NCBI GenBank assembly: GCA_001784175.1
Contig: MFPR01000037.1
Coordinates: forward strand, 59,644 to 123,643
Length of the DNA: 64,000 nt
Reading direction: 5' to 3'
Source: Candidatus Lindowbacteria bacterium RIFCSPLOWO2_12_FULL_62_27
GTDB lineage: Bacteria; Lindowbacteria; 2-12-FULL-62-27
Shown here: positions 1 through 64,000 of the stretch, in pieces
How positions within the stretch are numbered: the stretch's first letter is position 1
Layout of the letters: the number at the start of each line of letters is the position of its first letter
Position numbers and translations under genes: made by a program
The notes under the pieces: generated by a model
What the model was told of the DNA's origin: nothing
Databases searched by the model: none
The model's input: the letters and a program-made list of their open reading frames with translations, nothing else

Positions 1-1
1 C

Positions 2-403
2 GAGATCGACCGCCGCAAGCTTGGCCGGACGGTGTTTGCGAGCCGGGCGGCGCGGCGGAAGCTGGAGCGGATTGTGCATCCGGCGGTTTTCGCGCAGATT
101 GCGGAAGAGGCCGGGCGGTTGCGCCGGCGCGGGCACCGGCGGATGGCGGTGGATGTGCCGCTCCTGTTCGAAACGCGCGCGGACGAAGGCGTCGATGTGG
201 TCGCGGTTGCCCATGTGCCCCGCGCCGTACAGGTGCGGCGGCTCCTGGCCCGCGGACACACGCGCGCCGAGGCCACCGCGCGGATCGGGTCGCAGCTCAG
301 TTTGGATTGGAAGCGCCGCAGGGCGGACAAGGTGTTCGACATGACGAAACCCATCAATCAGGTGAGACAGGAGGTCAGGGCATGGCTGAAGCAGTTGAGT
401 TAA
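2..403 (+). CDS. coaE: Dephospho-CoA kinase, 3' part (5' end outside window)
   Basis: The window opens inside this gene; 133 residues remain before the TAA at 401. CoaE phosphorylates the ribose 3'-OH of dephospho-CoA in the last step of CoA synthesis in the cytoplasm. The visible part starts with the conserved IDRRKLGRTVF segment, followed by LERIVHP and then DVPLLFE, which are typical of the second half of the CoaE fold. The P-loop would lie upstream, outside the window. The next gene overlaps its 3' end by 22 bases. Function is assigned on family motifs, and I am fairly sure of it. Confidence 0.88.
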   Translation, partial: EIDRRKLGRTVFASRAARRKLERIVHPAVFAQIAEEAGRLRRRGHRRMAVDVPLLFETRADEGVDVVAVAHVPRAVQVRRLLARGHTRAEATARIGSQLSLDWKRRRADKVFDMTKPINQVRQEVRAWLKQLS

Positions 404-1269
404 AGGGAGACAACATCAACGAGGCATTCAAGAGAATTCTGGACGGCATCGAAAAGGTGCCGACCCTGCCGGTTGTGGTGAACAGCATTCTGGAACTCAT
501 GGAAAATCCCAAGACCAGCGCCGAGGACGTCAACCGGATCATCCGGATGGACCAGTCGCTGGCGTCGCGGATCCTGAAGATCGTCAATTCGGCCTTCTAC
601 GGATTTCCCCGGCAGATTTCCACCGTCACGCAGGCCGTGGTGATTTTGGGATTCAACGCGGTCAAGAGTCTGGCGCTGTCGGCGTCGGTCATCCAGATTT
701 TCGGCACGAAAAGCCAGGAGGGGTTTGACATCCACGCCTTCTGGGAGCATTCGATCTCGACCGGCGTCATGGCGAACATGACGGCGCGGCGGATCAACTA
801 TCCGCTGCCGGAGGAATGCCTGATCGCGGGGATCCTGCACGGGATCGGCAAGCTGATTTTCGACCAGTACCTCCATACGCTTTTCGTTCAGGCGGTGAAG
901 CGGGCCAAGAAGGACAAGAAGCTCCTGCATCACGCCGAACGCGAAATTTTCGGCACCGATCATTGCCGGGTCGGCGCGATGCTGGCCGAGCGCTGGCGCC
1001 TGCCGCTGCAGCTGGTGGAGGCGATCAATTATTATCCGAACCCCGGCTTGGCGAATTTCAACCCGACGCTGGCGTCGATGGTGCACGTGGGCAACTACAT
1101 CGCGCGAAAGCGCCGGTGCGGCGATCCCGGGGACCTGGTGGTGCCGCGGCTGAGCGACGACGCGAAGCGAATCCTGAAAATCACCCAGAACGACATCGAC
1201 CAGCTCATGCGCGACTCGCAGGGCGAACTGGCCAAGGTGGATGATCTCCTCGACAAGCTCCAGGAATAG
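382..1269 (+). CDS. HDOD domain protein
   Basis: A 295-residue cytoplasmic protein with an HDOD domain (about residues 10-205), a degenerate HD phosphohydrolase-like fold used in bacterial signalling. Recognisable stretches are KVPTLPVVVNSILELMENP, the DQSLASRILKIVNSAFYG segment and ILGFNAVKSLALS. The ATG at 382 was chosen because an AGGAGG Shine-Dalgarno lies 7-8 bases before it. It overlaps the 3' end of coaE, so the two are probably cotranscribed. HDOD proteins commonly work with chemotaxis, motility or stress signalling. No partner domain is fused here, so the actual signal is unknown. Confidence 0.85.
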   Translation: MAEAVELKGDNINEAFKRILDGIEKVPTLPVVVNSILELMENPKTSAEDVNRIIRMDQSLASRILKIVNSAFYGFPRQISTVTQAVVILGFNAVKSLALSASVIQIFGTKSQEGFDIHAFWEHSISTGVMANMTARRINYPLPEECLIAGILHGIGKLIFDQYLHTLFVQAVKRAKKDKKLLHHAEREIFGTDHCRVGAMLAERWRLPLQLVEAINYYPNPGLANFNPTLASMVHVGNYIARKRRCGDPGDLVVPRLSDDAKRILKITQNDIDQLMRDSQGELAKVDDLLDKLQE

Positions 1270-1765
1270 GGCGTCGAGCGCCGGATTCGGTCCGGGCCTG
1301 GCGATCCTGCTGTTTGCGCTCTCCCTGTCGTTTGCGTTCGGCATCGGATACCGGGTCGGCCGATATTCGCCGCCCGACGCCGCGCCCTCGCCGGTCCTGT
1401 CCAGGGCCTCCGCCGCGCCGACCACCCGTTCGCACGCCGCCCCATCCGCCGCGGCGCCCTATCGAACGGTTCAGGGCGCCGGCCAGGGCGGTCTGATCTG
1501 GTCGTCGCTTCAAAAACACAAATACACGCTCTACATCGCGTCCTTCCAGAATTTGCCGGAAGCCGAAAAGGAAAAATCGCGGCTGGAGAGCCGCGGCCTC
1601 AAGGGCATCGAGATTGTGGAGCGCCGCGTACCGTCGGCCGGCGGGCCGGTATGGTACCGGCTGAGTTACGGCCGATTCGACAGTCCCGAATCCGCCGCCG
1701 ACCACGGCCGGCAGTTGACCGAACGCGGATTGATCCGGGATTTCTGGCCGAAGGAGATTTTATGA
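1241..1765 (+). CDS. SPOR domain membrane protein
   Basis: A 174-residue protein. An uncleaved N-terminal membrane segment (about residues 19-38) is followed by an Ala/Pro/Ser-rich periplasmic linker. The C-terminal SPOR domain (about residues 95-172) contains YTLYIASFQN and WYRLSYGRFDS, the two halves of the SPOR repeat. SPOR domains bind denuded glycan strands of septal peptidoglycan, so a division-site or envelope role is likely. The ATG at 1241 overlaps the HDOD gene by 29 bases. The gene ends in TATGA, so its stop overlaps the ATG of the following kinase. Confidence 0.75.
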   Translation: MISSTSSRNRASSAGFGPGLAILLFALSLSFAFGIGYRVGRYSPPDAAPSPVLSRASAAPTTRSHAAPSAAAPYRTVQGAGQGGLIWSSLQKHKYTLYIASFQNLPEAEKEKSRLESRGLKGIEIVERRVPSAGGPVWYRLSYGRFDSPESAADHGRQLTERGLIRDFWPKEIL

Positions 1766-2676
1766 AACCGGGCGTGGTGGTGGTCGGGTCGGTTGCGCTC
1801 GATACGGTGGAGACGGTGCACGGAAAACATGCCGACGCGCTGGGCGGCGCCGCCGTTTATTTTTCGCTGGCCGCGCGGCATTTCTCGAAGCCGGGCATGA
1901 TCGGCGTGGTCGGCGGCGATTTTCCGGAACGGCATGTGTCGATGCTTCGGAAGCGCGGCATCGACACGGAGGGCCTCCAGCGCGTTCGCGGCGAATCGTT
2001 CCGGTGGGCCGGCCGGTACAGCCCGGACGGCAACACGGCGCACACGCTGGAGACGCGGCTCGGCGTGTTCGCGCAATTTTCGCCGCGGGTTCCGGACACG
2101 TACCGGTCGGCGGGCGTTTTGTTTCTGGCGAACATCGATCCGGAATTGCAGTATCACGTGCTGCGGCAGATGCGGGGCGCGCTGTCGGGCGGCGACACGA
2201 TGAATTTCTGGATCAAGAGCAAGCGGCCGCAGCTTCTGCGAATGCTGCGCCGGCTCCACATCCTTTTCGTGAACGACCAGGAAGCGCGGATGTTGACGGG
2301 CGAACACAGCCTCCTCAAGGCGTCCTTGGGATTGTTGCGGCTGGGGCCTCGGGTGGCCGTGGTCAAGAAGGGCGAGCACGGTTCGATGATCCGCTCGCGG
2401 GCCGGCGTTCAGTTTTGCCCGCCCTTCCCCGTCCGCGACGTGCGGGACCCGACGGGCGCGGGGGACAGCTTTGCCGGCGCGTTCATGAGCGTGCTGGCGA
2501 AGTCCGGGCGGCGCAGCCGGAACTTGGACGAAAAGATTCTCGCGCGGGCCTGCGCCTTCGGCAGCGTCGTCTCCTCGTTCACGGTGGAATCGTTCGGCGT
2601 CGCGGGCCTCGTGCGGCTGAAACCGGCGGCGATCCGGGGCCGGTACGAGAAGCTCAAAACGCTGGTGGCGATCTGA
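1762..2676 (+). CDS. PfkB-family carbohydrate/nucleoside kinase
   Basis: A 304-residue cytoplasmic kinase of the ribokinase/PfkB fold. The N-terminal glycine-rich sugar-binding region (DALGGAAVYFSLAARHF) and the C-terminal DPTGAGDSFAGAF signature, which carries the anion hole and catalytic aspartate, are both intact. The substrate cannot be read from the sequence; adenosine, ribose or other sugars are all possible. The start ATG overlaps the SPOR gene's TGA, and hom follows after only 2 bases, so it sits in a tight operon with the threonine pathway genes. Confidence 0.82.
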   Translation: MKPGVVVVGSVALDTVETVHGKHADALGGAAVYFSLAARHFSKPGMIGVVGGDFPERHVSMLRKRGIDTEGLQRVRGESFRWAGRYSPDGNTAHTLETRLGVFAQFSPRVPDTYRSAGVLFLANIDPELQYHVLRQMRGALSGGDTMNFWIKSKRPQLLRMLRRLHILFVNDQEARMLTGEHSLLKASLGLLRLGPRVAVVKKGEHGSMIRSRAGVQFCPPFPVRDVRDPTGAGDSFAGAFMSVLAKSGRRSRNLDEKILARACAFGSVVSSFTVESFGVAGLVRLKPAAIRGRYEKLKTLVAI

Positions 2677-2678
2677 CC

Positions 2679-3959
2679 ATGCGCGTAGGGTTGATCGGAC
2701 TGGGCACGGTGGGCCGCGAGGTGGCGCGGCTGCTTCTGGAGGAGCGGCGCGCGATTTTCGAGCGGACGGGCGCCGAGCTGGACCTGCGCGTGATCGTCGA
2801 CAAGGACCTGTCCCCGCGGGAGGGCCTGGCGCTTCCGGCCGACGTGCGGTTCACGGACGATCTGGGCGCGATCATGGAGGACCCTTCGATCGAAGCGGTC
2901 GTCGAGCTGATCGGCGGGATCGAGCCGGCGCGAAAGATCCATCTGGAGGCGCTCCGGCGGAAAAAACATCTGGTGACCGCCAACAAGGCGCTCTTGGCCG
3001 AGCGCGGCTCCGAGCTGTTTCAGGAGGCGCGCCGGCAGGGCGTGCAGCTTCGGTTCGAGGCGAGCGTGGCCGGCGGCATACCGATCATCAAGTCTTTTAC
3101 GGAGGCGCTCGCGGCCAACCGGATCGAGCGGCTCTACGGCATCATCAACGGCACGGCCAATTACATCCTCACGCAGATGACGCAGAAGGGCCTGACGTTC
3201 GAGGAGGCGCTCCGCGAAGCCAAGCGGCTGGGATTCGCCGAGTCGGACCCGACCTTCGATGTCGAGGGCACGGACACGGCGCACAAGCTGGCGCTTCTGT
3301 GCCGGCTGGCCTTCGGCGTCGACATCCCGTTCTCGCAGCTCAGTTACGAGGGCATTTCCAAACTGTCCCAACTCGACCTGCAATTCGCCGCGGAACTCGG
3401 ATTCACGGTGAAGCTCCTCGCGGTCGCGATCCGCCGCGGCGAGGGCATCGAAGTGCGGGCGCATCCGGCCCTCATTCCGAGCGGGCACCCGCTGGCGGCG
3501 GTGTCGAACGAATTCAACGCCGTGACGGTGGTGGGCGACCGCGTGGGCGAGATGATGTTTTACGGGCGCGGGGCCGGCGGCCGGCCGACGTCGTCGTCGG
3601 TGGTGGCGGACCTGATCGACATTGCGCTGGGCCGCGCGTACGGGGGCGTCGTCAATTTCGATTCGAAACTGCGGATCATCACGAAGGAGGATTCGATCAG
3701 CAAGTGGTATCTGCGGTTCACTGTGGAGGACCGGCCGGGCGTGCTGGGCCAGCTTGCGACCGTGCTGGGCCGGCACCACATCAGCATCGAGGCGTGCCTC
3801 CAGAAGGGCGCGCCGATGAACGGCGCCGTGCCCGTCGTCCTGCAGACGTTCGAGTCGAACGAATCGGCGGTCCGGCAGGCGATCGACGAGGTCGCCCGGA
3901 TGAGTTTCATGCGCGAGGGCGCGCGGCTCATCCGCGTGGAACCTCTGAGGGCGGACTGA
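2679..3959 (+). CDS. hom: Homoserine dehydrogenase
   Basis: A 426-residue enzyme that reduces aspartate semialdehyde to homoserine with NAD(P)H, on the branch to threonine and methionine. The N-terminal Rossmann motif GLIGLGTVGREVARLL, the catalytic domain (TANKALLAE, ASVAGGIPII, GIINGTANYILTQM) and a C-terminal ACT domain (about residues 345-426, FTVEDRPGVLGQLATVLG) are all visible. The ACT domain suggests feedback control by threonine, as in the monofunctional long form. thrC starts 5 bases downstream, giving two consecutive threonine-pathway steps in one operon. Confidence 0.96.
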   Translation: MRVGLIGLGTVGREVARLLLEERRAIFERTGAELDLRVIVDKDLSPREGLALPADVRFTDDLGAIMEDPSIEAVVELIGGIEPARKIHLEALRRKKHLVTANKALLAERGSELFQEARRQGVQLRFEASVAGGIPIIKSFTEALAANRIERLYGIINGTANYILTQMTQKGLTFEEALREAKRLGFAESDPTFDVEGTDTAHKLALLCRLAFGVDIPFSQLSYEGISKLSQLDLQFAAELGFTVKLLAVAIRRGEGIEVRAHPALIPSGHPLAAVSNEFNAVTVVGDRVGEMMFYGRGAGGRPTSSSVVADLIDIALGRAYGGVVNFDSKLRIITKEDSISKWYLRFTVEDRPGVLGQLATVLGRHHISIEACLQKGAPMNGAVPVVLQTFESNESAVRQAIDEVARMSFMREGARLIRVEPLRAD

Positions 3960-3964
3960 GCCGC

Positions 3965-5038
3965 ATGTCGACCCGCGGCGTCATCGCGCGATACCGGCCG
4001 TACCTGCCGGTCACCGAGTCGACGCCGGTCATCACGCTGCAGGAGGGCGATACGCCGCTTTTGCGGCTGCGCAACGTCGAAAAACATATCGGATGCGAGG
4101 CGGAACTCTACGCGAAGTTTGAAGGGCTGAACCCGACGGCGTCGTTCAAGGACCGCGGCATGACGCTGGCGGTTTCGAAGGCCATCGAGGAAGGCGCCGA
4201 CGCCGTGCTCTGCGCGTCCACCGGAAACACCTCGGCCTCGGCCGCCGCCTACGCCGCCCGCGCCCGCATCAAGTGCGCGGTGATTCTCCCCGAGGGCGCC
4301 ATCGCGCTCGGCAAACTCGCGCAGGCCCTCCTGCACGGCGCGGTGGTCCTGCCGGTCGCGGCCAGCTTCGACGGCGCGCTCGACCTTGTGCGGCAGATCA
4401 GCGCGACTTACCGGATCACGCTCGTCAATTCCGTCAATCCGTACCGGCTGGCGGGCCAGAAGACGGCGGCGTTTGAGATTTGCGATCTCCTCGGCGACGC
4501 GCCCGATTTTCACATCCTGCCCGTCGGCAACGCCGGGAACATCACCGCCTACTGGATGGGATACAAGGAATACTTCGCAGCGGGCCTCAGCAAGCGCCGG
4601 CCGAAGATGTATGGCTTTCAGGCCGAAGGCGCCGCGCCGATCGTGCGGGGCGCGCCGGTCGAAAAGCCGGAGACCATCGCCAGCGCCATCCGGATCGGCA
4701 ACCCCGCGAGCTGGCGGCAGGCCCTGGAGGCGCGGGACGAATCGGGTGGCGAGATTCGCGCGGTGTCGGACGCCGCGATCCTCGAGGCCTACCGGCTCCT
4801 GGCGCGGCTCGAGGGAATTTTCGCCGAGCCCGCATCGGCGGCGGCGCTGGCCGGCGCGATCCAGATGCACGCGGACAAATTGCTGGTCCGCGGCTTCCGC
4901 GCGGCGCTGACGCTGACGGGCCACGGCCTCAAGGATCCGGGCACGGCGCTGAAAGTCGTGCCCGAACCCAAATCGGTCAAGGCGGACGTCGGCGCGATCG
5001 CGGACTTTCTTGGATTGAAAAAAGGCGTTCCCACCTGA
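3965..5038 (+). CDS. thrC: Threonine synthase
   Basis: A 357-residue PLP enzyme that converts O-phosphohomoserine to threonine. The PLP lysine is K62 in the motif NPTASFKDRGM, followed by the ASTGNTSASAAAYAARA phosphate-binding region and the VNPYRLAGQKTAAFEI segment. Length and motifs match the short bacterial form of the fold-type II family. It follows hom by 5 bases. Its stop codon TGA overlaps the putative CTG start of the next gene. Homoserine kinase is not visible nearby; the PfkB kinase upstream is from a different family, and I do not infer that it fills the role. Confidence 0.95.
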   Translation: MSTRGVIARYRPYLPVTESTPVITLQEGDTPLLRLRNVEKHIGCEAELYAKFEGLNPTASFKDRGMTLAVSKAIEEGADAVLCASTGNTSASAAAYAARARIKCAVILPEGAIALGKLAQALLHGAVVLPVAASFDGALDLVRQISATYRITLVNSVNPYRLAGQKTAAFEICDLLGDAPDFHILPVGNAGNITAYWMGYKEYFAAGLSKRRPKMYGFQAEGAAPIVRGAPVEKPETIASAIRIGNPASWRQALEARDESGGEIRAVSDAAILEAYRLLARLEGIFAEPASAAALAGAIQMHADKLLVRGFRAALTLTGHGLKDPGTALKVVPEPKSVKADVGAIADFLGLKKGVPT

Positions 5039-8000
5039 AACGATTCGCGGCGCTGGCCTGCCTCGCGCTGCTCTTGCGGCCGGCGCCCGGATGTGCGGCT
5101 GGAGAGGCCGCCACGGTTACCGAGACCATCACGGTCGGCAAGAGCGTCGAGGTCCATACCTACGAGGTTTCCGGCAAGAAAAAAACGCGAACCGGGATGG
5201 AAAAATATGATCTGAAGGGCGTGAAGAAGAAGGAGGAGCACTACGATCGCGCGGGCCGGCGACACGGCCGGCAGACCGTGTGGTACGAAAACGGCCGCAA
5301 GGATTACGAGAAGGAATTCGTCAGCGGCGAAGTGCAGGGGCGGACCGAAACCTGGTATCGCGACGGCCGGCCGCGCGAATCGTCCGAATGGTCCCGCGGC
5401 CTGCGGCACGGCCGGACCGTGATCACCGACACGCACGGCGAGCGGTACGAAAGCGACTGGTGGGGCGGCGGGATCGCCAACGGCACCGTCATCGTCGAAT
5501 GGTACGAGGGAAACAAGGCGCAGGGCGCGTACCGGACCTACACCTCCGATATTCAATACATCCTGGATGGCCGCCCGGCCCGGGCGTACGTGTTCCGAAA
5601 AGGCGTGCAGGTATTGGAAACCGAATGGTTCCCATCGGGCCGGAAAAAGAGCGAATTCGAATACAAAGAGGGTGTGATGCACGGCCGCGCGCTGATGTGG
5701 CACGAAAACGGCGTCCACAAACTGGAGGCGCAGATCCGCGCCGGCCGGCTCGAGGGCCCGAGGGTCCGGTGGTACGAATCGGGCGAGACGGAGGCGGTCC
5801 AGACGTTTCGAAACGATCTCGCCCACGGGCCCTACCTGGAATGGTACGAAAGCGGCGGCCGGAAATGGGAGGAACTCTGGCAGGACGGCCGGCTGTCGAA
5901 GGTGGTGGGCCGCTGGTATGAGGACGGCCGGCCGATGGATTTGTCGGTCCATGAATTCGAGTCGTTCAATTATCGCCTCCGCGAACTGCCCGCGCCCTGG
6001 TTTCAGGTCAACGCGGAGAAGCTCGAGCCGAAAGCGCAGGTTGCCTACCTGCGCACGCGGCCGGACATCTATCTCTTTGCCGTCGCCGAACCCCTGCCGC
6101 AGAGCGTGTCGACGACGGAGGACCTGGCGCGCGCGATCTTGGCCGGTATCAAGACCACCTCGGAGGCCTTCGCGGAATTCAAGGGCGGCCCGCTCGAGGC
6201 GAACGGCCTGAAGGGGATGTACACCGGCGCGCTGCGCGTGGTGAAGAACACGCGCGAGACGCATTTCATCTGGACCTTGGCGCATCACGGAATGGCTTAC
6301 CGGATCGTGCTTCTCACGCTGGGGGACGTGTCGCAGACCGTATTGCTCGGCGAACTCAAGAAGATCCTGCCTTACTTCGATCTCATCGATCCGGACCGCC
6401 GGTTCGGCGTGGAGGAGCTCAGGCAACTCAAGCCGGAGGTGAAGGTCAAGCCGGTGGAGGAGTACCGGTCGGCGGCATTTGCGTATTCGCTGAAAAATCT
6501 GGGCAAGGGCTGGCTGGAATGGGACACGATCAAAAAAATGTTTCCGTCCGTCGATTTTGCGGCGGTGACGTCGGACAATTACGCGGGTGTCATCGTCGTT
6601 CCGGTATACCTCCACGATCTCAAGCCGACGCCCGAGGAACTCACGGCGGTTCTCTTCGGGCGCTGGGGCCAGCCATGGCCGCCTCCGAACCTCCGCACGG
6701 TGTCGGCGGCAACGGACGCGGGCGCCGAGTACGAACATCGCGGGCAGCTTCTCGGAAGGGACCTGTTCGTCCGCACGCGGATCGTTCGGAAAAAATCGTT
6801 CGCGTATCTCTGCTCGACTATCCGGACATCCGCCGACGAGCGGTACCTCCGGCTTCTCGACGGCGTGCTGGCCGGCGCGGCGTTCGGGGAGGGCGAGCTG
6901 TCCGGCCCGCCGGCGTTCTCGACCGCGCAGACCATCGACAACGCCGCGGTCCTGAACCAGATCGGGCTGCACCTGCAGGACGCGAAGGCGTACGATCGCG
7001 CGGTCCCGTTTTTCAAAAAGGCGTGGGAGGTCCATCCGGAGGAGCCGGTGATTCTGGAAAATCTGCTTGCGGTTCTTCATCAGACGCGGGCCTACCGGGA
7101 GGGCGTGGAGGTGCTGGACCGGGAGATCCCGCGGTTTGAGCGGCGCCTGAGCCTTCGGCGAATCCGCGCGCGGTTCAACATGGAACTGGAGAGCTTCGCG
7201 GCCGCGCGCGCGGATTTCGAGAAGCTTCTGGCGGCGTCGCCGGACGACGAGGATCTCATCTTCAACCTCGCCGGTGTCCTCTGGAAACTCGACGAAAAGG
7301 ACGAGGCGATCCGGCAGGTCGGATCGCGCTGGGACAAAAACAAGTCACCCAAACTCGGCGTATTTCTCGCGCAGCTCCATCGCGCCCGCAGCGAGTACGA
7401 CACCGCCCTCTCGGTGCTGGACCGCACGCAGAGCGGCCGGGCCGTTCATCCGGAAATCACCTACGAGCGGATCGAAAACCTCCTGGCAAGGGGAGACTAC
7501 ACGAAGGCCCGCGATCTCGGGCAGATGCTGATCGATCAGCGCATCGGGAGCGCCGCCGCGTACACCTACCTCGGGATGGCGGAGTATCTGCTGAAGCAGT
7601 ACAAGCGGGCGAAGGAATCGCTCGAGAAGGCGCTGGCGCTCCGGCCGGAGGACGAATCCGTCAAGAAGACGCTGGCCACGGTCTCCGCCCTCCTCGGGCA
7701 GGGCGACAACTCGCTGCTGAAAAATCCGATCCCGGCCGTGCCCTACGCGGCCGCCTTCGATGTCCAGGCCCTGCGAAAGACGCCGACGGCCTCGCCGTAT
7801 TTCTCCGACCACAACGCCGCGTATCTTCTCAAGGTCAAGGCCGTCGAATATGAAAAAGGAAAGACGCACCGGACGACGTACCGCTACGTCATCCGGATTC
7901 TCAACGAGAAAGGCAAGGCCGATTTCGCCGAAATCGATTTTTCGTTCAATCCCACCTACGAATCGCTCTTCGTGAATCACCTCGCCGTCTACAACGCGCG

Positions 8001-9570
8001 CGGCGATAGGGTGGCCGAGGGACAAATGGACCAGTTTTATGTGGTCGACGCGGCCGGCGAGATCCGGACCACGGGGGAAAAGAGCGCGAAACTGCCGGTG
8101 CCCGGCGTCGCGCCGGACCACGTGATCGACGTCATGGTCACGCGGGAAACGCGCGGGTCGGACCGGTTCGGGTTCGAGCGCCATTTCTTCACGTCGGTCT
8201 ATCCCGTTCAGGAACAGCACTACGCCCTCTCGGGGGACGTCGGCAAGCTCGTGTACACGGCCGAACGCCTGCCGGCGCCCGTCGTCGAGCCGGGCCGGCT
8301 GGCGTTCAAGCTGGTCCAGCCGCCGGTTCTTTATATTGAGTCGTTCCTGCCCGCCGTTTCAAAATTCATTCCGTACGCCGCGGTTGCCGACCCCGGTTCC
8401 TGGCAGGCGGAGTTGTCCGAATACTACGCCGGCGTCAAGACGCTGCTCGAACCGGACGACAAGGTCCGCGGGATTGCGCGGGAGCTGACGGAAGGATGCC
8501 CCACGGACCGGTGCCGGGCGGAACGGCTGGTGCGGTACGTTCAAAAAAATCTCAACTATGTCGCCATCGAGTTCGGCCGCCGCGCGCGCACGCCGAACCC
8601 GGTGTCCCAGACGCTGCGGCAAAAATACGGCGACTGCAAGGACCACAGCGTCCTGCTCCACGCGCTCCTGACGAGCGCCGGCATTCCCTCGAAACCGGCG
8701 CTGGTGCACGCCACCGGTGAGATCGACAAGGGCGTGCCGTCCCTCGACCAGTTCAACCACATGGTCGTCCTCGCGCAGGTGGGGGGTGAGGAGGTGGTCC
8801 TCGATTGCACCGGCAAGTATGTCTCGGACCTCTTCCGCCCGTTCCCGCTGTCGGGCCGGCCGATTCTGCCGGTGGCGCCGGAGGCGTCCTTTACGGCGGC
8901 GCCGGCGTATCCGGCCGACGCGGCGGGTGTGACTTGCGTTCGCGATGTGACCTGGTCGGGTCAGACGGGCGTCGACGTTCAGGAGACGGTCGTGATGCGC
9001 GGATATCTGAGCGACGGGTTCCGCGAGATTCTGGGATCGCAAAGCCGGTCCGTGTGGTCGAACCTCATCGCACGGTATCTGGACCGAAGCGGCCGGGACC
9101 TGGTGTTGCGGTCATTTTCGGCCGAAGGCATCGATCAGTTGGATTCGCCGGTGGTCCTGCGGTTGGACTACGCGGTGGACGGAAAATTCGAAACGCTGCC
9201 GGACCAGACCGTCGGCATTCTGCCGGCGTACTGGGAAAATTCGCTGCTGGCCGTCCCGAAAGTCTCGCGGCGCCACCATCCTTTTGAAAACGACCTGACC
9301 GGCCGATTCGAAACGGAGGTCCGGTTCCGGATGCCCGCCGGCCACGCGTTGAAAAACGCGGACATCCTGGGCGCCGCGCGCATCGACGAGCCGTTCCTCA
9401 AGGGCGCCTCGGGTGGCGACGTGTCCGAAGACGGTTTCCGGTTCCGCTCCACCTGCGATTTCCTCCCGGCCACAGGTGATGCCGCCGCGTATGCCTCCTA
9501 TGCCCGCGCGGTCAGCGCCGCCTTGGACCGCCTGCAACCGAGGGTGGTTTTGGGCCGGAAGGCAAACTGA
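5035..9570 (+). CDS. Large secreted MORN/TPR/DUF3857/transglutaminase-like protein
   Basis: A 1511-residue exported protein. No ATG, GTG or TTG precedes the signal peptide in frame. The best start is CTG at 5035, overlapping the thrC stop as CTGA with an AAAAAAGG-type site upstream, and it gives MKRFAALACLALLLRPAPGCA as signal. Domains in order: YwqK/MORN_2-like repeats (about 55-300; repeats of G-x-H-G-x-x-x-WYENG), an unassigned region, TPRs (about 635-890), a DUF3857-like beta region (about 915-1090), and a transglutaminase-like fold with Cys in GDCKDHS (about residue 1200), His in QFNHMVV and Asp in LDCTGKY. The Cys-His-Asp triad appears complete, so it may be an active cysteine hydrolase or ligase in the envelope. 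The substrate is unknown. Confidence 0.8.
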   Translation: MKRFAALACLALLLRPAPGCAAGEAATVTETITVGKSVEVHTYEVSGKKKTRTGMEKYDLKGVKKKEEHYDRAGRRHGRQTVWYENGRKDYEKEFVSGEVQGRTETWYRDGRPRESSEWSRGLRHGRTVITDTHGERYESDWWGGGIANGTVIVEWYEGNKAQGAYRTYTSDIQYILDGRPARAYVFRKGVQVLETEWFPSGRKKSEFEYKEGVMHGRALMWHENGVHKLEAQIRAGRLEGPRVRWYESGETEAVQTFRNDLAHGPYLEWYESGGRKWEELWQDGRLSKVVGRWYEDGRPMDLSVHEFESFNYRLRELPAPWFQVNAEKLEPKAQVAYLRTRPDIYLFAVAEPLPQSVSTTEDLARAILAGIKTTSEAFAEFKGGPLEANGLKGMYTGALRVVKNTRETHFIWTLAHHGMAYRIVLLTLGDVSQTVLLGELKKILPYFDLIDPDRRFGVEELRQLKPEVKVKPVEEYRSAAFAYSLKNLGKGWLEWDTIKKMFPSVDFAAVTSDNYAGVIVVPVYLHDLKPTPEELTAVLFGRWGQPWPPPNLRTVSAATDAGAEYEHRGQLLGRDLFVRTRIVRKKSFAYLCSTIRTSADERYLRLLDGVLAGAAFGEGELSGPPAFSTAQTIDNAAVLNQIGLHLQDAKAYDRAVPFFKKAWEVHPEEPVILENLLAVLHQTRAYREGVEVLDREIPRFERRLSLRRIRARFNMELESFAAARADFEKLLAASPDDEDLIFNLAGVLWKLDEKDEAIRQVGSRWDKNKSPKLGVFLAQLHRARSEYDTALSVLDRTQSGRAVHPEITYERIENLLARGDYTKARDLGQMLIDQRIGSAAAYTYLGMAEYLLKQYKRAKESLEKALALRPEDESVKKTLATVSALLGQGDNSLLKNPIPAVPYAAAFDVQALRKTPTASPYFSDHNAAYLLKVKAVEYEKGKTHRTTYRYVIRILNEKGKADFAEIDFSFNPTYESLFVNHLAVYNARGDRVAEGQMDQFYVVDAAGEIRTTGEKSAKLPVPGVAPDHVIDVMVTRETRGSDRFGFERHFFTSVYPVQEQHYALSGDVGKLVYTAERLPAPVVEPGRLAFKLVQPPVLYIESFLPAVSKFIPYAAVADPGSWQAELSEYYAGVKTLLEPDDKVRGIARELTEGCPTDRCRAERLVRYVQKNLNYVAIEFGRRARTPNPVSQTLRQKYGDCKDHSVLLHALLTSAGIPSKPALVHATGEIDKGVPSLDQFNHMVVLAQVGGEEVVLDCTGKYVSDLFRPFPLSGRPILPVAPEASFTAAPAYPADAAGVTCVRDVTWSGQTGVDVQETVVMRGYLSDGFREILGSQSRSVWSNLIARYLDRSGRDLVLRSFSAEGIDQLDSPVVLRLDYAVDGKFETLPDQTVGILPAYWENSLLAVPKVSRRHHPFENDLTGRFETEVRFRMPAGHALKNADILGAARIDEPFLKGASGGDVSEDGFRFRSTCDFLPATGDAAAYASYARAVSAALDRLQPRVVLGRKAN

Positions 9571-9648
9571 TTCGACAGCGCCGATTCGGCCTTTCAACGC
9601 GCATCCACAGGACTGTTATAAGAGTATTGACTAATTGAAACGATTCAC

Positions 9649-9750
9649 ATCCTCTCCCCCCGCAGGGGGGAGAGGATTGAGGCGAGGGGGTCGGACGTGG
9701 CGATTGGCCACCCTCACCCCGACCCTCTCCCGCCAGAGGCGGGAGAGGGG
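9649..9750. repeat. Paired GC-rich hairpin repeat
   Basis: Two perfect stem-loops occur in one intergenic stretch: a 13-bp stem at 9649-9661/9665-9677 with a 3-nt loop, and a 12-bp stem at 9723-9734/9738-9749 with a 3-nt loop. The arms share CCTCTCCC, and between them is a G-rich then C-rich linker. The layout matches the dispersed CCTCTCCCnnn...GGGAGAGG repeats common between genes in many uncultured bacteria. Neither stem is followed by a clear U-tract, so termination is only a possibility. Confidence 0.6.
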
Positions 9751-9774
9751 GGATAGATGAACAGTTACGTGCAT

Positions 9775-9804
9775 TTGACAAAAGACCTTATCAACACGCA
9801 TCAT
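9775..9804 (+). promoter_or_regulatory. Sigma70-like promoter for the 9811 gene
   Basis: TTGACA at 9775-9780 is separated by 18 bases from CATCAT at 9799-9804. The -10 box ends 6 bases before the ATG at 9811, so the transcript would begin at or next to the start codon. Confidence 0.4.
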
Positions 9805-9810
9805 TAGATC

Positions 9811-11115
9811 ATGGTTGCCGGTGTCATGCTTTTTTGTTTTGGTCTGATGGCGATCCCCGTTTCCGGGGTTTCGTCTCCAACTGCCGAAACCGTGGCGGTG
9901 ACCGTTTATGTTGGAAACGGCCGGACTGAAGCAAATCCGGCGGGGTTGGTATTGGATACGCAAACCCTTATCCTTACGGAATCGGGGACATCTACCGGCA
10001 TATTTCGTTCGGCCCTCCAGATAATCGTTACGGATATCGATGAAAACGTCGATGATACCGATATCTGGTTGTTCTGGACAGACCGAGACCAAAGGGATTT
10101 TAGCGTGGTTGACGTGTATTCGGAGGTGTATTCATACGAATATGAAATCCTGCGTGACGACCTCGTCGGCATCCGGCCGTTCATTCCTTCCGATCGCAGG
10201 CTTCCGGCGGAAAATAAAATTTGGCGTGAGACCCGCCTGGCAGGCTTCGACCTGTTGCATACCATTTTCGCGATCGCAGGGATATCGTTGTTTTCCTTCG
10301 CGTGGGCCTTCTACCGCCGGCATTTCAGTCCCGCGCGACCGGGCGATCCGCCCGCCCAGCCAGAAGAGAAGATCGCCCGGCGCGACTGGCGGGCGCTTTC
10401 GGACTTTCTGTGCCGCCATCCGCGGCATCCGGCGGCGCCAACGGTTGCGATGGAGCTGGCCATGGTGCGATATCGGGACATGGATTACGGGCGCGCGGCG
10501 GACTATTTTCTGCAGGCGATACGGCTGAACAGCGCCGCGAAAAATCCTGAAGCGCATTTTTATCTGGCACACTGTTACCGCCATCTCAACTACCTGTGCG
10601 ACGCAATCGACGAATGGATGGCCTGTTACCTGGACGATCCAACCGGGCCGCTGGCAGCGGAGGCTTTCCATGAAGCCCAGCGCTGGCGTGCGCGCCAGAT
10701 CGTGGAGGACACGGCGCCGTGCCCGCGTTGCGGCGTGGCCTGCCGGTCGACCGACCTTCGATGTCCACACTGCCACGGCGACTTGGGCCATACGCTGGCG
10801 ACGTGCGGCGCGTGCGGAAAGCCCATGGTACGGGAGGCCCAAATCTGCATCCATTGTTTGCCGGACGACATCAAAACCGAAGTGTCGTTGGGAACGGACT
10901 GGCCGATTCTGAAAACCACGGCCCTGGACTGGGAGGCCGAACTGATCAGGAGCCGTCTGGAGGCCGAAAAAATCCCCTGCGTTCTGACCGGCGAAAAAGG
11001 CCGCGCGATCCCGTTGACGGTCGGATATCTCGGCGAAATCCACATCCGTGTGCCGGTGATCGATCTCCCGGACGCGCAGGCTGTTTCTGTGTATTTGTTT
11101 ACTAAAGCGCTTTAG
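9811..11115 (+). CDS. Membrane-anchored TPR / double zinc-ribbon / DUF2007-like protein
   Basis: A 434-residue protein of unusual composition. It has an N-terminal signal-like segment (1-22), a beta-rich extracytoplasmic domain (about 25-140), a membrane helix (about 147-168), a TPR-like region (about 190-290), two zinc ribbons with CxxC pairs at 304/307, 318/321, 332/335 and 346/349, and a C-terminal domain (about 365-434) resembling DUF2007 (ALDWEAELIRSRLEAEKIPC). TPR, zinc ribbons and DUF2007 would be cytoplasmic. The gene stands alone, lacks a Shine-Dalgarno, and its stop lies in the palindrome of the next promoter. A sensor or scaffold role is possible but not shown. Confidence 0.7.
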   Translation: MVAGVMLFCFGLMAIPVSGVSSPTAETVAVTVYVGNGRTEANPAGLVLDTQTLILTESGTSTGIFRSALQIIVTDIDENVDDTDIWLFWTDRDQRDFSVVDVYSEVYSYEYEILRDDLVGIRPFIPSDRRLPAENKIWRETRLAGFDLLHTIFAIAGISLFSFAWAFYRRHFSPARPGDPPAQPEEKIARRDWRALSDFLCRHPRHPAAPTVAMELAMVRYRDMDYGRAADYFLQAIRLNSAAKNPEAHFYLAHCYRHLNYLCDAIDEWMACYLDDPTGPLAAEAFHEAQRWRARQIVEDTAPCPRCGVACRSTDLRCPHCHGDLGHTLATCGACGKPMVREAQICIHCLPDDIKTEVSLGTDWPILKTTALDWEAELIRSRLEAEKIPCVLTGEKGRAIPLTVGYLGEIHIRVPVIDLPDAQAVSVYLFTKAL

Positions 11116-11123
11116 TATATAAT
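11095..11123 (+). promoter_or_regulatory. Promoter with embedded palindromic operator
   Basis: TTGTTT (11095-11100), a 17-base spacer and TATAAT (11118-11123) form a good sigma70-type promoter. The spacer is almost entirely an 18-bp perfect palindrome, TACTAAAGCGCTTTAGTA, at 11100-11117. The -10 box ends 7 bases before the ATG at 11131. A repressor bound there would block RNA polymerase, as in autoregulated toxin-antitoxin operons. Confidence 0.6.
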
Positions 11124-11130
11124 TGGGGCG

Positions 11131-11670
11131 ATGATCAAAACGGGAACCAAAAATCCGCATGCGGTGGCGTTGGGTAGAAAAGGCGGGGTCCTAAGCGCGA
11201 AGGTCCGGTTGGCGGGCGCGTCCAAAAAGGATCTGTCGGCGTGGGGAAGAAGGACCGTCCAGGCCCGCTGGGATCGGCGGCGGGTGACCCTCAAGCGTGC
11301 GGCCGAATACGTGAGCAGTGCGCGGTCCGATATCGGGGCGGCTCTGCGTGAATTTTACCACGACCTTGCAGCAGCGCCGTCCCATATCCTGATTGCGGAT
11401 GAACCGCCGCCGACGGGCAACGCCGCGTACGATGCCTACCTTGCAGCGGTGGCGGAAACGGCCGCCGCACGGTTTGATTGGAACCCGCCGGCATGGGTCG
11501 ACCATAAAAGTCGTTTCCTTCCCGCGCCGTATTTTGCGAATGCTCCGGCCGGGATGAGGATTTATCTTCTTCAGGCTTCTCCGGGGCCGTTTCGGCGGCG
11601 GAACATTTTTGTCGACAAAGACGCCGTAACCGGCGCCATCCGAAAATGCGGGATGGAGCGGAGCCGATGA
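11131..11670 (+). CDS. Putative antitoxin of a nucleotidyltransferase pair
   Basis: A 179-residue protein I do not recognise by name. Its N-terminus (NPHAVALGRKGGVLSAKVR followed by a WGRRTVQARWDRRR stretch) resembles the short GG-K-A-R / A-x-x-A-R-W motif often found in small proteins encoded beside nucleotidyltransferase toxins. It is basic at the N-terminus, which suits DNA or RNA binding, and has no membrane segment. It overlaps the next gene by ATGA. The strong promoter with an operator immediately upstream and the overlap fit an antitoxin/autorepressor, but this is inference from context. The mRNA is probably leaderless. Confidence 0.55.
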   Translation: MIKTGTKNPHAVALGRKGGVLSAKVRLAGASKKDLSAWGRRTVQARWDRRRVTLKRAAEYVSSARSDIGAALREFYHDLAAAPSHILIADEPPPTGNAAYDAYLAAVAETAAARFDWNPPAWVDHKSRFLPAPYFANAPAGMRIYLLQASPGPFRRRNIFVDKDAVTGAIRKCGMERSR

Positions 11671-12218
11671 AGAACGAATTCCGTTTCGGGCGGGAACGAA
11701 TCCGCCGGCTTCTCAATCGGTTGAGCGAAATGCTCGAACGGGAGAAAATCCGGGGTGAGATTCTCCTGTTCGGCGGCGCCGCCATGGTCCTGGGGTGGAA
11801 CGCCCGGCGGGCAACCCGCGACATCGACGCGGTCTTTGAGCCTCCGGCCAGGATCAGGCGGCTGGTCAGGGAGATTGCGGAGGAGGAAGGCCTGCAGGAT
11901 GCGTGGCTCAACGATGCGGTCAAGGGGTTTATCGATCTATTGCCGGACAAGGCGGATTTCAGAAAATCCGTCTTTTCCACCGACCATCTCCACATCTATA
12001 CGCCCCCGCCGGAATATCTTGTCGCCATGAAGGCGCTGTCCGCCCGGACGGAGGTCGAGGCCGAGGACACCCATGATCTGAAATTTCTGATAAAAAAAAT
12101 GCGCCTGAAATCTCCCGCCGCCGTTTTTCGGCTGGTATCGAAGTACTATCCCAAAAGGCCCATTCCGGCCAAGACAGTGTTTTTCGTCGAATCCGTGTTC
12201 GAGGACATTGGAAAGTAG
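11667..12218 (+). CDS. DUF6036-like nucleotidyltransferase (putative toxin)
   Basis: A 183-residue protein with the minimal nucleotidyltransferase signature: LLFGGAAMVLGWNARRATRD followed by IDAVF, giving the GG motif and a D-x-D pair (RDIDAV). The rest is helical with an HDLKFLIKKM segment typical of DUF6036/AbiEii-related enzymes. Such proteins transfer nucleotides to tRNA or protein targets and act as toxins in several two-gene modules. The ATG overlaps the upstream stop (ATGA), so translation is probably coupled. A hairpin follows the gene at about 12226-12269. The toxin role is inferred. Confidence 0.65.
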   Translation: MKNEFRFGRERIRRLLNRLSEMLEREKIRGEILLFGGAAMVLGWNARRATRDIDAVFEPPARIRRLVREIAEEEGLQDAWLNDAVKGFIDLLPDKADFRKSVFSTDHLHIYTPPPEYLVAMKALSARTEVEAEDTHDLKFLIKKMRLKSPAAVFRLVSKYYPKRPIPAKTVFFVESVFEDIGK

Positions 12219-12225
12219 CGATGTA

Positions 12226-12269
12226 GAAGTATGGCACCGTGACCGTGACCCGCCGGTGCTGGAAACTTC
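12226..12269 (+). terminator. Possible hairpin after the toxin-antitoxin-like pair
   Basis: The inverted repeat has an outer stem GAAGT/ACTTC (12226-12230/12265-12269) and an inner stem GCACCG/CGGTGC (12234-12239/12254-12259). There is no U-tract, so factor-independent termination is uncertain. The next gene is convergent. Confidence 0.3.
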
Positions 12270-12319
12270 GATCATTCCGTAACATTAGAACATTGGTCGG
12301 GTGACCGCCGCCAAAAATT

Positions 12320-13582
12320 TTATCGGCGCTCCCGCAGGCTGAATTCCCAGGATTGCTGGAGCATGTCGCTGGACATGAAGAGCGTCTGCCGGAGGGCGTC
12401 CTCTTCTCGCCGGCCGTCTTTGAAGGCCTTGAGGAGGCGGCGGAGGCCGAAGATGCCGAAGCGCGCGTGGATGAATTGGGCGATGGAGAAGGCCTGGTCG
12501 TAGGCGAGAGTGACTTTTGTGTTGTTCTTGAAATTCCTGAGCGTGTCCGAGAGGTCCTTGATCGGCACGAGCGCGTCTCCGGTTTCCCGCGCCCGGTCCA
12601 GCGACCGCGTGGGTCGGTCGGGACCCACCGAGAGGAATTCGGCGAGGCCCTCGTTGAGCCATACCGGGATGTCGGGCCCGCCGAGGTCGAACAAAAATGC
12701 GTGGGCCACTTCGTGCGACAGCGTCTGCTCGATCGCCTCCCAGTCCGGCTCGTCCGGGATCGGCAGGCGGACCTTGCCGTCGCTGAAGATGCCGACGACG
12801 TTGGAGGTCAGATCGTGCGTGCCGGCGAACTTGTCCCTCGAGGAGTACAGCACCGCCGGGATTTCCCCCTTGGGCGCGCCGCCCAGCGCCATCCGGTGTG
12901 ACTCGTAGGCGCGGTCGAGTTTCCACGCGATCGTCGACACGCTCTGCGCGGGCAGATCGGGCGAGTAGAAGATCCGGAAATGCGACCCGCGCTGCTCGAA
13001 GAAGTCTTTCTCACCCTCCATTTGTTTTCTGATTTTTTCCGAAAACGCCCGCAGCTCCTCCCGGTCCTCGATCTCGAGGGCCCGCTCGACGGACGCGAGG
13101 GATTCCTTGAGCCGGCCCTGCTCGTAGAGGCTGCGTCCCAGGGACTCGTGGGCGGACCGGGACTCCGGGTCGGTGAGGACGGCGTCGCGGAAATACTGCT
13201 GGGCGAGTTCCGGTCTTCCTTCCTCCGACTCGAACCGGCCTTTCATGATGAGCGCCTGCGCGAGGTTCTTGTTGATGCGGTCGTCCGCGCGGACCTCCTG
13301 GGCCTGCTGGAGCCAGCGCATGGCCTTGTCGGGTTCGGTGTCGTTCAGGTACTGGACGCCGAGATTGTTCATGGCCGTCGCGAGATTTTCCACGAGGGTG
13401 TCCTCGGGGTTCATCTGAACGGCGCGCTGCAGGAGCTGGATGGCTTCCTTGAACCGGCCCTTGTTCATGGCGGTGACGGCGCGGTTGTTCAGCGCGATCG
13501 GATCTTCCTTCTCCCTGGACGCGGCGAACACGGCGGCCGGGATCAGGAGGACGGCGAAGACGGCCGCGACCGGTGATTTCAC
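12320..13582 (-). CDS. TPR-containing gluzincin metallopeptidase (peptidase MA-like)
   Basis: A 420-residue exported protein. The GTG at 13582 overlaps the tatC stop as GTGA and directly gives the signal peptide VKSPVAAVFAVLLIPAAVFA. TPR repeats occupy about residues 30-190. The catalytic domain has HEVAH (HExxH zinc motif, near residue 290) followed by PVWLNEGLAEFLS, whose glutamate is the third zinc ligand of gluzincins. This is the peptidase MA arrangement, and all catalytic residues are present. Encoded directly after tatC, it is probably cotranscribed, though its signal is Sec-like rather than twin-arginine. Confidence 0.82.
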   Translation of the reverse strand: MKSPVAAVFAVLLIPAAVFAASREKEDPIALNNRAVTAMNKGRFKEAIQLLQRAVQMNPEDTLVENLATAMNNLGVQYLNDTEPDKAMRWLQQAQEVRADDRINKNLAQALIMKGRFESEEGRPELAQQYFRDAVLTDPESRSAHESLGRSLYEQGRLKESLASVERALEIEDREELRAFSEKIRKQMEGEKDFFEQRGSHFRIFYSPDLPAQSVSTIAWKLDRAYESHRMALGGAPKGEIPAVLYSSRDKFAGTHDLTSNVVGIFSDGKVRLPIPDEPDWEAIEQTLSHEVAHAFLFDLGGPDIPVWLNEGLAEFLSVGPDRPTRSLDRARETGDALVPIKDLSDTLRNFKNNTKVTLAYDQAFSIAQFIHARFGIFGLRRLLKAFKDGRREEDALRQTLFMSSDMLQQSWEFSLRERR

Positions 13583-14352
13583 GACGAGAGCGGTTTGTAG
13601 AAAATTTTTGCGAGCACGATCGAGACGCCGTAGAGCGCGATGAGCGGCCCGGCGAGGAGGATCATCGTGAGGGAGTCGGTGGACGGCGTGAGGAGCGCGG
13701 CCAGCACGAAGAGGATCACGATCGCGTGCCGCCAGTAGTGCGTCAAAAAAGGCGCCGACACGATTCCGAATCGCGCCAGCACCACCGTCAGGACCGGCAG
13801 TTCCGCCATGATCCCGCAGACGAGGAGCATCGAGAGGGTGAACTTCATGTAATCGAGGATGCGCCATTCGGCGGCCAGACCAAAATCAGTGTTCAGGGTC
13901 AGAAAATATCGCAACGCCGGCGGGAGAAGCACCTGGTGGCCGAAGGCGACACCCGCGAAAAAAAAGGCCGTTCCGAAAATCAAGAGCGGCGCCACCGCCC
14001 CGCGCTCCTTGCGCGTCAGGCCCGGCGCGATGAACTGCCATATCTCGAACAGGAGATACGGCAGCGCGACGGCCAGTCCCGCGAACGCGGCGAGCGTGAG
14101 CAGGGCCGTGAAGGACTCGGCCACGGACAGGGTCCTCAGCGGTCCCGGCGCGTCGGCGAGTCCAACCCCGGCCTGCCGGAGCGGCCATTCGAGGAATGCG
14201 AGGAGGCGGCGGACGAAGAAGAGCGAGCCGACGAATCCGACGGCCAGCGCGATGAGGGACCGGATGAGGCACCAGCGCAGTTCCTCCAGATGATCCAAAA
14301 ACGACATGCGTTTGTCAGGGGGCGAAATGCTCTCTTCGACCGGATCGCTCAT
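13579..14352 (-). CDS. tatC: Sec-independent protein translocase TatC
   Basis: The integral-membrane receptor of the Tat pathway, which moves folded proteins across the inner membrane. It is 257 residues long from the ATG at 14352, the usual TatC size. An in-frame ATG at 14430 would add 26 residues and overlap tatA by 50 bases, so I prefer the shorter form. The conserved N-terminal FLDHLEELRWCLIRSL, the YLLFEIWQFIAPGLTRKER loop and six membrane segments are present. It lies between tatA and the metallopeptidase gene. At least one likely Tat substrate is encoded in this window (the CRTAC1 protein at 50706-52565). Confidence 0.94.
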   Translation of the reverse strand: MSDPVEESISPPDKRMSFLDHLEELRWCLIRSLIALAVGFVGSLFFVRRLLAFLEWPLRQAGVGLADAPGPLRTLSVAESFTALLTLAAFAGLAVALPYLLFEIWQFIAPGLTRKERGAVAPLLIFGTAFFFAGVAFGHQVLLPPALRYFLTLNTDFGLAAEWRILDYMKFTLSMLLVCGIMAELPVLTVVLARFGIVSAPFLTHYWRHAIVILFVLAALLTPSTDSLTMILLAGPLIALYGVSIVLAKIFYKPLSS

Positions 14353-14380
14353 CTCAAGGGCGGGCGCGGGGGCGTGCGGT

Positions 14381-14566
14381 TCAGGCTTTGCCGTTGCGTC
14401 CCTCCGGCGGTTTGGGCGCGTCGTCTTCACCGGAAGAAGCCTTCTTCAAGGACCGGATGCTGTCGCCGATCATTTTGGCCAGCTTGGGAAGCTGTGACGG
14501 TCCGAAAATGATCAGGATGATGACGAGGATGATGGCCAACTCGCCGAACCCTATGTGGGGAAACAT
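14381..14566 (-). CDS. tatA: Twin-arginine translocase subunit TatA
   Basis: A 61-residue protein with one N-terminal membrane helix (about residues 8-21). The FGP hinge (IIFGPSQLPKLA) is followed by an amphipathic helix and a short charged tail, the standard TatA/E architecture. It forms the protein-conducting assembly with TatC, which is encoded next. No separate tatB is visible, so this protein may serve both roles. Confidence 0.9.
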   Translation of the reverse strand: MFPHIGFGELAIILVIILIIFGPSQLPKLAKMIGDSIRSLKKASSGEDDAPKPPEGRNGKA

Positions 14567-14581
14567 CTCCGATACCCTCCC

Positions 14582-15859
14582 TTACAGCGTTTTGATCGCC
14601 CGGCCCGCGCGGTCCAGGGTCTGGTCGATCACGTCGTCCGAATGGGACGCGCCGACGAACCACGATTCGAACTGCGACGGCGGCAGATACACGCCCTGCC
14701 GGAGCATGGCCCGATGAAAGGCCGCGAACCGGCGCGTGTCGCAACGCAGGGCCTCCTCGAAGGACGAAACGTCCCGGTCCGTGAAGAACACCGTCATCAT
14801 GCTGCCCACCCGTTTGAGGCGGTGCGGCACGCCAGCGCTCCGAAGGCGCCACGAAATTCCGCGCGCCAGCCGGTTGGCCCTCGTTTCCAACATCGCATAC
14901 GGGGGATGGGCGCGCAAGTGCCGCAGGGTGGCGAGGCCGGCGGCGACGGCGAGCGGATTGCCGGACAGCGTGCCGGCCTGATAGACGGGGCCGAGCGGGC
15001 TCAGGCGCCGCATGATCCGGCCGGGCCCGCCGAACGCGGCGAGCGGCATGCCGCCTCCGACAATTTTTCCGAGACACGTGAGGTCCGGCTCGATGCCGAA
15101 CAATTCCTGCGCGCCGCCCGGCGCGACGCGAAAGCCGGTCACGACTTCGTCAAAAATCAGTAGCGCGCCGCACTTGCGCGTGCTGCGCCTCAGCGCCTCC
15201 AGGAACCCGACCCGCGGCGGGATCACGCCCGCGTTGGCCGCAACCGGCTCCACCACCACTGCGGCGACTTCGCGGCCGCGCGCCGTGAGGAACCGCGCGA
15301 CGGCGCCGATGTCGTTGTACGGCAGGACCGTCGTGAGCCGCGCGAGCGGCGCCGGCACGCCCGGCGAACTTGGATGGCCGAACGTCGCGGCGCCGGAGCC
15401 CGCGGACACGAGGAAGCTGTCGGCGTGGCCGTGATACCCGCCGGTGAACTTGACGATCCGGTCCCGCCGGGTGACTGCGCGCGCAAGCCGCGCCGCCGAC
15501 ATGAGGGCTTCGGTGCCGGACGACACTAGGCGGACCTGCTCCACACCCGGAACGCTCGCGCAGATCAACTCGGCAAGATCGACTTCCTGCCGCGTGGCCG
15601 CGCCGAACGTCGTGCCCCGCTTCACCGCGGCGCTGATCGCTTTGACGACGGCCGGATGCGCGTGGCCCAGGATGAGCGGTCCCCAGGAACACATGTAGTC
15701 GATGTACTTGCGCCCCCGCTCGTCGTACATGAACGGGCCCTGCCCGCGCGCGATGAACGGCGGCGTTCCGCCGACCGCGCGAAACGCGCGAACCGGACTG
15801 TTGACGCCGCCGGGGATTGACCGTGCGGCGCGCGCAAAAAGGTTGGATCCGCGGCTCAT
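14582..15859 (-). CDS. hemL: Glutamate-1-semialdehyde 2,1-aminomutase
   Basis: A 425-residue PLP enzyme that forms 5-aminolevulinate from glutamate-1-semialdehyde in the C5 route to heme. The catalytic lysine is K265 in CLGKIVGGGMP. The PLP-binding FDEVVTGFRV and the N-terminal IPGGVNSPVRAF signature are intact, and length is normal. It lies 17 bases after the VWA-flagellin gene and just before tatA, an odd mix for one operon. Heme supply fits an organism with a multiheme cytochrome operon. Confidence 0.95.
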   Translation of the reverse strand: MSRGSNLFARAARSIPGGVNSPVRAFRAVGGTPPFIARGQGPFMYDERGRKYIDYMCSWGPLILGHAHPAVVKAISAAVKRGTTFGAATRQEVDLAELICASVPGVEQVRLVSSGTEALMSAARLARAVTRRDRIVKFTGGYHGHADSFLVSAGSGAATFGHPSSPGVPAPLARLTTVLPYNDIGAVARFLTARGREVAAVVVEPVAANAGVIPPRVGFLEALRRSTRKCGALLIFDEVVTGFRVAPGGAQELFGIEPDLTCLGKIVGGGMPLAAFGGPGRIMRRLSPLGPVYQAGTLSGNPLAVAAGLATLRHLRAHPPYAMLETRANRLARGISWRLRSAGVPHRLKRVGSMMTVFFTDRDVSSFEEALRCDTRRFAAFHRAMLRQGVYLPPSQFESWFVGASHSDDVIDQTLDRAGRAIKTL

Positions 15860-15876
15860 GGTTCTCTACTACCTTA

Positions 15877-17319
15877 TCATCCGAGCAGGCTCAATACGTT
15901 CTGGGGCAGAAGATTCGATTGCGCGAGCATGGCGTTGGCGGACTGGACGATGACCTGGGCCTTTGTGAATTCGATGATCTCGGCCGCCATGTCGGTGTCG
16001 CGGATCCGGGATTCGGCGCTTTGCATCGCCTCGCCGGCGACGCGCGCATAATCGAGCGTGAACCCGAGCCGGTTGATCTCGGCGCCGATGGAGGACCGGA
16101 TCCGGGTCAGCCGGTCGATGGCGGTGTCGATGAAGGAAATGGAGTTTTCGGCGGCCGTCTGGGTGGACGCCGAAACATTCCCGGCCAGTCCCAGCGCCCG
16201 GGTGCTCACGGGCGCCTGGAGAGCGCTGGTAAAAGTCTGATTCTTGTTCGCGCCCACATGAAATTTAAACAACGTCCCGATGGCCGAATCGACCTGGGCG
16301 GCGAGGTTGGACGCGAACGTGCCGGCCAGCGACGTGAACGTCCTGCCGCCGGTCGCGTTTGGAACGCCGATGCCGTTGTCGCCGGCCACCTGTGTGGAGG
16401 CGTCCCGGTATTCGATGTCGGCCGGCAGACCGGGATTGGCGCCGGCGCCGATGATCGCCGCGGACGTGACCACGTCGACCACGATCTCGTTGGACGTCAT
16501 GAGGGCATTGGTCGACGCGAGGATGTCGGCGCCCGTAAAATTGTTGCCGCCGTCGTCGGAGTCCTCGTCGGTCAGGATCATGAAAAACTTCCGGGCGTTC
16601 TGGCGAAAGGTGAGGTTGTTGAGGGCAAACTGGAGCGCGGCCATTCCATTTTCGGTGCCCGAACCACCCGTGCCGACGTTGCCGACGTCGGCAGCGAACT
16701 GGCCGGCGTTGCTGGTGAAGTTTCCAACGACGCTTGTGTTGGCGGCGTTGGAAAATCCGATGGTCGCCGCGCGCGCGTCGACGTTCCGATTGGCGAGTTC
16801 GCTGAAAAACGAGGGCGCGGCGGCTTTCAAGGACGCCTGTTGGCCGCCCATGCTGCCCGAATTGTCGATGATCCAGACGATGTCGGCGGTGGAGTAGTCG
16901 AATATCCGGACCTTGTTGAATTCGGCCGACGTATGAATGCGGTCGATCTCGTCCATGAGCTCGGCAATTTCCTGCTGGATGAGCGCGCGGTCCGAGTTGC
17001 TGTAAATCCCGTTGGCCGCCTGGATCAGCAGCTCCCGCATCCGCTGGAGGATGTCGTGGATATCCTGGATCGCGGCGTCGGCGGTCTGGAGGAGGGACGC
17101 GCCGTCCTGGATATTGAGGGCGGCCCTCTGAAAGCCGCGCACCTGCGCCCGCAGCCGTTCGGACACGGCCAGGCCCGCCACGTCGTCCGAGGACCGGTTG
17201 ATCCGGTAGCCGCTGGACAGCCGCTCGAGCGCCTTCGAAAGCGTCCCGTTATTTAACATCGCCTGCCGGTGCGCGAACATCGCCGTGACGTTGTGCTGCA
17301 CCGAATAGATACCCGACAT
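15877..17319 (-). CDS. Flagellin with an inserted von Willebrand factor A domain
   Basis: A 480-residue protein. Residues 1-142 are a canonical flagellin N-terminal D0/D1 region (ALERLSSGYRINRSSDDVAGL, LNIQDGASLLQTADAA, AEFNKVRIFDY). Residues 352-480 are the C-terminal D1/D0 region ending SNLLPQNVLSLLG. Between them, about 144-350, is a VWA domain with a complete-looking MIDAS: DNSGS (152-156), a threonine in GSGTENG (about 222) and Asp in LTDEDSDD (about 251). The VWA domain replaces the surface-exposed D2/D3 region, so it would decorate the filament. The ATG at 17319 is preceded by GGGAG at normal spacing; an upstream in-frame ATG at 17346 lacks one. It is probably cotranscribed with hemL. 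Confidence 0.88.
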   Translation of the reverse strand: MSGIYSVQHNVTAMFAHRQAMLNNGTLSKALERLSSGYRINRSSDDVAGLAVSERLRAQVRGFQRAALNIQDGASLLQTADAAIQDIHDILQRMRELLIQAANGIYSNSDRALIQQEIAELMDEIDRIHTSAEFNKVRIFDYSTADIVWIIDNSGSMGGQQASLKAAAPSFFSELANRNVDARAATIGFSNAANTSVVGNFTSNAGQFAADVGNVGTGGSGTENGMAALQFALNNLTFRQNARKFFMILTDEDSDDGGNNFTGADILASTNALMTSNEIVVDVVTSAAIIGAGANPGLPADIEYRDASTQVAGDNGIGVPNATGGRTFTSLAGTFASNLAAQVDSAIGTLFKFHVGANKNQTFTSALQAPVSTRALGLAGNVSASTQTAAENSISFIDTAIDRLTRIRSSIGAEINRLGFTLDYARVAGEAMQSAESRIRDTDMAAEIIEFTKAQVIVQSANAMLAQSNLLPQNVLSLLG

Positions 17320-17422
17320 CACATTTCTCCCGGCCCCATCGTTCATCGACCGGCCGCGGGCGGACGGAGAAACCCCTGCCGTCTGCGGACAGACGGATAC
17401 TTATGGCCTCAAATATAAAACA

Positions 17423-17449
17423 GGCAGGGGCTGCGGTTCAGCCCCTGCC
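17423..17449 (-). terminator. Intrinsic terminator after the 57-residue gene
   Basis: An 11-bp GC-rich stem at 17423-17433/17439-17449 with a 5-nt loop is followed on the minus strand by TGTTTTATATTT. It separates the small gene from the flagellin gene downstream, which therefore needs its own promoter. A second hairpin (CCGTCTG/CAGACGG, 17379-17396) lies in the flagellin leader. Confidence 0.7.
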
Positions 17450-17468
17450 GTTTTGAGGATCGCGCGAT

Positions 17469-17642
17469 TTAGCCGTACAGAAGCAGATGCCTGACCTCGT
17501 CGATCAGCTTGCTCGCTTCCTCCGGTGTCTTGACCTTGGGCAGCGCGTCGTGCGCCACCAGCCGTTGTTCCCGGGCTTGCTTGACTTCCTTGCTGGGCTC
17601 CCGGAACGCGGGCAGATTCGAGTGAATTCCCTGGACATCCAT
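17469..17642 (-). CDS. Small protein of unknown function upstream of the VWA-flagellin
   Basis: A 57-residue soluble, charged protein with no membrane segment or known motif. Translation from ATG 17642 is supported by a strong GGAGGTG site 11-12 bases upstream. An ORF extension to 17798 exists but has no Shine-Dalgarno. The C-terminus (TPEEASKLIDEVRHLLLYG) is probably helical. It has its own terminator and precedes the flagellin gene. A role in flagellin expression or assembly, like other small flagellar proteins, is only a guess from position. Confidence 0.55.
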   Translation of the reverse strand: MDVQGIHSNLPAFREPSKEVKQAREQRLVAHDALPKVKTPEEASKLIDEVRHLLLYG

Positions 17643-17869
17643 GTCCCTTTCACCTCCGCATGTGGCGTCCGTCGGTCGGACGTGCCTGTATCCATCCGTG
17701 GATACGATGTCAGGGGCAGGAAAGGTCGTGGGTTGGAAAATGAGAGGACCAGTGTGAACCTCCATGTTCGCGCCAACGGCCTTCCCTGGCCTGACCAATA
17801 CGGTTCATTTTACTCATCGGCCGTCGGGCGGCGGTTCTTTAATCCGCTCCAACAAGTTACAAGAGCCCC

Positions 17870-20176
17870 ATGTTGCTCAGGAACCCGGAACGGCTGATGC
17901 GGATTCAACGATGGATCGAACGGGCCTATCTCGCGTTGTTCGAGCGCCGCTGGAGGGTGGCGGGCCTGAGCGCCGTGCTGTGCCTGGCGGCCCTGACAGG
18001 TCTCGCGCGGCTCCGCGTGAACAACACGATGGACGTATGGTTTTCCGACGAGACGCCTTCCTATGCCAGGTATCGCGCGTTCACTCGGATGTTCGGCAGC
18101 GATGAGTATCTGTTCATCACGCTCGATATGGGAGATGTGTTTGACAGGTCCAACCTCGAAAAGCTGGAGTGGCTGACCCTCGCGCTGCGGGACCTGCCCG
18201 GCGTGGTCGAAGTCATGGCCCTGCCGACGGCGGCGGACGTCCGGGGCGATACCGACGGCGGCATCTATGTCGACGAAGTCAGGGGCAGATTCCAAACCGA
18301 GCCGGCCGCAACGCTCCGGGCGCGCATCCTCGCCGACGAGCGCTTCGTGCAGACGCTCGTCTCGCGGGACGGCCGTGTGGCGGCGATCCTCATGAGATTT
18401 GAAAGCCCGAAGATCGGCGAGGGCCTGGTGGCGCCGGTGGAAGGCATCTTGAAGTCGGCGGATGTCCCCTACTACCTCGGCGGTTACATTTTCGCGCAAC
18501 GGGAGATGGACCGCCTGACGTTCCGGGATTATTTCCTGTTCGGGACGATCTGTCTCGTGATCCTGACGGCCGTTTTCTGGATTCTGTTTCGCGACGCGTT
18601 TCTGACGGCCATCTTCGTCGGCGATTGCGTCCTGACCGTCGGCGTGGTGTTGGGATGCATGGGGCACATGGGCGTTCCCATTCATCTCATGACCGGCATC
18701 CTCCCGCCGCTGCTCATGGCCATGGCCATCGCGGACGACATTCACCTGATCGAGCGGTTTCTGAGGATCGACCCTGCGGGTTCGATCGAGGCGCGGGTGG
18801 CGCGGTCGTCGTCGGAGGTGGCCATCCCGAGCTTTCTGTCGGGCCTGACGACCTTCGCCGGGTTTTTCAGTTTGAGCGGCGGCGAGGTCCCGGCGATCGG
18901 GCATTTCGGATTCTGGTCGGGCATCGGCATCCTGTTCACGTACGCCTTTTCCTTTTTGACCGTTCCCGTTCTCCTGACGATGCGTCCGGCGGCCGTGTGG
19001 CGCCGGCACGAGAGGCCGGCCCGGCCCGGCTGGTTTTCCGAACAGAAGCTCGTGGATTTCTGCGGCCGGCGGCGGTGGTGGCTGGTTGCGGTGTTCGCCG
19101 GGCTGAGTTTCATCTCCTTTGCCGGAATTCAACGGATCGTCATCGACACCCAGCTCACAAACTTTTTCGAGCCGGACAGCGACTTCATGCGGTCGATGGA
19201 TTTCATCGAACGGCGGTTCGGAAACACAGGCCCGGTCGAAATCGTGTTGACATCGGACGCGGCCGACGGCTTGAAATCCCCGGAATTTCTGTCGAAGGCC
19301 GACGATCTGATCGCACGGCTTGGACGCATACCGCGAATCGAAACGGTTCTCTCGATCAATCCCGTCCTGAAGACCGTGACGCGCGCGCTGTACGAGAACC
19401 GTCCCGAGGCATACCGCCTGCCGGACCGCCGGGACCTTCTGGAGCAGGAACTGTTGGTGCTGTCGCTGTCGGCCAGCGGCGAGGAGGCGCTGAACCGGTA
19501 TGTCAATCCGTCATGGACTCAATTCCGAATTCAGGCGCGATTGCCCCGGATGTCCAACAACGAGGCCCTCGAAGTGTTCGACAAGATCGAGTCGGAGGTT
19601 CGGGAGGTCTTCGGCGCCGGGCAGGGATTTTATCTCTCAGGCGTGGTGGAGGCCTATTCCCGGCTGGACCGGTTCATCCTCGAGAGCCAGTTGCGAAGCC
19701 TCGCGATCACGCTGGCGGTCGTGACGCTCGTGTTCTGGCTTCAGGTGGGCCGCCCGCTCTGGGCGGTGCTGGCGCTCCTGCCGAATCTGTTTCCGATCGT
19801 CCTGATGTTCGCGACCATGGGGCTCTTCGGCATCACCCTGAACGTGGCGACCGCCACCGTCGCTGCGATCACCCTGGGACTGGCGGACGACGATACGGTG
19901 TTTTTCTTCTACGCGTATCTGCGCCGCCGTCGCGCGGGCCAGACGGCCGGCGAGGCGCTGGCGCCCGCGCTGGACGAATGCCGGCGCGCGATCTGGCTGG
20001 CGACGCTGCTCAACGTCATCGGATTTTCCATTTTCATTTTTTCGAGTTTCCGGCCGACGGTGTATTTTGGGGTTCTGACGAGCGAAGTGTGGGCGCTGGC
20101 GCTTCTGGCCGAGTTGTTTCTCCTGCCGACGTTTCTGGTGATGCTGGACCGGAAATTCGCCGGGCCGACTCCCTGA
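17870..20176 (+). CDS. RND superfamily (MMPL/HpnN-like) transporter
   Basis: A 768-residue inner-membrane protein with the duplicated RND layout. Each half has one helix, a large periplasmic domain (about 45-215 and 410-590) and then five helices (about 220-390 and 600-760). The motifs AMAIADDIHLIERF and GLADDDTVFFFYAYLRRRR in the fourth helix of each half carry the acidic residues used for proton coupling. It resembles the MMPL/HpnN group that exports lipids or hydrophobic compounds rather than the AcrB type. No adaptor or outer-membrane partner is adjacent. The 3' end overlaps queG convergently by 143 bases. Confidence 0.85.
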   Translation: MLLRNPERLMRIQRWIERAYLALFERRWRVAGLSAVLCLAALTGLARLRVNNTMDVWFSDETPSYARYRAFTRMFGSDEYLFITLDMGDVFDRSNLEKLEWLTLALRDLPGVVEVMALPTAADVRGDTDGGIYVDEVRGRFQTEPAATLRARILADERFVQTLVSRDGRVAAILMRFESPKIGEGLVAPVEGILKSADVPYYLGGYIFAQREMDRLTFRDYFLFGTICLVILTAVFWILFRDAFLTAIFVGDCVLTVGVVLGCMGHMGVPIHLMTGILPPLLMAMAIADDIHLIERFLRIDPAGSIEARVARSSSEVAIPSFLSGLTTFAGFFSLSGGEVPAIGHFGFWSGIGILFTYAFSFLTVPVLLTMRPAAVWRRHERPARPGWFSEQKLVDFCGRRRWWLVAVFAGLSFISFAGIQRIVIDTQLTNFFEPDSDFMRSMDFIERRFGNTGPVEIVLTSDAADGLKSPEFLSKADDLIARLGRIPRIETVLSINPVLKTVTRALYENRPEAYRLPDRRDLLEQELLVLSLSASGEEALNRYVNPSWTQFRIQARLPRMSNNEALEVFDKIESEVREVFGAGQGFYLSGVVEAYSRLDRFILESQLRSLAITLAVVTLVFWLQVGRPLWAVLALLPNLFPIVLMFATMGLFGITLNVATATVAAITLGLADDDTVFFFYAYLRRRRAGQTAGEALAPALDECRRAIWLATLLNVIGFSIFIFSSFRPTVYFGVLTSEVWALALLAELFLLPTFLVMLDRKFAGPTP

Positions 20177-21197
20177 GCTTGTCGAGCCCCGGCCGTTTGA
20201 GGGGGCTCTTGCGAAAAATCCTCTGATATTCGTCCGGCGGCATTGCGGCCAGATCGCCCGGCTGGATCGAGCGGTAGGCTTCACGTGTCCGAAACGCCGC
20301 CTCGATCGCCGTCGCGGGACCGGCATCCGCCGGGATCGGGCGGTTCCACGGGCAGACCTCCTGGCAGATGTCGCATCCGAAAAGGTTGCCGTGCAGTTGT
20401 TCGCCGATGTCGGACGGGATGGCCGTTTTCGTTTCGATCGTGTGATACGAAATGCAGCGCGTGGCGTCCAGAACGTACGGCGAAACAATCGCGCCCGTCG
20501 GACACGCCTCCATACAGCGCGTGCATGCGCCGCACCGGTCCGCGGCGGGCCGATCGGCGGGTAGCGGCAGATCGGTGACGATTTCGGCGAGCAGGAGGTA
20601 GGAACCAAGCGATTCGTTCAGGAGCAGCGAGTTTTTTCCGACCCATCCGAGGCCGGCGGCGGCCGCGTGGTTTTTTTCGAGGATCGGTCCGGTGTCGATG
20701 TACCCCCGCGTTTCCGCGGCGCGGCCGCCTTCCCGCAGCGTCACGTCGCGAATGAATGTCTCGAGGTCCTCCAGCGGCCTGTCGAGCGCGTCATGGTAAT
20801 CGTCGCCCTGCGCGTATCGGGCGATATGCCCCGCGATTCCCTCGTCCGGCCGGCCGGCCGGATGTCGGTAGGCCACGCAGACAAGGCTTTGGGCCCATGG
20901 AAATTTTTCACGCAGGTTTTTCCGCACGGCGGCCGTTCGACGGAGATAATCCATTTCTCCGGCGTATCCTCTTGCAAGCCAGATGTCGAGAAACTCACTG
21001 CGCGCCGGCGGATCGGCGGGAGCGATGCCCGCGCGATGAAATCCGGCCTCGACCGCCCTTTCTTTGATGCGAGCAGCGAGTGCGGCTAGGTCGATTGCAA
21101 AAGCGCTCGGACCCGGCTCAGGCGGCGCTGGAAGTCCGCGTCGCTGAGCGCCGGAGTTGCGTCGTCGGTGGGAATCGGATCGTCGAGACGAATCCAT
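20034..21197 (-). CDS. queG: Epoxyqueuosine reductase
   Basis: A 387-residue cobalamin- and iron-sulfur-dependent enzyme that reduces epoxyqueuosine to queuosine in tRNA. Both 4Fe-4S motifs are visible: CGACTRCMEACP (CX2CX2CX3CP) and CDICQEVCPWN, with the conserved DTGPILEK and GWVGKNSLLL segments. The ATG at 21197 has GGAGG 9 bases upstream and overlaps the DUF1802 gene by 112 bases; no other start codon lies between it and the conserved core. The last roughly 45 residues, after SPLKRPGLDKLR, are low-complexity and lie antisense to the RND gene, so the stop may have been lost and replaced. Confidence 0.9.
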   Translation of the reverse strand: MDSSRRSDSHRRRNSGAQRRGLPAPPEPGPSAFAIDLAALAARIKERAVEAGFHRAGIAPADPPARSEFLDIWLARGYAGEMDYLRRTAAVRKNLREKFPWAQSLVCVAYRHPAGRPDEGIAGHIARYAQGDDYHDALDRPLEDLETFIRDVTLREGGRAAETRGYIDTGPILEKNHAAAAGLGWVGKNSLLLNESLGSYLLLAEIVTDLPLPADRPAADRCGACTRCMEACPTGAIVSPYVLDATRCISYHTIETKTAIPSDIGEQLHGNLFGCDICQEVCPWNRPIPADAGPATAIEAAFRTREAYRSIQPGDLAAMPPDEYQRIFRKSPLKRPGLDKLRESARRISGPASPETSAGETTRPEAPAPTLRSSEPQNTPSAGNSKK

Positions 21198-21664
21198 GAA
21201 ACACATCCTCCGTACTTCGTCTTGACCGCGATATCGACCGCCCGCGGCAGCCGGTACACCCGGACCGCCATCGCCGTCAGCGGCTCGCCCGGCCGGAACT
21301 CGTATCTTTTGAGGATCTCTTCGACCGTGTACACGTACTCAGGCGCCAGCGCCCGCAATTTGTCCTGGGTGTCGATCGCGAACGTTTCGATCACGCGGGC
21401 GGCCGCCCGTATGCTCGCCCGGCCGTCCGGTGGCCGTTCCGCGAGGGCTTCGTCCATCAGATGCCGGTGTTCCGGCCGGAGCTTGTCCGGCGTCTGATGA
21501 AAGCCGGTCGGATACAGGTAAAAGGCGTCGGTGTCGGCCGAGAATCCGTCTTCGCGGACGCCGCCTTTTCTCAGGATCAGAATCTGCGCCCCGCGCTCCA
21601 GGGCGTGGACCACCGCCGCCCATTCCTTCAGCGCCGCGCCCCGGTCCACCGTCACTGCGGACAT
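21086..21664 (-). CDS. DUF1802 family protein
   Basis: A 192-residue cytoplasmic protein matching the DUF1802 pattern: ALKEWAAVVHALERGAQILI, LRKGGVRE near the N-terminus and the FYLYPTGFHQ segment. The family has no established function. The start ATG at 21664 lies 2 bases after the DoxX stop, and the 3' end overlaps queG, so it is within a four-gene minus-strand set (flagellin, DoxX, DUF1802, queG). Confidence 0.75.
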   Translation of the reverse strand: MSAVTVDRGAALKEWAAVVHALERGAQILILRKGGVREDGFSADTDAFYLYPTGFHQTPDKLRPEHRHLMDEALAERPPDGRASIRAAARVIETFAIDTQDKLRALAPEYVYTVEEILKRYEFRPGEPLTAMAVRVYRLPRAVDIAVKTKYGGCVSWIRLDDPIPTDDATPALSDADFQRRLSRVRALLQST

Positions 21665-21666
21665 GA

Positions 21667-22134
21667 TTACCAGAGATAGGCGTTGGAGAATTTCTTGCTG
21701 AGAAAATAGTCGATCCCCATGAACCGCCCGGCGGCGGCGCAGAGAAGGAGAAGCTGGATGAGGATGAAAAAGGCGTTGTTGTCGAAGGTCAGGAAACTGC
21801 CGCTCGTGGCGATGAAAAAATTCGCGTTCATGAAAATCCCGCAGACACAGGCCAGCCGCGTGGCGGTCCCGGACAGAAGCGCCGCGCCCACCGCCATCTC
21901 GCCCAGCACCACCATCCAGGCCAGGAGTTTCGAGTGCGGCAGATAGTAGCCCTGGATCAGGGCCGAGCCGATCGTGTTGGGCTCGCAGGCGGCGAGTTTG
22001 ACGTTCAGAAAATGCGCGATATCCTCGCCCGTGGTATAGGGCGGCGTTTGCGTCCATTTGGACCAGCCCGCCATCAGAAACAGGTAGCCGACATAGAGGC
22101 GAAGAAGCAGAATGGCAAAACGTTCAGATTTCAT
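21667..22134 (-). CDS. DoxX family membrane protein
   Basis: A 155-residue protein with four predicted membrane helices and the DoxX signature near the N-terminus (LLRLYVGYLFLMAGWSKW), plus the GEMAVGAALLSGTATRLAC segment. DoxX-like proteins are linked to quinone or sulfur/oxidative metabolism in different lineages; the specific role here is unknown. It lies 16 bases after the flagellin gene and 2 before DUF1802. Confidence 0.8.
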   Translation of the reverse strand: MKSERFAILLLRLYVGYLFLMAGWSKWTQTPPYTTGEDIAHFLNVKLAACEPNTIGSALIQGYYLPHSKLLAWMVVLGEMAVGAALLSGTATRLACVCGIFMNANFFIATSGSFLTFDNNAFFILIQLLLLCAAAGRFMGIDYFLSKKFSNAYLW

Positions 22135-22150
22135 GCGGCCGTCCCGCCCG

Positions 22151-22963
22151 CTATTCCAAAAGCCGGCCGGCGTTCTGCCGGTTGATGTTTCCCTGAGCGG
22201 TCCCCAGAAGTCCCGCGTTTTCCCGAACGGCGTTCAGCGTCAGCTCGACCAGTTCAAGCGCGGCGTCGGCGTCCTCGATTCGGGCCTGGGCGGCGGTTTG
22301 ACTTTCCCTGGAGGCGAGCGCGGTATTCAGGGCCGAGTCCAGCCGCCGGAGCGTCGATCCGATGTCGGCCCGCTCGGTCGCGACCGTGTTCACCGCTCCC
22401 TGCGCCACGCCGATGGCGGTCTGGACGCCCGCGGCGGTGGTCACATCGAGGCCGGCCAGACCCAGAGCGTCGGACCGGGCATCGGACAGGATGAGGGTGA
22501 GGGTGTCCGGAGCGTTGGCGCCGAGTTGAACCGTGCCGGAGAATGCGCCGGACAGAAGTTTCTGCCCGTTGAATTCGACGGATTCCGCGAACCGGTCGAT
22601 TTCCTGCGTGACCTGATCGATTTGCGTCTGAATCTGTTTCCGGTCTTCCGCGTTCAGCGTCCCGTTGGCGGCGCGGCCGGACAAATCATTGATTTGGCCG
22701 GCGAGGTCCTGGATTTGTGAGAGTCCGGCGTCGGCGGTCTGCACCAGGGACGCAAAATCCTGGATGTTGCGGCTCGCTACGTTCAGCCCACGGCTCTGGA
22801 GGTTGATGCGTTCCGCAACCGACGCGCCGGCTGCGTCATCGGCGGTTTCCTGGATTCGAAGTCCGGACGCGATGCGGGCGAGTTGCTTGCCGATTTCGGA
22901 ATGCGTGACCTGGTGTTGCCGCAGAGCGGAGATCAAATTGTCGTCATGAACTTGGATGGCCAT
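22151..22963 (-). CDS. Flagellin
   Basis: A 270-residue flagellin with the canonical N-terminal region (IASGLRIQETADDAAGASVAE, SRNIQDFASLVQTADAGLSQ) and C-terminal region (RIEDADAALELVELTLNAV). It has only a very short central segment, so little beyond D0/D1. ATG 22963 was chosen for the GGGAGGG site just upstream; a longer ORF to 23020 lacks one. No other flagellar structural gene lies nearby. It probably builds the plain filament subunit, contrasting with the VWA-bearing flagellin 5 kb away. Confidence 0.9.
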   Translation of the reverse strand: MAIQVHDDNLISALRQHQVTHSEIGKQLARIASGLRIQETADDAAGASVAERINLQSRGLNVASRNIQDFASLVQTADAGLSQIQDLAGQINDLSGRAANGTLNAEDRKQIQTQIDQVTQEIDRFAESVEFNGQKLLSGAFSGTVQLGANAPDTLTLILSDARSDALGLAGLDVTTAAGVQTAIGVAQGAVNTVATERADIGSTLRRLDSALNTALASRESQTAAQARIEDADAALELVELTLNAVRENAGLLGTAQGNINRQNAGRLLE

Positions 22964-23051
22964 CTGGGTTCCCTCCCAATGAATTGTACGCCCCCAACTC
23001 CTTTGGGGTCTCCCGCCCACCGCGGGCTTAGGCGTTTTGGCGTGTCATTCA

Positions 23052-23080
23052 AGTCTATCGAACGCCTTGGGGGCTGTCAA
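23052..23080 (-). promoter_or_regulatory. Sigma70-like promoter of the second flagellin
   Basis: On the minus strand TTGACA (23075-23080), a 17-base spacer and TAGACT (23052-23057) make a good housekeeping promoter, giving a leader of about 80 bases. That leader contains a CCCCAA/TTGGGG hairpin at 22992-23008 before the GGGAGGG ribosome site. No sigma28 motif is evident. Confidence 0.5.
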
Positions 23081-23190
23081 GAATCCGGCTGCGGCTTGTC
23101 GACGTCTGATTCATTCATCGTCACGTTCGGGCTGCGACTTGAGTGATCCGGGCACTTGCGGGTGGCGGGTTCCGCATATATTTTCTGTTT

Positions 23191-23922
23191 GTGACTTCAG
23201 ACTCCACTGGAACGCTTTACTTGATTCCCACGGCCCTGGGTCCGGCCGGCGATGCGGGATGCGTCGACGAGCGTGTCCGGGAGATTGTCCGGTCGCTGGA
23301 CGGGCTGGTCGCGGAAAGCCGCAAGGGCGCGCTGTTGTTTCTCCGGACGGCCGGCAGCATGGACCGGAGCGGGACGATGCCGATTCGGTTGTTGAACGAA
23401 CATTCCCGGCCCGCGGACCTGGAGGATCTGATCGAACCTGTCGCTCAGGGCGGTCCGTGGGGCTTGGTGTCGGACACGGGTTGTCCGGCCGTGGCGGACC
23501 CCGGCGCGGGGTTGGTGCGTCTCGCGCATCAAAAGGGGATCCGTGTCCGCCCTCTGGCCGGCCCCTCGGCGGTGTTGCTGGCGCTCATGGCGTCCGGCCT
23601 GAACGGCCAGCGGTTCGTGTTTCACGGATATCTTTCGCGGATCGCGCAGGACAGAAAAAAGCAGATCAAAGAAATGGCCGCCGACTGCAAACGGAACGAC
23701 CGGACCCACCTCTGGATCGAAACACCGTACCGGAATCTGGCCGTGTTCGACGACCTGATCCGTCATGTCGAGCCTTCCCTCCATCTGTGCCTCGCCGTCG
23801 ATCTGACGCTCCCGACCGAGGACATCCGGACGCGCACGGTCGGCGGCTGGCGCGCAGCGTCCAAACCAGACCTGAAGGACCGGCCGGCTGTTTTTCTCCT
23901 CGGCCGGCCGGCGATGATATAA
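23191..23922 (+). CDS. SAM-dependent methyltransferase, RsmI-like tetrapyrrole methylase fold
   Basis: A 243-residue protein of the tetrapyrrole methylase superfamily, closest in pattern to RsmI relatives: GTLYLIPTALG, GLVSDTGCPAVADPGAGLVR and RPLAGPSAVLLALMASGLNG are the cofactor-binding signatures. RsmI methylates the ribose of C1402 in 16S rRNA, but this protein has a divergent N-terminus and may be a paralogue with another substrate. The GTG at 23191 is preceded by a TATATT box (23177-23182) 8 bases away and no Shine-Dalgarno. It is followed after 9 bases by the primase-like gene. Confidence 0.78.
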   Translation: MTSDSTGTLYLIPTALGPAGDAGCVDERVREIVRSLDGLVAESRKGALLFLRTAGSMDRSGTMPIRLLNEHSRPADLEDLIEPVAQGGPWGLVSDTGCPAVADPGAGLVRLAHQKGIRVRPLAGPSAVLLALMASGLNGQRFVFHGYLSRIAQDRKKQIKEMAADCKRNDRTHLWIETPYRNLAVFDDLIRHVEPSLHLCLAVDLTLPTEDIRTRTVGGWRAASKPDLKDRPAVFLLGRPAMI

Positions 23923-23923
23923 T
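23918..23923 (+). promoter_or_regulatory. TATAAT box in the end of the methyltransferase gene
   Basis: A perfect TATAAT overlaps the stop codon of the preceding gene and ends 8 bases before the ATG of the primase-like gene. No clear -35 box is visible. It could drive a leaderless mRNA for that gene independently. Confidence 0.35.
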
Positions 23924-23931
23924 ATCCGCAC

Positions 23932-25362
23932 ATGAACTCCCCTGCGGACTATTACGCCGATCCCCACGTGCGTGAGCGGATCGCCGAATATTGTGGCGGC
24001 GTTGGCGCGGAGCCGATGTCTTTTTCGGCGGAGTATCTGGTCGGATACGGCGCCTATCTGAAATCGTCGGCGCACAAGGAATATTTCTCGTCGGACGTTT
24101 CCAACTTTCACTGGATTCTCGATCACGGCCTCGACATTTTCAGGTCGGTCTGGGACAAGGAGTCGACGGTGGTGGTCTTGGACGTCGAATACTTCAATAT
24201 CGATTATCCCGGCGAAATCTATCATGACCCGGCCGCCTGTTTTCTCAAGCTGGAGCCGTTCCATGAAGTCGTTCAGAAAAAATTTCAGGAATGGGGGATT
24301 CCCCATCTCACCATCATGACCGGGCAGGGCTACCATTTCGCTTTCAAAGTCCTTGCCGATTCGCCGGCCGACCAAACGCTGGAGCGGATCGGCTGCCTGC
24401 CCGACTCCCTGGTGGGCAAGTACACCGCGACGTCCGAGCACCGGCACCGGCGCGTGTCGCTGAAACACGGGCGCGCCTTCGACGGATTGGGCCGGGTCAT
24501 GGAGTACGTCGGCCACGAACTCGTGCGGGCCACGGCGGGCGTCGGGCCGGTCCCGGTCGTGTTTTCGGATATTGCGGTCGGCAGCGTTGATGGGCGGTAC
24601 CGGGAGGCCATCTCCGTGGATCTGACGGCCTACGGCGACCCGATTTTCATGAGGGACATTCGTTGCCCCTTCTCCACGCATCAAAAGCACAAAGTACAGG
24701 TCTACAAGGTCGGACAACGCATCGCGCGGGAAATCCCCGTGCAGATTTCCCTGCCGCGCCGGCCGGATACCCCGCTCCACGACCTGCTGACCCGCCGGCG
24801 AAACTTCGCGGCCGCCGCCGAAGTGGCGAAGACGGGCGACTGCATCCTGCCGGGCGCGGATGATCCGTTCGACAGGCTGATCCGGACGTATCTCGAAAGT
24901 CCCCTTGCGGCCTTTCACCGGGAATTCGATTCGGCCGATCACGACCCCTGGCAGGCGTGGCCGCGCACCTATGACCGGTTGAAACTGTCAAACCTTCCGC
25001 CCTGCATCGCCCTGCCGATCCGGCACCCCAACCCGAGCCTCCTGCAGCCGACGCATGTCCAGAACGTCGTGCGATATCTCTTCATGAACGGGTGGCATCC
25101 CAAGCATATCGGCGGGCTGATCCGGTCCAAATACGAGCGTCCCTACGGCTGGTCGGAGGACTGGACCCATTTCGACGCCTGCAGCCGCGCCAATTTCTGG
25201 GCCCGGCTCTACGCCGGCGCCCTGGCGGCGGGCCTCGACGGTCTCACCGATTTCAACTGCGTGTCCATGCAGGAGCGCCGGCTCTGCCCCAAACCCTGGT
25301 GCGGCCACAACCTCGCCGACATCCGCCCGCGGCCGGCCGCCCTGCGGCGATCGGCAAAGTGA
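23932..25362 (+). CDS. Archaeo-eukaryotic primase (AEP)-like protein
   Basis: A 476-residue protein with the three AEP motifs. VVLDVEYFN (D84, E86) is the metal-binding hhhDh(D/E) strand. TGQGYHFAFK (131-135) is the G-x-G-x-H nucleotide-binding element. VDLTAYGD (D230) is followed by RCPFSTHQKHK, the R-x-P-x-S-x-H-x-K stretch often seen in AEPs. The C-terminus has RYLFMNGWHPKHIGGLIRSK, resembling primase C-terminal helical domains, and a CPKPWCGH element that may bind zinc. It could be a primase or primase-polymerase, but activity is not shown. There is no helicase, replicon or defence partner beside it. It lies 9 bases after the methyltransferase gene. Confidence 0.7.
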   Translation: MNSPADYYADPHVRERIAEYCGGVGAEPMSFSAEYLVGYGAYLKSSAHKEYFSSDVSNFHWILDHGLDIFRSVWDKESTVVVLDVEYFNIDYPGEIYHDPAACFLKLEPFHEVVQKKFQEWGIPHLTIMTGQGYHFAFKVLADSPADQTLERIGCLPDSLVGKYTATSEHRHRRVSLKHGRAFDGLGRVMEYVGHELVRATAGVGPVPVVFSDIAVGSVDGRYREAISVDLTAYGDPIFMRDIRCPFSTHQKHKVQVYKVGQRIAREIPVQISLPRRPDTPLHDLLTRRRNFAAAAEVAKTGDCILPGADDPFDRLIRTYLESPLAAFHREFDSADHDPWQAWPRTYDRLKLSNLPPCIALPIRHPNPSLLQPTHVQNVVRYLFMNGWHPKHIGGLIRSKYERPYGWSEDWTHFDACSRANFWARLYAGALAAGLDGLTDFNCVSMQERRLCPKPWCGHNLADIRPRPAALRRSAK

Positions 25363-25411
25363 TATCATGATATCATGATGGCTATCATGATATCATGATA
25401 TCATGATATCA
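25360..25411. repeat. Perfect 20-bp inverted repeat built of GATATCAT units
   Basis: Arms at 25360-25379 and 25384-25403 are perfect reverse complements around a GGCT loop, followed by one more TGATATCA unit to 25411. Each arm is itself made of overlapping 8-bp GATATCAT units. The TGA stop of the primase-like gene is inside the left arm. The element stands out as AT-rich in a GC-rich region and occupies the whole gap before chrA. Confidence 0.8.
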
Positions 25412-25413
25412 CC

Positions 25414-26715
25414 TTGGCCGGGCGCCCGTCTTTTTCGGAGGCGTTCCAGTTCTGGCTTAAACTCGGGTTCATCAGTTTCGGCGGGCCTGGCGGCCAGATC
25501 GCGATCATGCATGCCGAGCTGGTCGAAAGGAAACGGTGGATTTCGGAAGAACGGTTTCTTCATGCGCTGAACTACTGCATGATGTTGCCCGGCCCCGAGG
25601 CCCAGCAGCTCGCCACGTACATGGGGTGGCTCCTGCACCGGACCGCCGGCGGCGTGGTGGCGGGTGCGCTGTTTGTGCTCCCGTCGTTTTTCATTCTGGT
25701 CGCCTTGAGCTGGGTGTATGTGACCTACGGGGCCGTTTCGTCCATTGCGGCGATGTTTTACGGCCTCAAGGCCGCCGTCCTGTCCATCGTTGCCGCCGCC
25801 GTGATCCGGATCGGCTGGAGGGCGCTCAAGAACGAGATGATGGTGATGCTCGCCGCATTGAGTTTTGTCGGAATATTTTTTGGCGGCGTTCCCTTTCCAC
25901 TCATTATTATTTCTGCGGCGGTCATTGGGCTCATCGGCAGCCGGCTCCGGCCGGACAAATTCTGTACCATTGGGGGGAATCGAACCGACCCCCCTCCCGG
26001 CATCGGCTCCCACGCTGATCCATTGGAAGAACATACCCGGCCAAGTTGGCGCCGGGCCCTGACTGTTTTGGTTGTCTGTCTGACACTGTGGACCGGCGCG
26101 CTGGCCTGTCTCGCTGTCTGGGGCGGATCGGCGGGCATTTTTTATAAAATGGGGAAATTCTTTTCGAAAGCCGCAATGGTGACGTTCGGCGGCGCGTATG
26201 CGGTCCTGCCGTACATCGCCCAGGCCGGCGTCGAAACCTATCACTGGCTTCAGCCGGGGCAGATGATCGACGGGCTGGGCCTCGCGGAAACCACGCCGGG
26301 GCCGCTCATTATGGTCGTCACGTTTGTCGGATACGTGGGCGCCTGGTCGAACCCGGCCGGCTTGACGCCGCCGGTGGCAGGGTTCGTGGGGGCGCTGGTC
26401 GCCACCTATTTCACGTTTCTGCCGTCATTCCTCTGGATTTTTCTGGGCGCGCCGTATATCGAGCGCACACGGGGCAACGCGCATCTGATGGGCACGCTTT
26501 CGGCCATCACAGCGGCCGTGGTTGGCGTGATCCTGAATCTGGCGGTTTTCTTCGGACTCCACGTTTTTTTTCCAACGCCGGGGGCCGTTGACTGGGCATC
26601 GTTCGTTCTGGCGGTCGTGACGTTTGTTGGTTTGTGGAAATTCAAATGGGATGTGGTGTACGTGGTATTGGGGAGTGCCATGGCAGGCCTGGCCTACCGT
26701 GCGATCGTCCATTAG
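25414..26715 (+). CDS. chrA: Chromate transporter
   Basis: A 433-residue membrane protein of the two-domain CHR family. The N-terminal half begins FWLKLGFISFGGPGGQIAIM with the LLPGPEAQQLATYMGW-like segment (here MLPGPEAQQL), and the C-terminal half has MVTFGGAYAVLPYIAQ and AETTPGPLIMV. The family exports chromate. The only in-frame start after the upstream stop is TTG 25414, directly behind the GATATCAT inverted repeat, without a Shine-Dalgarno. Its stop overlaps the stop of the convergent FAD gene by a few bases. Confidence 0.92.
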   Translation: MAGRPSFSEAFQFWLKLGFISFGGPGGQIAIMHAELVERKRWISEERFLHALNYCMMLPGPEAQQLATYMGWLLHRTAGGVVAGALFVLPSFFILVALSWVYVTYGAVSSIAAMFYGLKAAVLSIVAAAVIRIGWRALKNEMMVMLAALSFVGIFFGGVPFPLIIISAAVIGLIGSRLRPDKFCTIGGNRTDPPPGIGSHADPLEEHTRPSWRRALTVLVVCLTLWTGALACLAVWGGSAGIFYKMGKFFSKAAMVTFGGAYAVLPYIAQAGVETYHWLQPGQMIDGLGLAETTPGPLIMVVTFVGYVGAWSNPAGLTPPVAGFVGALVATYFTFLPSFLWIFLGAPYIERTRGNAHLMGTLSAITAAVVGVILNLAVFFGLHVFFPTPGAVDWASFVLAVVTFVGLWKFKWDVVYVVLGSAMAGLAYRAIVH

Positions 26716-27809
26716 GCGGCCGTGGTGGCCCGTTCAACCAGCCTGCGGATTCCGGGCGATGCGAGTCGAAGAGCGGCGGATGCGAGAAAAGGGGCCCGAA
26801 GCAGACGGGCGGCGAAATGAAGCAACGGCCGGTTGGGGCGATGGGGGTCTCTTCTCAAAAGCCGGCCATATTCTCGAGCCGCTCTCACGGGATCGTTCTG
26901 ATATTTTTCCAGCGCGACTCCCATCAACCGGGCCTGCCGGAGCGCCCGGGCGATGCCGTCGCCGAACGCCGATTCGCTCATGCCGGCGGAATCCCCGACG
27001 ATAAAAATGGGCGCCGTCATTTTTGCTCCGGCCGAAATTTCCGCCGCGCAGGCCGGAACCTGGAATAGGGCCGCCCGCGCATCGGCGGGGATGAGGTCGG
27101 CCCAAGCCGGAATCTCCGAACACAATCGGCCGCCAAATCCCGGCCGTCCCGGGGCCAATCGGCGATAAGCATCGGCCGAAAGAAGGCCCGCAAGGTTGAG
27201 GCCGTTCAATCCAAGATCACACAGGCCCACATATCCGCTTTCAATAGCCGCCAGCGCCACCGCGCCGTTCAGCCGGGCTGCCAATCGCGTTGAAAATCCA
27301 TAGACGAGTTTGAACTTGGATCGGACAAATCCCAATTTTCTGGCCGCGAATGAATTCGCGCCTTCGGCCACCACCAGCAATTCGGCCCTGAAGAGGTCAT
27401 TTCCGACTCGAACCTTGATCCGCCCTTCTGAAAGCTCAGCGACGTCGCCGGACACTTGCGTCCGAATCATTACGCCGCAGGCCTGCGCTGCGTCGATCAG
27501 AGATTCGGAGAGCGCCCGTCGTTCGGCGCCGACGGCGCCCGGCGAGATCGGGAATTCCCTCATGAACGGCCCCGCGAGAATCTGCACGCGGCTGATGGGT
27601 GCGCCCTCCGGCGGGCGGCCGACCAGCCGGCGCACTTCCTCGGCCGCGCTCGGATGAAGGAATTCTCCACAGCACTTTTGTTGCGGCAACGCCCGCCGCT
27701 CAAAGACCTGCACCTGGGCGCCGGACCGGGCCAGCCGGATGGCCGCCGCGAGGCCGGCGGGGCCGGCGCCCAGCACGATGGCGTCGTACACGAGGTTGGA
27801 CCGGTTCAT
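26712..27809 (-). CDS. FAD-dependent oxidoreductase, geranylgeranyl reductase-like
   Basis: A 365-residue flavoprotein of the p-hydroxybenzoate hydroxylase/geranylgeranyl reductase fold. The N-terminal dinucleotide motif is VLGAGPAGLAAAIRLARSG, and the second FAD motif region is FIVGDSAGMSESAFGDGIARAL. The KCCGEFLHP segment is typical of the group that acts on lipids or polyketide-derived products. It stands alone, convergent with chrA and divergent from the peroxiredoxin gene. The substrate is unknown. Confidence 0.8.
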   Translation of the reverse strand: MNRSNLVYDAIVLGAGPAGLAAAIRLARSGAQVQVFERRALPQQKCCGEFLHPSAAEEVRRLVGRPPEGAPISRVQILAGPFMREFPISPGAVGAERRALSESLIDAAQACGVMIRTQVSGDVAELSEGRIKVRVGNDLFRAELLVVAEGANSFAARKLGFVRSKFKLVYGFSTRLAARLNGAVALAAIESGYVGLCDLGLNGLNLAGLLSADAYRRLAPGRPGFGGRLCSEIPAWADLIPADARAALFQVPACAAEISAGAKMTAPIFIVGDSAGMSESAFGDGIARALRQARLMGVALEKYQNDPVRAAREYGRLLRRDPHRPNRPLLHFAARLLRAPFLASAALRLASPGIRRLVERATTAA

Positions 27810-27935
27810 CTTTCATCCCACCCTTTCTGATATACATTCTAATACAGAAATCGTTTCCAAGTGGATTCGGATGATATCTCTTGCTACGATCCGTCCCGCA
27901 ACGTCACAACGCCAAATTCCAAGGAGGTGCAAGAC

Positions 27936-28481
27936 ATGAACCGTTTGATCGGAATCGGAGAGAAGTTTCCGGAGTTTTCAATGCAGGCCTGCGTGTCCCT
28001 GGAGCATGGGAAGGAATTCGTCACGGTCCACCGAAGGGACATGGAGGGGAAGTGGACAGTCCTGTTCTTCTGGCCGCTCGATTTCACCTTTGTGTGTCCA
28101 ACGGAACTTGCGGAATTCAACCACCGCCTGAAGGATTTCCGGGATCGGGATGCGCAGGTTCTGGGGATCAGCAACGACAGCCACTTTGTGCATCTGGCCT
28201 GGCGCAATGCGCATCCGGACCTGAAGGACCTCGGCTATCCGATGCTGGCCGACAACAAGAAGGATCTGAGCGAGGCGCTGGGAGTCCTGCATCCCACCGA
28301 GAAGGTTCCCTTGCGGGCCACATTCATTGTGGATCCCGAGGGAGTCATCCGCTGGGTCAGCGTGAATGATCTGAACGTGGGCCGAAACATCAACGAGGTG
28401 TTGCGCATCCTGGACGCCCTGCAGACCGGCGAACTCTGCCCGTGCAATTGGGAAAAGGGCCGGCCGACGCTGAAGGTGTGA
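27936..28481 (+). CDS. Peroxiredoxin (AhpC/Prx family)
   Basis: A 181-residue 2-Cys peroxiredoxin that reduces peroxides. The peroxidatic cysteine lies in the FTFVCPTELAEF motif (about residue 52), and a second cysteine near the C-terminus (GELCPCNWEKG) can act as resolving residue. The ATG at 27936 was chosen for the AAGGAGGTG site 7 bases upstream, one of the strongest in the window, which suggests high expression. No reductase partner is adjacent. Confidence 0.92.
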   Translation: MNRLIGIGEKFPEFSMQACVSLEHGKEFVTVHRRDMEGKWTVLFFWPLDFTFVCPTELAEFNHRLKDFRDRDAQVLGISNDSHFVHLAWRNAHPDLKDLGYPMLADNKKDLSEALGVLHPTEKVPLRATFIVDPEGVIRWVSVNDLNVGRNINEVLRILDALQTGELCPCNWEKGRPTLKV

Positions 28482-28537
28482 ACCGCCGGGCTATCGGGAC
28501 ACGGTCTGCATGGTCGCCGCCCAAAAATAGAGCGGCG

Positions 28538-30181
28538 CTATTTCAAGCGGTAAAGGTAAAAGGGCGGGAACGCGATTGTAATCTGCCCGGCCTGATCCAG
28601 CGTCCGCCGGATCTCGGCTTCGCGTCCTGGCGGCAGGCTCATGCCTTCCACGAGGAGAAAATACCGTTCCGGCAGATCCGAAACAGTTTTCCATGAGTCG
28701 TAGGGCTGGATGTCCTCAAATCGGTAGATGGCCTGCCGGCGCGGCTCGTTCCCCATTTCCTCCAGCGTCTTGCCGTCCATGTATCGCATCTCGTAGCAAG
28801 GAGCATCCGGGTCGGATTCGACGACTTTCAGCATGAACTCATAGAAATGGACGTTGCCCAGGTTGTATTCGAGTCCGGCGTATTCGGCCGGTTGTTTGAA
28901 TCGATCGAGGCGTTCGCGGATGCGGTCCGGCGTCAAAAACAGCCGCCCTTTCCACACGTCGCCGCTCATCGCGGCGATCGACTCGCCTCGCGGTAAATTC
29001 CTTCGAACCCAGACAATCATATCATGCGCGGGCGCCTTCGCGGTGAAGTAATATGCGGCTTGTTCATACAGCGGCGTGTAACCTGACAGAAAAAATGTGG
29101 AGGACACGATCCCGATCGCGCCCAAGGCCGGCCCGGCCATGCGGTGAAGGTTCGCGCTGATCCAGACCACGCCAGCCGCCGCCAACGCGATCAACATGGG
29201 CCAGATGGCCATCGCATAGAGCGGCCCGATGCCCCAGCCGTGGCCGAGCACGGCCAGAAAACCCACGATGGGGCAAACCGCCAGCGGCCAGAGGCGGCGC
29301 CGAACCTCAGGCGGCGAGAAAATCCCCAGAATCGCCGGCAACGCCACAAGATACCCGAGCATCTGGCCAAAGATCATGTGGAGGGTCGTCCACAGCCCCT
29401 GCCGTTCGGTGGCGCTTTGACGAAGTTCGACATCGCGCGTGAAGGATGCCAGCGAAAGCTGGAGGTTCGAAAAGACGTACGGGTTCATCCCCGCGTAACA
29501 AACGCTGAATACGACGACCGCCAGTCCCGCGCGGCGCCATTCCCGGCCGGCCAGAAGAACGGCCAGAACAGCTACCAGCGCCAGTCCCCCCGGGATCTTC
29601 GAGGACGCCGCAAGGGCCGAACACAGGCACGCGAGGAGCAGGTCCTTCAATTGCCTTGAATCCTGATACAGCGTCATGCGATCCAACGTCAGAATGACAA
29701 ACAGGACGGCCAGCATATCCTCCGACGCGTGCCGGCTGATTTCGGCGTGAACGGCCGAAAACACGCCGAAGGCCAGAGCCCAGAAACCACCGGCGTCCCC
29801 CAGCCACCGCCGGCAGAGTCGGAAAAGAAGCCAGAGCGACAGCACCGCAAGGATCATCTGGCCGATCCGGTCGATCAGATAGAGTTCCGTATGGTCGAGA
29901 AAAAAATCCCTGGCAAAATCAAAGGACGATTCGTACCGGCCGATCGCCCGGCCGACGAGATAATAAATTCCGAATTCCGCCAAGAGCACGTACCAGATCA
30001 CGCCCTTGCCGATCTGCTGCGGATTGAGGTCCCGCGCGGCGGCCATTTTCAGCGCCGTGTTGACGTTTCGCTGTTCCTTTTCCGACTGCGAAAACGGCAG
30101 TCCGTAGGTGATGCTGGTGGCGCGAATGCCGAACGCGACAAGAAGCAGCAGCGCCAGCCCGATCCATGATGCCCTTGTCAT
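28538..30181 (-). CDS. Multi-pass membrane glycosyltransferase-like protein (PMT/GT39-like)
   Basis: A 547-residue protein. About ten membrane segments span residues 5-375, followed by a soluble C-terminal domain of about 150 residues. Features such as the acidic residues in the first periplasmic loop (FSQSEKEQRN) and the AEISRHASEDMLAVLFVILT region match ArnT/PMT-like enzymes that transfer sugars from polyprenyl phosphates. The donor and acceptor are unknown. The ATG is preceded by TATGAT (30188-30193) only 6 bases away. It is transcribed divergently from the Y-family polymerase gene. Confidence 0.7.
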   Translation of the reverse strand: MTRASWIGLALLLLVAFGIRATSITYGLPFSQSEKEQRNVNTALKMAAARDLNPQQIGKGVIWYVLLAEFGIYYLVGRAIGRYESSFDFARDFFLDHTELYLIDRIGQMILAVLSLWLLFRLCRRWLGDAGGFWALAFGVFSAVHAEISRHASEDMLAVLFVILTLDRMTLYQDSRQLKDLLLACLCSALAASSKIPGGLALVAVLAVLLAGREWRRAGLAVVVFSVCYAGMNPYVFSNLQLSLASFTRDVELRQSATERQGLWTTLHMIFGQMLGYLVALPAILGIFSPPEVRRRLWPLAVCPIVGFLAVLGHGWGIGPLYAMAIWPMLIALAAAGVVWISANLHRMAGPALGAIGIVSSTFFLSGYTPLYEQAAYYFTAKAPAHDMIVWVRRNLPRGESIAAMSGDVWKGRLFLTPDRIRERLDRFKQPAEYAGLEYNLGNVHFYEFMLKVVESDPDAPCYEMRYMDGKTLEEMGNEPRRQAIYRFEDIQPYDSWKTVSDLPERYFLLVEGMSLPPGREAEIRRTLDQAGQITIAFPPFYLYRLK

Positions 30182-30211
30182 TGGATCATCATATCCTGCG
30201 GCGGTTGCGGC

Positions 30212-30240
30212 TTGACAGACCTACAAATGTAGGTTATCCC
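30212..30240 (+). promoter_or_regulatory. Promoter of the Y-family polymerase with LexA-like box
   Basis: TTGACA (30212-30217), a 17-base spacer and TATCCC (30235-30240) lie 6 bases before the ATG. The spacer holds the inverted repeat ACCTACA-AA-TGTAGGT (30219-30234). Its position over the promoter of a translesion polymerase suggests an SOS repressor site of non-classical sequence. Confidence 0.5.
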
Positions 30241-30246
30241 GCCGGC

Positions 30247-31509
30247 ATGGGGAACAGGGTTATTGCCCTCATGGACGCGGATGCGTTTTTCGCGGCGTGC
30301 GAGCGGACAGTCGATCCGCGCCTGGCGGGCCGGGCGGTGGTGGTGGTGGCGGACGCGAAGCGGCGCAGCGTGGTGCTGGCGGCCAGTTACGAGGCGCGGC
30401 CCCATGGCGTGCGGACGGGGATGGTGCTGCACGAGGCCAGAAAGCTCTGCCCGCAATTGGCGGTGGTGGAAAGCCATCCGCCTCTGTATCTGCATCTCTC
30501 CGCGGAGATAGAAAAAATTCTGCGGGATTTCAGCGACCGGGTTGAAATGGCGTCGGTCGATGAGGCGTATCTGGATCTCACCGGCGTCTTGGATTACTTT
30601 CGTCTTTCCGCCCTTGATCTTTGCCGGATGGCCCAGCTTCGCATCCAGCGGGAGCTGGGCCTGCCCGTCACGTTCGGCGTCGGGCCCAACAAACTGCTCG
30701 CAAAACTTCTGGCGGATCTCGCCAAACCCGAAGGCATCCGCGAAATCCGGACCGTGCCGGACGCCTCCGGCGATCCGTCGCCCGTGGAGGCGCTCCTGGA
30801 AACGATGCCGGTCGAAAAACTTTGCGGCATCGGTTCGCGATTGAGGGAGGCGCTGGCGGAGATGGGCGTCCGAACGGCGGGAGAGCTTGGCCGCGCCCCG
30901 CTTCAGGCGCTGACCGCCCGGTTCGGCGTGATCGGCTGGACATTGAAGCGCATGGGGCAGGGATTGGACGACCGCCCGGTTCTTGCGTGCGCATCCGGCC
31001 CGGAGGAAGTCAAATCGGTCGGGCATGCGCACACGCTCGCAGCCGACACATCGAACCCGTTGGTCGTCCGCTCATTTTTGTTTTTTCTGTCCGAAAAAGT
31101 GGCGGCGCGTCTTCGCCGGTACGGCCTTGCCGGGCGGGTGGCGCACGTCACGATCCGGACCGCCGGCTTTGAAACGTTCGGCCGGCAGAGGAAGATGAGC
31201 GTGCCGGCGTCCAGCGGCCCGCAGATTTACGGCGTGGCGCGCGGCCTTCTGGACGAGCTCTGGCCGTGCCCGCGAACGCCGCTCCGGCTGATCGGCGTTT
31301 CGGTTTCTGACCTTTCTGCCCGCTCCGCCCAGCCGCCGCTTTTGGCGGCTGAGCGCCGGCGGCTTGAGCTGGACGACGTCGTGGATCAAATCAACGCCCG
31401 GTTCGGCCGCTGGACGATCCGACCCGCGGCGCAAATTCCGGCCGAACGGTTCGGCATTCTCACGCCGCCCGTCCCGCCGAAACTCGGACCCCTACACAGA
31501 ACGCTTTGA
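30247..31509 (+). CDS. dinB: Y-family DNA polymerase (DinB/Pol IV-like)
   Basis: A 420-residue translesion polymerase. The catalytic carboxylates are in ALMDADAFFAACE (first Asp) and SVDEAYLDLTG (Asp-Glu pair); VTFGVGPNKLLAKLLADLAK and the helix-hairpin-helix region CGIGSRLREALAEMGV follow. The little-finger domain is at about residues 245-360. It could equally be called a UmuC/ImuB-like member, but catalytic residues are intact, unlike ImuB. The mRNA is probably leaderless, and the promoter spacer contains a palindrome that may bind LexA. Confidence 0.88.
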   Translation: MGNRVIALMDADAFFAACERTVDPRLAGRAVVVVADAKRRSVVLAASYEARPHGVRTGMVLHEARKLCPQLAVVESHPPLYLHLSAEIEKILRDFSDRVEMASVDEAYLDLTGVLDYFRLSALDLCRMAQLRIQRELGLPVTFGVGPNKLLAKLLADLAKPEGIREIRTVPDASGDPSPVEALLETMPVEKLCGIGSRLREALAEMGVRTAGELGRAPLQALTARFGVIGWTLKRMGQGLDDRPVLACASGPEEVKSVGHAHTLAADTSNPLVVRSFLFFLSEKVAARLRRYGLAGRVAHVTIRTAGFETFGRQRKMSVPASSGPQIYGVARGLLDELWPCPRTPLRLIGVSVSDLSARSAQPPLLAAERRRLELDDVVDQINARFGRWTIRPAAQIPAERFGILTPPVPPKLGPLHRTL

Positions 31510-31531
31510 CGATAGTACGATCCGCCCCGTG

Positions 31532-32755
31532 ATGGATTCATTGGCGATCAAAGCTGGCCGGGCGCTGGATGTGCGGTCGGGAAAGATGATGGAGGACGTA
31601 ACCATCCTTGTGGAGCAAGGCCGGATTGCCGGCATCGGGCCTGGCGTGGGCATTCCGAAAGGAACGCCCGTTGTGGATGCGGGCGGGCTCACGCTCATTC
31701 CGGGCCTCCATGACAATCACTGCCATCTCATGCTGGAGCCTCGCAATTTTGACGAACTCATTTACAAGCGCGCCTCGGCCGCGATGGCGCTGGATGCGTG
31801 GATCAACGCCTCCAAGGCGCTTCAGTCGGGATTCACGACGGTGCGCGATCCGGGGGACTGTGACCGCGAATACGGGCTGGTGGATCTTCGGAAGGCGATC
31901 GATCAGGGGAAACTGCCGGGCCCGCGCGTGATCGTCGCGCCGCATTTTCTGTCGCCGACCGGCGGCCATGGCGACGCGAACGATTTTGCCCACGACCTGC
32001 GCATGGCCGGCATCGGCCGGATCGTGGACGGGCCGGACGGGATGCGGAAGGCGGTGCGGGAGGAGATCAAGTACGGCGCGGAGTGGATCAAAGTTTTCGT
32101 CAGCGGCGGCGTATTGTCCAAGGGCGACAATCCCGCGCATTCGACCTACACGATCGAAGAGGTCCGCGCGGCCGCGGAGGAGGCGCACCGGCTCGGCCGG
32201 AAAATCACCGCGCACGCGCACGGCGCCCAGGCCATCCGGTACTGCGTCGAGGCCGGGTTCGACGGCGTCGAGCATTGCACGATGGTGGATGACGACACGA
32301 TCGGCCTCATGAAACGGAGCGGCACGTTCTGCGTTCCCACGCTCTACGTGCTCGATTTTCTGGTGAAGGAGGACAACGGCCTGGACCTGACGCCGGATCT
32401 GGTCGAAAAGGCCCGCGTGATGCGAAACGTCCAGCGCGAGCGGTTCCGCAAAGTGGTGGAGGCCGGCGTGCCGGTCGCGTACGGCACCGACATCGGCGTG
32501 TTTCCGCACGGCGAAAACTGGCGCGATTTTTCCGTGATGGTCGAGTGCGGCATGACGCCGCTGGAGGCCATCCGAACCGCCACGCTGAACTCCGCGCGGA
32601 TGAATGGCATCGACCACGAAGTCGGGACGCTGGAGATGGGCCGGAAGGCCGACATCATCGGCGTCGACGGAAACCCTGTCGACGACGTTTCGAGTCTCCG
32701 CCGGGTGCGGCTCGTCATGCGGGATGGAAGAATTTTCAAAACGCCGGCCGAATGA
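31532..32755 (+). CDS. Amidohydrolase (imidazolonepropionase-like)
   Basis: A 407-residue metal-dependent hydrolase of the amidohydrolase superfamily. PGLHDNHCHLM gives the HxH metal ligands, the lysine lies in EWIKVFVSGG, and HAHGAQAIRYCV, EHCTMV and YGTDIGVFPHGEN provide further ligands and the catalytic Asp. This pattern is that of the imidazolonepropionase/prolidase-like group acting on cyclic or peptide amides. The natural substrate is unknown. It follows the polymerase gene by 22 bases and may share its transcript. Confidence 0.85.
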   Translation: MDSLAIKAGRALDVRSGKMMEDVTILVEQGRIAGIGPGVGIPKGTPVVDAGGLTLIPGLHDNHCHLMLEPRNFDELIYKRASAAMALDAWINASKALQSGFTTVRDPGDCDREYGLVDLRKAIDQGKLPGPRVIVAPHFLSPTGGHGDANDFAHDLRMAGIGRIVDGPDGMRKAVREEIKYGAEWIKVFVSGGVLSKGDNPAHSTYTIEEVRAAAEEAHRLGRKITAHAHGAQAIRYCVEAGFDGVEHCTMVDDDTIGLMKRSGTFCVPTLYVLDFLVKEDNGLDLTPDLVEKARVMRNVQRERFRKVVEAGVPVAYGTDIGVFPHGENWRDFSVMVECGMTPLEAIRTATLNSARMNGIDHEVGTLEMGRKADIIGVDGNPVDDVSSLRRVRLVMRDGRIFKTPAE

Positions 32756-32791
32756 GCCGGCCGGACAATTCAAACGGGAGGTGAGAGTGAC

Positions 32792-33262
32792 GTGATCCGC
32801 CGCATATCCAGTCGGTTTCTTTTCACATCTTTGGCTGTCGGACTGCTCTTTGCCGCGTGCCGGGAAGGTGCCGATCGGGGTGAGTCTTCTCCGAAACCGG
32901 AGGGGAAACCCGTTCAGGTGATCACAACACGAAGCGGAATGAAATATCAGATATTGAAAGCCGGCGCCGGAGCGGAGGCCCGGCCGGGCCAGACCGTCAC
33001 CGTTCATTACACGGGCTGGCTCATGAACGGGAAGGAGTTCGACAGTTCCCGGGGACACGAACCCTTCGTGTTCCCGCTGGGCGCGGGCCAGGTGATCAAG
33101 GGATGGGACGAGGGCGTGGCCGGAATGAAGGTCGGCGAGACGCGGCACCTCACGATCCCGCCGGAACTGGGATATGGCGCGCGCGGCGCGGGCGGAGTGA
33201 TTCCTCCCAACGCGACATTGATTTTTGAAGTGGAACTTTTGTCCATAAAGGAGCAACCATGA
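32792..33262 (+). CDS. FKBP-type peptidyl-prolyl isomerase lipoprotein
   Basis: A 156-residue lipoprotein. The signal peptide ends in the lipobox LFAAC (Cys at about residue 23), followed by one FKBP domain (about 48-155) with [34 protein letters not shown] and [11 protein letters not shown], the normal proline-isomerase active-site residues. The GTG at 32792 has GGGAGGTGAGAG upstream. It likely assists folding of envelope proteins in the periplasm. It overlaps the next gene by ATGA. Confidence 0.92.
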
Positions 33263-34269
33263 GCAAAAACGATTTTCCCCGTGTGGCGATCTATCTTCAG
33301 GACAAGCATTCCCTGCAGGATGGGATGGACTACGTGAAGTATGCGGAATCGCGCGGATTCGAAGCGGTATGGCAGGCCGAGTCGCGGCTGGTGCGCGACG
33401 CGATCGTGCCGATGGCCGCGTTCGCGGCGGTCACGCGGAAACTCAAGGTCGGCTCCGGCGTCATCAACAACTGGACCCGCAACATCGGGCTCCTCGCGTC
33501 GACGTTTCTCACGCTCGACGATCTGGCGCCGAACCGCGTGATCTGCGGCATCGGGGCCTGGTGGGATCCGCTGGCGGCCAATGTCGGCATCAAACGCCAC
33601 AAGCACCTTCTGGCCATGCGGGAGACCGTGACGGTCCTCCGCCGCCTGTTAAATATGGAGAAGGTCACCTTCGAGGGGGAGTTTCATCAAGTCAAGGGGA
33701 TTGAACTCGACGTGGTCCACGGCCGGCGCGAGCCGCGCAGCGTCCCGATCATGATCGGCGCGACGGGGCCGAACATGATGGAGCTGACCGGAGAGATCGC
33801 CGACGGCGCCGTACTCAACTATTGCGTTGCGCCGGAATACAACGACGAGGCGATGGAGCTTCTGGAAAAAGGCGCCCGCAGAGCCGGCCGGAAGATCGAA
33901 GACATCGACCGGCCCCAGCTCGTCGTCTGTGCGGTCGACCGCGACGAGAACAAGGCCCGCAACGACGCCAAGTGGCTTCTCACCCAGTACCTCGCCCAGC
34001 AGCCGCACATCGCCAAGGCCAGCAACACGCCGCAGCACATCGTTGACAAAATCCAGTCCATTCTCGGCTGGCCGGCCACGAAGGAACAGATTTCAAAAGC
34101 CATGCAGTACGTGCCCGATGACCTGGTGGACCGCATCACCGCGAGCGGAACGCCGGACCAGGCGCGGGCCAAGGTCCAACAGTATGTCAAGCGCGGCGCG
34201 ACCTGTCCGATCCTCTACCCGATGTCCGACGACGTCAAACTGATGATCGATACCTTTGCGGTTGTGTAG
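33259..34269 (+). CDS. LLM-class flavin/F420-dependent oxidoreductase
   Basis: A 336-residue protein of the luciferase-like monooxygenase family, most like the methylene-tetrahydromethanopterin reductase (Mer)-like branch: [46 protein letters not shown] and [21 protein letters not shown]. Members use F420 or FMN; which one cannot be read here, and no F420 biosynthesis gene is in the window. It is translationally coupled (ATGA) to the FKBP lipoprotein gene. Confidence 0.82.
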
Positions 34270-34284
34270 AGGCGCGCTTCGGAT

Positions 34285-35496
34285 TTACGCAAGCAAGCGG
34301 ATCAAACGCGAGATCGCATAGGCGACAGACCGTTCCCGGACCGCCTCACGGTCGCCGACGAACCGCTGGCGCTCGGTCTGAACGGCATTCCCCCGCACGG
34401 CGAACCCAAACCACACGGTGCCGGCCGGTTTCCCGCGCGTGCCTCTGGTGGGTCCGGCGATTCCGGTGATCGAAACGGCGATGTCGCCGCCCAACTTTTT
34501 CAGCGCGCCCGATGCCATTTCTTTCGCACACTCACGGCTGACCGCCCCGGCCCGGGCCAGCGTGTCCGGCCGCACTCCCAGGAATTTCCGTTTCAGCGCG
34601 TTGCTGTACGCGACCACACCGCCGATGAGGACGCGGCTGGCGCCGGGGACATTCGTGATCGTCGCCGCGAGAAGTCCCGCCGTGCAGGATTCGGCCAGCG
34701 CGAGCCGGCGGCGGCGCCTCCGAAGGAGCCGCACAAGTTTCTCTTCCGGCGCGGCATCGCCTTCGACCACCAGAAATTTTTCGAGATGGGCCCGGACCGT
34801 TTTTCGAAACTCCGTGCGATCCCTCCCTTGGTCCGTTCGAAGGATGACGTCCACGCCCCGGAGTTTGGGGTAGATGCCGTACCGGGTTCTCAAATGAACG
34901 GGCAGTCGCTCCTGCAGGATCGTGTCGAGGGTTGATTCGGGAACGCCGGTGAACTGATAGACGTCGGCGTATTCCGCGCGTGCGGCCGACCGTTTCGGCC
35001 GGCGGCCGCCCCTTGCCACGTGGCGCGTGACCATCGCGCGAAATTCCTTTGGAACGCCCGGGAAAAAGTAGTACCGGGTTTTCGCCCGGCGCACCGTAAA
35101 TCCGACGGCGCCGCCGACCGGGTTGTCCAGCGGCGCGGCGGCGGCCGGATACAGCGCCTGGGCCGCATTGTTGGGCGTGATGTCTTTAATGCCGGCGCGG
35201 TGAAGTTTTCCCGTGAACTTGCGCAGCGTCGGCCGGTGCTGTTGGACGCCGCATCGAAGCCACCGGCATGCAAAGTCGCGCGTGAGGTCATCGACCGTCG
35301 GGCCAAGCCCGCCTGAGACCACGACCACGCGGCACCGGCTTAAAAATCGCAGCGCCGGCAAAACTTCCGCCGCGTCGTCCCCCACGGCCATCGCGATCGT
35401 GCGGCCGAATTGCCGGCCGAACCACCGCGCATTGTCGTTGTCGACCCGGCCCTCGGCCACCTCGTTGCCGATGGCGAGCATGCCGAACGGTATCAC
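34285..35496 (-). CDS. cinA: CinA family protein (nicotinamide-nucleotide amidase)
   Basis: A 403-residue protein with the two-domain CinA layout. The N-terminal MoaB/MogA-like domain (about 1-170) has VVVSGGLGPTVDDLTRDF, and the C-terminal amidase domain (about 245-400) has LALAESCTAGLLAATITNVPGAS and ISVTGIAGP-like (SITGIAGPTRGT). The C-terminal domain deamidates NMN in pyridine nucleotide salvage. The GTG at 35496 is immediately next to the ettA stop; an internal ATG at 35481 is an alternative. Confidence 0.88.
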   Translation of the reverse strand: MIPFGMLAIGNEVAEGRVDNDNARWFGRQFGRTIAMAVGDDAAEVLPALRFLSRCRVVVVSGGLGPTVDDLTRDFACRWLRCGVQQHRPTLRKFTGKLHRAGIKDITPNNAAQALYPAAAAPLDNPVGGAVGFTVRRAKTRYYFFPGVPKEFRAMVTRHVARGGRRPKRSAARAEYADVYQFTGVPESTLDTILQERLPVHLRTRYGIYPKLRGVDVILRTDQGRDRTEFRKTVRAHLEKFLVVEGDAAPEEKLVRLLRRRRRRLALAESCTAGLLAATITNVPGASRVLIGGVVAYSNALKRKFLGVRPDTLARAGAVSRECAKEMASGALKKLGGDIAVSITGIAGPTRGTRGKPAGTVWFGFAVRGNAVQTERQRFVGDREAVRERSVAYAISRLIRLLA

Positions 35497-37176
35497 TTAA
35501 CTGCGGATGAGTTTCCGGTATCGGATCCGGTGGGGCTGGTCGGCCTCGCCGCCGAGACGCTTCCGGCGGTCCTTCTCGTAGTCGGAATAATTTCCATCGA
35601 ACCACACGCACCGGCTGTTGCCTTCGAACGCCAGAATGTGCGTCGCGACGCGGTCCAGGAACCAGCGGTCATGGCTGACGATCACCGCGCACCCGGCGAA
35701 CTGTTCCAGCGCCTCCTCCAGCGCCCGCACGGCGTTGACGTCCAGATCGTTCGTCGGCTCGTCCAGCAAAAGAACATTGGCGCCGGATTTGAGCATCTTC
35801 GCAAGGTGGACCCGGTTTCGCTCGCCGCCGGACAGCGTGCCGACGGGTTTCTGCTGGCCGGGCCCGACAAAATTAAAATGCGCGACGTAGGACCGGGAGT
35901 TCATCTGGACGGCGCCGAGGTTCAGAATCTCCTCGCCGCCTGAAATCTCCTCCCACACGGATTTGCGGCCGTCGAGCGCGTCGCGGCTCTGGTCCACGTA
36001 GCCCGGCTTGACGGTGTCCCCGATCTCGATTTTTCCGCCGTCCGGCCTTTCCTGGCCGACGATCATGCGGAACAGCGTCGTCTTGCCGGCGCCGTTCGGG
36101 CCGATCACGCCGACGATCCCGCCGCGGGGAAGCTTGAACGAGAGGGATTCGAAGAGAAGGTTGTCGCCGTAGGATTTCGACACGCCCTCAAAATCGATCA
36201 CCGTGTCGCCCAGCCGGGGACCGGGCGGGATGTAGATCTCGAGTTCCTGCAATTTTTCCTTCTGGGTCTGGCCGTACAGGTCCTGATAGGCGCTGAGCCG
36301 GGCCTTGCTTTTGGTCCGCCGGGCCTGCGGCGTGGTCCGGATCCATTCGAGTTCCCGCGCCAGGACCCTCCGGCGCTTGCTCTCGGATTTTTCCTCGACC
36401 CGGAGCCGTTCCTGTTTCTGCTCGAGCCACGACGTGTAATTGCCCTTCCAGGGGATGCCTTCGCCGCGGTCGAGTTCCAGAATCCAGCCGGCGACGTTGT
36501 CGAGGAAATACCGGTCGTGCGTGACGGCGATGACGGTGCCCTGGTATTGCTTGAGATGTCTCTCGAGCCACTGGACCGATTCGGCGTCCAGGTGGTTGGT
36601 CGGCTCGTCGAGGAGAAGGATATCGGGTTGCTGAAGCAACAGCCGGCACAGCGCCACGCGCCGGCGCTCTCCGCCAGAAATGACCTTCACCGGCAGATCG
36701 CCGGGCGGGCACCGCAGTGCCTCCATCGCCATCTCGAGGCGGCTGTCGAGGTCCCACGCGTTCAGGCGGTCGATTTTTTCCTGAAGCTCGCTCTGCCGGT
36801 TGATGAGTTTGTCCATCTCGTCGGCCGAGAGATCCTCGCCGAGCCGCGCGCTGACGTCTTCGAATTCCTTGACGAGATCGACCAGCGGCTGCACACCCTC
36901 CTGCACGATCTCCTTGACCGTCCTGCCGGAATCGAGAAGCGGCTCCTGCTCGAGAAAGCCGACCGAGTATCCCTTCAAAAGGTTGAACTGCCCGTCGAAA
37001 TCCTTCTCGACGCCGGCCATGATCCGCAAGAGCGTGCTCTTGCCGGAGCCGTTCAGCCCCAGCACGCCGATCTTCGCGCCGTAAAAATACGACAGCGAAA
37101 TGTCTTTCAGCACCGCCTGGTTCGGCGGATAGGTCTTGCCGACCCGGAGCATCGAACAAATGATCTGTTCAGCCAT
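35497..37176 (-). CDS. ettA: ABC-F protein EttA, translational throttle
   Basis: A 559-residue soluble ABC-F ATPase with two nucleotide-binding domains. Walker A motifs are LNGSGKST and PNGAGKTT, and ABC signatures are SGGERRRVAL and SGGERNRVHL. The DEPTNHLDAESV and DEPTNDLDVNAV Walker B regions and the basic linker (ESKRRRVLARELEWIR) between domains are present. Length and the TPPQARRTKSKAR-like segment match EttA, which binds the ribosomal E site and gates translation by energy state. It is followed directly by cinA. Confidence 0.95.
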   Translation of the reverse strand: MAEQIICSMLRVGKTYPPNQAVLKDISLSYFYGAKIGVLGLNGSGKSTLLRIMAGVEKDFDGQFNLLKGYSVGFLEQEPLLDSGRTVKEIVQEGVQPLVDLVKEFEDVSARLGEDLSADEMDKLINRQSELQEKIDRLNAWDLDSRLEMAMEALRCPPGDLPVKVISGGERRRVALCRLLLQQPDILLLDEPTNHLDAESVQWLERHLKQYQGTVIAVTHDRYFLDNVAGWILELDRGEGIPWKGNYTSWLEQKQERLRVEEKSESKRRRVLARELEWIRTTPQARRTKSKARLSAYQDLYGQTQKEKLQELEIYIPPGPRLGDTVIDFEGVSKSYGDNLLFESLSFKLPRGGIVGVIGPNGAGKTTLFRMIVGQERPDGGKIEIGDTVKPGYVDQSRDALDGRKSVWEEISGGEEILNLGAVQMNSRSYVAHFNFVGPGQQKPVGTLSGGERNRVHLAKMLKSGANVLLLDEPTNDLDVNAVRALEEALEQFAGCAVIVSHDRWFLDRVATHILAFEGNSRCVWFDGNYSDYEKDRRKRLGGEADQPHRIRYRKLIRS

Positions 37177-37232
37177 GCCGACCTTGTACCATAAGTCCGC
37201 GCGGTTGTGGACAGGGGGTCATTCGCCCCGCG

Positions 37233-38297
37233 TCACGGGGCGTAACCGTATTTTTTTGCCGTCTCCTTCTCCATGAACGGAACGCCCCAAGTATTGGCGC
37301 GTTCTTCAATCGGATGCGTGTTCCGGGTTGCAGGGCCGGGCGCCGGGGGGCCGGCTCCACTCCGCGGCGTGAATTTGACGCGGGCAATCTCTTCCTCCGT
37401 GGGCCCTATTTTTTCGCCCAACGTCTCCTCTGTCGCCTTGAGCATCTCGGCCTCCAGGGCCGGCGCCTTTGCGCCGTTTCGTTCATAGGCAACGATCGAG
37501 GCTGCCGCCCGCCTGGCGCGGCCCCGCATGACCTCCTCCATTTCGTCGGCCACGTCGTCCTTGCCTTCCTTCCTCAAGGATTCTATCCACTTCATCTCAC
37601 CCGCGATCATTTCCTTCGGCCCTTCATAGGCGCCGCTGAACCCGCGGGCCACCACGTCCGTTTTCTCCGCGCGTGCCCTGTAGCCGCGGTTGGACGCCCC
37701 CAGCACGTCGATTTTCTCATCGTGCCGGTCGTATGCATAAGGCTTGCCGCCGGGACTCCCGAAATTCAGAACTTTGTCCGGATCAACGCCCAGACGGTCC
37801 ATTTCCTCGATGCTCTCGCTCATGCCCGGCAATTTCTTGAAATTTTTCTGAAAATGCTCTTGGATGGCCTGGTTGGCCAGACGCTCCGCCTTTTCCGGTT
37901 CCTTCTCGACATCCACCCCCTTGAGGGCGTCCCGGATGGCCGCTTCGCTGCTTTCAACATACGCCTGCATCTGCGCGTCATAATTTTCAGCGGCCTTGGC
38001 TTGCCGTTTCGAGGATTCATAGCCCCGGTCGAACTGGCTGAGAACGTCATCCAGCGGCATCATAAAATCCGCCGCGGAAACCGCGCCGCCTCCGCATCCG
38101 GCGGCTGCGAACTCCGCGATCCGGCTGGTGATGAATTCATGCTCTGTGCCGTCCGATTCCGAATATTCGACGCCGAAGGAGGCGATGGGTGCCAAAGCAA
38201 ATGCCAGCACGGCGCAGGATGTCGAAAATAGAATGCAAGCTGTGCGCGGCACATGCCCCGGCCCCGGGTTTGTTTCCGATCTTTTCATTGACGGCAT
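37233..38297 (-). CDS. Secreted protein of unknown function
   Basis: A 354-residue protein I do not recognise. An N-terminal signal peptide (hydrophobic stretch AFALAPIASFGVEY, cleavage near residue 42 from the ORF start) is followed by a charged, helical, Lys/Glu/Arg-rich protein with no membrane segment, no cysteine pattern beyond a lone CGGG, and no catalytic motif. An in-frame ATG 3 codons in is an equally good start. It is flanked by ettA and a DUF1573 protein on the same strand. Confidence 0.65.
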   Translation of the reverse strand: MPSMKRSETNPGPGHVPRTACILFSTSCAVLAFALAPIASFGVEYSESDGTEHEFITSRIAEFAAAGCGGGAVSAADFMMPLDDVLSQFDRGYESSKRQAKAAENYDAQMQAYVESSEAAIRDALKGVDVEKEPEKAERLANQAIQEHFQKNFKKLPGMSESIEEMDRLGVDPDKVLNFGSPGGKPYAYDRHDEKIDVLGASNRGYRARAEKTDVVARGFSGAYEGPKEMIAGEMKWIESLRKEGKDDVADEMEEVMRGRARRAAASIVAYERNGAKAPALEAEMLKATEETLGEKIGPTEEEIARVKFTPRSGAGPPAPGPATRNTHPIEERANTWGVPFMEKETAKKYGYAP

Positions 38298-38341
38298 GCC
38301 TTAGTGTATTGGCACTGATCATACAATGTCAAGATCATTTT

Positions 38342-38983
38342 TCAGGGTCGCGGCGGCGGCCGGACCGTGAGGAATGCGCCCAGAATGTCGAGGAGGCCCG
38401 AGTCGATGCCGGGCACGCGCGTGAGGTCGGCCAGTCGCGTGAACGCCCCGCGCCGGCGCCGCATGGCGACGATGGCGCGCGCACGGTCGGCCCCCACGTA
38501 GGGGGCGGCGGCGAGTTCCGTTTCGGAGGCGGCGTTGACGTCGATCCAGAACGTGTCGAATCCGATCTGGGCGGCGGCCGGCATCCCGGTATCGCCGGGC
38601 TGGACGCGGCCGGTCAGTTCGAAGAGCAGGGGCATGGCGGAATCGTGGCTGGAATAGACGGTGACGTATTTGTGGGCCTCGCCGGGGAATCCGGCCGTCC
38701 GGAACGCCACGTCGACCGTCGCGGTTTCGCCCGGCCGCAACCGGCTGTCCGACACGGAGGCCGATGAACAGCCGCAGGATCCGACGACGCGATAGAAATC
38801 GACGGTATCGGCGCCGGTGTTGTGGATCGGAAATGATACTCTGACCACGTCGCCTTCCTTGGCCGTGCCGAAATCGAGCGCGCGGGTTTCGGTTTCAATC
38901 GTGGATTTCGCAGAAACCGGCCCTGGAAAGATCGCGGCCCACATGAGCAATATCCAGCCGGCAAGCGAGCGTGAGCGAGTCAT
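38342..38983 (-). CDS. Secreted DUF1573 / helix-hairpin-helix protein
   Basis: A 213-residue protein. After a signal peptide (about 1-22) comes a DUF1573-like immunoglobulin-fold domain (about 25-125) with the marker SCGCSSASVS and FPIHNTGADTVDFYR. A ComEA-type helix-hairpin-helix domain follows (about 140-205; IDVNAASETELAAAPYVGAD, VPGIDSGLLDILG). ComEA-like domains bind DNA nonspecifically. The combination with DUF1573 on an exported protein is unusual. ATG 38983 is favoured over 38992 because an AGGA lies at good distance. The tRNA-Leu gene ends 30 bases upstream. Confidence 0.75.
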   Translation of the reverse strand: MTRSRSLAGWILLMWAAIFPGPVSAKSTIETETRALDFGTAKEGDVVRVSFPIHNTGADTVDFYRVVGSCGCSSASVSDSRLRPGETATVDVAFRTAGFPGEAHKYVTVYSSHDSAMPLLFELTGRVQPGDTGMPAAAQIGFDTFWIDVNAASETELAAAPYVGADRARAIVAMRRRRGAFTRLADLTRVPGIDSGLLDILGAFLTVRPPPRP

Positions 38984-39013
38984 CGCGGACATCCTACCAT
39001 ACGAGAAGCGTCG

Positions 39014-39099
39014 TGCCGGGGGCGGGAGTTGAACCCGCACGGCCCTTTCGGGCCACAGGATTTTAAGTCCTGAGCGTCTGCCAATTTCGCCACCCCGGC
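39014..39099 (-). tRNA. tRNA-Leu (anticodon TAA)
   Basis: An 86-base cloverleaf on the minus strand. The acceptor stem GCCGGGG/CCCCGGC has discriminator A, the anticodon loop is CTTAAAA, and the long variable arm GGCCCGAAAGGGCC is diagnostic for Leu. The CCA end is not encoded. Confidence 0.95.
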
Positions 39100-39109
39100 C
39101 TGCTTTGAG

Positions 39110-39142
39110 AAAAAAACAGTCCCGACGAGTTTGTCGGGACTG
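39110..39142 (-). terminator. Intrinsic terminator of the cold-shock gene
   Basis: A 10-bp stem CAGTCCCGAC/GTCGGGACTG (39117-39126/39133-39142) is followed on the minus strand by seven consecutive T residues (39110-39116). It is the clearest factor-independent terminator in the window. Confidence 0.9.
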
Positions 39143-39174
39143 CGGTTGTTCGTTGGTGAAGATCAGCTTGAACC

Positions 39175-39384
39175 TCAGGCCATCACTTTCTGGACATTCA
39201 ACGCCTGCTTGCCTTTTTTGCCTTCGCCAATTTCAAACTGGACTTTCTGGCCTTCTTCGAGGTTCTTGAATCCCTCGCCGGCAATGCTGGTGAAGTGGAC
39301 AAAAATGTCTCCGGCTCCGCCTTCGAGCTCGATGAATCCATAGCCCTTTTTGGAGTCAAACCATTTGACTTTGCCCTGCGCCAT
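39175..39384 (-). CDS. csp: Cold-shock domain protein
   Basis: A 69-residue single CSD protein with the RNA-binding motifs [16 protein letters not shown] (RNP1) and DIFVHFTSI (RNP2). These proteins melt RNA secondary structure as chaperones and transcription antiterminators. ATG 39384 follows an AAGGAGGTGGAG ribosome site. The gene is monocistronic with a strong terminator. About 180 bases of leader may precede it, as in cspA-type genes. Confidence 0.96.
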
Positions 39385-39685
39385 CTGCTCCACCTCCTTC
39401 TCAATGTTCAGCCTCAATCAGGAACGCCTTTCATTTTCCGCTTCTCACTGTTATCGGCTGACGCACTCGCGTGGAGAACACTTACCGGCACAGCTTACGG
39501 GACAATCCTGGCTTCCTCACCCGCGTCGATGTCCATGCATCTGGCGGGCCAAGGCATTATGAACCAACGCTCATATCACATTATAATCTTCCACCTGTCA
39601 ATCTCAGCGCTCAAATTTAATCGCGGCGTCGGCCTGCGGCCCGTCGATGGCGTCCCTCCCTGCCTGTTTGTCCGGAAATGTTGGA
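39385..39685 (-). other. Leader and promoter region of the cold-shock gene
   Basis: There is no gene in these 300 bases. On the minus strand TTGACA (39596-39601) with a 17-base spacer and TGATAT (39573-39578) could start a leader of roughly 180 bases; a TATAAT also lies at 39580-39585. A long 5' leader would fit cold-induced stability control. A short hypothetical ORF across the tRNA-Cys side is not convincing. Confidence 0.4.
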
Positions 39686-39759
39686 AGGCGGCGACCGGAT
39701 TTGAACCGGTGAGTCGCGGTTTTGCAGACCGCTCCCTTGGGCCTCTTGGGTACGCCGCC
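39686..39759 (-). tRNA. tRNA-Cys (anticodon GCA)
   Basis: A 74-base cloverleaf on the minus strand. The acceptor stem GGCGGCG/CGCCGCC has discriminator T, the anticodon arm GCGGTCTGCAAAACCGC has anticodon GCA, and the T arm is CCGGTTCAAATCCGG. CCA is not encoded. Confidence 0.95.
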
Positions 39760-39789
39760 GAACACATGGATGTGTCCGAAGTTACATGA

Positions 39790-40224
39790 CTACCACCGAA
39801 TGTTGATATAATTCTCCAGTTGCTCAATTACGAATTTCTGGTCCTCGATGATCGCCTTCACCAGGTCCCCGATCGAAACGAACCCGACGGGCTTGCCGCT
39901 TTCGAGGACCGGAAGATGCCGGATCCGCTTGTCGGTCATGAGCGCCAGCGCCTCCGCAACCTTGATGTCGGGCTGAACGAAGAGAACGCGGTCCGTCATG
40001 ATGTCCTTGACCGGCGTGTCCTTCGAGCTGCGGCCCTTCAGAATCACCTTCCGCGCGTAGTCCCGCTCGGACAGAATGCCCACCACCTCATCGCCCTTCA
40101 TCACGAGGAGCGCGCCGACATTCTTCTGGGCCATGTAGTGCAGCGCGTCCAACACCGGCGCGTCCGGACCCACGACCCATACCTCCGGTCCCTTTTTGGC
40201 CAGAATATCGCGTATCGTTTTCAT
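39790..40224 (-). CDS. CBS-pair protein
   Basis: A 144-residue cytoplasmic protein made of two CBS motifs (about 8-65 and 72-130): VLDALHYMAQKNVGALLVM with GILSERDYARKV, and VAEALALMTDKRIRHLPVL with GFVSIGDLVKAI. CBS pairs bind adenine nucleotides. Stand-alone proteins of this size are common energy-state sensors without an assigned target. It is sandwiched between tRNA-Thr and tRNA-Cys on the same strand. Confidence 0.9.
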   Translation of the reverse strand: MKTIRDILAKKGPEVWVVGPDAPVLDALHYMAQKNVGALLVMKGDEVVGILSERDYARKVILKGRSSKDTPVKDIMTDRVLFVQPDIKVAEALALMTDKRIRHLPVLESGKPVGFVSIGDLVKAIIEDQKFVIEQLENYINIRW

Positions 40225-40250
40225 CGGCCCATGCCTTTCCTTGATAAAAA

Positions 40251-40323
40251 AGCCGAGGATCGGAATTGAACCGACGACCTACTCCTTACCATGGAGTTGC
40301 TCTACCGACTGAGCTACCTCGGC
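40251..40323 (-). tRNA. tRNA-Thr (anticodon GGT)
   Basis: A 73-base cloverleaf on the minus strand. The acceptor stem is GCCGAGG/CCTCGGC, the D arm GCTC...GAGC, the anticodon arm ACTCC-ATGGTAA-GGAGT with anticodon GGT, and the T arm GTCGG-TTCAATT-CCGAT. CCA is not encoded. Confidence 0.93.
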
Positions 40324-40379
40324 AGATCGGATGCCAATATTACATCCGTCTGTTTCGATAAACAACAACGCGCCGAAAA

Positions 40380-42476
40380 TCATTCGGCGTTCACAGGCGC
40401 GCTCCTATTGCGCGTCTGTTTGGATCGGATTTTTTCGGCGCGGGACCTGTAATATTCGGCCGAGAGGTTGCCGGTTTTTCGGTAGAGTTTGGCGAGGTTT
40501 TCCAAAATGGCGAGCAAATCGGGATGCTCCGGTCCAAGGAGGGTTTCTTTAATCTCCAGCGCCCGGCGAATCAAGGGTTCGGCGTCGGCATACCGGCGCT
40601 GGCTGTAATAGACGGCGGACAGATTCACCAGCGTCGTCGCCAATTCACCGTCGGTTTTCCCCCGCGCCCCTTCCTGGATGGCCGCCAGGCGTTTGAACAC
40701 CACCTCGGCATCCGGATGGCGGCGCAGATTCAGGTACAAATCTCCCAAATTGGCCAGGACATTTTCCATCAGCGGATGATTCGAACCCAGTGATTTCTCT
40801 CTGATCGCCAATGCCTGCTTGTAAACGTCTTCGGCCTCTGCGGAGCGTCCCTGATGGGCGTACATCCATCCCAGATTACTGAGCGCCGAAGCGATCTCGA
40901 CATACTCGGGGCCGTGGGCCTTCTCCCACATTCTCGCCGCCCGCTTGAACATGACTTCGGCTTGCACGTACTGTGTGCGATCCCGATGGATCACGCCGAG
41001 GTTGTTCAACCTGCGCGCGGTGTCCCGCTCGTGCCCCGGCGGCCAATGGGCCGACATCTCGACCAATCTTCCGTAGACGGCTTCCGCTTCCTTGTTTCTG
41101 CCCGGTTTGCTGTAGATGACCTCCAAATTTTGCAGGATCATTAATATATCCGGATCATTCGGATCGGGCCTGCGGTCTTTCTCCTTGACCTCCAACGCGC
41201 GCCTGTACAGGATTTCCGCGTCGTCCTGCCGTCCCTGTTTCATATGGAGACTTGCCAGGTTCAAGAGACACGCGACCCGCCGGTCCGGCCGGCCCGGGAA
41301 GCGTTCCTGGATGGCCAGCGCCCGCTGGGAGAAGGACAACGCCCGGTCGAAACGATTCTGGTTCATGTAAAAGCCGGAGATGTCGAGAAGGAGCGGCGTG
41401 AGGGCCGGGCTGTCCGGACCGGACAGGCCCTCTGACATTTGCAAAGCTTCCGCGTAAAGCAACTCGGCGCGGCCCGGGTCCCGGGTGGTGTACAGTCCCG
41501 CCAGCGCGACCATGCTCTCCATCACCAAGGGGTGGGCGGGTCCGAGCGACTTCTTTCTGAGTTCCAGCGCCCGCGACAGATGTTGATGCGCGTCTGAATA
41601 GCGTTCCATTGAAACATCCGTTCGTCCAAGTCGATCGAGGGCGTCCGCGTCGTCCGTCGCGGCCGACGCGCGGGTGACTGTGTCCCCCGGCCTCTTTTTC
41701 CGTGTTTGCGGCGCGGGGACAGACTTGTCCGTGACAATCCACGTGTCCGACGTGAACTGCAAATCATACGACACGCTCGAATGGGCTTTGAGGACCAGTT
41801 GCAATCCCCTGTTTGCATGGTTGGGCGGATAAACGCCGTCCTCCAGGCGGAATATTCTTTCGTACGGGACACCGGTGTCAAAGATCGCGGCGATTTCATG
41901 TTCCCCCGTCCGCCTGTGGCGGATCGTGACCCGCCGGAGGGTCGCGACCGGATTCGATGGGATCCAGTACGAGTTCAGTTTTTGAAGCCACCCTGTATCA
42001 TTCCTGTAAAAGAGAACCTCGTTTGTGCCGTCGCCGTGCCGCAGAAATCGAATCACATAGCCCGTCCGGTCGCCCGTCCGCTTGTTGGCTCTGGGACCGT
42101 AGGGGAATGGGGTCAGCAAAAAGCCGCGGCCCGGGCCCGCCGCATAGCAGACAAATGCGCTGTTCGACACGTCCGCTCCGCCGCCCATGAAGTTCATCTC
42201 GATATCCCGCTCGTCCGGAATGGCGGATGTGGCCGGCAGGGCGCACTCGAGGCCCACGGGTTCGCTGTTGGGGGCGGTCGTGTAATGGAACACGATCCGG
42301 CCATTTTCGATTCGATGGTTCGAGAAGTCGGACCGATAGAGGTCCTTGTTCAGCGGATGATCCGTGTCGAAATCTTCCCGGAAAATGACGCCCGCTCCCG
42401 CCCGGCTCGCGAAGAAAAGAATGCCGCATACAAGAACCAGGCAAGGGATGTGACGAAAGAGACCCAGTTGATGCAC
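40380..42476 (-). CDS. Exported TPR protein, kinesin-light-chain type, with N-terminal LamG-like region
   Basis: A 698-residue protein. A signal peptide (about 1-28) precedes a beta-rich region (about 30-250) resembling a concanavalin/LamG fold (VIFREDFDTDHPL at its start). About eight 42-residue kinesin-light-chain-type TPRs follow from about 275 to 680, with the recurring EALQ/RALEIKE...LGPEHPDLL pattern. The start is GTG at 42476 with no Shine-Dalgarno; a TAGGAT box lies 6 bases upstream. It is a likely periplasmic or surface scaffold. Partners are unknown, and the divergent neighbour encodes an outer-membrane barrel. Confidence 0.75.
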   Translation of the reverse strand: MHQLGLFRHIPCLVLVCGILFFASRAGAGVIFREDFDTDHPLNKDLYRSDFSNHRIENGRIVFHYTTAPNSEPVGLECALPATSAIPDERDIEMNFMGGGADVSNSAFVCYAAGPGRGFLLTPFPYGPRANKRTGDRTGYVIRFLRHGDGTNEVLFYRNDTGWLQKLNSYWIPSNPVATLRRVTIRHRRTGEHEIAAIFDTGVPYERIFRLEDGVYPPNHANRGLQLVLKAHSSVSYDLQFTSDTWIVTDKSVPAPQTRKKRPGDTVTRASAATDDADALDRLGRTDVSMERYSDAHQHLSRALELRKKSLGPAHPLVMESMVALAGLYTTRDPGRAELLYAEALQMSEGLSGPDSPALTPLLLDISGFYMNQNRFDRALSFSQRALAIQERFPGRPDRRVACLLNLASLHMKQGRQDDAEILYRRALEVKEKDRRPDPNDPDILMILQNLEVIYSKPGRNKEAEAVYGRLVEMSAHWPPGHERDTARRLNNLGVIHRDRTQYVQAEVMFKRAARMWEKAHGPEYVEIASALSNLGWMYAHQGRSAEAEDVYKQALAIREKSLGSNHPLMENVLANLGDLYLNLRRHPDAEVVFKRLAAIQEGARGKTDGELATTLVNLSAVYYSQRRYADAEPLIRRALEIKETLLGPEHPDLLAILENLAKLYRKTGNLSAEYYRSRAEKIRSKQTRNRSAPVNAE

Positions 42477-42548
42477 GCGCGCATCCTAGCATGAACCGCG
42501 GAACGCCAATAGAAGCTGCGAACGGAATGTGGTACGAAGGGGGCGCAG

Positions 42549-43463
42549 ATGAAGAAGCGCATTGTTTGCGCCGCATGTATATGGATTTTAGCGTGGTCCG
42601 TCGTGGTCGAGTCAGGACGGGTCCGGGCTGACGACGAAGGCCAGCTCCGGCGGGTCGAGGACAAGGCCAACCGCCCGAAGGAGACGTCGCCGGAAGAGGC
42701 GGCGCGGCAGGCCGCGGCCGAACGCAAGGAACTGGAACGGCAGCGGCGCCGGGAAGAGGAGCGGGAACGGTGGCGGCGCGCGCATCCGGGCGAGCGGACG
42801 CCGGAGGGGGTGGGGGGCGACGGGTCCGACTGGATCTGGAGCGACCTCGCCATGATCGGGCTGATCGCGCCTTTTGCCGGGCCTTATTATCTGCTGGACG
42901 ACCGTTACGATGAGCCGGTAGGGTTCGAAGCCTATCCGTTCGCCGATGACGCGGAAGGGTGTACCCGCCGGGACGGCCGCGACTGGCTGATGCAGACCCA
43001 TCTTTCGATCCAGAGCGTTTCCGGAAACATTCTGGCGACGCGCGCCGACGGGTCTCTGAATTTCTGGCAGCGGCTGGCCCTCGAGGGCGCGTACAGCCGG
43101 TATGAGGAGCGGCTGAAAAATCACACGGAGATTCTGCGCCTCCGCGAGGCGCTCGTGACGTTCATGTTCGCGCAAAACGAGTTTCTGGATTTTCGTGCCG
43201 GCGTCGGATCCCAAGCCATCGATGGCCGGAATTTGAACACGGGCGTCAAGTGGGTTTACCGGATCCGGTGGTTTCACCGGCCGTTTCAATTCAATCTTGA
43301 CCTTGGCGTCACGACGAATCTGGGGGCGTCGACGCTGTCCGAAATCTCACCGGGCGTGGGCTGGCACGTAGGCCGCTTCGAGTCGCGCCTGAGTTACCGG
43401 CGCCTCAAAATCTCCGGCGACCGGCTCGCCGGGCCTGAACTGTCGGTCCGGGTCTGGTTTTAG
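42549..43463 (+). CDS. Outer-membrane beta-barrel protein, unknown function
   Basis: A 304-residue protein with a signal peptide (about 1-28) and a highly charged Glu/Arg-rich helical linker (about 30-80; QRRREEERERWRRAH). A C-terminal set of amphipathic beta strands (about 150-304) ends in SVRVWF, the terminal phenylalanine signature of outer-membrane barrels. An AAGGGGG ribosome site precedes the ATG. It is convergent with the CRTAC1 operon, with 7 bases between stops. Confidence 0.65.
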   Translation: MKKRIVCAACIWILAWSVVVESGRVRADDEGQLRRVEDKANRPKETSPEEAARQAAAERKELERQRRREEERERWRRAHPGERTPEGVGGDGSDWIWSDLAMIGLIAPFAGPYYLLDDRYDEPVGFEAYPFADDAEGCTRRDGRDWLMQTHLSIQSVSGNILATRADGSLNFWQRLALEGAYSRYEERLKNHTEILRLREALVTFMFAQNEFLDFRAGVGSQAIDGRNLNTGVKWVYRIRWFHRPFQFNLDLGVTTNLGASTLSEISPGVGWHVGRFESRLSYRRLKISGDRLAGPELSVRVWF

Positions 43464-43470
43464 CGCAAGC

Positions 43471-46400
43471 CTACTCCAGATTCGACACGTGTCGCGTGTG
43501 CCAGACGCGATCGTCGTGTTTCCGCCGGGCGCCGTCGGGTGGCCGGGGAGGCGGATAGGCCGTCATGTTGTGATACGGCATGGGATCGACGGAATCCGGG
43601 AAGGCTGTATATAGGTCCATATCCTTGCAGTATCCGTCGGAATGCAGGACGAACGTGCGTGTCCAACCCGGCGGAATCGCCGGAAGGCCCGCCGCGTCAA
43701 AGGACAGAACGATTTCCTCGCCGCGCCCCATGATCACAAACCGGTCGTCCACGTCTTTCAGCAGGTCGCGCACGTCGCCGAACCGGGTGAATCGTCCTTC
43801 CATGTTTTTGAACGGCACGCCCTGATCGATTCTGTCATAATCGTACAACGTAGGGTCGTCGCCGTCGGGAGAATACTCGCGCGGATAGCCCAGATATCTG
43901 AGATCGGCGGAAACGGGCCGGAGAACGCGCCGCCGAATGGCTGCGGCGGGGGTTTCCGTCCCGACGAATATCTGGTCCCAGTAAATCTCCATGTTCGTGT
44001 GGATGCGCATCCGCGCGTCTGCGCGGAACGGAAGGGCTGTGATGTCGAACGTCATCATTCGCGGCAGGCCCGCGGGGAACCCCATATCGGCCACGGCCGT
44101 TTTCCAGCCGCCTTTCCCGTCCGGTATTTCGATCCTCGGCGGTGACATCGCAAGGCCCGCCTGATGGGCGGCGTAGTTGACATGCGAGTAGGTGTACTCG
44201 ACCCATCCATGGAGACAGAGCACCAGCGTGTCTGCTGGAGACAGGCGCCGCAGTTCATCGCCGAAATTCACTTCGATCCAGTGGTCGTGGGCGTATCCGA
44301 CGAACCGGCTGTCTTTTGGAGGCTCGGCATAGCGGCGGTCAACGGAACGAATCCTGTCAAGGACATCCCCGCCGCCTGACGCTCGCGCAGAGACGGGAAA
44401 GATTCGCCGGGACAACAGAATCGGCCGGCCGGTCGGCGCGGGTTCCACGCCGCCGAACCGTTCATCCGGGAAAATCTCAATGTTTTCCGGATGGTCGTAG
44501 GCGATCAAATAGAGCTGATCCATCCAAGTGACTTCTTCGAGAGGTTCTGCGACTCGCAGAAGATACCGGCCGTCCCGCGGGGCGATCATATCTCGCGGAA
44601 TGAGCACCCGCTCCGTGGGATCAGGTGGGCCGTAGACGCCGGGAGACAGGAAGAATCCGACGCCGCCCACGCCGAGGAAATCGGTGACGAACGAAAATCG
44701 AGCGCCATCCCACGCGAAGAGAATCGGGCAGGACGAAGGTTTTCGATGGATCTTGACGATGCCCCACCGCTGGTTCGCCGGCACCTCCAGCTCGCTTTGA
44801 ATGACCCCGTCCGGCCACGCGAGCCGCACGTAATCGGCCTTGACGCGCGCCCCCAGCCCGAAATGAACCTGAGGCGGCGGCGATCCGAGATAGCCGGCCG
44901 ACTGCGTCACCTGGGCCGCTTGAATCGACCTGCCGGTTTTGATCTCGACTCCGAGCCCGGCCACGCCTGCATCCGGACAGCGCACATCGTCTTCCGAGGA
45001 TTTCAACGGCACCACCGTCAGCCAGTGCCCGTCCGGTTTGGTTTGCGCACGCCATATCTCAGGGCGCATGCCGGCGCGGGCCGTGACGATTTCGAGTACG
45101 CCGTCGCCGTTCAGATCCAATGCGAGCGCTCCGCGCGCCGTGGGCGTCGCGCGGGTTGATCCCAATCGCGCCGGCGGCGCGAATTGGCCCATCCCCGCAT
45201 TCATGAGAATGCGGTGGGCGTAACTTCTCTTCGAGCCGGCGTCGAGCAATACGATGTCCGCATCGCCATCGAGATCAAGATCAGCGGCCATGGCGCCTGC
45301 CGATCCGCCGAGTTCCGCCGCCCGTTCAGCAAACACCCTGTCTTCGACGAACCGTCCACGGTCCACATTCAAGAACAATCGCGGAGGCGCCGGGCCTCGG
45401 ATCAAAAGGATGTCCAGCCGCCCGTTTTGATCGACGTCGGCTGTGACCGCGCCCATGGACGGCGCGGCGTCGGACAAATCAGGGAAACGGTCTGTCGCAT
45501 CGGTGTACTGGCCGACGCGATCGTTCAGATAAATGCGGTTGGGGGAGCCGGAATTGAGGAGGCAAATATCCAGGTCCCGATCGTCGTCCATATCGAAAAA
45601 CAAAACGCCCACCGTCACCGCCTGCCCGCCCTCGAGGCGCGCCTCGGGGGCAACGTCCGTGAATGTGCCGTCGCCGTTGTTTCTCCAGAGCGTGTTGGGA
45701 GCGCCGGCAGACAATCCGGCCGCGGAACGCGCCGCGGCGTTCGCCACGTACAAATCAAGATCCCCGTCATGGTCGGCGTCGGCCCATGCGGCGCCGACAC
45801 TGAGGGTCTGTCCGCCTGCCGTCCGGGTTTGCGCGGTCACGTCCGTGAATCGGCCGGCGTCGGAGACGCCGGCACTTGGGGCGTCGGAGACGCTGACCCG
45901 GCCGGCGTCGTTTCGGTACAACCGGTTGGGGCCATCACAGGTCAGATAGAGGTCGGGATCTCCGTCGCCGTCATAATCTCCGAAAAATGCGCCCACGGCG
46001 TTCCTGCCGTCGATTCCGCTGTTCGGAACAATGGAGAAACGCCCATTTTGAAGACGGTACAACGCGCCTACATGATCGGGGCCCGCGCCGGGAATGTACA
46101 CCGACAACTCTCCGCGCCCCTCCAGATCGGATGCTGCGAGACCTGGCCCGAAGGCGGGTGCGTCCATTCGGCTGGATTCCGCAGGCATGCCGGGGACGGC
46201 GCCGTTATCAGCATTCAGTTGCGCATCGGCGGAGATGTCGGCGTAGTCGGGCGGCTCATCCCGTCCCTGCGATGGTTCCGGCGAAAAAGCGCGAAGTATG
46301 TCGGCGTACCGGCCCATTTCTCCATATTTCATTCCCGCAGCGACGCCGGCCCCGGCCGTCTTGAGCGCCCGAAATCTCTGCATAAGCTCACGGGCCCTCT

Positions 46401-47028
46401 CGATTTCTCCGGCTTCACGGAGAAGGGTGACGAGGCGGTAGCAGGCGGATTCGTGGTGCGGCGCCTGGTCGAGAGTTTGCTCAAAGTGCCTCCGCGCCGC
46501 CGCCGGATCGCGGTCGGTCATGAGGACGCCCATCTGATAGTGCGCGTCCGCGTCGCCGGAATCCACCGCCAGCACTGCTTCAAACTCCCGCGCGGCCTCG
46601 CGCGCCCGGTTCAGATGCTTGAAGAGCATGCCGAGAGCGAACCGGGCGTGGGCGTCGGAGGGGTCGATGCCGATGAGCCGGGACAATTCCTGTTCGGCCC
46701 TGGCGTAACCGGATTCTGTCTGGGTGTTGAGAAGCGCGACGCCAAGATTCAATCGCCCGGCACTCCAGTCAGGGGCGATTCGTACGACCTCCTCAAAGGC
46801 CTTCACCGCCTCCTGCGGGCGGTACTGGTCCATCAGCGCGACGCCGCGATTAAAGGGCGAGAAGATGCTGTCGATTTGGGCGGGCGGAATGCCCACAGTG
46901 GATGGATCGAGTCTCCCGGCCGGTTCAGGAGGATGCTCATGTTCGTACGAGGACGGCTCTCCACAGCCCGCCATGGCGATCCCAAAGATCAAGACGATCA
47001 TCGCCGAAGTTTCATTCGACCTGCTCAA
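43471..47028 (-). CDS. TPR-CRTAC1 lipoprotein with extra C-terminal domain
   Basis: A 1185-residue protein, last gene of a six-gene operon. The TTG at 47028 overlaps the previous stop (TTGA) and has GGAGG 7 bases upstream. It gives a lipoprotein signal ending AMAGC (Cys22), better than the ATG at 47001, which would lose the basic N-region. TPRs lie at about 45-270, FG-GAP/VCBS propeller repeats with DxDxDxxxD calcium-type loops at about 380-700, and an ASPIC/UnbV domain at about 710-810 (SPPPQVHFGLGARVKADYVR, LAWPDGVIQSE). A further C-terminal region of about 375 residues has no motif I recognise. It is probably a surface-anchored propeller protein. Confidence 0.8.
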   Translation of the reverse strand: MSRSNETSAMIVLIFGIAMAGCGEPSSYEHEHPPEPAGRLDPSTVGIPPAQIDSIFSPFNRGVALMDQYRPQEAVKAFEEVVRIAPDWSAGRLNLGVALLNTQTESGYARAEQELSRLIGIDPSDAHARFALGMLFKHLNRAREAAREFEAVLAVDSGDADAHYQMGVLMTDRDPAAARRHFEQTLDQAPHHESACYRLVTLLREAGEIERARELMQRFRALKTAGAGVAAGMKYGEMGRYADILRAFSPEPSQGRDEPPDYADISADAQLNADNGAVPGMPAESSRMDAPAFGPGLAASDLEGRGELSVYIPGAGPDHVGALYRLQNGRFSIVPNSGIDGRNAVGAFFGDYDGDGDPDLYLTCDGPNRLYRNDAGRVSVSDAPSAGVSDAGRFTDVTAQTRTAGGQTLSVGAAWADADHDGDLDLYVANAAARSAAGLSAGAPNTLWRNNGDGTFTDVAPEARLEGGQAVTVGVLFFDMDDDRDLDICLLNSGSPNRIYLNDRVGQYTDATDRFPDLSDAAPSMGAVTADVDQNGRLDILLIRGPAPPRLFLNVDRGRFVEDRVFAERAAELGGSAGAMAADLDLDGDADIVLLDAGSKRSYAHRILMNAGMGQFAPPARLGSTRATPTARGALALDLNGDGVLEIVTARAGMRPEIWRAQTKPDGHWLTVVPLKSSEDDVRCPDAGVAGLGVEIKTGRSIQAAQVTQSAGYLGSPPPQVHFGLGARVKADYVRLAWPDGVIQSELEVPANQRWGIVKIHRKPSSCPILFAWDGARFSFVTDFLGVGGVGFFLSPGVYGPPDPTERVLIPRDMIAPRDGRYLLRVAEPLEEVTWMDQLYLIAYDHPENIEIFPDERFGGVEPAPTGRPILLSRRIFPVSARASGGGDVLDRIRSVDRRYAEPPKDSRFVGYAHDHWIEVNFGDELRRLSPADTLVLCLHGWVEYTYSHVNYAAHQAGLAMSPPRIEIPDGKGGWKTAVADMGFPAGLPRMMTFDITALPFRADARMRIHTNMEIYWDQIFVGTETPAAAIRRRVLRPVSADLRYLGYPREYSPDGDDPTLYDYDRIDQGVPFKNMEGRFTRFGDVRDLLKDVDDRFVIMGRGEEIVLSFDAAGLPAIPPGWTRTFVLHSDGYCKDMDLYTAFPDSVDPMPYHNMTAYPPPRPPDGARRKHDDRVWHTRHVSNLE

Positions 47029-48704
47029 TCCGGTTCCTCCATCACCACCAGCGTGCCGGCCGCCGCCGGAGCCGAAGAGCTTTTGCCCGACGGCCAGATC
47101 ACGTCGATCGAGGCCGCGGATTCGTCGGCCCGAAGACCCACATGGACGGTGGGATCGCTCGCGCTCAGATACGAAGCGGCGGTTCTGACTTCGTTGTGAA
47201 TGGCGCGCGTATCGGTCCGGACGACCACTTTCGCGCCGATGCCCTGCGTGTTGGGCGCGCGGCCATGCAGTCGGATCTTGAGCCATCGCGCGCCGGCGGG
47301 GGTTTCATTACGCAAAAGTTCCGCCCACGATCCGGAATTGGAGGCCAGGATGTCGATGTCGCCGTCGTTATCATAATCTCCGAAGGCCGCCCCGCGGCCG
47401 ACGCGTTTGCGCACGAAACATTCTCCGCAGCGGTCGGCGGCGTTTTCGAAGGTCCCGCGTCCGGTGCCGACAAACATCATCTTTTGCTGCGGATAGGTGA
47501 TCTCCTGCGAGAATCCCTCTATGTCATCCACCACATGCCCGTTGGCCACAAAGCAATCCAGGTGGCCGTCGTGATTGAAATCGGCGAATCGCGCGGCCCA
47601 GCCCACGTGCCGGTAGGTGTCCTCATCGAGGCCCAGGGCGCGGGTCAGATCCGCGAAGAACCCGTTGCCCCGGTTCACGTAGAGATTGTTGAATTCAAAC
47701 ACCATGTTCGTGACGAACAGGTCCTGAAGGCCGTCGCCGTTCACGTCGACGACGTCGACCCCCATCGCCGCCGTGACGACGCCGTCCGGATCGTATGCCA
47801 CTCCGGCCTCAACGCCGATTTCCACGAACATGCCTCCCTCATTCCGATACAGGAAGTTGGGCGTGGCGTCGTTCGCGACAAACACGTCCTGGTCACCGTC
47901 GTTGTCGAAGTCCAGCGCCACGGCCGTCAGGCCCTTGCCGTTCGCGGAGAGTCCCGCGGACGCGGACACATCGGTGAACGTCCCATCGCCGTTGTTGCGG
48001 TACAGAACATCCTCCTCGCCCTCAAAATCGCGCGGGCCGGGGAAGGATCGGAATCCGTATTTTTTGGAGAGCGTTGAGACATGGACGTCCTTGCGGTTGA
48101 CGAGAAATTTGAGGTAATTCGAGACATAGAGATCGAGGTCGAGGTCCCCGTCGTAATCGAAGAAGACCGCGCCGGCGCTCCACCGCGGGCAACCTACGCC
48201 CGCCCGGTCGGTCACGTCCTCAAACGTCCCGTCGCCGCGGTTGCGGTAGAGGGTATTGCGGCCGAAGTTCGTGATGTAGAGATCGACGAATTCGTCGGCG
48301 TCGTAGTCGGCCGTCGCAACGCCCTGCCCGTAGCTGGCCGCCGTGATCCCCGCCGTTTCCGTGACGTTGCGGAAGGTCCCGTTTCGCTCGTTGTGAAACA
48401 GGGCGTGAGTCGCGGCATTCCTGCGGTCCATCAACCCATGTTTGTCGAGTTTCGCGCCGTTGACCAGGAATGCGTCGAGCCGGCCATCGTTGTCGTAATC
48501 GAAAAAGGCGCACCCTGAACCCGTGGTCATAAGGACATTCTCGTTTTGTTCCGCCCCGAAGGTATGCCGGAACACGATCCCGGCCGATCGCGCGATGTCC
48601 GTGAATTTCGGCGGCGGGTCGGCGGCGGCCGTCGCCGCACAAACCGCCGTGATGGCGACCGTCATCCACAGCCATCGAAACCCCGCGATCCTCATTCCTT
48701 TCAC
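47025..48704 (-). CDS. CRTAC1-family protein (FG-GAP propeller plus ASPIC/UnbV)
   Basis: A 559-residue exported protein. After a Sec-type signal peptide (about 1-28) come FG-GAP/VCBS repeats containing FFDYDNDGRLDAFLVNG, DFNHDGHLD and DYDNDGDIDILASN loops, then the ASPIC/UnbV domain (about 480-550; TVHVGLRADESAASIDVIWP). The function of this pairing in bacteria is not established. The GTG at 48704 overlaps the porin stop (GTGA); the ATG three codons in is possible, but its AAAGGA touches it. It overlaps the next gene by TTGA. Confidence 0.85.
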   Translation of the reverse strand: MKGMRIAGFRWLWMTVAITAVCAATAAADPPPKFTDIARSAGIVFRHTFGAEQNENVLMTTGSGCAFFDYDNDGRLDAFLVNGAKLDKHGLMDRRNAATHALFHNERNGTFRNVTETAGITAASYGQGVATADYDADEFVDLYITNFGRNTLYRNRGDGTFEDVTDRAGVGCPRWSAGAVFFDYDGDLDLDLYVSNYLKFLVNRKDVHVSTLSKKYGFRSFPGPRDFEGEEDVLYRNNGDGTFTDVSASAGLSANGKGLTAVALDFDNDGDQDVFVANDATPNFLYRNEGGMFVEIGVEAGVAYDPDGVVTAAMGVDVVDVNGDGLQDLFVTNMVFEFNNLYVNRGNGFFADLTRALGLDEDTYRHVGWAARFADFNHDGHLDCFVANGHVVDDIEGFSQEITYPQQKMMFVGTGRGTFENAADRCGECFVRKRVGRGAAFGDYDNDGDIDILASNSGSWAELLRNETPAGARWLKIRLHGRAPNTQGIGAKVVVRTDTRAIHNEVRTAASYLSASDPTVHVGLRADESAASIDVIWPSGKSSSAPAAAGTLVVMEEPD

Positions 48705-49873
48705 CGCCCGTAATAGACGAACGTGAGATACACCGCGTCGCTCTTCGGCGCCATGACGCGGTTCGCCTCCTCGCGATAGGCCAAAAAAACGCTGACGGCG
48801 TTGGTGAACGAGTAACTGAATTGATAGAGGGCGGCGGTGTCGTCGGAGTTGTGAGTGGAGGTGTCCCTTCGAACCGATTCAACCTGCCATGAGAGACCGG
48901 CATTTTGAAACCGCGGGATGATCCACTCCAGCGTCGCGCGCACGCCGAGCACGTTCGATCTTTGCCCGCCGGTGACCGCGACATACTGCGCGTCGTCGCC
49001 GAATCCGTCCTGTCCGCAGGCGACTTGGCCGCTCAGGATCAGATAATCTCCGGACCGGCGGAAAAGGTCATACGCGACGCGCCAGCGCGAGATGGACGCA
49101 GCGCCGAACACGGACGGCCCCATGATGGCCGGCAAATCGCCGACCAGGATCGACAGGCCGTTTTGAATGTCCCAGTAGGTCGGCGCGCCCAGCCGGGCTG
49201 TGAGCAGGAAGCTCGTGCGTTCGGAAGCCGTCGACAGGCGCGGCGAGTGCAGCCCTTCGCCCAGACCCAATGTCGCCGCCGCCTCCCAGTCCAATTTTCC
49301 GAGCGGGCCTTTGATATTCAGCCCCCAGTCCCATTTCAGCCCGAGGTCGGCGGCCTCGAGCGGCAGAAGAAACCGGTGCCGGGGCGCCGTCATCGGATTC
49401 ATGCCGTACGGAATGACGAACTGTCCGAGCCTCAGGCTCAGCCGCTGCGAGCCGCCCGGATTCCATCGGATCCAGAAATCCTGCGGCGCGAACTTCACGG
49501 CGTTCATGCCCCGGTTGTCCTGCATCCGGTCGTACACGATGCGCGGGTGAAGTGTCATGGCCTCCAGCGGCATCCAGCCGCCGAATATCCGGCGATTGAG
49601 GAGTGACTCGGTTGAGAACGTCCTGACGTAGTCGAGCCCGATGGAATTACCCGGCGGTCGAGGCGACAGCTCAACGTAGTCTTTCGACCGGTCGCCCGGC
49701 GGCAGGCCTGTCGCGCCGTCGAGCGGGAACACGGCTGAGGACACGAATTCAAGGTACAAAAACGATCGACGCACTCCCTCCTCATCCGCCGGAACCGCAG
49801 CGCAGGCCGCATGGACGACCGCCGCGATCAGAAGAACGGTTGTCACAGGCCGTGCGTGCCGGACTTTCGTCAT
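48701..49873 (-). CDS. Porin-like outer-membrane beta-barrel protein
   Basis: A 390-residue protein with a signal peptide (about 1-26) and amphipathic beta strands throughout. Segments such as QDFWIRWNPGGSQRLSLRLG and FVIPYGMNP resemble porins used with electron-transfer or phosphate-selective systems. It ends in VYLTFVYYGR rather than a terminal Phe. It sits in the middle of the CRTAC1/cytochrome operon (ATGA overlap upstream, GTGA downstream), so it may form the outer-membrane passage for this system. That is inference. Confidence 0.7.
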   Translation of the reverse strand: MTKVRHARPVTTVLLIAAVVHAACAAVPADEEGVRRSFLYLEFVSSAVFPLDGATGLPPGDRSKDYVELSPRPPGNSIGLDYVRTFSTESLLNRRIFGGWMPLEAMTLHPRIVYDRMQDNRGMNAVKFAPQDFWIRWNPGGSQRLSLRLGQFVIPYGMNPMTAPRHRFLLPLEAADLGLKWDWGLNIKGPLGKLDWEAAATLGLGEGLHSPRLSTASERTSFLLTARLGAPTYWDIQNGLSILVGDLPAIMGPSVFGAASISRWRVAYDLFRRSGDYLILSGQVACGQDGFGDDAQYVAVTGGQRSNVLGVRATLEWIIPRFQNAGLSWQVESVRRDTSTHNSDDTAALYQFSYSFTNAVSVFLAYREEANRVMAPKSDAVYLTFVYYGR

Positions 49874-50709
49874 GGCGCGACTCGGACGGGTTGGCGCTCG
49901 CGGATGGAATGCAGAAACCAGTCGAGCCGCCGGTATTCGTCGTCCACCTTGATTTTTGTGACACCGGTTTCCTCCCAGCTCGATATCCCGGACCAGTACG
50001 GCGTCAGGAGACTCAAGCGGCCGGCGCCTTCGGCCGGAGGCGCGGACTCTCTTCCCGCTTGGATGGCGCGCTTAAGGCGGATTGCAGCCGCAACCGCGTC
50101 TCCTTCCAACCAGAACAGGTAGCCGGCGAGGTAAAATGCGCCGCCGCATTTGGAATTCGATGCGGCCGCCGCCTCAAGATAACGCCGCGCGCGGGATATG
50201 TTTCCGCGCAAAAGGGCGATCTCCCCGATCCTGAGCACGGCGCCGGACTCCTCCTTGTTGATATCGAGCGCCTTCTCGAATTCCCTTTCCGCCTCCGCCG
50301 GCTCGAAGGGCGCGCCCGCAACGCCGCATGAGAAGAGCGCGCCGAGCTGGGCATGCGCCCTGGCGCTGGACGGATTGATTTCCGCCAGCCGGCGCCATGT
50401 CTCCGCCGCCTCGGCGAATCGCCCGAGTTCGAACAGAACATTGCCGAGGTTATACAGGGAATCTTCGTGCCCGGTGTCCAGCCCCAGCGCGGCGTGGTAC
50501 GCAGCGTCGGCGCCGGGCCAGTCGCCTTGCAGCCGAAACCGGGTGGCCTGATCATACAGCTTCCAAAACTGCAGAACTTCCGCCTTTCGGTCCGGCGACC
50601 ACGCCGGGGAAGGAACGGGATCAACTGCGGATGGCCGCATTTTGAGAATGGTCAGAATGATGAATCCCGTGGCAAACCCCAGAGCGAGAAACCCCGCCGC
50701 GCGCTTCAC
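49870..50709 (-). CDS. Membrane-anchored TPR protein
   Basis: A 279-residue protein. The GTG at 50709 overlaps the upstream stop as GTGA and gives an N-terminal anchor (VKRAAGFLALGFATGFIIL). About five TPRs follow (about 50-225; YNLGNVLFELGRFAEAAETW is typical), then a roughly 50-residue tail. It is probably a periplasmic scaffold for the other products of the operon. Confidence 0.78.
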   Translation of the reverse strand: MKRAAGFLALGFATGFIILTILKMRPSAVDPVPSPAWSPDRKAEVLQFWKLYDQATRFRLQGDWPGADAAYHAALGLDTGHEDSLYNLGNVLFELGRFAEAAETWRRLAEINPSSARAHAQLGALFSCGVAGAPFEPAEAEREFEKALDINKEESGAVLRIGEIALLRGNISRARRYLEAAAASNSKCGGAFYLAGYLFWLEGDAVAAAIRLKRAIQAGRESAPPAEGAGRLSLLTPYWSGISSWEETGVTKIKVDDEYRRLDWFLHSIRERQPVRVAP

Positions 50710-52565
50710 GGCCCGTCCATGCCAATCGCCGGCGCTCGGCTGCCCGGCTCCGTGATCGTCACGATCTGATCGGCGCTGACCCATTCCAGCGTCTGCGTCC
50801 GTCCGCTTGGCCATGCGACGTCGATCGCGTCGACGCGGTCCGCCGAACCCAGCCCGACCAGCACCTCTCTCGCGGCATTCTGAGAGCAGTACGAGGATCC
50901 GGCGCCAGATTCGCGGAGGTAGATATGCGTTCCCGCGCGGAACCGCAATTTCGCGCCGACGCCGTCCCTGTTTCCCTCCGTTCCTCGCAGACGGACTTTG
51001 ATCCAATGATTGCGGTCCCCCCCATCATTTCGGAGAAGAATCGGGGCGTCACCGTGGACAACGATGAAGGCGTCCGGGTCGCCGTCATTGTCATAATCTC
51101 CGATCGCCAGCCCCCGGCCCACGCGCCGCGCCCGGAAGATTTCACCCGATACGGAGCCCACCTCATAGTAACCTCTTCCGGCCCCGGCATTCCAGAACAG
51201 CAGATTATTCATCGGCGCAAGCAGGGTGGAGTCGTCTTCGCGCGGAAAGGTGCTGCCATTCACGACCATGAGATCGAGCAGGGCGTCGTTGTCGTAGTCA
51301 AGAAACGCCGTGCCCCAGCCGATGTAATCCAGCGCGATCTGTCCAAGGCCATACTGGTCGGCAACATCCACGAATGCCAGCCCGCGCGATTTGCCCTCCA
51401 TGCGCAAGTCCGCGTAATCGGAGGACATGTTGTTGTAGAGCGCGTTTTCCTGGGCAAGCCAGTGGGTGATGAAGATGTCCTGATCTCCGTCTACATCCCA
51501 GTCTCCCACCGCCAGACCCATCGCGCCGCGGTAGTCGGCCACCCAGGCTCTGTGGCTGATGTCCTCGAAGGTTCCATCACCCCGGTTGCGGTACATCGCG
51601 TTGTCGGAAACATCATTCGCGACGTAAAGATCAGTCCGGCCGTCATTGTCGAAATCCGCCCAGGACGCCGAAAGACTTCGCCCGGCGGGATTGTCAACGC
51701 CGGCGTCCCGGGCCACTTCCGTGAATGTGCCGTCGCCGTTGTTGTGGAACAGAAGATTTCGCTCCGGCTTGTAGGTGGAAGGATTGAGAGACGCGGGAAG
51801 CACGGCGTCATATTGCCGGCTCTGCGTGTAGAGGTGCGCCTGCTCGAAACGGTACTGCACGTATCCACAGACGTACAGATCGAGCAGGCCGTCACTGTCA
51901 TAGTCACCCCACGACGCGCCGGTCCAGAAGCCCTCGAAACGGCCGATGCCCGAACGATTCGAGGCGTCGGCGAAGGCGCCGTCACCGTTGTTGTGAAAGA
52001 GGAAGGTGTGGCCGTAGTTTGTCACAACAAGATCGAGCAGACCGTCATTGTCGTAATCGCCCCATGCCGCTCCCTGGCCGACGCTTCGGACATCCAGTCC
52101 CGCCCGGAGCGTGACATCCGCGAACGTGCCGTCGCCGTTGTTCCGGTAGAGCGCGTGCCGAGCCGGCGATCGGGCGAACTCTTCCGGCGTCATGGTCAGG
52201 CTTCCGGCTTCGTTCACGATAAAAAGATCGATCCAGCCGTCGTTGTCAAAATCGCCCCATGCCGCGCCCGATCCCATGTCTTCCGGGAGCTGGGTTGACC
52301 GGGTTCCGTGAAAATGCCGAAACCGGATGCCCGCCGATTCGGTCACATCCAGGAAGGACACGCGCGGATAATTCGCCGGGGGATCGCGCGAAAGGGAATC
52401 GATGAGGCCCTCCATTTTTTCGCCCGGCACATACGGTTTCGGCGCAGGTCCCCGCCATATCGCGACGGCGCTCGCGGCGATCGCCAGTCCGCCCAGTACC
52501 GCCGTCCGCATCAGAAGCCGCCGGCGCGGCGTGGGTTCTCCGGGACGCAAGGTCTTCCGAGTCAA
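50706..52565 (-). CDS. Tat-exported CRTAC1-family protein
   Basis: A 619-residue protein. The TTG at 52565 overlaps the cytochrome stop as TTGA and includes a twin-arginine-like signal (PTPRRRLLMRTAVLGGLAI). Starting at the ATG 52511 would remove the arginines. FG-GAP repeats (about 95-520) carry several DYDNDGLLDL loops, and the ASPIC/UnbV domain is at about 535-605 (LVGLGSADRVDAIDVAWPSG). Folding before export suits a metal-loaded propeller. Two other CRTAC1 proteins are in the same operon with Sec-type signals, so the three differ in export and anchoring. Confidence 0.82.
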   Translation of the reverse strand: MTRKTLRPGEPTPRRRLLMRTAVLGGLAIAASAVAIWRGPAPKPYVPGEKMEGLIDSLSRDPPANYPRVSFLDVTESAGIRFRHFHGTRSTQLPEDMGSGAAWGDFDNDGWIDLFIVNEAGSLTMTPEEFARSPARHALYRNNGDGTFADVTLRAGLDVRSVGQGAAWGDYDNDGLLDLVVTNYGHTFLFHNNGDGAFADASNRSGIGRFEGFWTGASWGDYDSDGLLDLYVCGYVQYRFEQAHLYTQSRQYDAVLPASLNPSTYKPERNLLFHNNGDGTFTEVARDAGVDNPAGRSLSASWADFDNDGRTDLYVANDVSDNAMYRNRGDGTFEDISHRAWVADYRGAMGLAVGDWDVDGDQDIFITHWLAQENALYNNMSSDYADLRMEGKSRGLAFVDVADQYGLGQIALDYIGWGTAFLDYDNDALLDLMVVNGSTFPREDDSTLLAPMNNLLFWNAGAGRGYYEVGSVSGEIFRARRVGRGLAIGDYDNDGDPDAFIVVHGDAPILLRNDGGDRNHWIKVRLRGTEGNRDGVGAKLRFRAGTHIYLRESGAGSSYCSQNAAREVLVGLGSADRVDAIDVAWPSGRTQTLEWVSADQIVTITEPGSRAPAIGMDGP

Positions 52566-54583
52566 CGCCTCACGATCAGTATCGTTTTTGTGTCCTCCGC
52601 CATCGAACTGACGGTCGCCGTCAGTCCGGACGTTTCGCCCATGAGAAAATTGAGGAGGAACTGGTCGATCTTGCGGTAGAGCAGTCGGGCGTTCACGTGC
52701 ATGCGGCCCGGAGAATCGGGGGGCGAAGGAAAGCTGTACCCGGCGGCGTCGGCAAATCCGGGGAAGACCGACCGCCTGAACCGCACACCGACCATCTCCC
52801 ACAGATTGTGCCGGTCGATCAGGTTTCCGTACTGGTCCACCGCCTCGGCCTTGAAGATGAACGAGCCGGGTTTGATGAAATGCCGGGTGTCCAGATCGCC
52901 CGATTTGTACACGATCCCGCCGCTGTCGTCCGTCACGGTCAGCTCAACCCACGACTGGATGATGTCGAGCGGGCCGGTCGGAAAATCGTGGCCGACCTTG
53001 TTGTTGGTGATCACCACCCGGACCGGTGTCTGCTCGCCGGGGGCGACGCGGTCGGGAGCAACCAATTCGATGGGAGTGGCGGGTCCCTCGCGCCATTTAT
53101 GCGCGATTTCGTTCACCGGGATTTCCCCGCGCAGCCAGCGGACCGTGAGGTCGTGGTGCTCGTCGGCGCCCGGGAGGGCAAGGAGTTTCGGCATGAACTG
53201 GTTGGCGCCGAGGAAACGGTGACTTCGGTGTTTGCCGTCCGACGCCGAGCGGTTGTAGTCGAGATCATCGCCGGCGGCCGGCTCGCGCGAGCCGTCCACC
53301 AGGGGCATGTGACACTCGCGACATTCGATGGTGCGCGCGGCGTCTTTCCCGTGGTTCCACCGGCTCTTGCGCCAGTTGTCGTACTGGTTCTGGAGCTGGA
53401 CCCATCCGACGTTGTTGATTTCAGCGTCAATGAACTGCTTGTGGCATGCTGCGCAGAATTCGGGGCTCTTGAACAGCCGGTGACTCAGGCTCTCCGTGTG
53501 CTGCCGCGGATAGGCGCGAATCAAGAAGTCCCGCAGGAAGCGCGACGCCGTCCCCTGCTTCAATTCATACATATACCGCGGCGGCTGAACGATCACGTAA
53601 TTCGCGTTGCCCTTGATGTCCGTTTTCCGGATGGAATGGCAGACCAGACAGGAGACGCCCTCCTGGTAGCCGGCAAGATTGGTCAGATTTTCCGAAAAGA
53701 CGTTTTTCGCGCCGGAAAACAGCGAGATCGGATCGTGACACCCGCCGCAGTAGCGCGTCGATTCCGGACTGTTCTGTTTTCCCATGACAGCTTGCACCGC
53801 CTGAAACGCCGGGTCCATCGCCGAATATCGGTGGGCGCTCGGCTGCCACTCGCGTACGATCTGGTCGTGACAGCGTGCCGTGCCGCACGAGAGAGACCCG
53901 GAGATCGAGCGTGCGTCGAATGCGCCGCTGTCGGAGGTCGTCGCGAGGCTCGGGCCGAACGGGCGGTCCCTGCCGTACTTGTAATTGTAATCCGCCGGAA
54001 ACTCGTTCTTGAACTTCACTTCATCGTAACCATAGGTCCATAGCCCGACCAGACATACGCCGGCGGTTGTCACCAGCACAACGCCCTGCCCGAACCGCTT
54101 TTGCGATTCACCGACCGGCGTCCCATGTCCGGCGCCCCGTGCCTTCCGGTCCCTCGTGATAATCAGCGTGACGTGGGGAACGATGGCGGCGATCAGGGCG
54201 AACGTGCTGACCAGGTGAACGCGGTCCCAGAAGTGGCTGATCCGCGTGAGAAAGAGCGCCTGAATCATCACCACGATACCCGACGCGCCGCAGACGGCCG
54301 CGGATGCCAGGGAAAAGTATCCCGTAAGCTTGAAATGACTCATCAGGGCGGGCTGGTACACCCGCCAGTGCCGGATCTGGTACACGACGTAAAGAACCGC
54401 AAACCCGACGCTGGCGATCGTGTGGACCAGTACGGAGACTTGGGCGACGAAACTGAAGGGCAGAAAGGTGATGGCGAGTCCCGTCAGAGTCTCGAGGAGC
54501 AGCAGTCCCGATACGAGGATCGCAAGAGGCGAATCCCATTCGGCCGCGCGGTCGACGGTTGAAACATACCTTTCATCGTTCAT
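52562..54583 (-). CDS. Membrane multiheme cytochrome c with N-terminal multi-helix domain
   Basis: A 673-residue protein, first gene of the operon. Five membrane helices span residues 18-186, with histidines in or near them (H54, H72, H123, H137) that could bind b-type heme. A periplasmic multiheme part follows with one CX4CH (CGTARCH, 233-239) and four CXXCH motifs (CGGCH 279, CLVCH 312, CAACH 377, CRECH 421). The last 200 residues form a beta-rich domain. It resembles quinol-oxidising cytochrome b/c fusions and the cytochrome c554-type multiheme folds, but is not a named family. The ATG at 54583 (GGAAG upstream) is chosen over 54595. Confidence 0.82.
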   Translation of the reverse strand: MNDERYVSTVDRAAEWDSPLAILVSGLLLLETLTGLAITFLPFSFVAQVSVLVHTIASVGFAVLYVVYQIRHWRVYQPALMSHFKLTGYFSLASAAVCGASGIVVMIQALFLTRISHFWDRVHLVSTFALIAAIVPHVTLIITRDRKARGAGHGTPVGESQKRFGQGVVLVTTAGVCLVGLWTYGYDEVKFKNEFPADYNYKYGRDRPFGPSLATTSDSGAFDARSISGSLSCGTARCHDQIVREWQPSAHRYSAMDPAFQAVQAVMGKQNSPESTRYCGGCHDPISLFSGAKNVFSENLTNLAGYQEGVSCLVCHSIRKTDIKGNANYVIVQPPRYMYELKQGTASRFLRDFLIRAYPRQHTESLSHRLFKSPEFCAACHKQFIDAEINNVGWVQLQNQYDNWRKSRWNHGKDAARTIECRECHMPLVDGSREPAAGDDLDYNRSASDGKHRSHRFLGANQFMPKLLALPGADEHHDLTVRWLRGEIPVNEIAHKWREGPATPIELVAPDRVAPGEQTPVRVVITNNKVGHDFPTGPLDIIQSWVELTVTDDSGGIVYKSGDLDTRHFIKPGSFIFKAEAVDQYGNLIDRHNLWEMVGVRFRRSVFPGFADAAGYSFPSPPDSPGRMHVNARLLYRKIDQFLLNFLMGETSGLTATVSSMAEDTKTILIVRR

Positions 54584-54709
54584 GACCGCTTCCATTCGTG
54601 ACAGATGTTGTCATCACGTGCAACGGCGGTAAACGACGTATTTTGCGCATGAAATTCGCGTTATAGGTAGATTTGAAGCGCCCCCTCGCGCAAAGTCAGG
54701 ATCAAGCCG

Positions 54710-55969
54710 CTAGGTTAACTCCATCACTTCCCGCCGCTCTGCCTGCGCCATCCGCCGCGCGCGCGCCAGATCGGCGGGGGTGTCGATGCCGATCGAATCA
54801 TGGGGCGTGACGGCGATGGCGATCGATTGTCCGTTTTCGAGGATGCGCAACTGCTCGAGTTTTTCCGCCTGCTCCAACGGCGTCTCGCGCCACTTGGAAA
54901 ATTCGACCAAAAACGACCGGCGAAAGACATAAAGGCCGATGTGTTTGAACCATTTCGCCGCCTTCGACCTCTGCGTGTCGCGGTAGAATGGGACCGGGCT
55001 TCTCGAGAAATAGATCGCGCGGCCCTTTGAGATCGCCACTTTCGCGACGTTCGGATTTTGCAGATCTTTGACGGGGCACCTCGCCGCCAGCGTCGAGACA
55101 GGGCAAGCGGAGGAGAGGAGCGTTCGGACGGCGAGGCGAATGTTGAATGAGGGCTGAAACGGCTCGTCTCCCTGGAGGTTCACGACCACCGGATACGCCG
55201 GAAAATACTGCGCCGTTTCCGCGCACCGGTCGGACCCGCTCTTGCACGTCCTGGACGTCATGACCGCCGTCGCGCCGAATCCATGGGCCGCCTTGAGGAT
55301 CCGCCGGTCGTCCGTGGCCACCACCACCTTCCAGTCCGGCAGGGCCGCCTGGCAGGCTCTTTCGTAGACATGTTGAACGATCGGTTTGCCGTCCAGGGTC
55401 GCCAGAGCCTTGCCGGGGAATCGCGTCGATCCGTATCGGGCCGGAATGACGATGAGCGTTGGCTGCGGCAGGCGGGCTCGCATGGGATAAACCTGCGGGA
55501 CGGCCCGGACCTTCTCAATGATGCTCGAGGTGCTTCGCCCCGGTGTGAGCTGCACGCGGACGACTTTCCCGCCATAGGACCGGGCCACATCGGCCCCCAC
55601 GATGTCTTTTTCGCTCCAGTCCGCGCCTTTGACGAGGACGTCCGGCCGGATGGCCTGAATGAGTTTGAGCGGTGTGTCCTCCGAAAAGGGAATGATGTAA
55701 TCGATCATCCGCAGCGCCGACAGGATCGCCGCGCGATCCGCCAGCGTCGCCACCGGCCGCGCCGGTCCCTTGAGGCGGCGGACGCTGTCATCGGAGTTCA
55801 GGCCGAGCACGAGAATGTCTCCGCACAGTTTGGCCTTGTTGAGATACTCGACGTGTCCCCGGTGGAGGATGTCGAAACAGCCGTTGGTGAACACGACTTT
55901 CTTTCCGGCGCGCTCGGACTTCAGCCGCCGGGCCAGTTGCGGCAGGTAGTAGAATATTCTCGCGGACAT
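54710..55969 (-). CDS. Fused heptose-1-phosphate adenylyltransferase and CMP-Kdo synthetase
   Basis: A 419-residue fusion for LPS inner-core precursors. Residues 1-150 are the RfaE2/HldE C-terminal nucleotidyltransferase (FTNGCFDILHRGHVEYLNKA, ISSIIEK-like SSIIEKV). Residues 165-415 are KdsB (VIPARYGSTRFPGKALATL, VVNLQGDEPFQP, YFSRSPVPF). They make ADP-heptose from heptose-1-phosphate and CMP-Kdo from Kdo. In most Gram-negatives RfaE2 is fused to the kinase RfaE1; here it is fused to KdsB, and RfaE1 is the separate gene immediately upstream. A single-base sequencing error joining two genes is unlikely because the linker is in frame and plausible. Confidence 0.9.
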   Translation of the reverse strand: MSARIFYYLPQLARRLKSERAGKKVVFTNGCFDILHRGHVEYLNKAKLCGDILVLGLNSDDSVRRLKGPARPVATLADRAAILSALRMIDYIIPFSEDTPLKLIQAIRPDVLVKGADWSEKDIVGADVARSYGGKVVRVQLTPGRSTSSIIEKVRAVPQVYPMRARLPQPTLIVIPARYGSTRFPGKALATLDGKPIVQHVYERACQAALPDWKVVVATDDRRILKAAHGFGATAVMTSRTCKSGSDRCAETAQYFPAYPVVVNLQGDEPFQPSFNIRLAVRTLLSSACPVSTLAARCPVKDLQNPNVAKVAISKGRAIYFSRSPVPFYRDTQRSKAAKWFKHIGLYVFRRSFLVEFSKWRETPLEQAEKLEQLRILENGQSIAIAVTPHDSIGIDTPADLARARRMAQAERREVMELT

Positions 55970-55992
55970 TCAGCGGGCGTGGGGCGGGAGGG

Positions 55993-56967
55993 TCAAACCG
56001 CCTCGAGGATTTCCTTCGGCGACGCCACCGCCGTGCCGATTTTCCCGACCACGATGCCGGCCGCGAGGTTCGCGATCTCGAGCCCTGTTCGGAGATCCAG
56101 CCCGGCGGCCAGCGCGAGACCGCAGACGGCGGTGACCGTGTCGCCGGCGCCGGTCACGTCGAACACCTCGCGCGCGCGCGTCTGAATGTGCGTCACGCGG
56201 TTGTTCGGCTCAAAAAGACTCATGCCCTGCTCGCCGCGGGTGATGAGAAGCGCGTGGAGGTTGAGTTTCTTTCGGATGGTTTTTCCGGCCGACTCGATCT
56301 CGGCCTGGGTCCGGAGTTTCCGGCCCAGCGATTCGCCGGCCTCCTTGGTGTTGGGCGTGAGGAGCGTGACCTTCTGATAGGACCAGAAATTCTGGAGCTT
56401 GGGATCGGCGACGACCGGCAGGTTCAGCCGGCCTGCGTGGCGGATCAATCTATTGAGAACAGGCTGGCAAATGGCGCCCTTGCCGTAATCCGAAATCACG
56501 ATCGCGTCGGTGCTCTTCATCGCCTCCACCAGGCTCCGGCACATCGACTCGATCGTTTCCGCTTCCGGCCGGCCCCGCACTTCGCGGTCAATCCGCACCA
56601 TCTGCTGGCTGCCGGCGATGACCCGCGTCTTGCGGATCGTCGGCCGATCGAGGGACATGGAGGCGCGAAGAACAATTCCGATCGACTCGCACTGCTTTCG
56701 GACTTGATCCGCAAAGCCATCCTCTCCGAGAACTCCGATCGCGGTGGGCCGGCCGGCCAGCGCGGCGATGTTGGCCGCCACGTTCAGCGCGCCGCCCAGC
56801 CGGTACGACTCCTCGCGAACTTCAACCACGGGCACCGGCGCTTCCGGCGATATGCGCTCCACGCCGCCCCACACGTAATGGTCGAGAATGAAATCGCCGA
56901 CCACCAGCACGCGGCGGTTCTGAAACCGGGCCAGAATTTTTGAAACTGCAGTGCGTGTCAATTTCAT
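55993..56967 (-). CDS. rfaE1: D-glycero-beta-D-manno-heptose-7-phosphate kinase
   Basis: A 324-residue PfkB-fold kinase matching the N-terminal half of HldE: VVGDFILDHYVWGGVERISP, LGGALNVAANIAAL and DVTGAGDTVTAVCGLALAAG with the catalytic Asp. It phosphorylates heptose-7-phosphate at C1 in the ADP-heptose pathway. Lacking the adenylyltransferase half, it relies on the next gene (23 bases downstream), where that domain is fused to KdsB. Confidence 0.93.
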   Translation of the reverse strand: MKLTRTAVSKILARFQNRRVLVVGDFILDHYVWGGVERISPEAPVPVVEVREESYRLGGALNVAANIAALAGRPTAIGVLGEDGFADQVRKQCESIGIVLRASMSLDRPTIRKTRVIAGSQQMVRIDREVRGRPEAETIESMCRSLVEAMKSTDAIVISDYGKGAICQPVLNRLIRHAGRLNLPVVADPKLQNFWSYQKVTLLTPNTKEAGESLGRKLRTQAEIESAGKTIRKKLNLHALLITRGEQGMSLFEPNNRVTHIQTRAREVFDVTGAGDTVTAVCGLALAAGLDLRTGLEIANLAAGIVVGKIGTAVASPKEILEAV

Positions 56968-56974
56968 TCGGGGG

Positions 56975-57004
56975 ACTGTAGCACGAAGGTCAAGCGACTG
57001 TCCA
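56975..57004 (-). promoter_or_regulatory. Promoter for the heptose kinase gene
   Basis: On the minus strand TGGACA (56999-57004), an 18-base spacer and TACAGT (56975-56980) end 7 bases before the ATG. There is no Shine-Dalgarno, so the mRNA would be leaderless. Confidence 0.45.
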
Positions 57005-57029
57005 TATTCCGCGGCGCAGAAAAAGGGTC

Positions 57030-57126
57030 GGGAGGCCCACGTTCAAATGTGTGGTGCGGGCAATCGCCCGCGAGAGGGTGGTGTGATCGTAAGGTGGCAT
57101 AGCACCCACTCGAACGTGAGCCTCCC
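57030..57126 (-). ncRNA. Candidate structured RNA with a three-way junction
   Basis: The 97 bases fold around a closing stem at 57030-57044/57112-57126. It is 15 bp with one C-A mismatch on the plus strand that becomes a G-U pair on the minus strand. Inside are a GCGGGC/GCCCGC hairpin (57056-57061/57066-57071) and a GAGAGGGTG/CACCCACTC stem (57072-57080/57103-57111). The three helices abut almost without gaps. On the minus strand the closing stem is followed by a CTTTTT run (57021-57026). It matches no RNA family I can name; SRP, 6S, tmRNA and common riboswitch cores are not evident. Confidence 0.5.
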
Positions 57127-57362
57127 GTGCTCGCAAGAGGTCGTATGGATGTCGTAATATAATATAGAATAGCAAATAGCAGTCCCGCCGGAGATGGATT
57201 TTCATAACTTCGCTGTTGCTAACAAGTTAAAAAAATAGGCGGGAAAAGGCTTGCGAGTCGACTGTGTAAAATATGCTGCTGTTACCCACCGAATTGCCCA
57301 GTTCAGATTTCTTACGCAGGTGAACTTGACCTGCATGATCAAAATAGATAAACATACCGCTT
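57127..57362 (+). other. AT-rich intergenic region before rplM
   Basis: There is no convincing gene. The A/T-rich block 57150-57175 could be a promoter for the minus-strand structured RNA. TTGACC (57326-57331), a 17-base spacer and TAAACA (57349-57354) form a moderate promoter 8 bases before the rplM ATG. Confidence 0.35.
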
Positions 57363-57899
57363 ATGAAGACGTATCTTCCTTCAGGAACAGTCTCTGATAT
57401 GCGGAACTGGTATGTGGTGGACGCGGCCGGGCAGGTTCTGGGCCGGCTGGCCACGCGGCTTGCCACGATGCTGATGGGCAAGCACAAGGCGACGTATGTT
57501 CCGAACGTGGACATCGGCGATTACGTGATCGTCGTGAATGCGTCGAAGATTCGCGTGACAGGCCGGAAGGTCCGGCAGAAGATATATTTTCGGCACAGCG
57601 GATATCCGGGCGGGCTCAAAGAGCGGACGTTCGAAGAGCAGATGGCCCGGGACAGCAGGCAGGTGATCCGGCTCGCCGTGAAAAATATGCTTCCCAAAAA
57701 CGCGCTGGGCCGGAAACGGCTCGGCAAGCTCAAGGTCTACGCGCGCGAGGACCATCCTCATGAGGCGCAGTGTCCGAAGCCGCTCGAGATCGGCCGGGCC
57801 TGGCCGGTGATGCCGGCGCCAAGGATGTCGCCGTCCCCGCCGTCCGCGACGCCAAGGATGGCGGAGCCTCAGGCGGGGGCACAGGAGGAGAAGGCATGA
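57363..57899 (+). CDS. rplM: Ribosomal protein L13
   Basis: A 178-residue large-subunit protein. RNWYVVDAAGQVLGRLATRL, GDYVIVVNASKIRVTGRK and MLPKNALGRKRLGKLKVY are canonical, ending at the usual HPHEAQCPKPLEI. About 35 extra residues follow that are Pro/Met/Arg-rich and look unlike coding sequence. They may be a read-through tail after loss of the original stop. The ATG at 57363 fits the family N-terminus (MKTYLP) and has no Shine-Dalgarno. It overlaps rpsI by ATGA. Confidence 0.95.
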   Translation: MKTYLPSGTVSDMRNWYVVDAAGQVLGRLATRLATMLMGKHKATYVPNVDIGDYVIVVNASKIRVTGRKVRQKIYFRHSGYPGGLKERTFEEQMARDSRQVIRLAVKNMLPKNALGRKRLGKLKVYAREDHPHEAQCPKPLEIGRAWPVMPAPRMSPSPPSATPRMAEPQAGAQEEKA

Positions 57900-58468
57900 T
57901 GGCGGAAGAGCAGGAGCCGACGGCGGCGAACGCGCAGACCGGCGTGCCGGCCGGTCCGGCTGCCGCAGAAGTTGTGGCGCCCGCGTCTCCGGCCGCGCCT
58001 GCCGACGTGCCTGTCGACGCGCCTGCCGCCGAGCCGGCTGCGCTGTCCGCGCCGGTCGCGACGTTGCCTCCGCCCGCATCCGGAATTTTTCTGGGGACGG
58101 GCCGGCGAAAGACGTCGATTGCCCGCGTGCGGTTGATCCGGCCGGGCACTGGAAAAATCATGGTGAACGGCAAGCGCCTGGATGAGAGATTCCCGAGGCT
58201 CCTGTTGCTTGAGCATATCCGGGAGCCCCTCAAAGTGACCCGGCTTGAGAATGCCGTGGATATCGACATCAGTGTCCAGGGCGGCGGTGTCAGCGGTCAG
58301 GCCGGAGCGCTCCGGCACGGGATCGCGCGGGCCCTCCTGGCATTTTCCCCCGACCTTCGGAAGTCCCTTCGCCGGGCAGGATGTCTCACCCGTGATCCGA
58401 GAGCTAAAGAGCGACGCAAGTGTGGGCTCAAAAAAGCACGCAAAGCTGAGCAGTATTCCAAGCGATAA
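57896..58468 (+). CDS. rpsI: Ribosomal protein S9 with long N-terminal extension
   Basis: A 190-residue small-subunit protein. The conserved S9 body starts near residue 64 (GTGRRKTSIARVRL) and runs to the C-terminal KKARKAEQYSKR tail that reaches the P site. The first 62 residues are an Ala/Pro-rich low-complexity extension absent from typical S9 (about 130 residues). The ATG at 57896 has AGGAGGAG upstream and overlaps the rplM stop. A GTG at 57770 is in the same frame and would lengthen the extension further. Confidence 0.94.
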   Translation: MMAEEQEPTAANAQTGVPAGPAAAEVVAPASPAAPADVPVDAPAAEPAALSAPVATLPPPASGIFLGTGRRKTSIARVRLIRPGTGKIMVNGKRLDERFPRLLLLEHIREPLKVTRLENAVDIDISVQGGGVSGQAGALRHGIARALLAFSPDLRKSLRRAGCLTRDPRAKERRKCGLKKARKAEQYSKR

Positions 58469-59495
58469 GCGAATTGCCGTCGGTGTGGTCGGCGCAACCG
58501 GCTATACCGGGCAGGGGTTACTCCGAATTCTCGGCCGGCATCCGCGGGTCCGGCTGGCGGTGGCGACGTCCGTCCGGGAGGCGGGCCGGCCCGTCGCGGA
58601 GGTACTGCCGGAATTTGACGGGCTTTACGATCTGCGGCTGTGTTCGCTCGATGAGGCAAAACGGCGGCCCGTGGACGTACTGTTTCTGGCGGTGGGGCAT
58701 GGCGAGGCGATCTCATTTTTGTCCGACTACCCGTATCTCTCGAAAACACGCGTGATCGACCTTTCGGCGGATTTCCGGTTTCGAGATCCGGCGGTCTATC
58801 AGTCGGTATACGGCAAGGCCGTGCCGGCCGGCCTCAATCGGAAATTCGTCTACGGGCTGACCGAGGTATTCCGAAAACAGATCCGGCGAGCCCGGTTTGT
58901 CTCCAATCCCGGCTGCTACGTAACCAGCGTGCTCCTGCCGCTCTATCCGCTTCTGGCCCGCCGTCTTCTCCGGCCGGACGGCGCGATCGTCGTCACGTCG
59001 GCCAGCGGGGTGAGCGGCGCCGGAGCGACGCCCAAGAGCGAAACGCATTTCTGCGAAGTCGCCGGGGATTATTCTCCGTACAAGCCGCTTCGCGAGCACC
59101 GGCACCTGCATGAAATCGAGGCGTATCTGTCGCGGTTCGGCGCAAAGCTTGTGTTCACGCCGCACCTTTTGCCGATCAAGCACGGCATCCTGTCGGACAT
59201 CGCCGTCCGGGTGAAGGATGCGCCGAAATTGCTGGAAGAGAAAATAATGAGCGCATGGCGGAACGCCTATCGCGGGTGCGCGTTCGTCAAACCCGTTGCG
59301 CATCTCGTCCGGGTCGCGGAAACCGCCGGGACCAACCTCGCGAAATTTGCGGTGCGGGTCGATCCGGAGACGCGGACCGTTCTGATTTTTTCGGCGCTCG
59401 ACAATCTCCTCAAGGGCGCGTCGGGCCAGGCCGTTCAGAACCTCAACGTCATGATGGGCTGGCCGGAAGAAACCGGGCTGCTCGGCAGAATCTGA
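58422..59495 (+). CDS. argC: N-acetyl-gamma-glutamyl-phosphate reductase
   Basis: A 357-residue arginine-pathway enzyme that reduces N-acetylglutamyl phosphate to the semialdehyde with NADPH. GVVGATGYTGQGLLRIL is the cofactor loop, and the catalytic cysteine is in FVSNPGCYVTSVL (about residue 165); ASGVSGAGATPKSETHF and the catalytic His in FTPHLLPIKHGI follow. The conserved core begins soon after the rpsI stop. The only usable start is GTG 58422, 47 bases inside rpsI, so it is coupled to ribosomal protein expression. argJ follows by 2 bases. Confidence 0.94.
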   Translation: MGSKKHAKLSSIPSDKRIAVGVVGATGYTGQGLLRILGRHPRVRLAVATSVREAGRPVAEVLPEFDGLYDLRLCSLDEAKRRPVDVLFLAVGHGEAISFLSDYPYLSKTRVIDLSADFRFRDPAVYQSVYGKAVPAGLNRKFVYGLTEVFRKQIRRARFVSNPGCYVTSVLLPLYPLLARRLLRPDGAIVVTSASGVSGAGATPKSETHFCEVAGDYSPYKPLREHRHLHEIEAYLSRFGAKLVFTPHLLPIKHGILSDIAVRVKDAPKLLEEKIMSAWRNAYRGCAFVKPVAHLVRVAETAGTNLAKFAVRVDPETRTVLIFSALDNLLKGASGQAVQNLNVMMGWPEETGLLGRI

Positions 59496-59497
59496 CC

Positions 59498-60721
59498 ATG
59501 CCGGAAAAAACCATCGAGGTTCTGCTGTCGCCGAAATTCGGCGATGTGCGGGGCTTCGCCTCCATCGGGATGGCGGTGGGTCTCAAGCGGTCCGGCAAGC
59601 CGGACTTGGGAATCATTTTTTCCGAACGGGCCTGCTCGGCCGCCGGCGTGTTCACGACCAGCCGCATGGCGGCGGCGCCGGTGGACCACGACCGGGCGGT
59701 GCTCAAAAAAAATTCTTCCGGAATCCGCGCCGTGGTCGTCAACAGCGGCCACGCCAACGCTGCCACCGGCGCCGCCGGCCGGGCGCTGGCGCGGCTCATG
59801 TCCGAAACCGCGGAACGGAGCCTGCAGGTTCCTCCGAGGTCCGTCCTCGTTTGTTCGACGGGGATCATCGGCGAGCTTCCGAACATCGTTATTCTCCGGC
59901 GGGGCATTGAACTGGCGGCCCGGCGGCTGACGGCGGCCGACCGCGATTTTCAGAAGGCGATCCTGACGACCGACAAGGTCGAAAAAGTGGCCGGCGTGAA
60001 AGTGCGGCTGGCGGCCGGCCGATCGGCGTCGATCGTGGGCGTGGCGAAGGGCAGCGGGATGATCGCGCCGAACATGGCCACGATGCTGGCCTTCATCGTC
60101 ACCGACGCGGCCGTCCCGCCCGCCGCCCTCCGCGGCATGCTGCGGGCCGCCGCGGCCGGCACGTTCAACGCCGTGACCGTCGACGGCGACACGTCCACCA
60201 ACGACACGGTCCTCGCGCTGGCCAACGGCATGAGCGGGGTTGGAATCTCCGCGCGGGCCCGCCCGATTTTTTTCGAAGGCCTTCGACAGGTCTGCGAGCG
60301 CCTCGCGTGGAAACTGGCGGAGGACGGCGAGGGCGCGACCAAGGTGGTTGAAGTGCTCGTGCGCGGCGCGCGAACCGCGCGGTCGGCCGCGCGCGCGGCG
60401 AAGACGGTGGCGGAGTCGCTCCTGGTCAAGACCGCCATGCACGGCGAGGACCCGAACGTCGGCCGGGTCCTGGCGGCCCTGGGCCGAAGCGGTCTAAAGG
60501 AGGTTCAAGCCGACCGCATCGACGTTTCGTTCAACGGTCTTCGCGCCGTGTCCCGCGGCGTGCTGGACCGGACGCATCCGGCGCCGGCGCTCAAGAACGC
60601 GCTGCGGCCCAAACAGGTCCGGATCGAAATCGATCTTCACGCCGGTCCGGGCGCCGGCCGGTCCGTCACGTGCGATTTGTCGGCCGAGTACGTCCGCATC
60701 AATGCGGAGTATCATACGTGA
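59498..60721 (+). CDS. argJ: Glutamate N-acetyltransferase / amino-acid acetyltransferase
   Basis: A 407-residue Ntn-type enzyme of the acetyl-cycle arginine pathway that transfers acetyl from N-acetylornithine to glutamate. The self-cleavage site is in SGMIAPNMATMLAFI, where the Thr of ATML becomes the N-terminal nucleophile of the beta chain. GHANAATG, VCSTGIIGE and DTSTNDTVLALANG complete the active site. It ends in INAEYHT. It follows argC, so two consecutive pathway genes form an operon. Whether it is mono- or bifunctional cannot be told. Confidence 0.95.
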   Translation: MPEKTIEVLLSPKFGDVRGFASIGMAVGLKRSGKPDLGIIFSERACSAAGVFTTSRMAAAPVDHDRAVLKKNSSGIRAVVVNSGHANAATGAAGRALARLMSETAERSLQVPPRSVLVCSTGIIGELPNIVILRRGIELAARRLTAADRDFQKAILTTDKVEKVAGVKVRLAAGRSASIVGVAKGSGMIAPNMATMLAFIVTDAAVPPAALRGMLRAAAAGTFNAVTVDGDTSTNDTVLALANGMSGVGISARARPIFFEGLRQVCERLAWKLAEDGEGATKVVEVLVRGARTARSAARAAKTVAESLLVKTAMHGEDPNVGRVLAALGRSGLKEVQADRIDVSFNGLRAVSRGVLDRTHPAPALKNALRPKQVRIEIDLHAGPGAGRSVTCDLSAEYVRINAEYHT

Positions 60722-60727
60722 TGACGC

Positions 60728-61531
60728 ATGGCCCGCCTCCTCGTCCTCATCCTGACGTTTTTTGTCGGATTCATTCCCCGCATCCGTAAGATCGCGCATA
60801 CCAACCTCCGAATCGCCTTTGGCCCCGCCGGCCGGCGGATCTACGCGCGGTCCCTCCTCCGGCTGGCCGACAACGTCTGCGCGCTTCTCAGCGCCTGCCG
60901 GAAAAATCCAGCGCGGCAGCCCCCGATCCGATTTGACGCGCAGGCGCTCGCGAATGTGCCGGCCCCGCCGCCGTGGATTTGCGTCACCGGCCATCTGGGA
61001 CCGATCGACCTGCTTTCAAAATTTTCCCGGGTCTTCAACAGTCCCATGGCCGTCGTGGTTCGCCCGCCGGACAACTGGATTTTCCGGAAGATCCTGTCGT
61101 GGGCTCGCCGGAGGATCGGCGTCGAGACCATCGAAAAGCGGGATGTGATCCGGGCGGCGTATCGCGCCGTGAAAGAGGGGAAAACGGTTGCGATCATCGC
61201 GGACCACAATGCCGGCTACCAGGGCGTGTTCCTGCCGTTCCTCGGGTTCCCCGCGTCGACCACGCGCCTGCCGGCGGTCCTCGCGCTGCGGTTCAACAAA
61301 CCCATGGTCATGGGATTCATTCGCAGGGACGGCGCGGAGTTTCTGGCTTGGATCGAAAAGGTCATCGTGCCGGACCCGGACGCGGACCCGAAGGAGGAGG
61401 AGCGGCGGCTCCTGAGCGAAATGAACGCCGTCTTCACCGACGTCATCCGCCGGTATCCCGACGAATGGTTCTGGTTTCACCGCCGCTGGAAGACGCGCCC
61501 GGGCGACCGCGAGGCCAGCATCCTCAGATGA
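60728..61531 (+). CDS. LpxL/HtrB-type lipid A acyltransferase
   Basis: A 267-residue inner-membrane-associated acyltransferase. An N-terminal hydrophobic anchor (about 1-18) precedes the catalytic HX4D motif GHLGPIDL (H89, D94), then the conserved ADHNAGYQGVFLPFLG segment and FWFHRRWKTRP near the C-terminus. These add secondary acyl chains to lipid A. It is coupled by ATGA to the glycosyltransferase gene, which fits a lipopolysaccharide function for both. Confidence 0.88.
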   Translation: MARLLVLILTFFVGFIPRIRKIAHTNLRIAFGPAGRRIYARSLLRLADNVCALLSACRKNPARQPPIRFDAQALANVPAPPPWICVTGHLGPIDLLSKFSRVFNSPMAVVVRPPDNWIFRKILSWARRRIGVETIEKRDVIRAAYRAVKEGKTVAIIADHNAGYQGVFLPFLGFPASTTRLPAVLALRFNKPMVMGFIRRDGAEFLAWIEKVIVPDPDADPKEEERRLLSEMNAVFTDVIRRYPDEWFWFHRRWKTRPGDREASILR

Positions 61532-62253
61532 CCGCGGCCGGCCTCTCGGTGTTCGTGCTCGCCAAAAATGCCGAGCGGGACCTCGCGGACTGTCTGGCCA
61601 CCGTGCGGGAAATCGCGGACGATACGGTGATCGTGGTCGACGCCGCCACCCGCGACGCCACCGCCGACGTTGCGCGATCGATGACGCCCAAGGTCTTTGT
61701 CCGTCCCTTCGACGGATTTTCGGCCATGAAAAGTTTTGCGCTGTCGCAATGCGCCGCCGAATGGGCCCTGAACCTTGACACCGACGAGCGGCCGACGCCG
61801 GATTTGACGGCGGAAATTCGGCGGGTCAAGGAGGGCGGGGGCCGGTCGGTGAACGGCTACTGGGTCAACCGGCTGCCCTTTTTTTTGGGCAAGCCCATCC
61901 GGCATGGCGGCTGGTTTCCGGACTGGGTGATCCGTCTGGTCCGGCGCGAATTCGCCGCGTATCCTCACCGGTCGGTCCACGAGCGGTTGGAAGTCTCTGG
62001 CCGGACGGAGCGGCTCGGCGGATTTCTGAATCATTATACGGCCGCCACATGGCGCGGGTTTCTCGACAAACAGCGCCGGTTCGCCGGACTTGCGCCGGTG
62101 GTGCCGTCGGCCCTGGCCCGCTGGACGCGCCCACCCGCCGCGTTCCTGAAGAGTCTCGTGTTTCGGATGGGCCTTCTGGACGGCTGGCGCGGGTGGGCGG
62201 TCGCGTATGCGCAGGCGTATCATGTCTATTACAAGTACGGTCCGCGCGGATGA
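61528..62253 (+). CDS. Family 2 glycosyltransferase, WaaE-like (LPS core)
   Basis: A 241-residue GT-A fold transferase. LSVFVLAKNAERDLADCL is the family 2 start, LNLDTDERPTPDL holds the DxD nucleotide-sugar motif, and GWFPDWVIRLVRR with VHERLEVSGRTERL matches the WaaE/LgtF-like beta-1,4-glucosyltransferases of the LPS inner core. It is cytoplasmic, possibly peripheral on the membrane. The ATG overlaps the acyltransferase stop. Confidence 0.88.
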   Translation: MTAAGLSVFVLAKNAERDLADCLATVREIADDTVIVVDAATRDATADVARSMTPKVFVRPFDGFSAMKSFALSQCAAEWALNLDTDERPTPDLTAEIRRVKEGGGRSVNGYWVNRLPFFLGKPIRHGGWFPDWVIRLVRREFAAYPHRSVHERLEVSGRTERLGGFLNHYTAATWRGFLDKQRRFAGLAPVVPSALARWTRPPAAFLKSLVFRMGLLDGWRGWAVAYAQAYHVYYKYGPRG

Positions 62254-62279
62254 ATATAATTTTTAATTTTGTCTGAAGT

Positions 62280-62308
62280 TTGCCGAAGGGTTATTTGGAG
62301 TGTATAAT
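62280..62308 (+). promoter_or_regulatory. Promoter for the serine hydrolase gene
   Basis: TTGCCG (62280-62285), a 17-base spacer and TATAAT (62303-62308) lie 11 bases before the ATG at 62320, giving at most a few bases of leader. Confidence 0.5.
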
Positions 62309-62319
62309 TTAAAATATTC

Positions 62320-63402
62320 ATGACAGGCATGGATCGGATTTTGAAACTTCTTAAAATTGCTTCGCTGACCGGCGTGGCGCTGGCGTTGGGATTGATCGTC
62401 GGAAAAGGCATCTCCGCCTACACGGGCGCCTCCGCCACTGTTTCGGCCACGGCCGAACCGGCCGATACGTCCGCCCTGCCGTCGTCCGTCATGGCGGCGC
62501 CGGAGTCCCCTGCGCCGGACACCGCAGCCGCAACGTCGCGCCCGACCATTTCGAGCAAGGATTTCGACCGCATGAGCCAGGACATGCGCCGGGCCGTGCG
62601 GACATTTCAGGGCGGGGTTTCCATCTACGTGAAGAACCTGGAAACCGGCAAGGAATGGGCGTACAACGCGGACGAAAAAATGCCGAGCGCCAGCCTCATC
62701 AAACTGCCGATCATGATCGGCGTGGTTGAGAAAATCGGCAAGGGAGAACTCAGTTTGGACCACCCGATGGTACTCACCCGGGAAGCCCGCCGGTCCGGTT
62801 CGGGCCACATCAAGTGGCGGCCGAACGGCGAAGTCTTCACGATCGGACAACTTCTCGAAGAGATGATGGCCTACAGCGACAACATCGCGCAGGAGTTGCT
62901 CATCCGGGCTGTCGGGATGAAATATCTCAGGGAGCGTTTTGCCGCGTTCGGCCTGACCGCCACCAACATCACCCGCGAGGGATTGTCGCTGGCCCCGAGG
63001 ACCCGGATAGAAAATTACACAACCGCCCGAGAAATGGGAATGCTCCTGGAACAGATATATCGCGGCCAAAAATTCGGCGGGGACTCCAGCGCGCGGATGA
63101 TTGAGCTCATGAAGCATGCCAAGTACAACGACCGCCTGCCGAGGCAATTGCCGGCGGGCTGGACGATCGCCCACAAGACGGGCCTCCTGCGGCGCGCCTG
63201 CCATGATTGCGGCATCGTCTATTCCCCCGCGGGCGACTACATCATCTGCGTTCTGACAAGGTCCGGCCGCAGTTACCGGGACGCCAAGCGGTTCATCTCC
63301 AAAGTCGCCGCGATCAGCTACCGGTATTTCGAAACGCCCACCGGCGCCGTCGCCTCCACCTCGGGCTTGCCGTCCCGCGCCGTCTTCAAACCCGCCTCCT
63401 GA
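62320..63402 (+). CDS. Class A beta-lactamase-fold serine hydrolase
   Basis: A 360-residue protein. An N-terminal signal/anchor (about 8-30) and a Thr/Ala/Pro-rich linker to about residue 78 precede a penicillin-binding/beta-lactamase domain with all three motifs: SLIK (S125, K128), SDN (186-188) and KTG (286-288). The deacylating glutamate of true class A enzymes is not evident, so a peptidoglycan hydrolase or transpeptidase-like role is at least as likely as resistance. It has a good promoter, is monocistronic, and is followed by a weak hairpin and tRNA-Val. Confidence 0.82.
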   Translation: MTGMDRILKLLKIASLTGVALALGLIVGKGISAYTGASATVSATAEPADTSALPSSVMAAPESPAPDTAAATSRPTISSKDFDRMSQDMRRAVRTFQGGVSIYVKNLETGKEWAYNADEKMPSASLIKLPIMIGVVEKIGKGELSLDHPMVLTREARRSGSGHIKWRPNGEVFTIGQLLEEMMAYSDNIAQELLIRAVGMKYLRERFAAFGLTATNITREGLSLAPRTRIENYTTAREMGMLLEQIYRGQKFGGDSSARMIELMKHAKYNDRLPRQLPAGWTIAHKTGLLRRACHDCGIVYSPAGDYIICVLTRSGRSYRDAKRFISKVAAISYRYFETPTGAVASTSGLPSRAVFKPAS

Positions 63403-63408
63403 CCCGCC

Positions 63409-63425
63409 CGCCCGTTTGACGGGCG
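63409..63425 (+). terminator. Weak hairpin after the serine hydrolase gene
   Basis: A 6-bp stem CGCCCG/CGGGCG with a TTTGA loop is followed by TGTGGTTTCTT. It could act as a modest terminator before tRNA-Val. Confidence 0.35.
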
Positions 63426-63462
63426 TGTGGTTTCTTAGTATATCCGATACGTTCTTCTTTTC

Positions 63463-63536
63463 GGGCGCATAGCTCAGCTGGTTAGAGCGCCTGCTTCACA
63501 CGCAGGAGGTCCGAGGTTCGAGTCCTCGTGCGCCCA
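63463..63536 (+). tRNA. tRNA-Val (anticodon CAC)
   Basis: A 74-base cloverleaf with acceptor GGGCGCA/TGCGCCC, discriminator A, D arm GCTC...GAGC, anticodon arm CCTGC-TTCACAC-GCAGG and T arm CGAGG-TTCGAGT-CCTCG. CCA is not encoded. Confidence 0.95.
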
Positions 63537-64000
63537 TTGATTCATACCAACTTACGTTTTCCGCTGTTTGCCGCTTTTCGCCGTTTTTGGCCGTTTTTTG
63601 AACATCCGGCTTAGGCCACGCTTAGGCAAGATTCCCCCAACGGCAATGAATAAAGGCTGGATAACCGGTTGACGGATACCTGGCTGTCAGCTTTCAATTC
63701 GTCACCCATTAGTGACATGTTGGTCGGAACGCCGATTCTCCACCCGTCGGGTGGGGAATCCGCCGAATTGGCGAGGGCAGGAAAAAGATCATTCCGTGGG
63801 TAACCTGACGTCGGCTGGGAATTCCTACCAATCTATGGGGTTTTCTATCCAGCCTCCATGTTTGTTTGACACATGCTTGTCGTGCGTGAACAGAGTGGAT
63901 CAACTTTTATGGGTCTTCCGGTTTTCCTGTGGGTAAAAGAGAGGCATTTTATCGGGAGACGCGCCCCCTCTCCCGAACCCTCTACCCCACATTCCCCCTT
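63537..64000. other. Gene-free region after tRNA-Val
   Basis: I see no credible gene in these 464 bases. There is a T-rich block of GCCG-plus-T units at 63556-63600. An 11-bp hairpin lies at 63735-63745/63749-63759, with a small CGCC/GGCG hairpin right after it (63761-63773). The last 40 bases contain a CCCCCTCTCCCG run resembling the arm of the repeat at 9.7 kb. The short ORFs here lack codon bias. Confidence 0.5.

Follow-up and report, generated by a model that had tools for sequence, protein, structure and literature searches.

Within the window, by which we mean the whole 64,000-nucleotide stretch of DNA analysed, a single open frame encodes a flagellin of 480 residues whose middle part is a VWA domain (Table 1). 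The position given for this gene in an earlier sequence-only reading was right, and the strand, which that reading left unstated, is minus. The ATG at 17319 is preceded by a sequence resembling a ribosome-binding site, and an alternative in-frame ATG at 17346 is weaker. The terminator-like hairpin upstream should insulate the gene from a 109-aa ORF, though two hairpins were found against 2.3 expected in shuffled sequences, so this feature is weak alone. The ORF (17469-17798, minus strand) has no Pfam match and sits between the VWA-flagellin gene and a divergently oriented gene for an MMPL-family transporter. On the other side, a HemL-like gene starts 17 nt past the VWA-flagellin stop codon and is possibly co-transcribed with it; it is not known as a member of such a system.

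The VWA-flagellin is an orphan gene, located outside the flagellar cluster. A search upstream of it recognised no sigma-28 promoter, and the two plain flagellins most similar to it in the host genome (described below) also have no good one. A perfect match (16/16) to this promoter lies ~223 nt upstream of the start (10061, minus strand, locus L042) of a flagellin on contig C2, which represents the third flagellin type of the host; none of the other flagellins examined has such a match upstream. Elsewhere in the window, a 1696-aa open frame with a TTG start (4480-9570, plus strand) has stretches that, by eye only, look MORN-like, TPR-like and transglutaminase-like. A DUF6036 nucleotidyltransferase gene and a partner gene without Pfam match (11131-12218, plus strand) form a possible toxin-antitoxin pair; such a pair also occurs in another genome of the host phylum, G002 (L045:5990-7223, minus strand), in both cases a few kb from an odd flagellin, which is probably a coincidence.

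Table 1. Features of the VWA-flagellin locus, in window coordinates
Feature	Position	Strand	Basis
HemL-like gene (glutamate-1-semialdehyde aminotransferase)	14582..15859	minus	named from sequence alone
VWA-flagellin gene, 480 aa	15877..17319	minus	ATG at 17319, stop 15877-15879; single open frame
C-terminal D1/D0, residues 352-480: FHVGANKNQ hairpin and Flagellin_C (395-479)	15880..16266	minus	Pfam; comparison with plain flagellins
VWA insert, about residues 143-350	16270..16893	minus	PF00092, 6.7e-12; fold models
MIDAS motif 3 aspartate D251, within LTDEDSDD	16567..16569	minus	invariant column in VWA alignment
MIDAS motif 2 threonine T222 (GSGTENG)	16654..16656	minus	VWA alignment
MIDAS motif 1 DNSGS (D152, S154, S156)	16852..16866	minus	invariant columns in VWA alignment
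Flagellin_N, residues 7-142, N-terminal D0/D1 half	16894..17301	minus	Pfam, 2.8e-37; helices in whole-chain model
Ribosome-binding-like GGGAG, 7 nt 5′ of ATG 17319	17327..17331	minus	sequence reading (inference)
Intrinsic-terminator-like hairpin, 11 pairs, T-rich tail	17423..17449	minus	upstream of VWA-flagellin gene
Divergent plain flagellin paralogue, 270 aa	22154..22963	minus	Pfam, 2e-29 and 1.6e-8; long branch in core tree

The flagellin termini (residues 1-142 and 352-480), which the sequence-only reading took to be intact, are recognised by Pfam well above cut-off, with 128.3 bits for Flagellin_N (cut-off 26.6) and 71.6 bits for Flagellin_C (6.8e-20, cut-off 23). The middle region is identified as VWA by two models, PF00092 over residues 146-272 (46.4 bits, cut-off 23.8) and VWA_2 over residues 148-251 (32.7 bits, cut-off 27, 1.3e-7). 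The architecture is far beyond chance. The complete MIDAS that had been proposed is likewise borne out by alignment with other VWA domains, in which D152, S154, S156, T222 and D251 are all present. Four of these residues fall in invariant columns and T222 directly follows the invariant G221, in a comparison with 31 VWA domains that came from viral contigs and were picked by the pattern DNSGSM, so that motif 1 is common by construction. No HExxH was found in the VWA insert, and the protein scores 61.6 bits against the flagellinolysin model NF033876 (cut-off 205), which places it outside the flagellinolysins.

Structure prediction with AlphaFold2 agrees with this assignment, yielding a VWA fold for the insert and a flagellin core for the whole chain. 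In the insert model, alpha and beta elements alternate as in a VWA domain, and the mean pLDDT is 60; the first ~110 residues are mostly at 67-91 and the last 75 are poor, the core being well modelled to about residue 276 of the protein. When this model was compared with the PDB using Foldseek and VIA-align, VWA structures were matched with Z of 12-14 over 132-188 residues, and the best matches include integrin beta I domains, Toxoplasma MIC2 and the vWFA domain of the LapA adhesin (9no5); PitA (7w6b) is also among the fold matches. The whole-chain model combines a flagellin core with the VWA domain at a mean pLDDT of only 66, and its best Foldseek match (E 1.8e-12) is the filament flagellin of Leptospira.

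It is extremely improbable that the insert arose by chimeric assembly or that its domain was wrongly called: two Pfam models and the fold comparison agree on VWA, the gene forms an unbroken reading frame within a contig of 123 kb (of a 44-contig draft genome), and the composition shows no break. Moreover, an independent genome from a sister genus (G001) encodes a full-length orthologue of 505 aa with 47% identity and the same insert position, which together with the absence of a composition step contradicts a chimera.

The sequence-only reading placed the VWA domain in the slot of the surface domains, which holds, and supposed that it had replaced them, which does not. The closest plain flagellins of the host (309 and 310 aa, on contig C20) share 68% and 54% identity with the VWA-flagellin in the N-terminal region, and are encoded just downstream of flgN, flgK, flgL, fliW and csrA. 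They have no D2/D3 domains; at the VWA position is a linker of ~20 residues, followed by the same FHVGANKNQ hairpin. Because of this linker, the VWA domain is best described as filling an empty slot rather than as substituting for D2/D3. A plain flagellin 5 kb away had also been put forward as a partner for mixed filaments. Plain partners are indeed available, but this gene is a long-branch paralogue, and the two C20 flagellins are the likeliest filament partners.

The basal-body genes of the host form a single set, with one gene each for FlgI (P ring) and FlgH (L ring), and the flagellum should therefore cross the outer membrane. By this gene content the filament should be external, and the VWA domain would be exposed. 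The Leptospira matches had raised the idea of a periplasmic, spirochete-type flagellum, which FlgI and FlgH make unlikely. A different doubt is whether the VWA-flagellin enters the motile filament at all, since it might instead form a rare separate appendage, be secreted as a monomer or be a decaying orphan paralogue. The orphan locus and the lack of a recognised sigma-28 promoter would fit this, as would two related VWA proteins (L197, L223) whose flanking parts have ceased to match the flagellin models of Pfam. Nevertheless, we think it unlikely, given the well-conserved D0/D1 ends, the single basal-body set and the persistence of the full-length orthologue. In addition, a tree of flagellin cores, from which the insert was excluded, places the window protein with the flagellins of its own phylum (SH-aLRT 98) on a branch of ordinary length (0.42).

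Relatives of the VWA-flagellin in the host phylum, sampled here by three genomes, show that the insert is variable. The insert of the sister-genus orthologue matches a flagellin-VWA profile with 19.3 bits (E 4.7e-8 for one target) and by hhalign (E 7e-5), whereas hhalign with a phage-derived VWA alignment gave no match to it; its local alignment score was reached by 4 of 1000 shuffles. This insert has DTGSA where DxSxS is expected and has lost the motif-3 aspartate, so that its MIDAS is gone. No synteny was found between its neighbourhood and the window locus. In the third genome (G002), a flagellin of the same family carries an insert with HExxH (AHESTHVLQF) and matches flagellinolysin weakly, with 69 bits against the cut-off of 205. 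Its gene (L045:8969-10756, plus strand), like that of the VWA-flagellin, is an orphan with no flagellar cluster around it, and the protein is possibly a divergent flagellinolysin. Within a phylum of three genomes, the slot is thus empty or holds a VWA domain, a VWA relic that lacks the MIDAS or an insert with HExxH, which shows that the flagellin surface serves as an exchangeable display site. In the host's own genome, the only other match to the flagellin insert is a VWA domain in a giant open frame of 22,286 residues, which runs to the end of contig C2 (C2:43827-110684, minus strand, L268-L271) and has long stretches resembling extracellular repeats, along with two or more VWA motifs. The reading frame looks wrong over roughly the first 700 residues and the stretch includes 18 N bases, so the true protein probably exceeds 21,000 aa.

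The sequence-only reading had suggested searching for further proteins with Flagellin_N, VWA and Flagellin_C, and this search was productive. Among 386 genomes, a sample that is not a measure of distribution across all bacteria, clear candidates beyond the host family were found in two further genomes (G258 and G121). The phylum to which these belong, represented by seven genomes, has eight VWA-flagellins in four genomes. Pfam finds both Flagellin_N and Flagellin_C in 6/8; the VWA domain is above the Pfam cut-off in two, below it in four and seen by alignment alone in two. Despite low overall identity, all eight have DxSxS or DxTxS and the motif-3 aspartate, usually within TDEDSDD. The motif-2 threonine is more variable, being kept in two of the nine MIDAS-bearing copies, namely the window protein and one other. 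Flagellins are greatly expanded in this phylum, with 15 to 21 Flagellin_N matches each in G258, G386, G389 and G121. Apparent full-length matches in four other genomes (G143, G376, G081, G006) proved on inspection to be ordinary long flagellins without VWA. A second, largely overlapping sample of 385 genomes, searched with the G258 protein at E 1e-10, revealed no clear new phylum, and in a scan of named genomes the matches were to flagellins alone, all without the DxSxS motif.

The history of the insert differs from that of the flagellin that carries it. In the core tree, the VWA-flagellins of the second phylum lie apart from the window protein, near other divergent flagellins of that phylum. 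In a tree of VWA domains, the second-phylum inserts are joined (94/97), and the window insert is placed beside them weakly (50/45). As the core tree assigns the VWA-flagellins of the two phyla to different flagellin groups, a single ancestral VWA-flagellin inherited by both phyla is unsupported. The second-phylum inserts are of the same VWA subfamily as that of the window protein, on that phylum's own flagellin cores. The split of the core groups and the weak link in the VWA tree thus suggest that flagellins probably acquired the VWA module at least twice, or else that it moved as a module.

The VWA domain could be a structural outer domain that gives the filament stiffness or protection or mediates contacts between subunits, as ordinary D2/D3 domains do, with the MIDAS incidental or only stabilising. 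Flagellin outer domains can be structural by one account (PMC8931119), the motif-2 threonine varies across the family, and the sister-genus orthologue retains the insert without a MIDAS. However, the window protein has all its MIDAS residues intact, and every second-phylum copy retains motif 1 and the motif-3 aspartate, so we regard a purely structural domain as rather unlikely. We find it about evenly balanced whether, as we favour, the protein is a functional minor or alternative flagellin that displays a metal-dependent binding domain. The loss of the MIDAS in the orthologue is the main ground for caution over such a binding role, and would fit either a structural role or a lineage-specific loss of binding.

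As a minor or alternative flagellin, the protein would be exported by the normal flagellar machinery, and its D0/D1 domains would assemble together with the C20 plain flagellins into the usual external filament. The VWA domain in the D2/D3 slot would then point its presumed metal site outward, where the putative MIDAS could bind a surface, a polysaccharide, a protein or a neighbouring cell, and the benefit might be adhesion, capture or surface sensing. The proposal of the sequence-only reading that the flagellum acts as an adhesion organelle would follow from these steps. A broader and more tentative idea, which we consider possible though somewhat improbable, is that in at least two unrelated, little-studied phyla a VWA subfamily (marked by GFDxRM, TDEDSDD and the MIDAS) was spliced into native flagellins, making integrin-like flagella whose rotating filaments are metal-dependent fibres for adhesion or capture. 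Adhesion is often attributed to flagella, in most cases with no binding domain identified. Such claims become directly testable with a flagellin in which a metal-site binding domain can be recognised.

The sequence-only reading implied that the architecture was new, but it has been counted before. Table 1 of Eckhard et al. 2017 (PMC5595980) ranks vWFA eighth among domains in the flagellin hypervariable region, with 21 of 26,587 flagellins. A vWFA domain inside this region, the feature used there, is what the window protein has, and by the table's description the architecture is the same. The likeness is one of description only, as the main text of that paper gives these flagellins as a table count, without sequences, MIDAS, taxonomy or function. 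In the part of the literature that we searched, which is open-access, no work on the function of a vWFA-flagellin came to light. As far as we have checked, the MIDAS conservation pattern, the MIDAS-less orthologue, the HExxH relative and the separate histories of core and insert are new.

Our working analogy for the VWA-flagellin as a minor subunit is flagellinolysin (FlaMP/FliA(H), NF033876), a functional subunit that is spread along a filament built mostly of plain FliC and is less abundant than it (PMC7643111). Both have a functional globular domain in the same flagellin slot, plain partner flagellins in the genome and a patchy distribution across phyla. However, flagellinolysin carries a Zn-metallopeptidase rather than a VWA domain and has been proven in filaments, whereas the window protein is known from sequence. 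Another vWFA protein tied to flagella is CmoA of Paenibacillus sp. NAIST15-1, an extracellular protein involved in flagellar motility on hard agar and encoded beside flagellar genes, but it is secreted by a signal peptide, has IPT/TIG repeats and lacks flagellin domains (PMC5072692). Finally, PilY1, the pilus tip adhesin PitA of Streptococcus oralis and LapA have an extracellular VWA fold, as predicted for the insert. All of these are either located at a tip or secreted as large adhesins, whereas the window protein would be a repeating subunit of a rotary filament.
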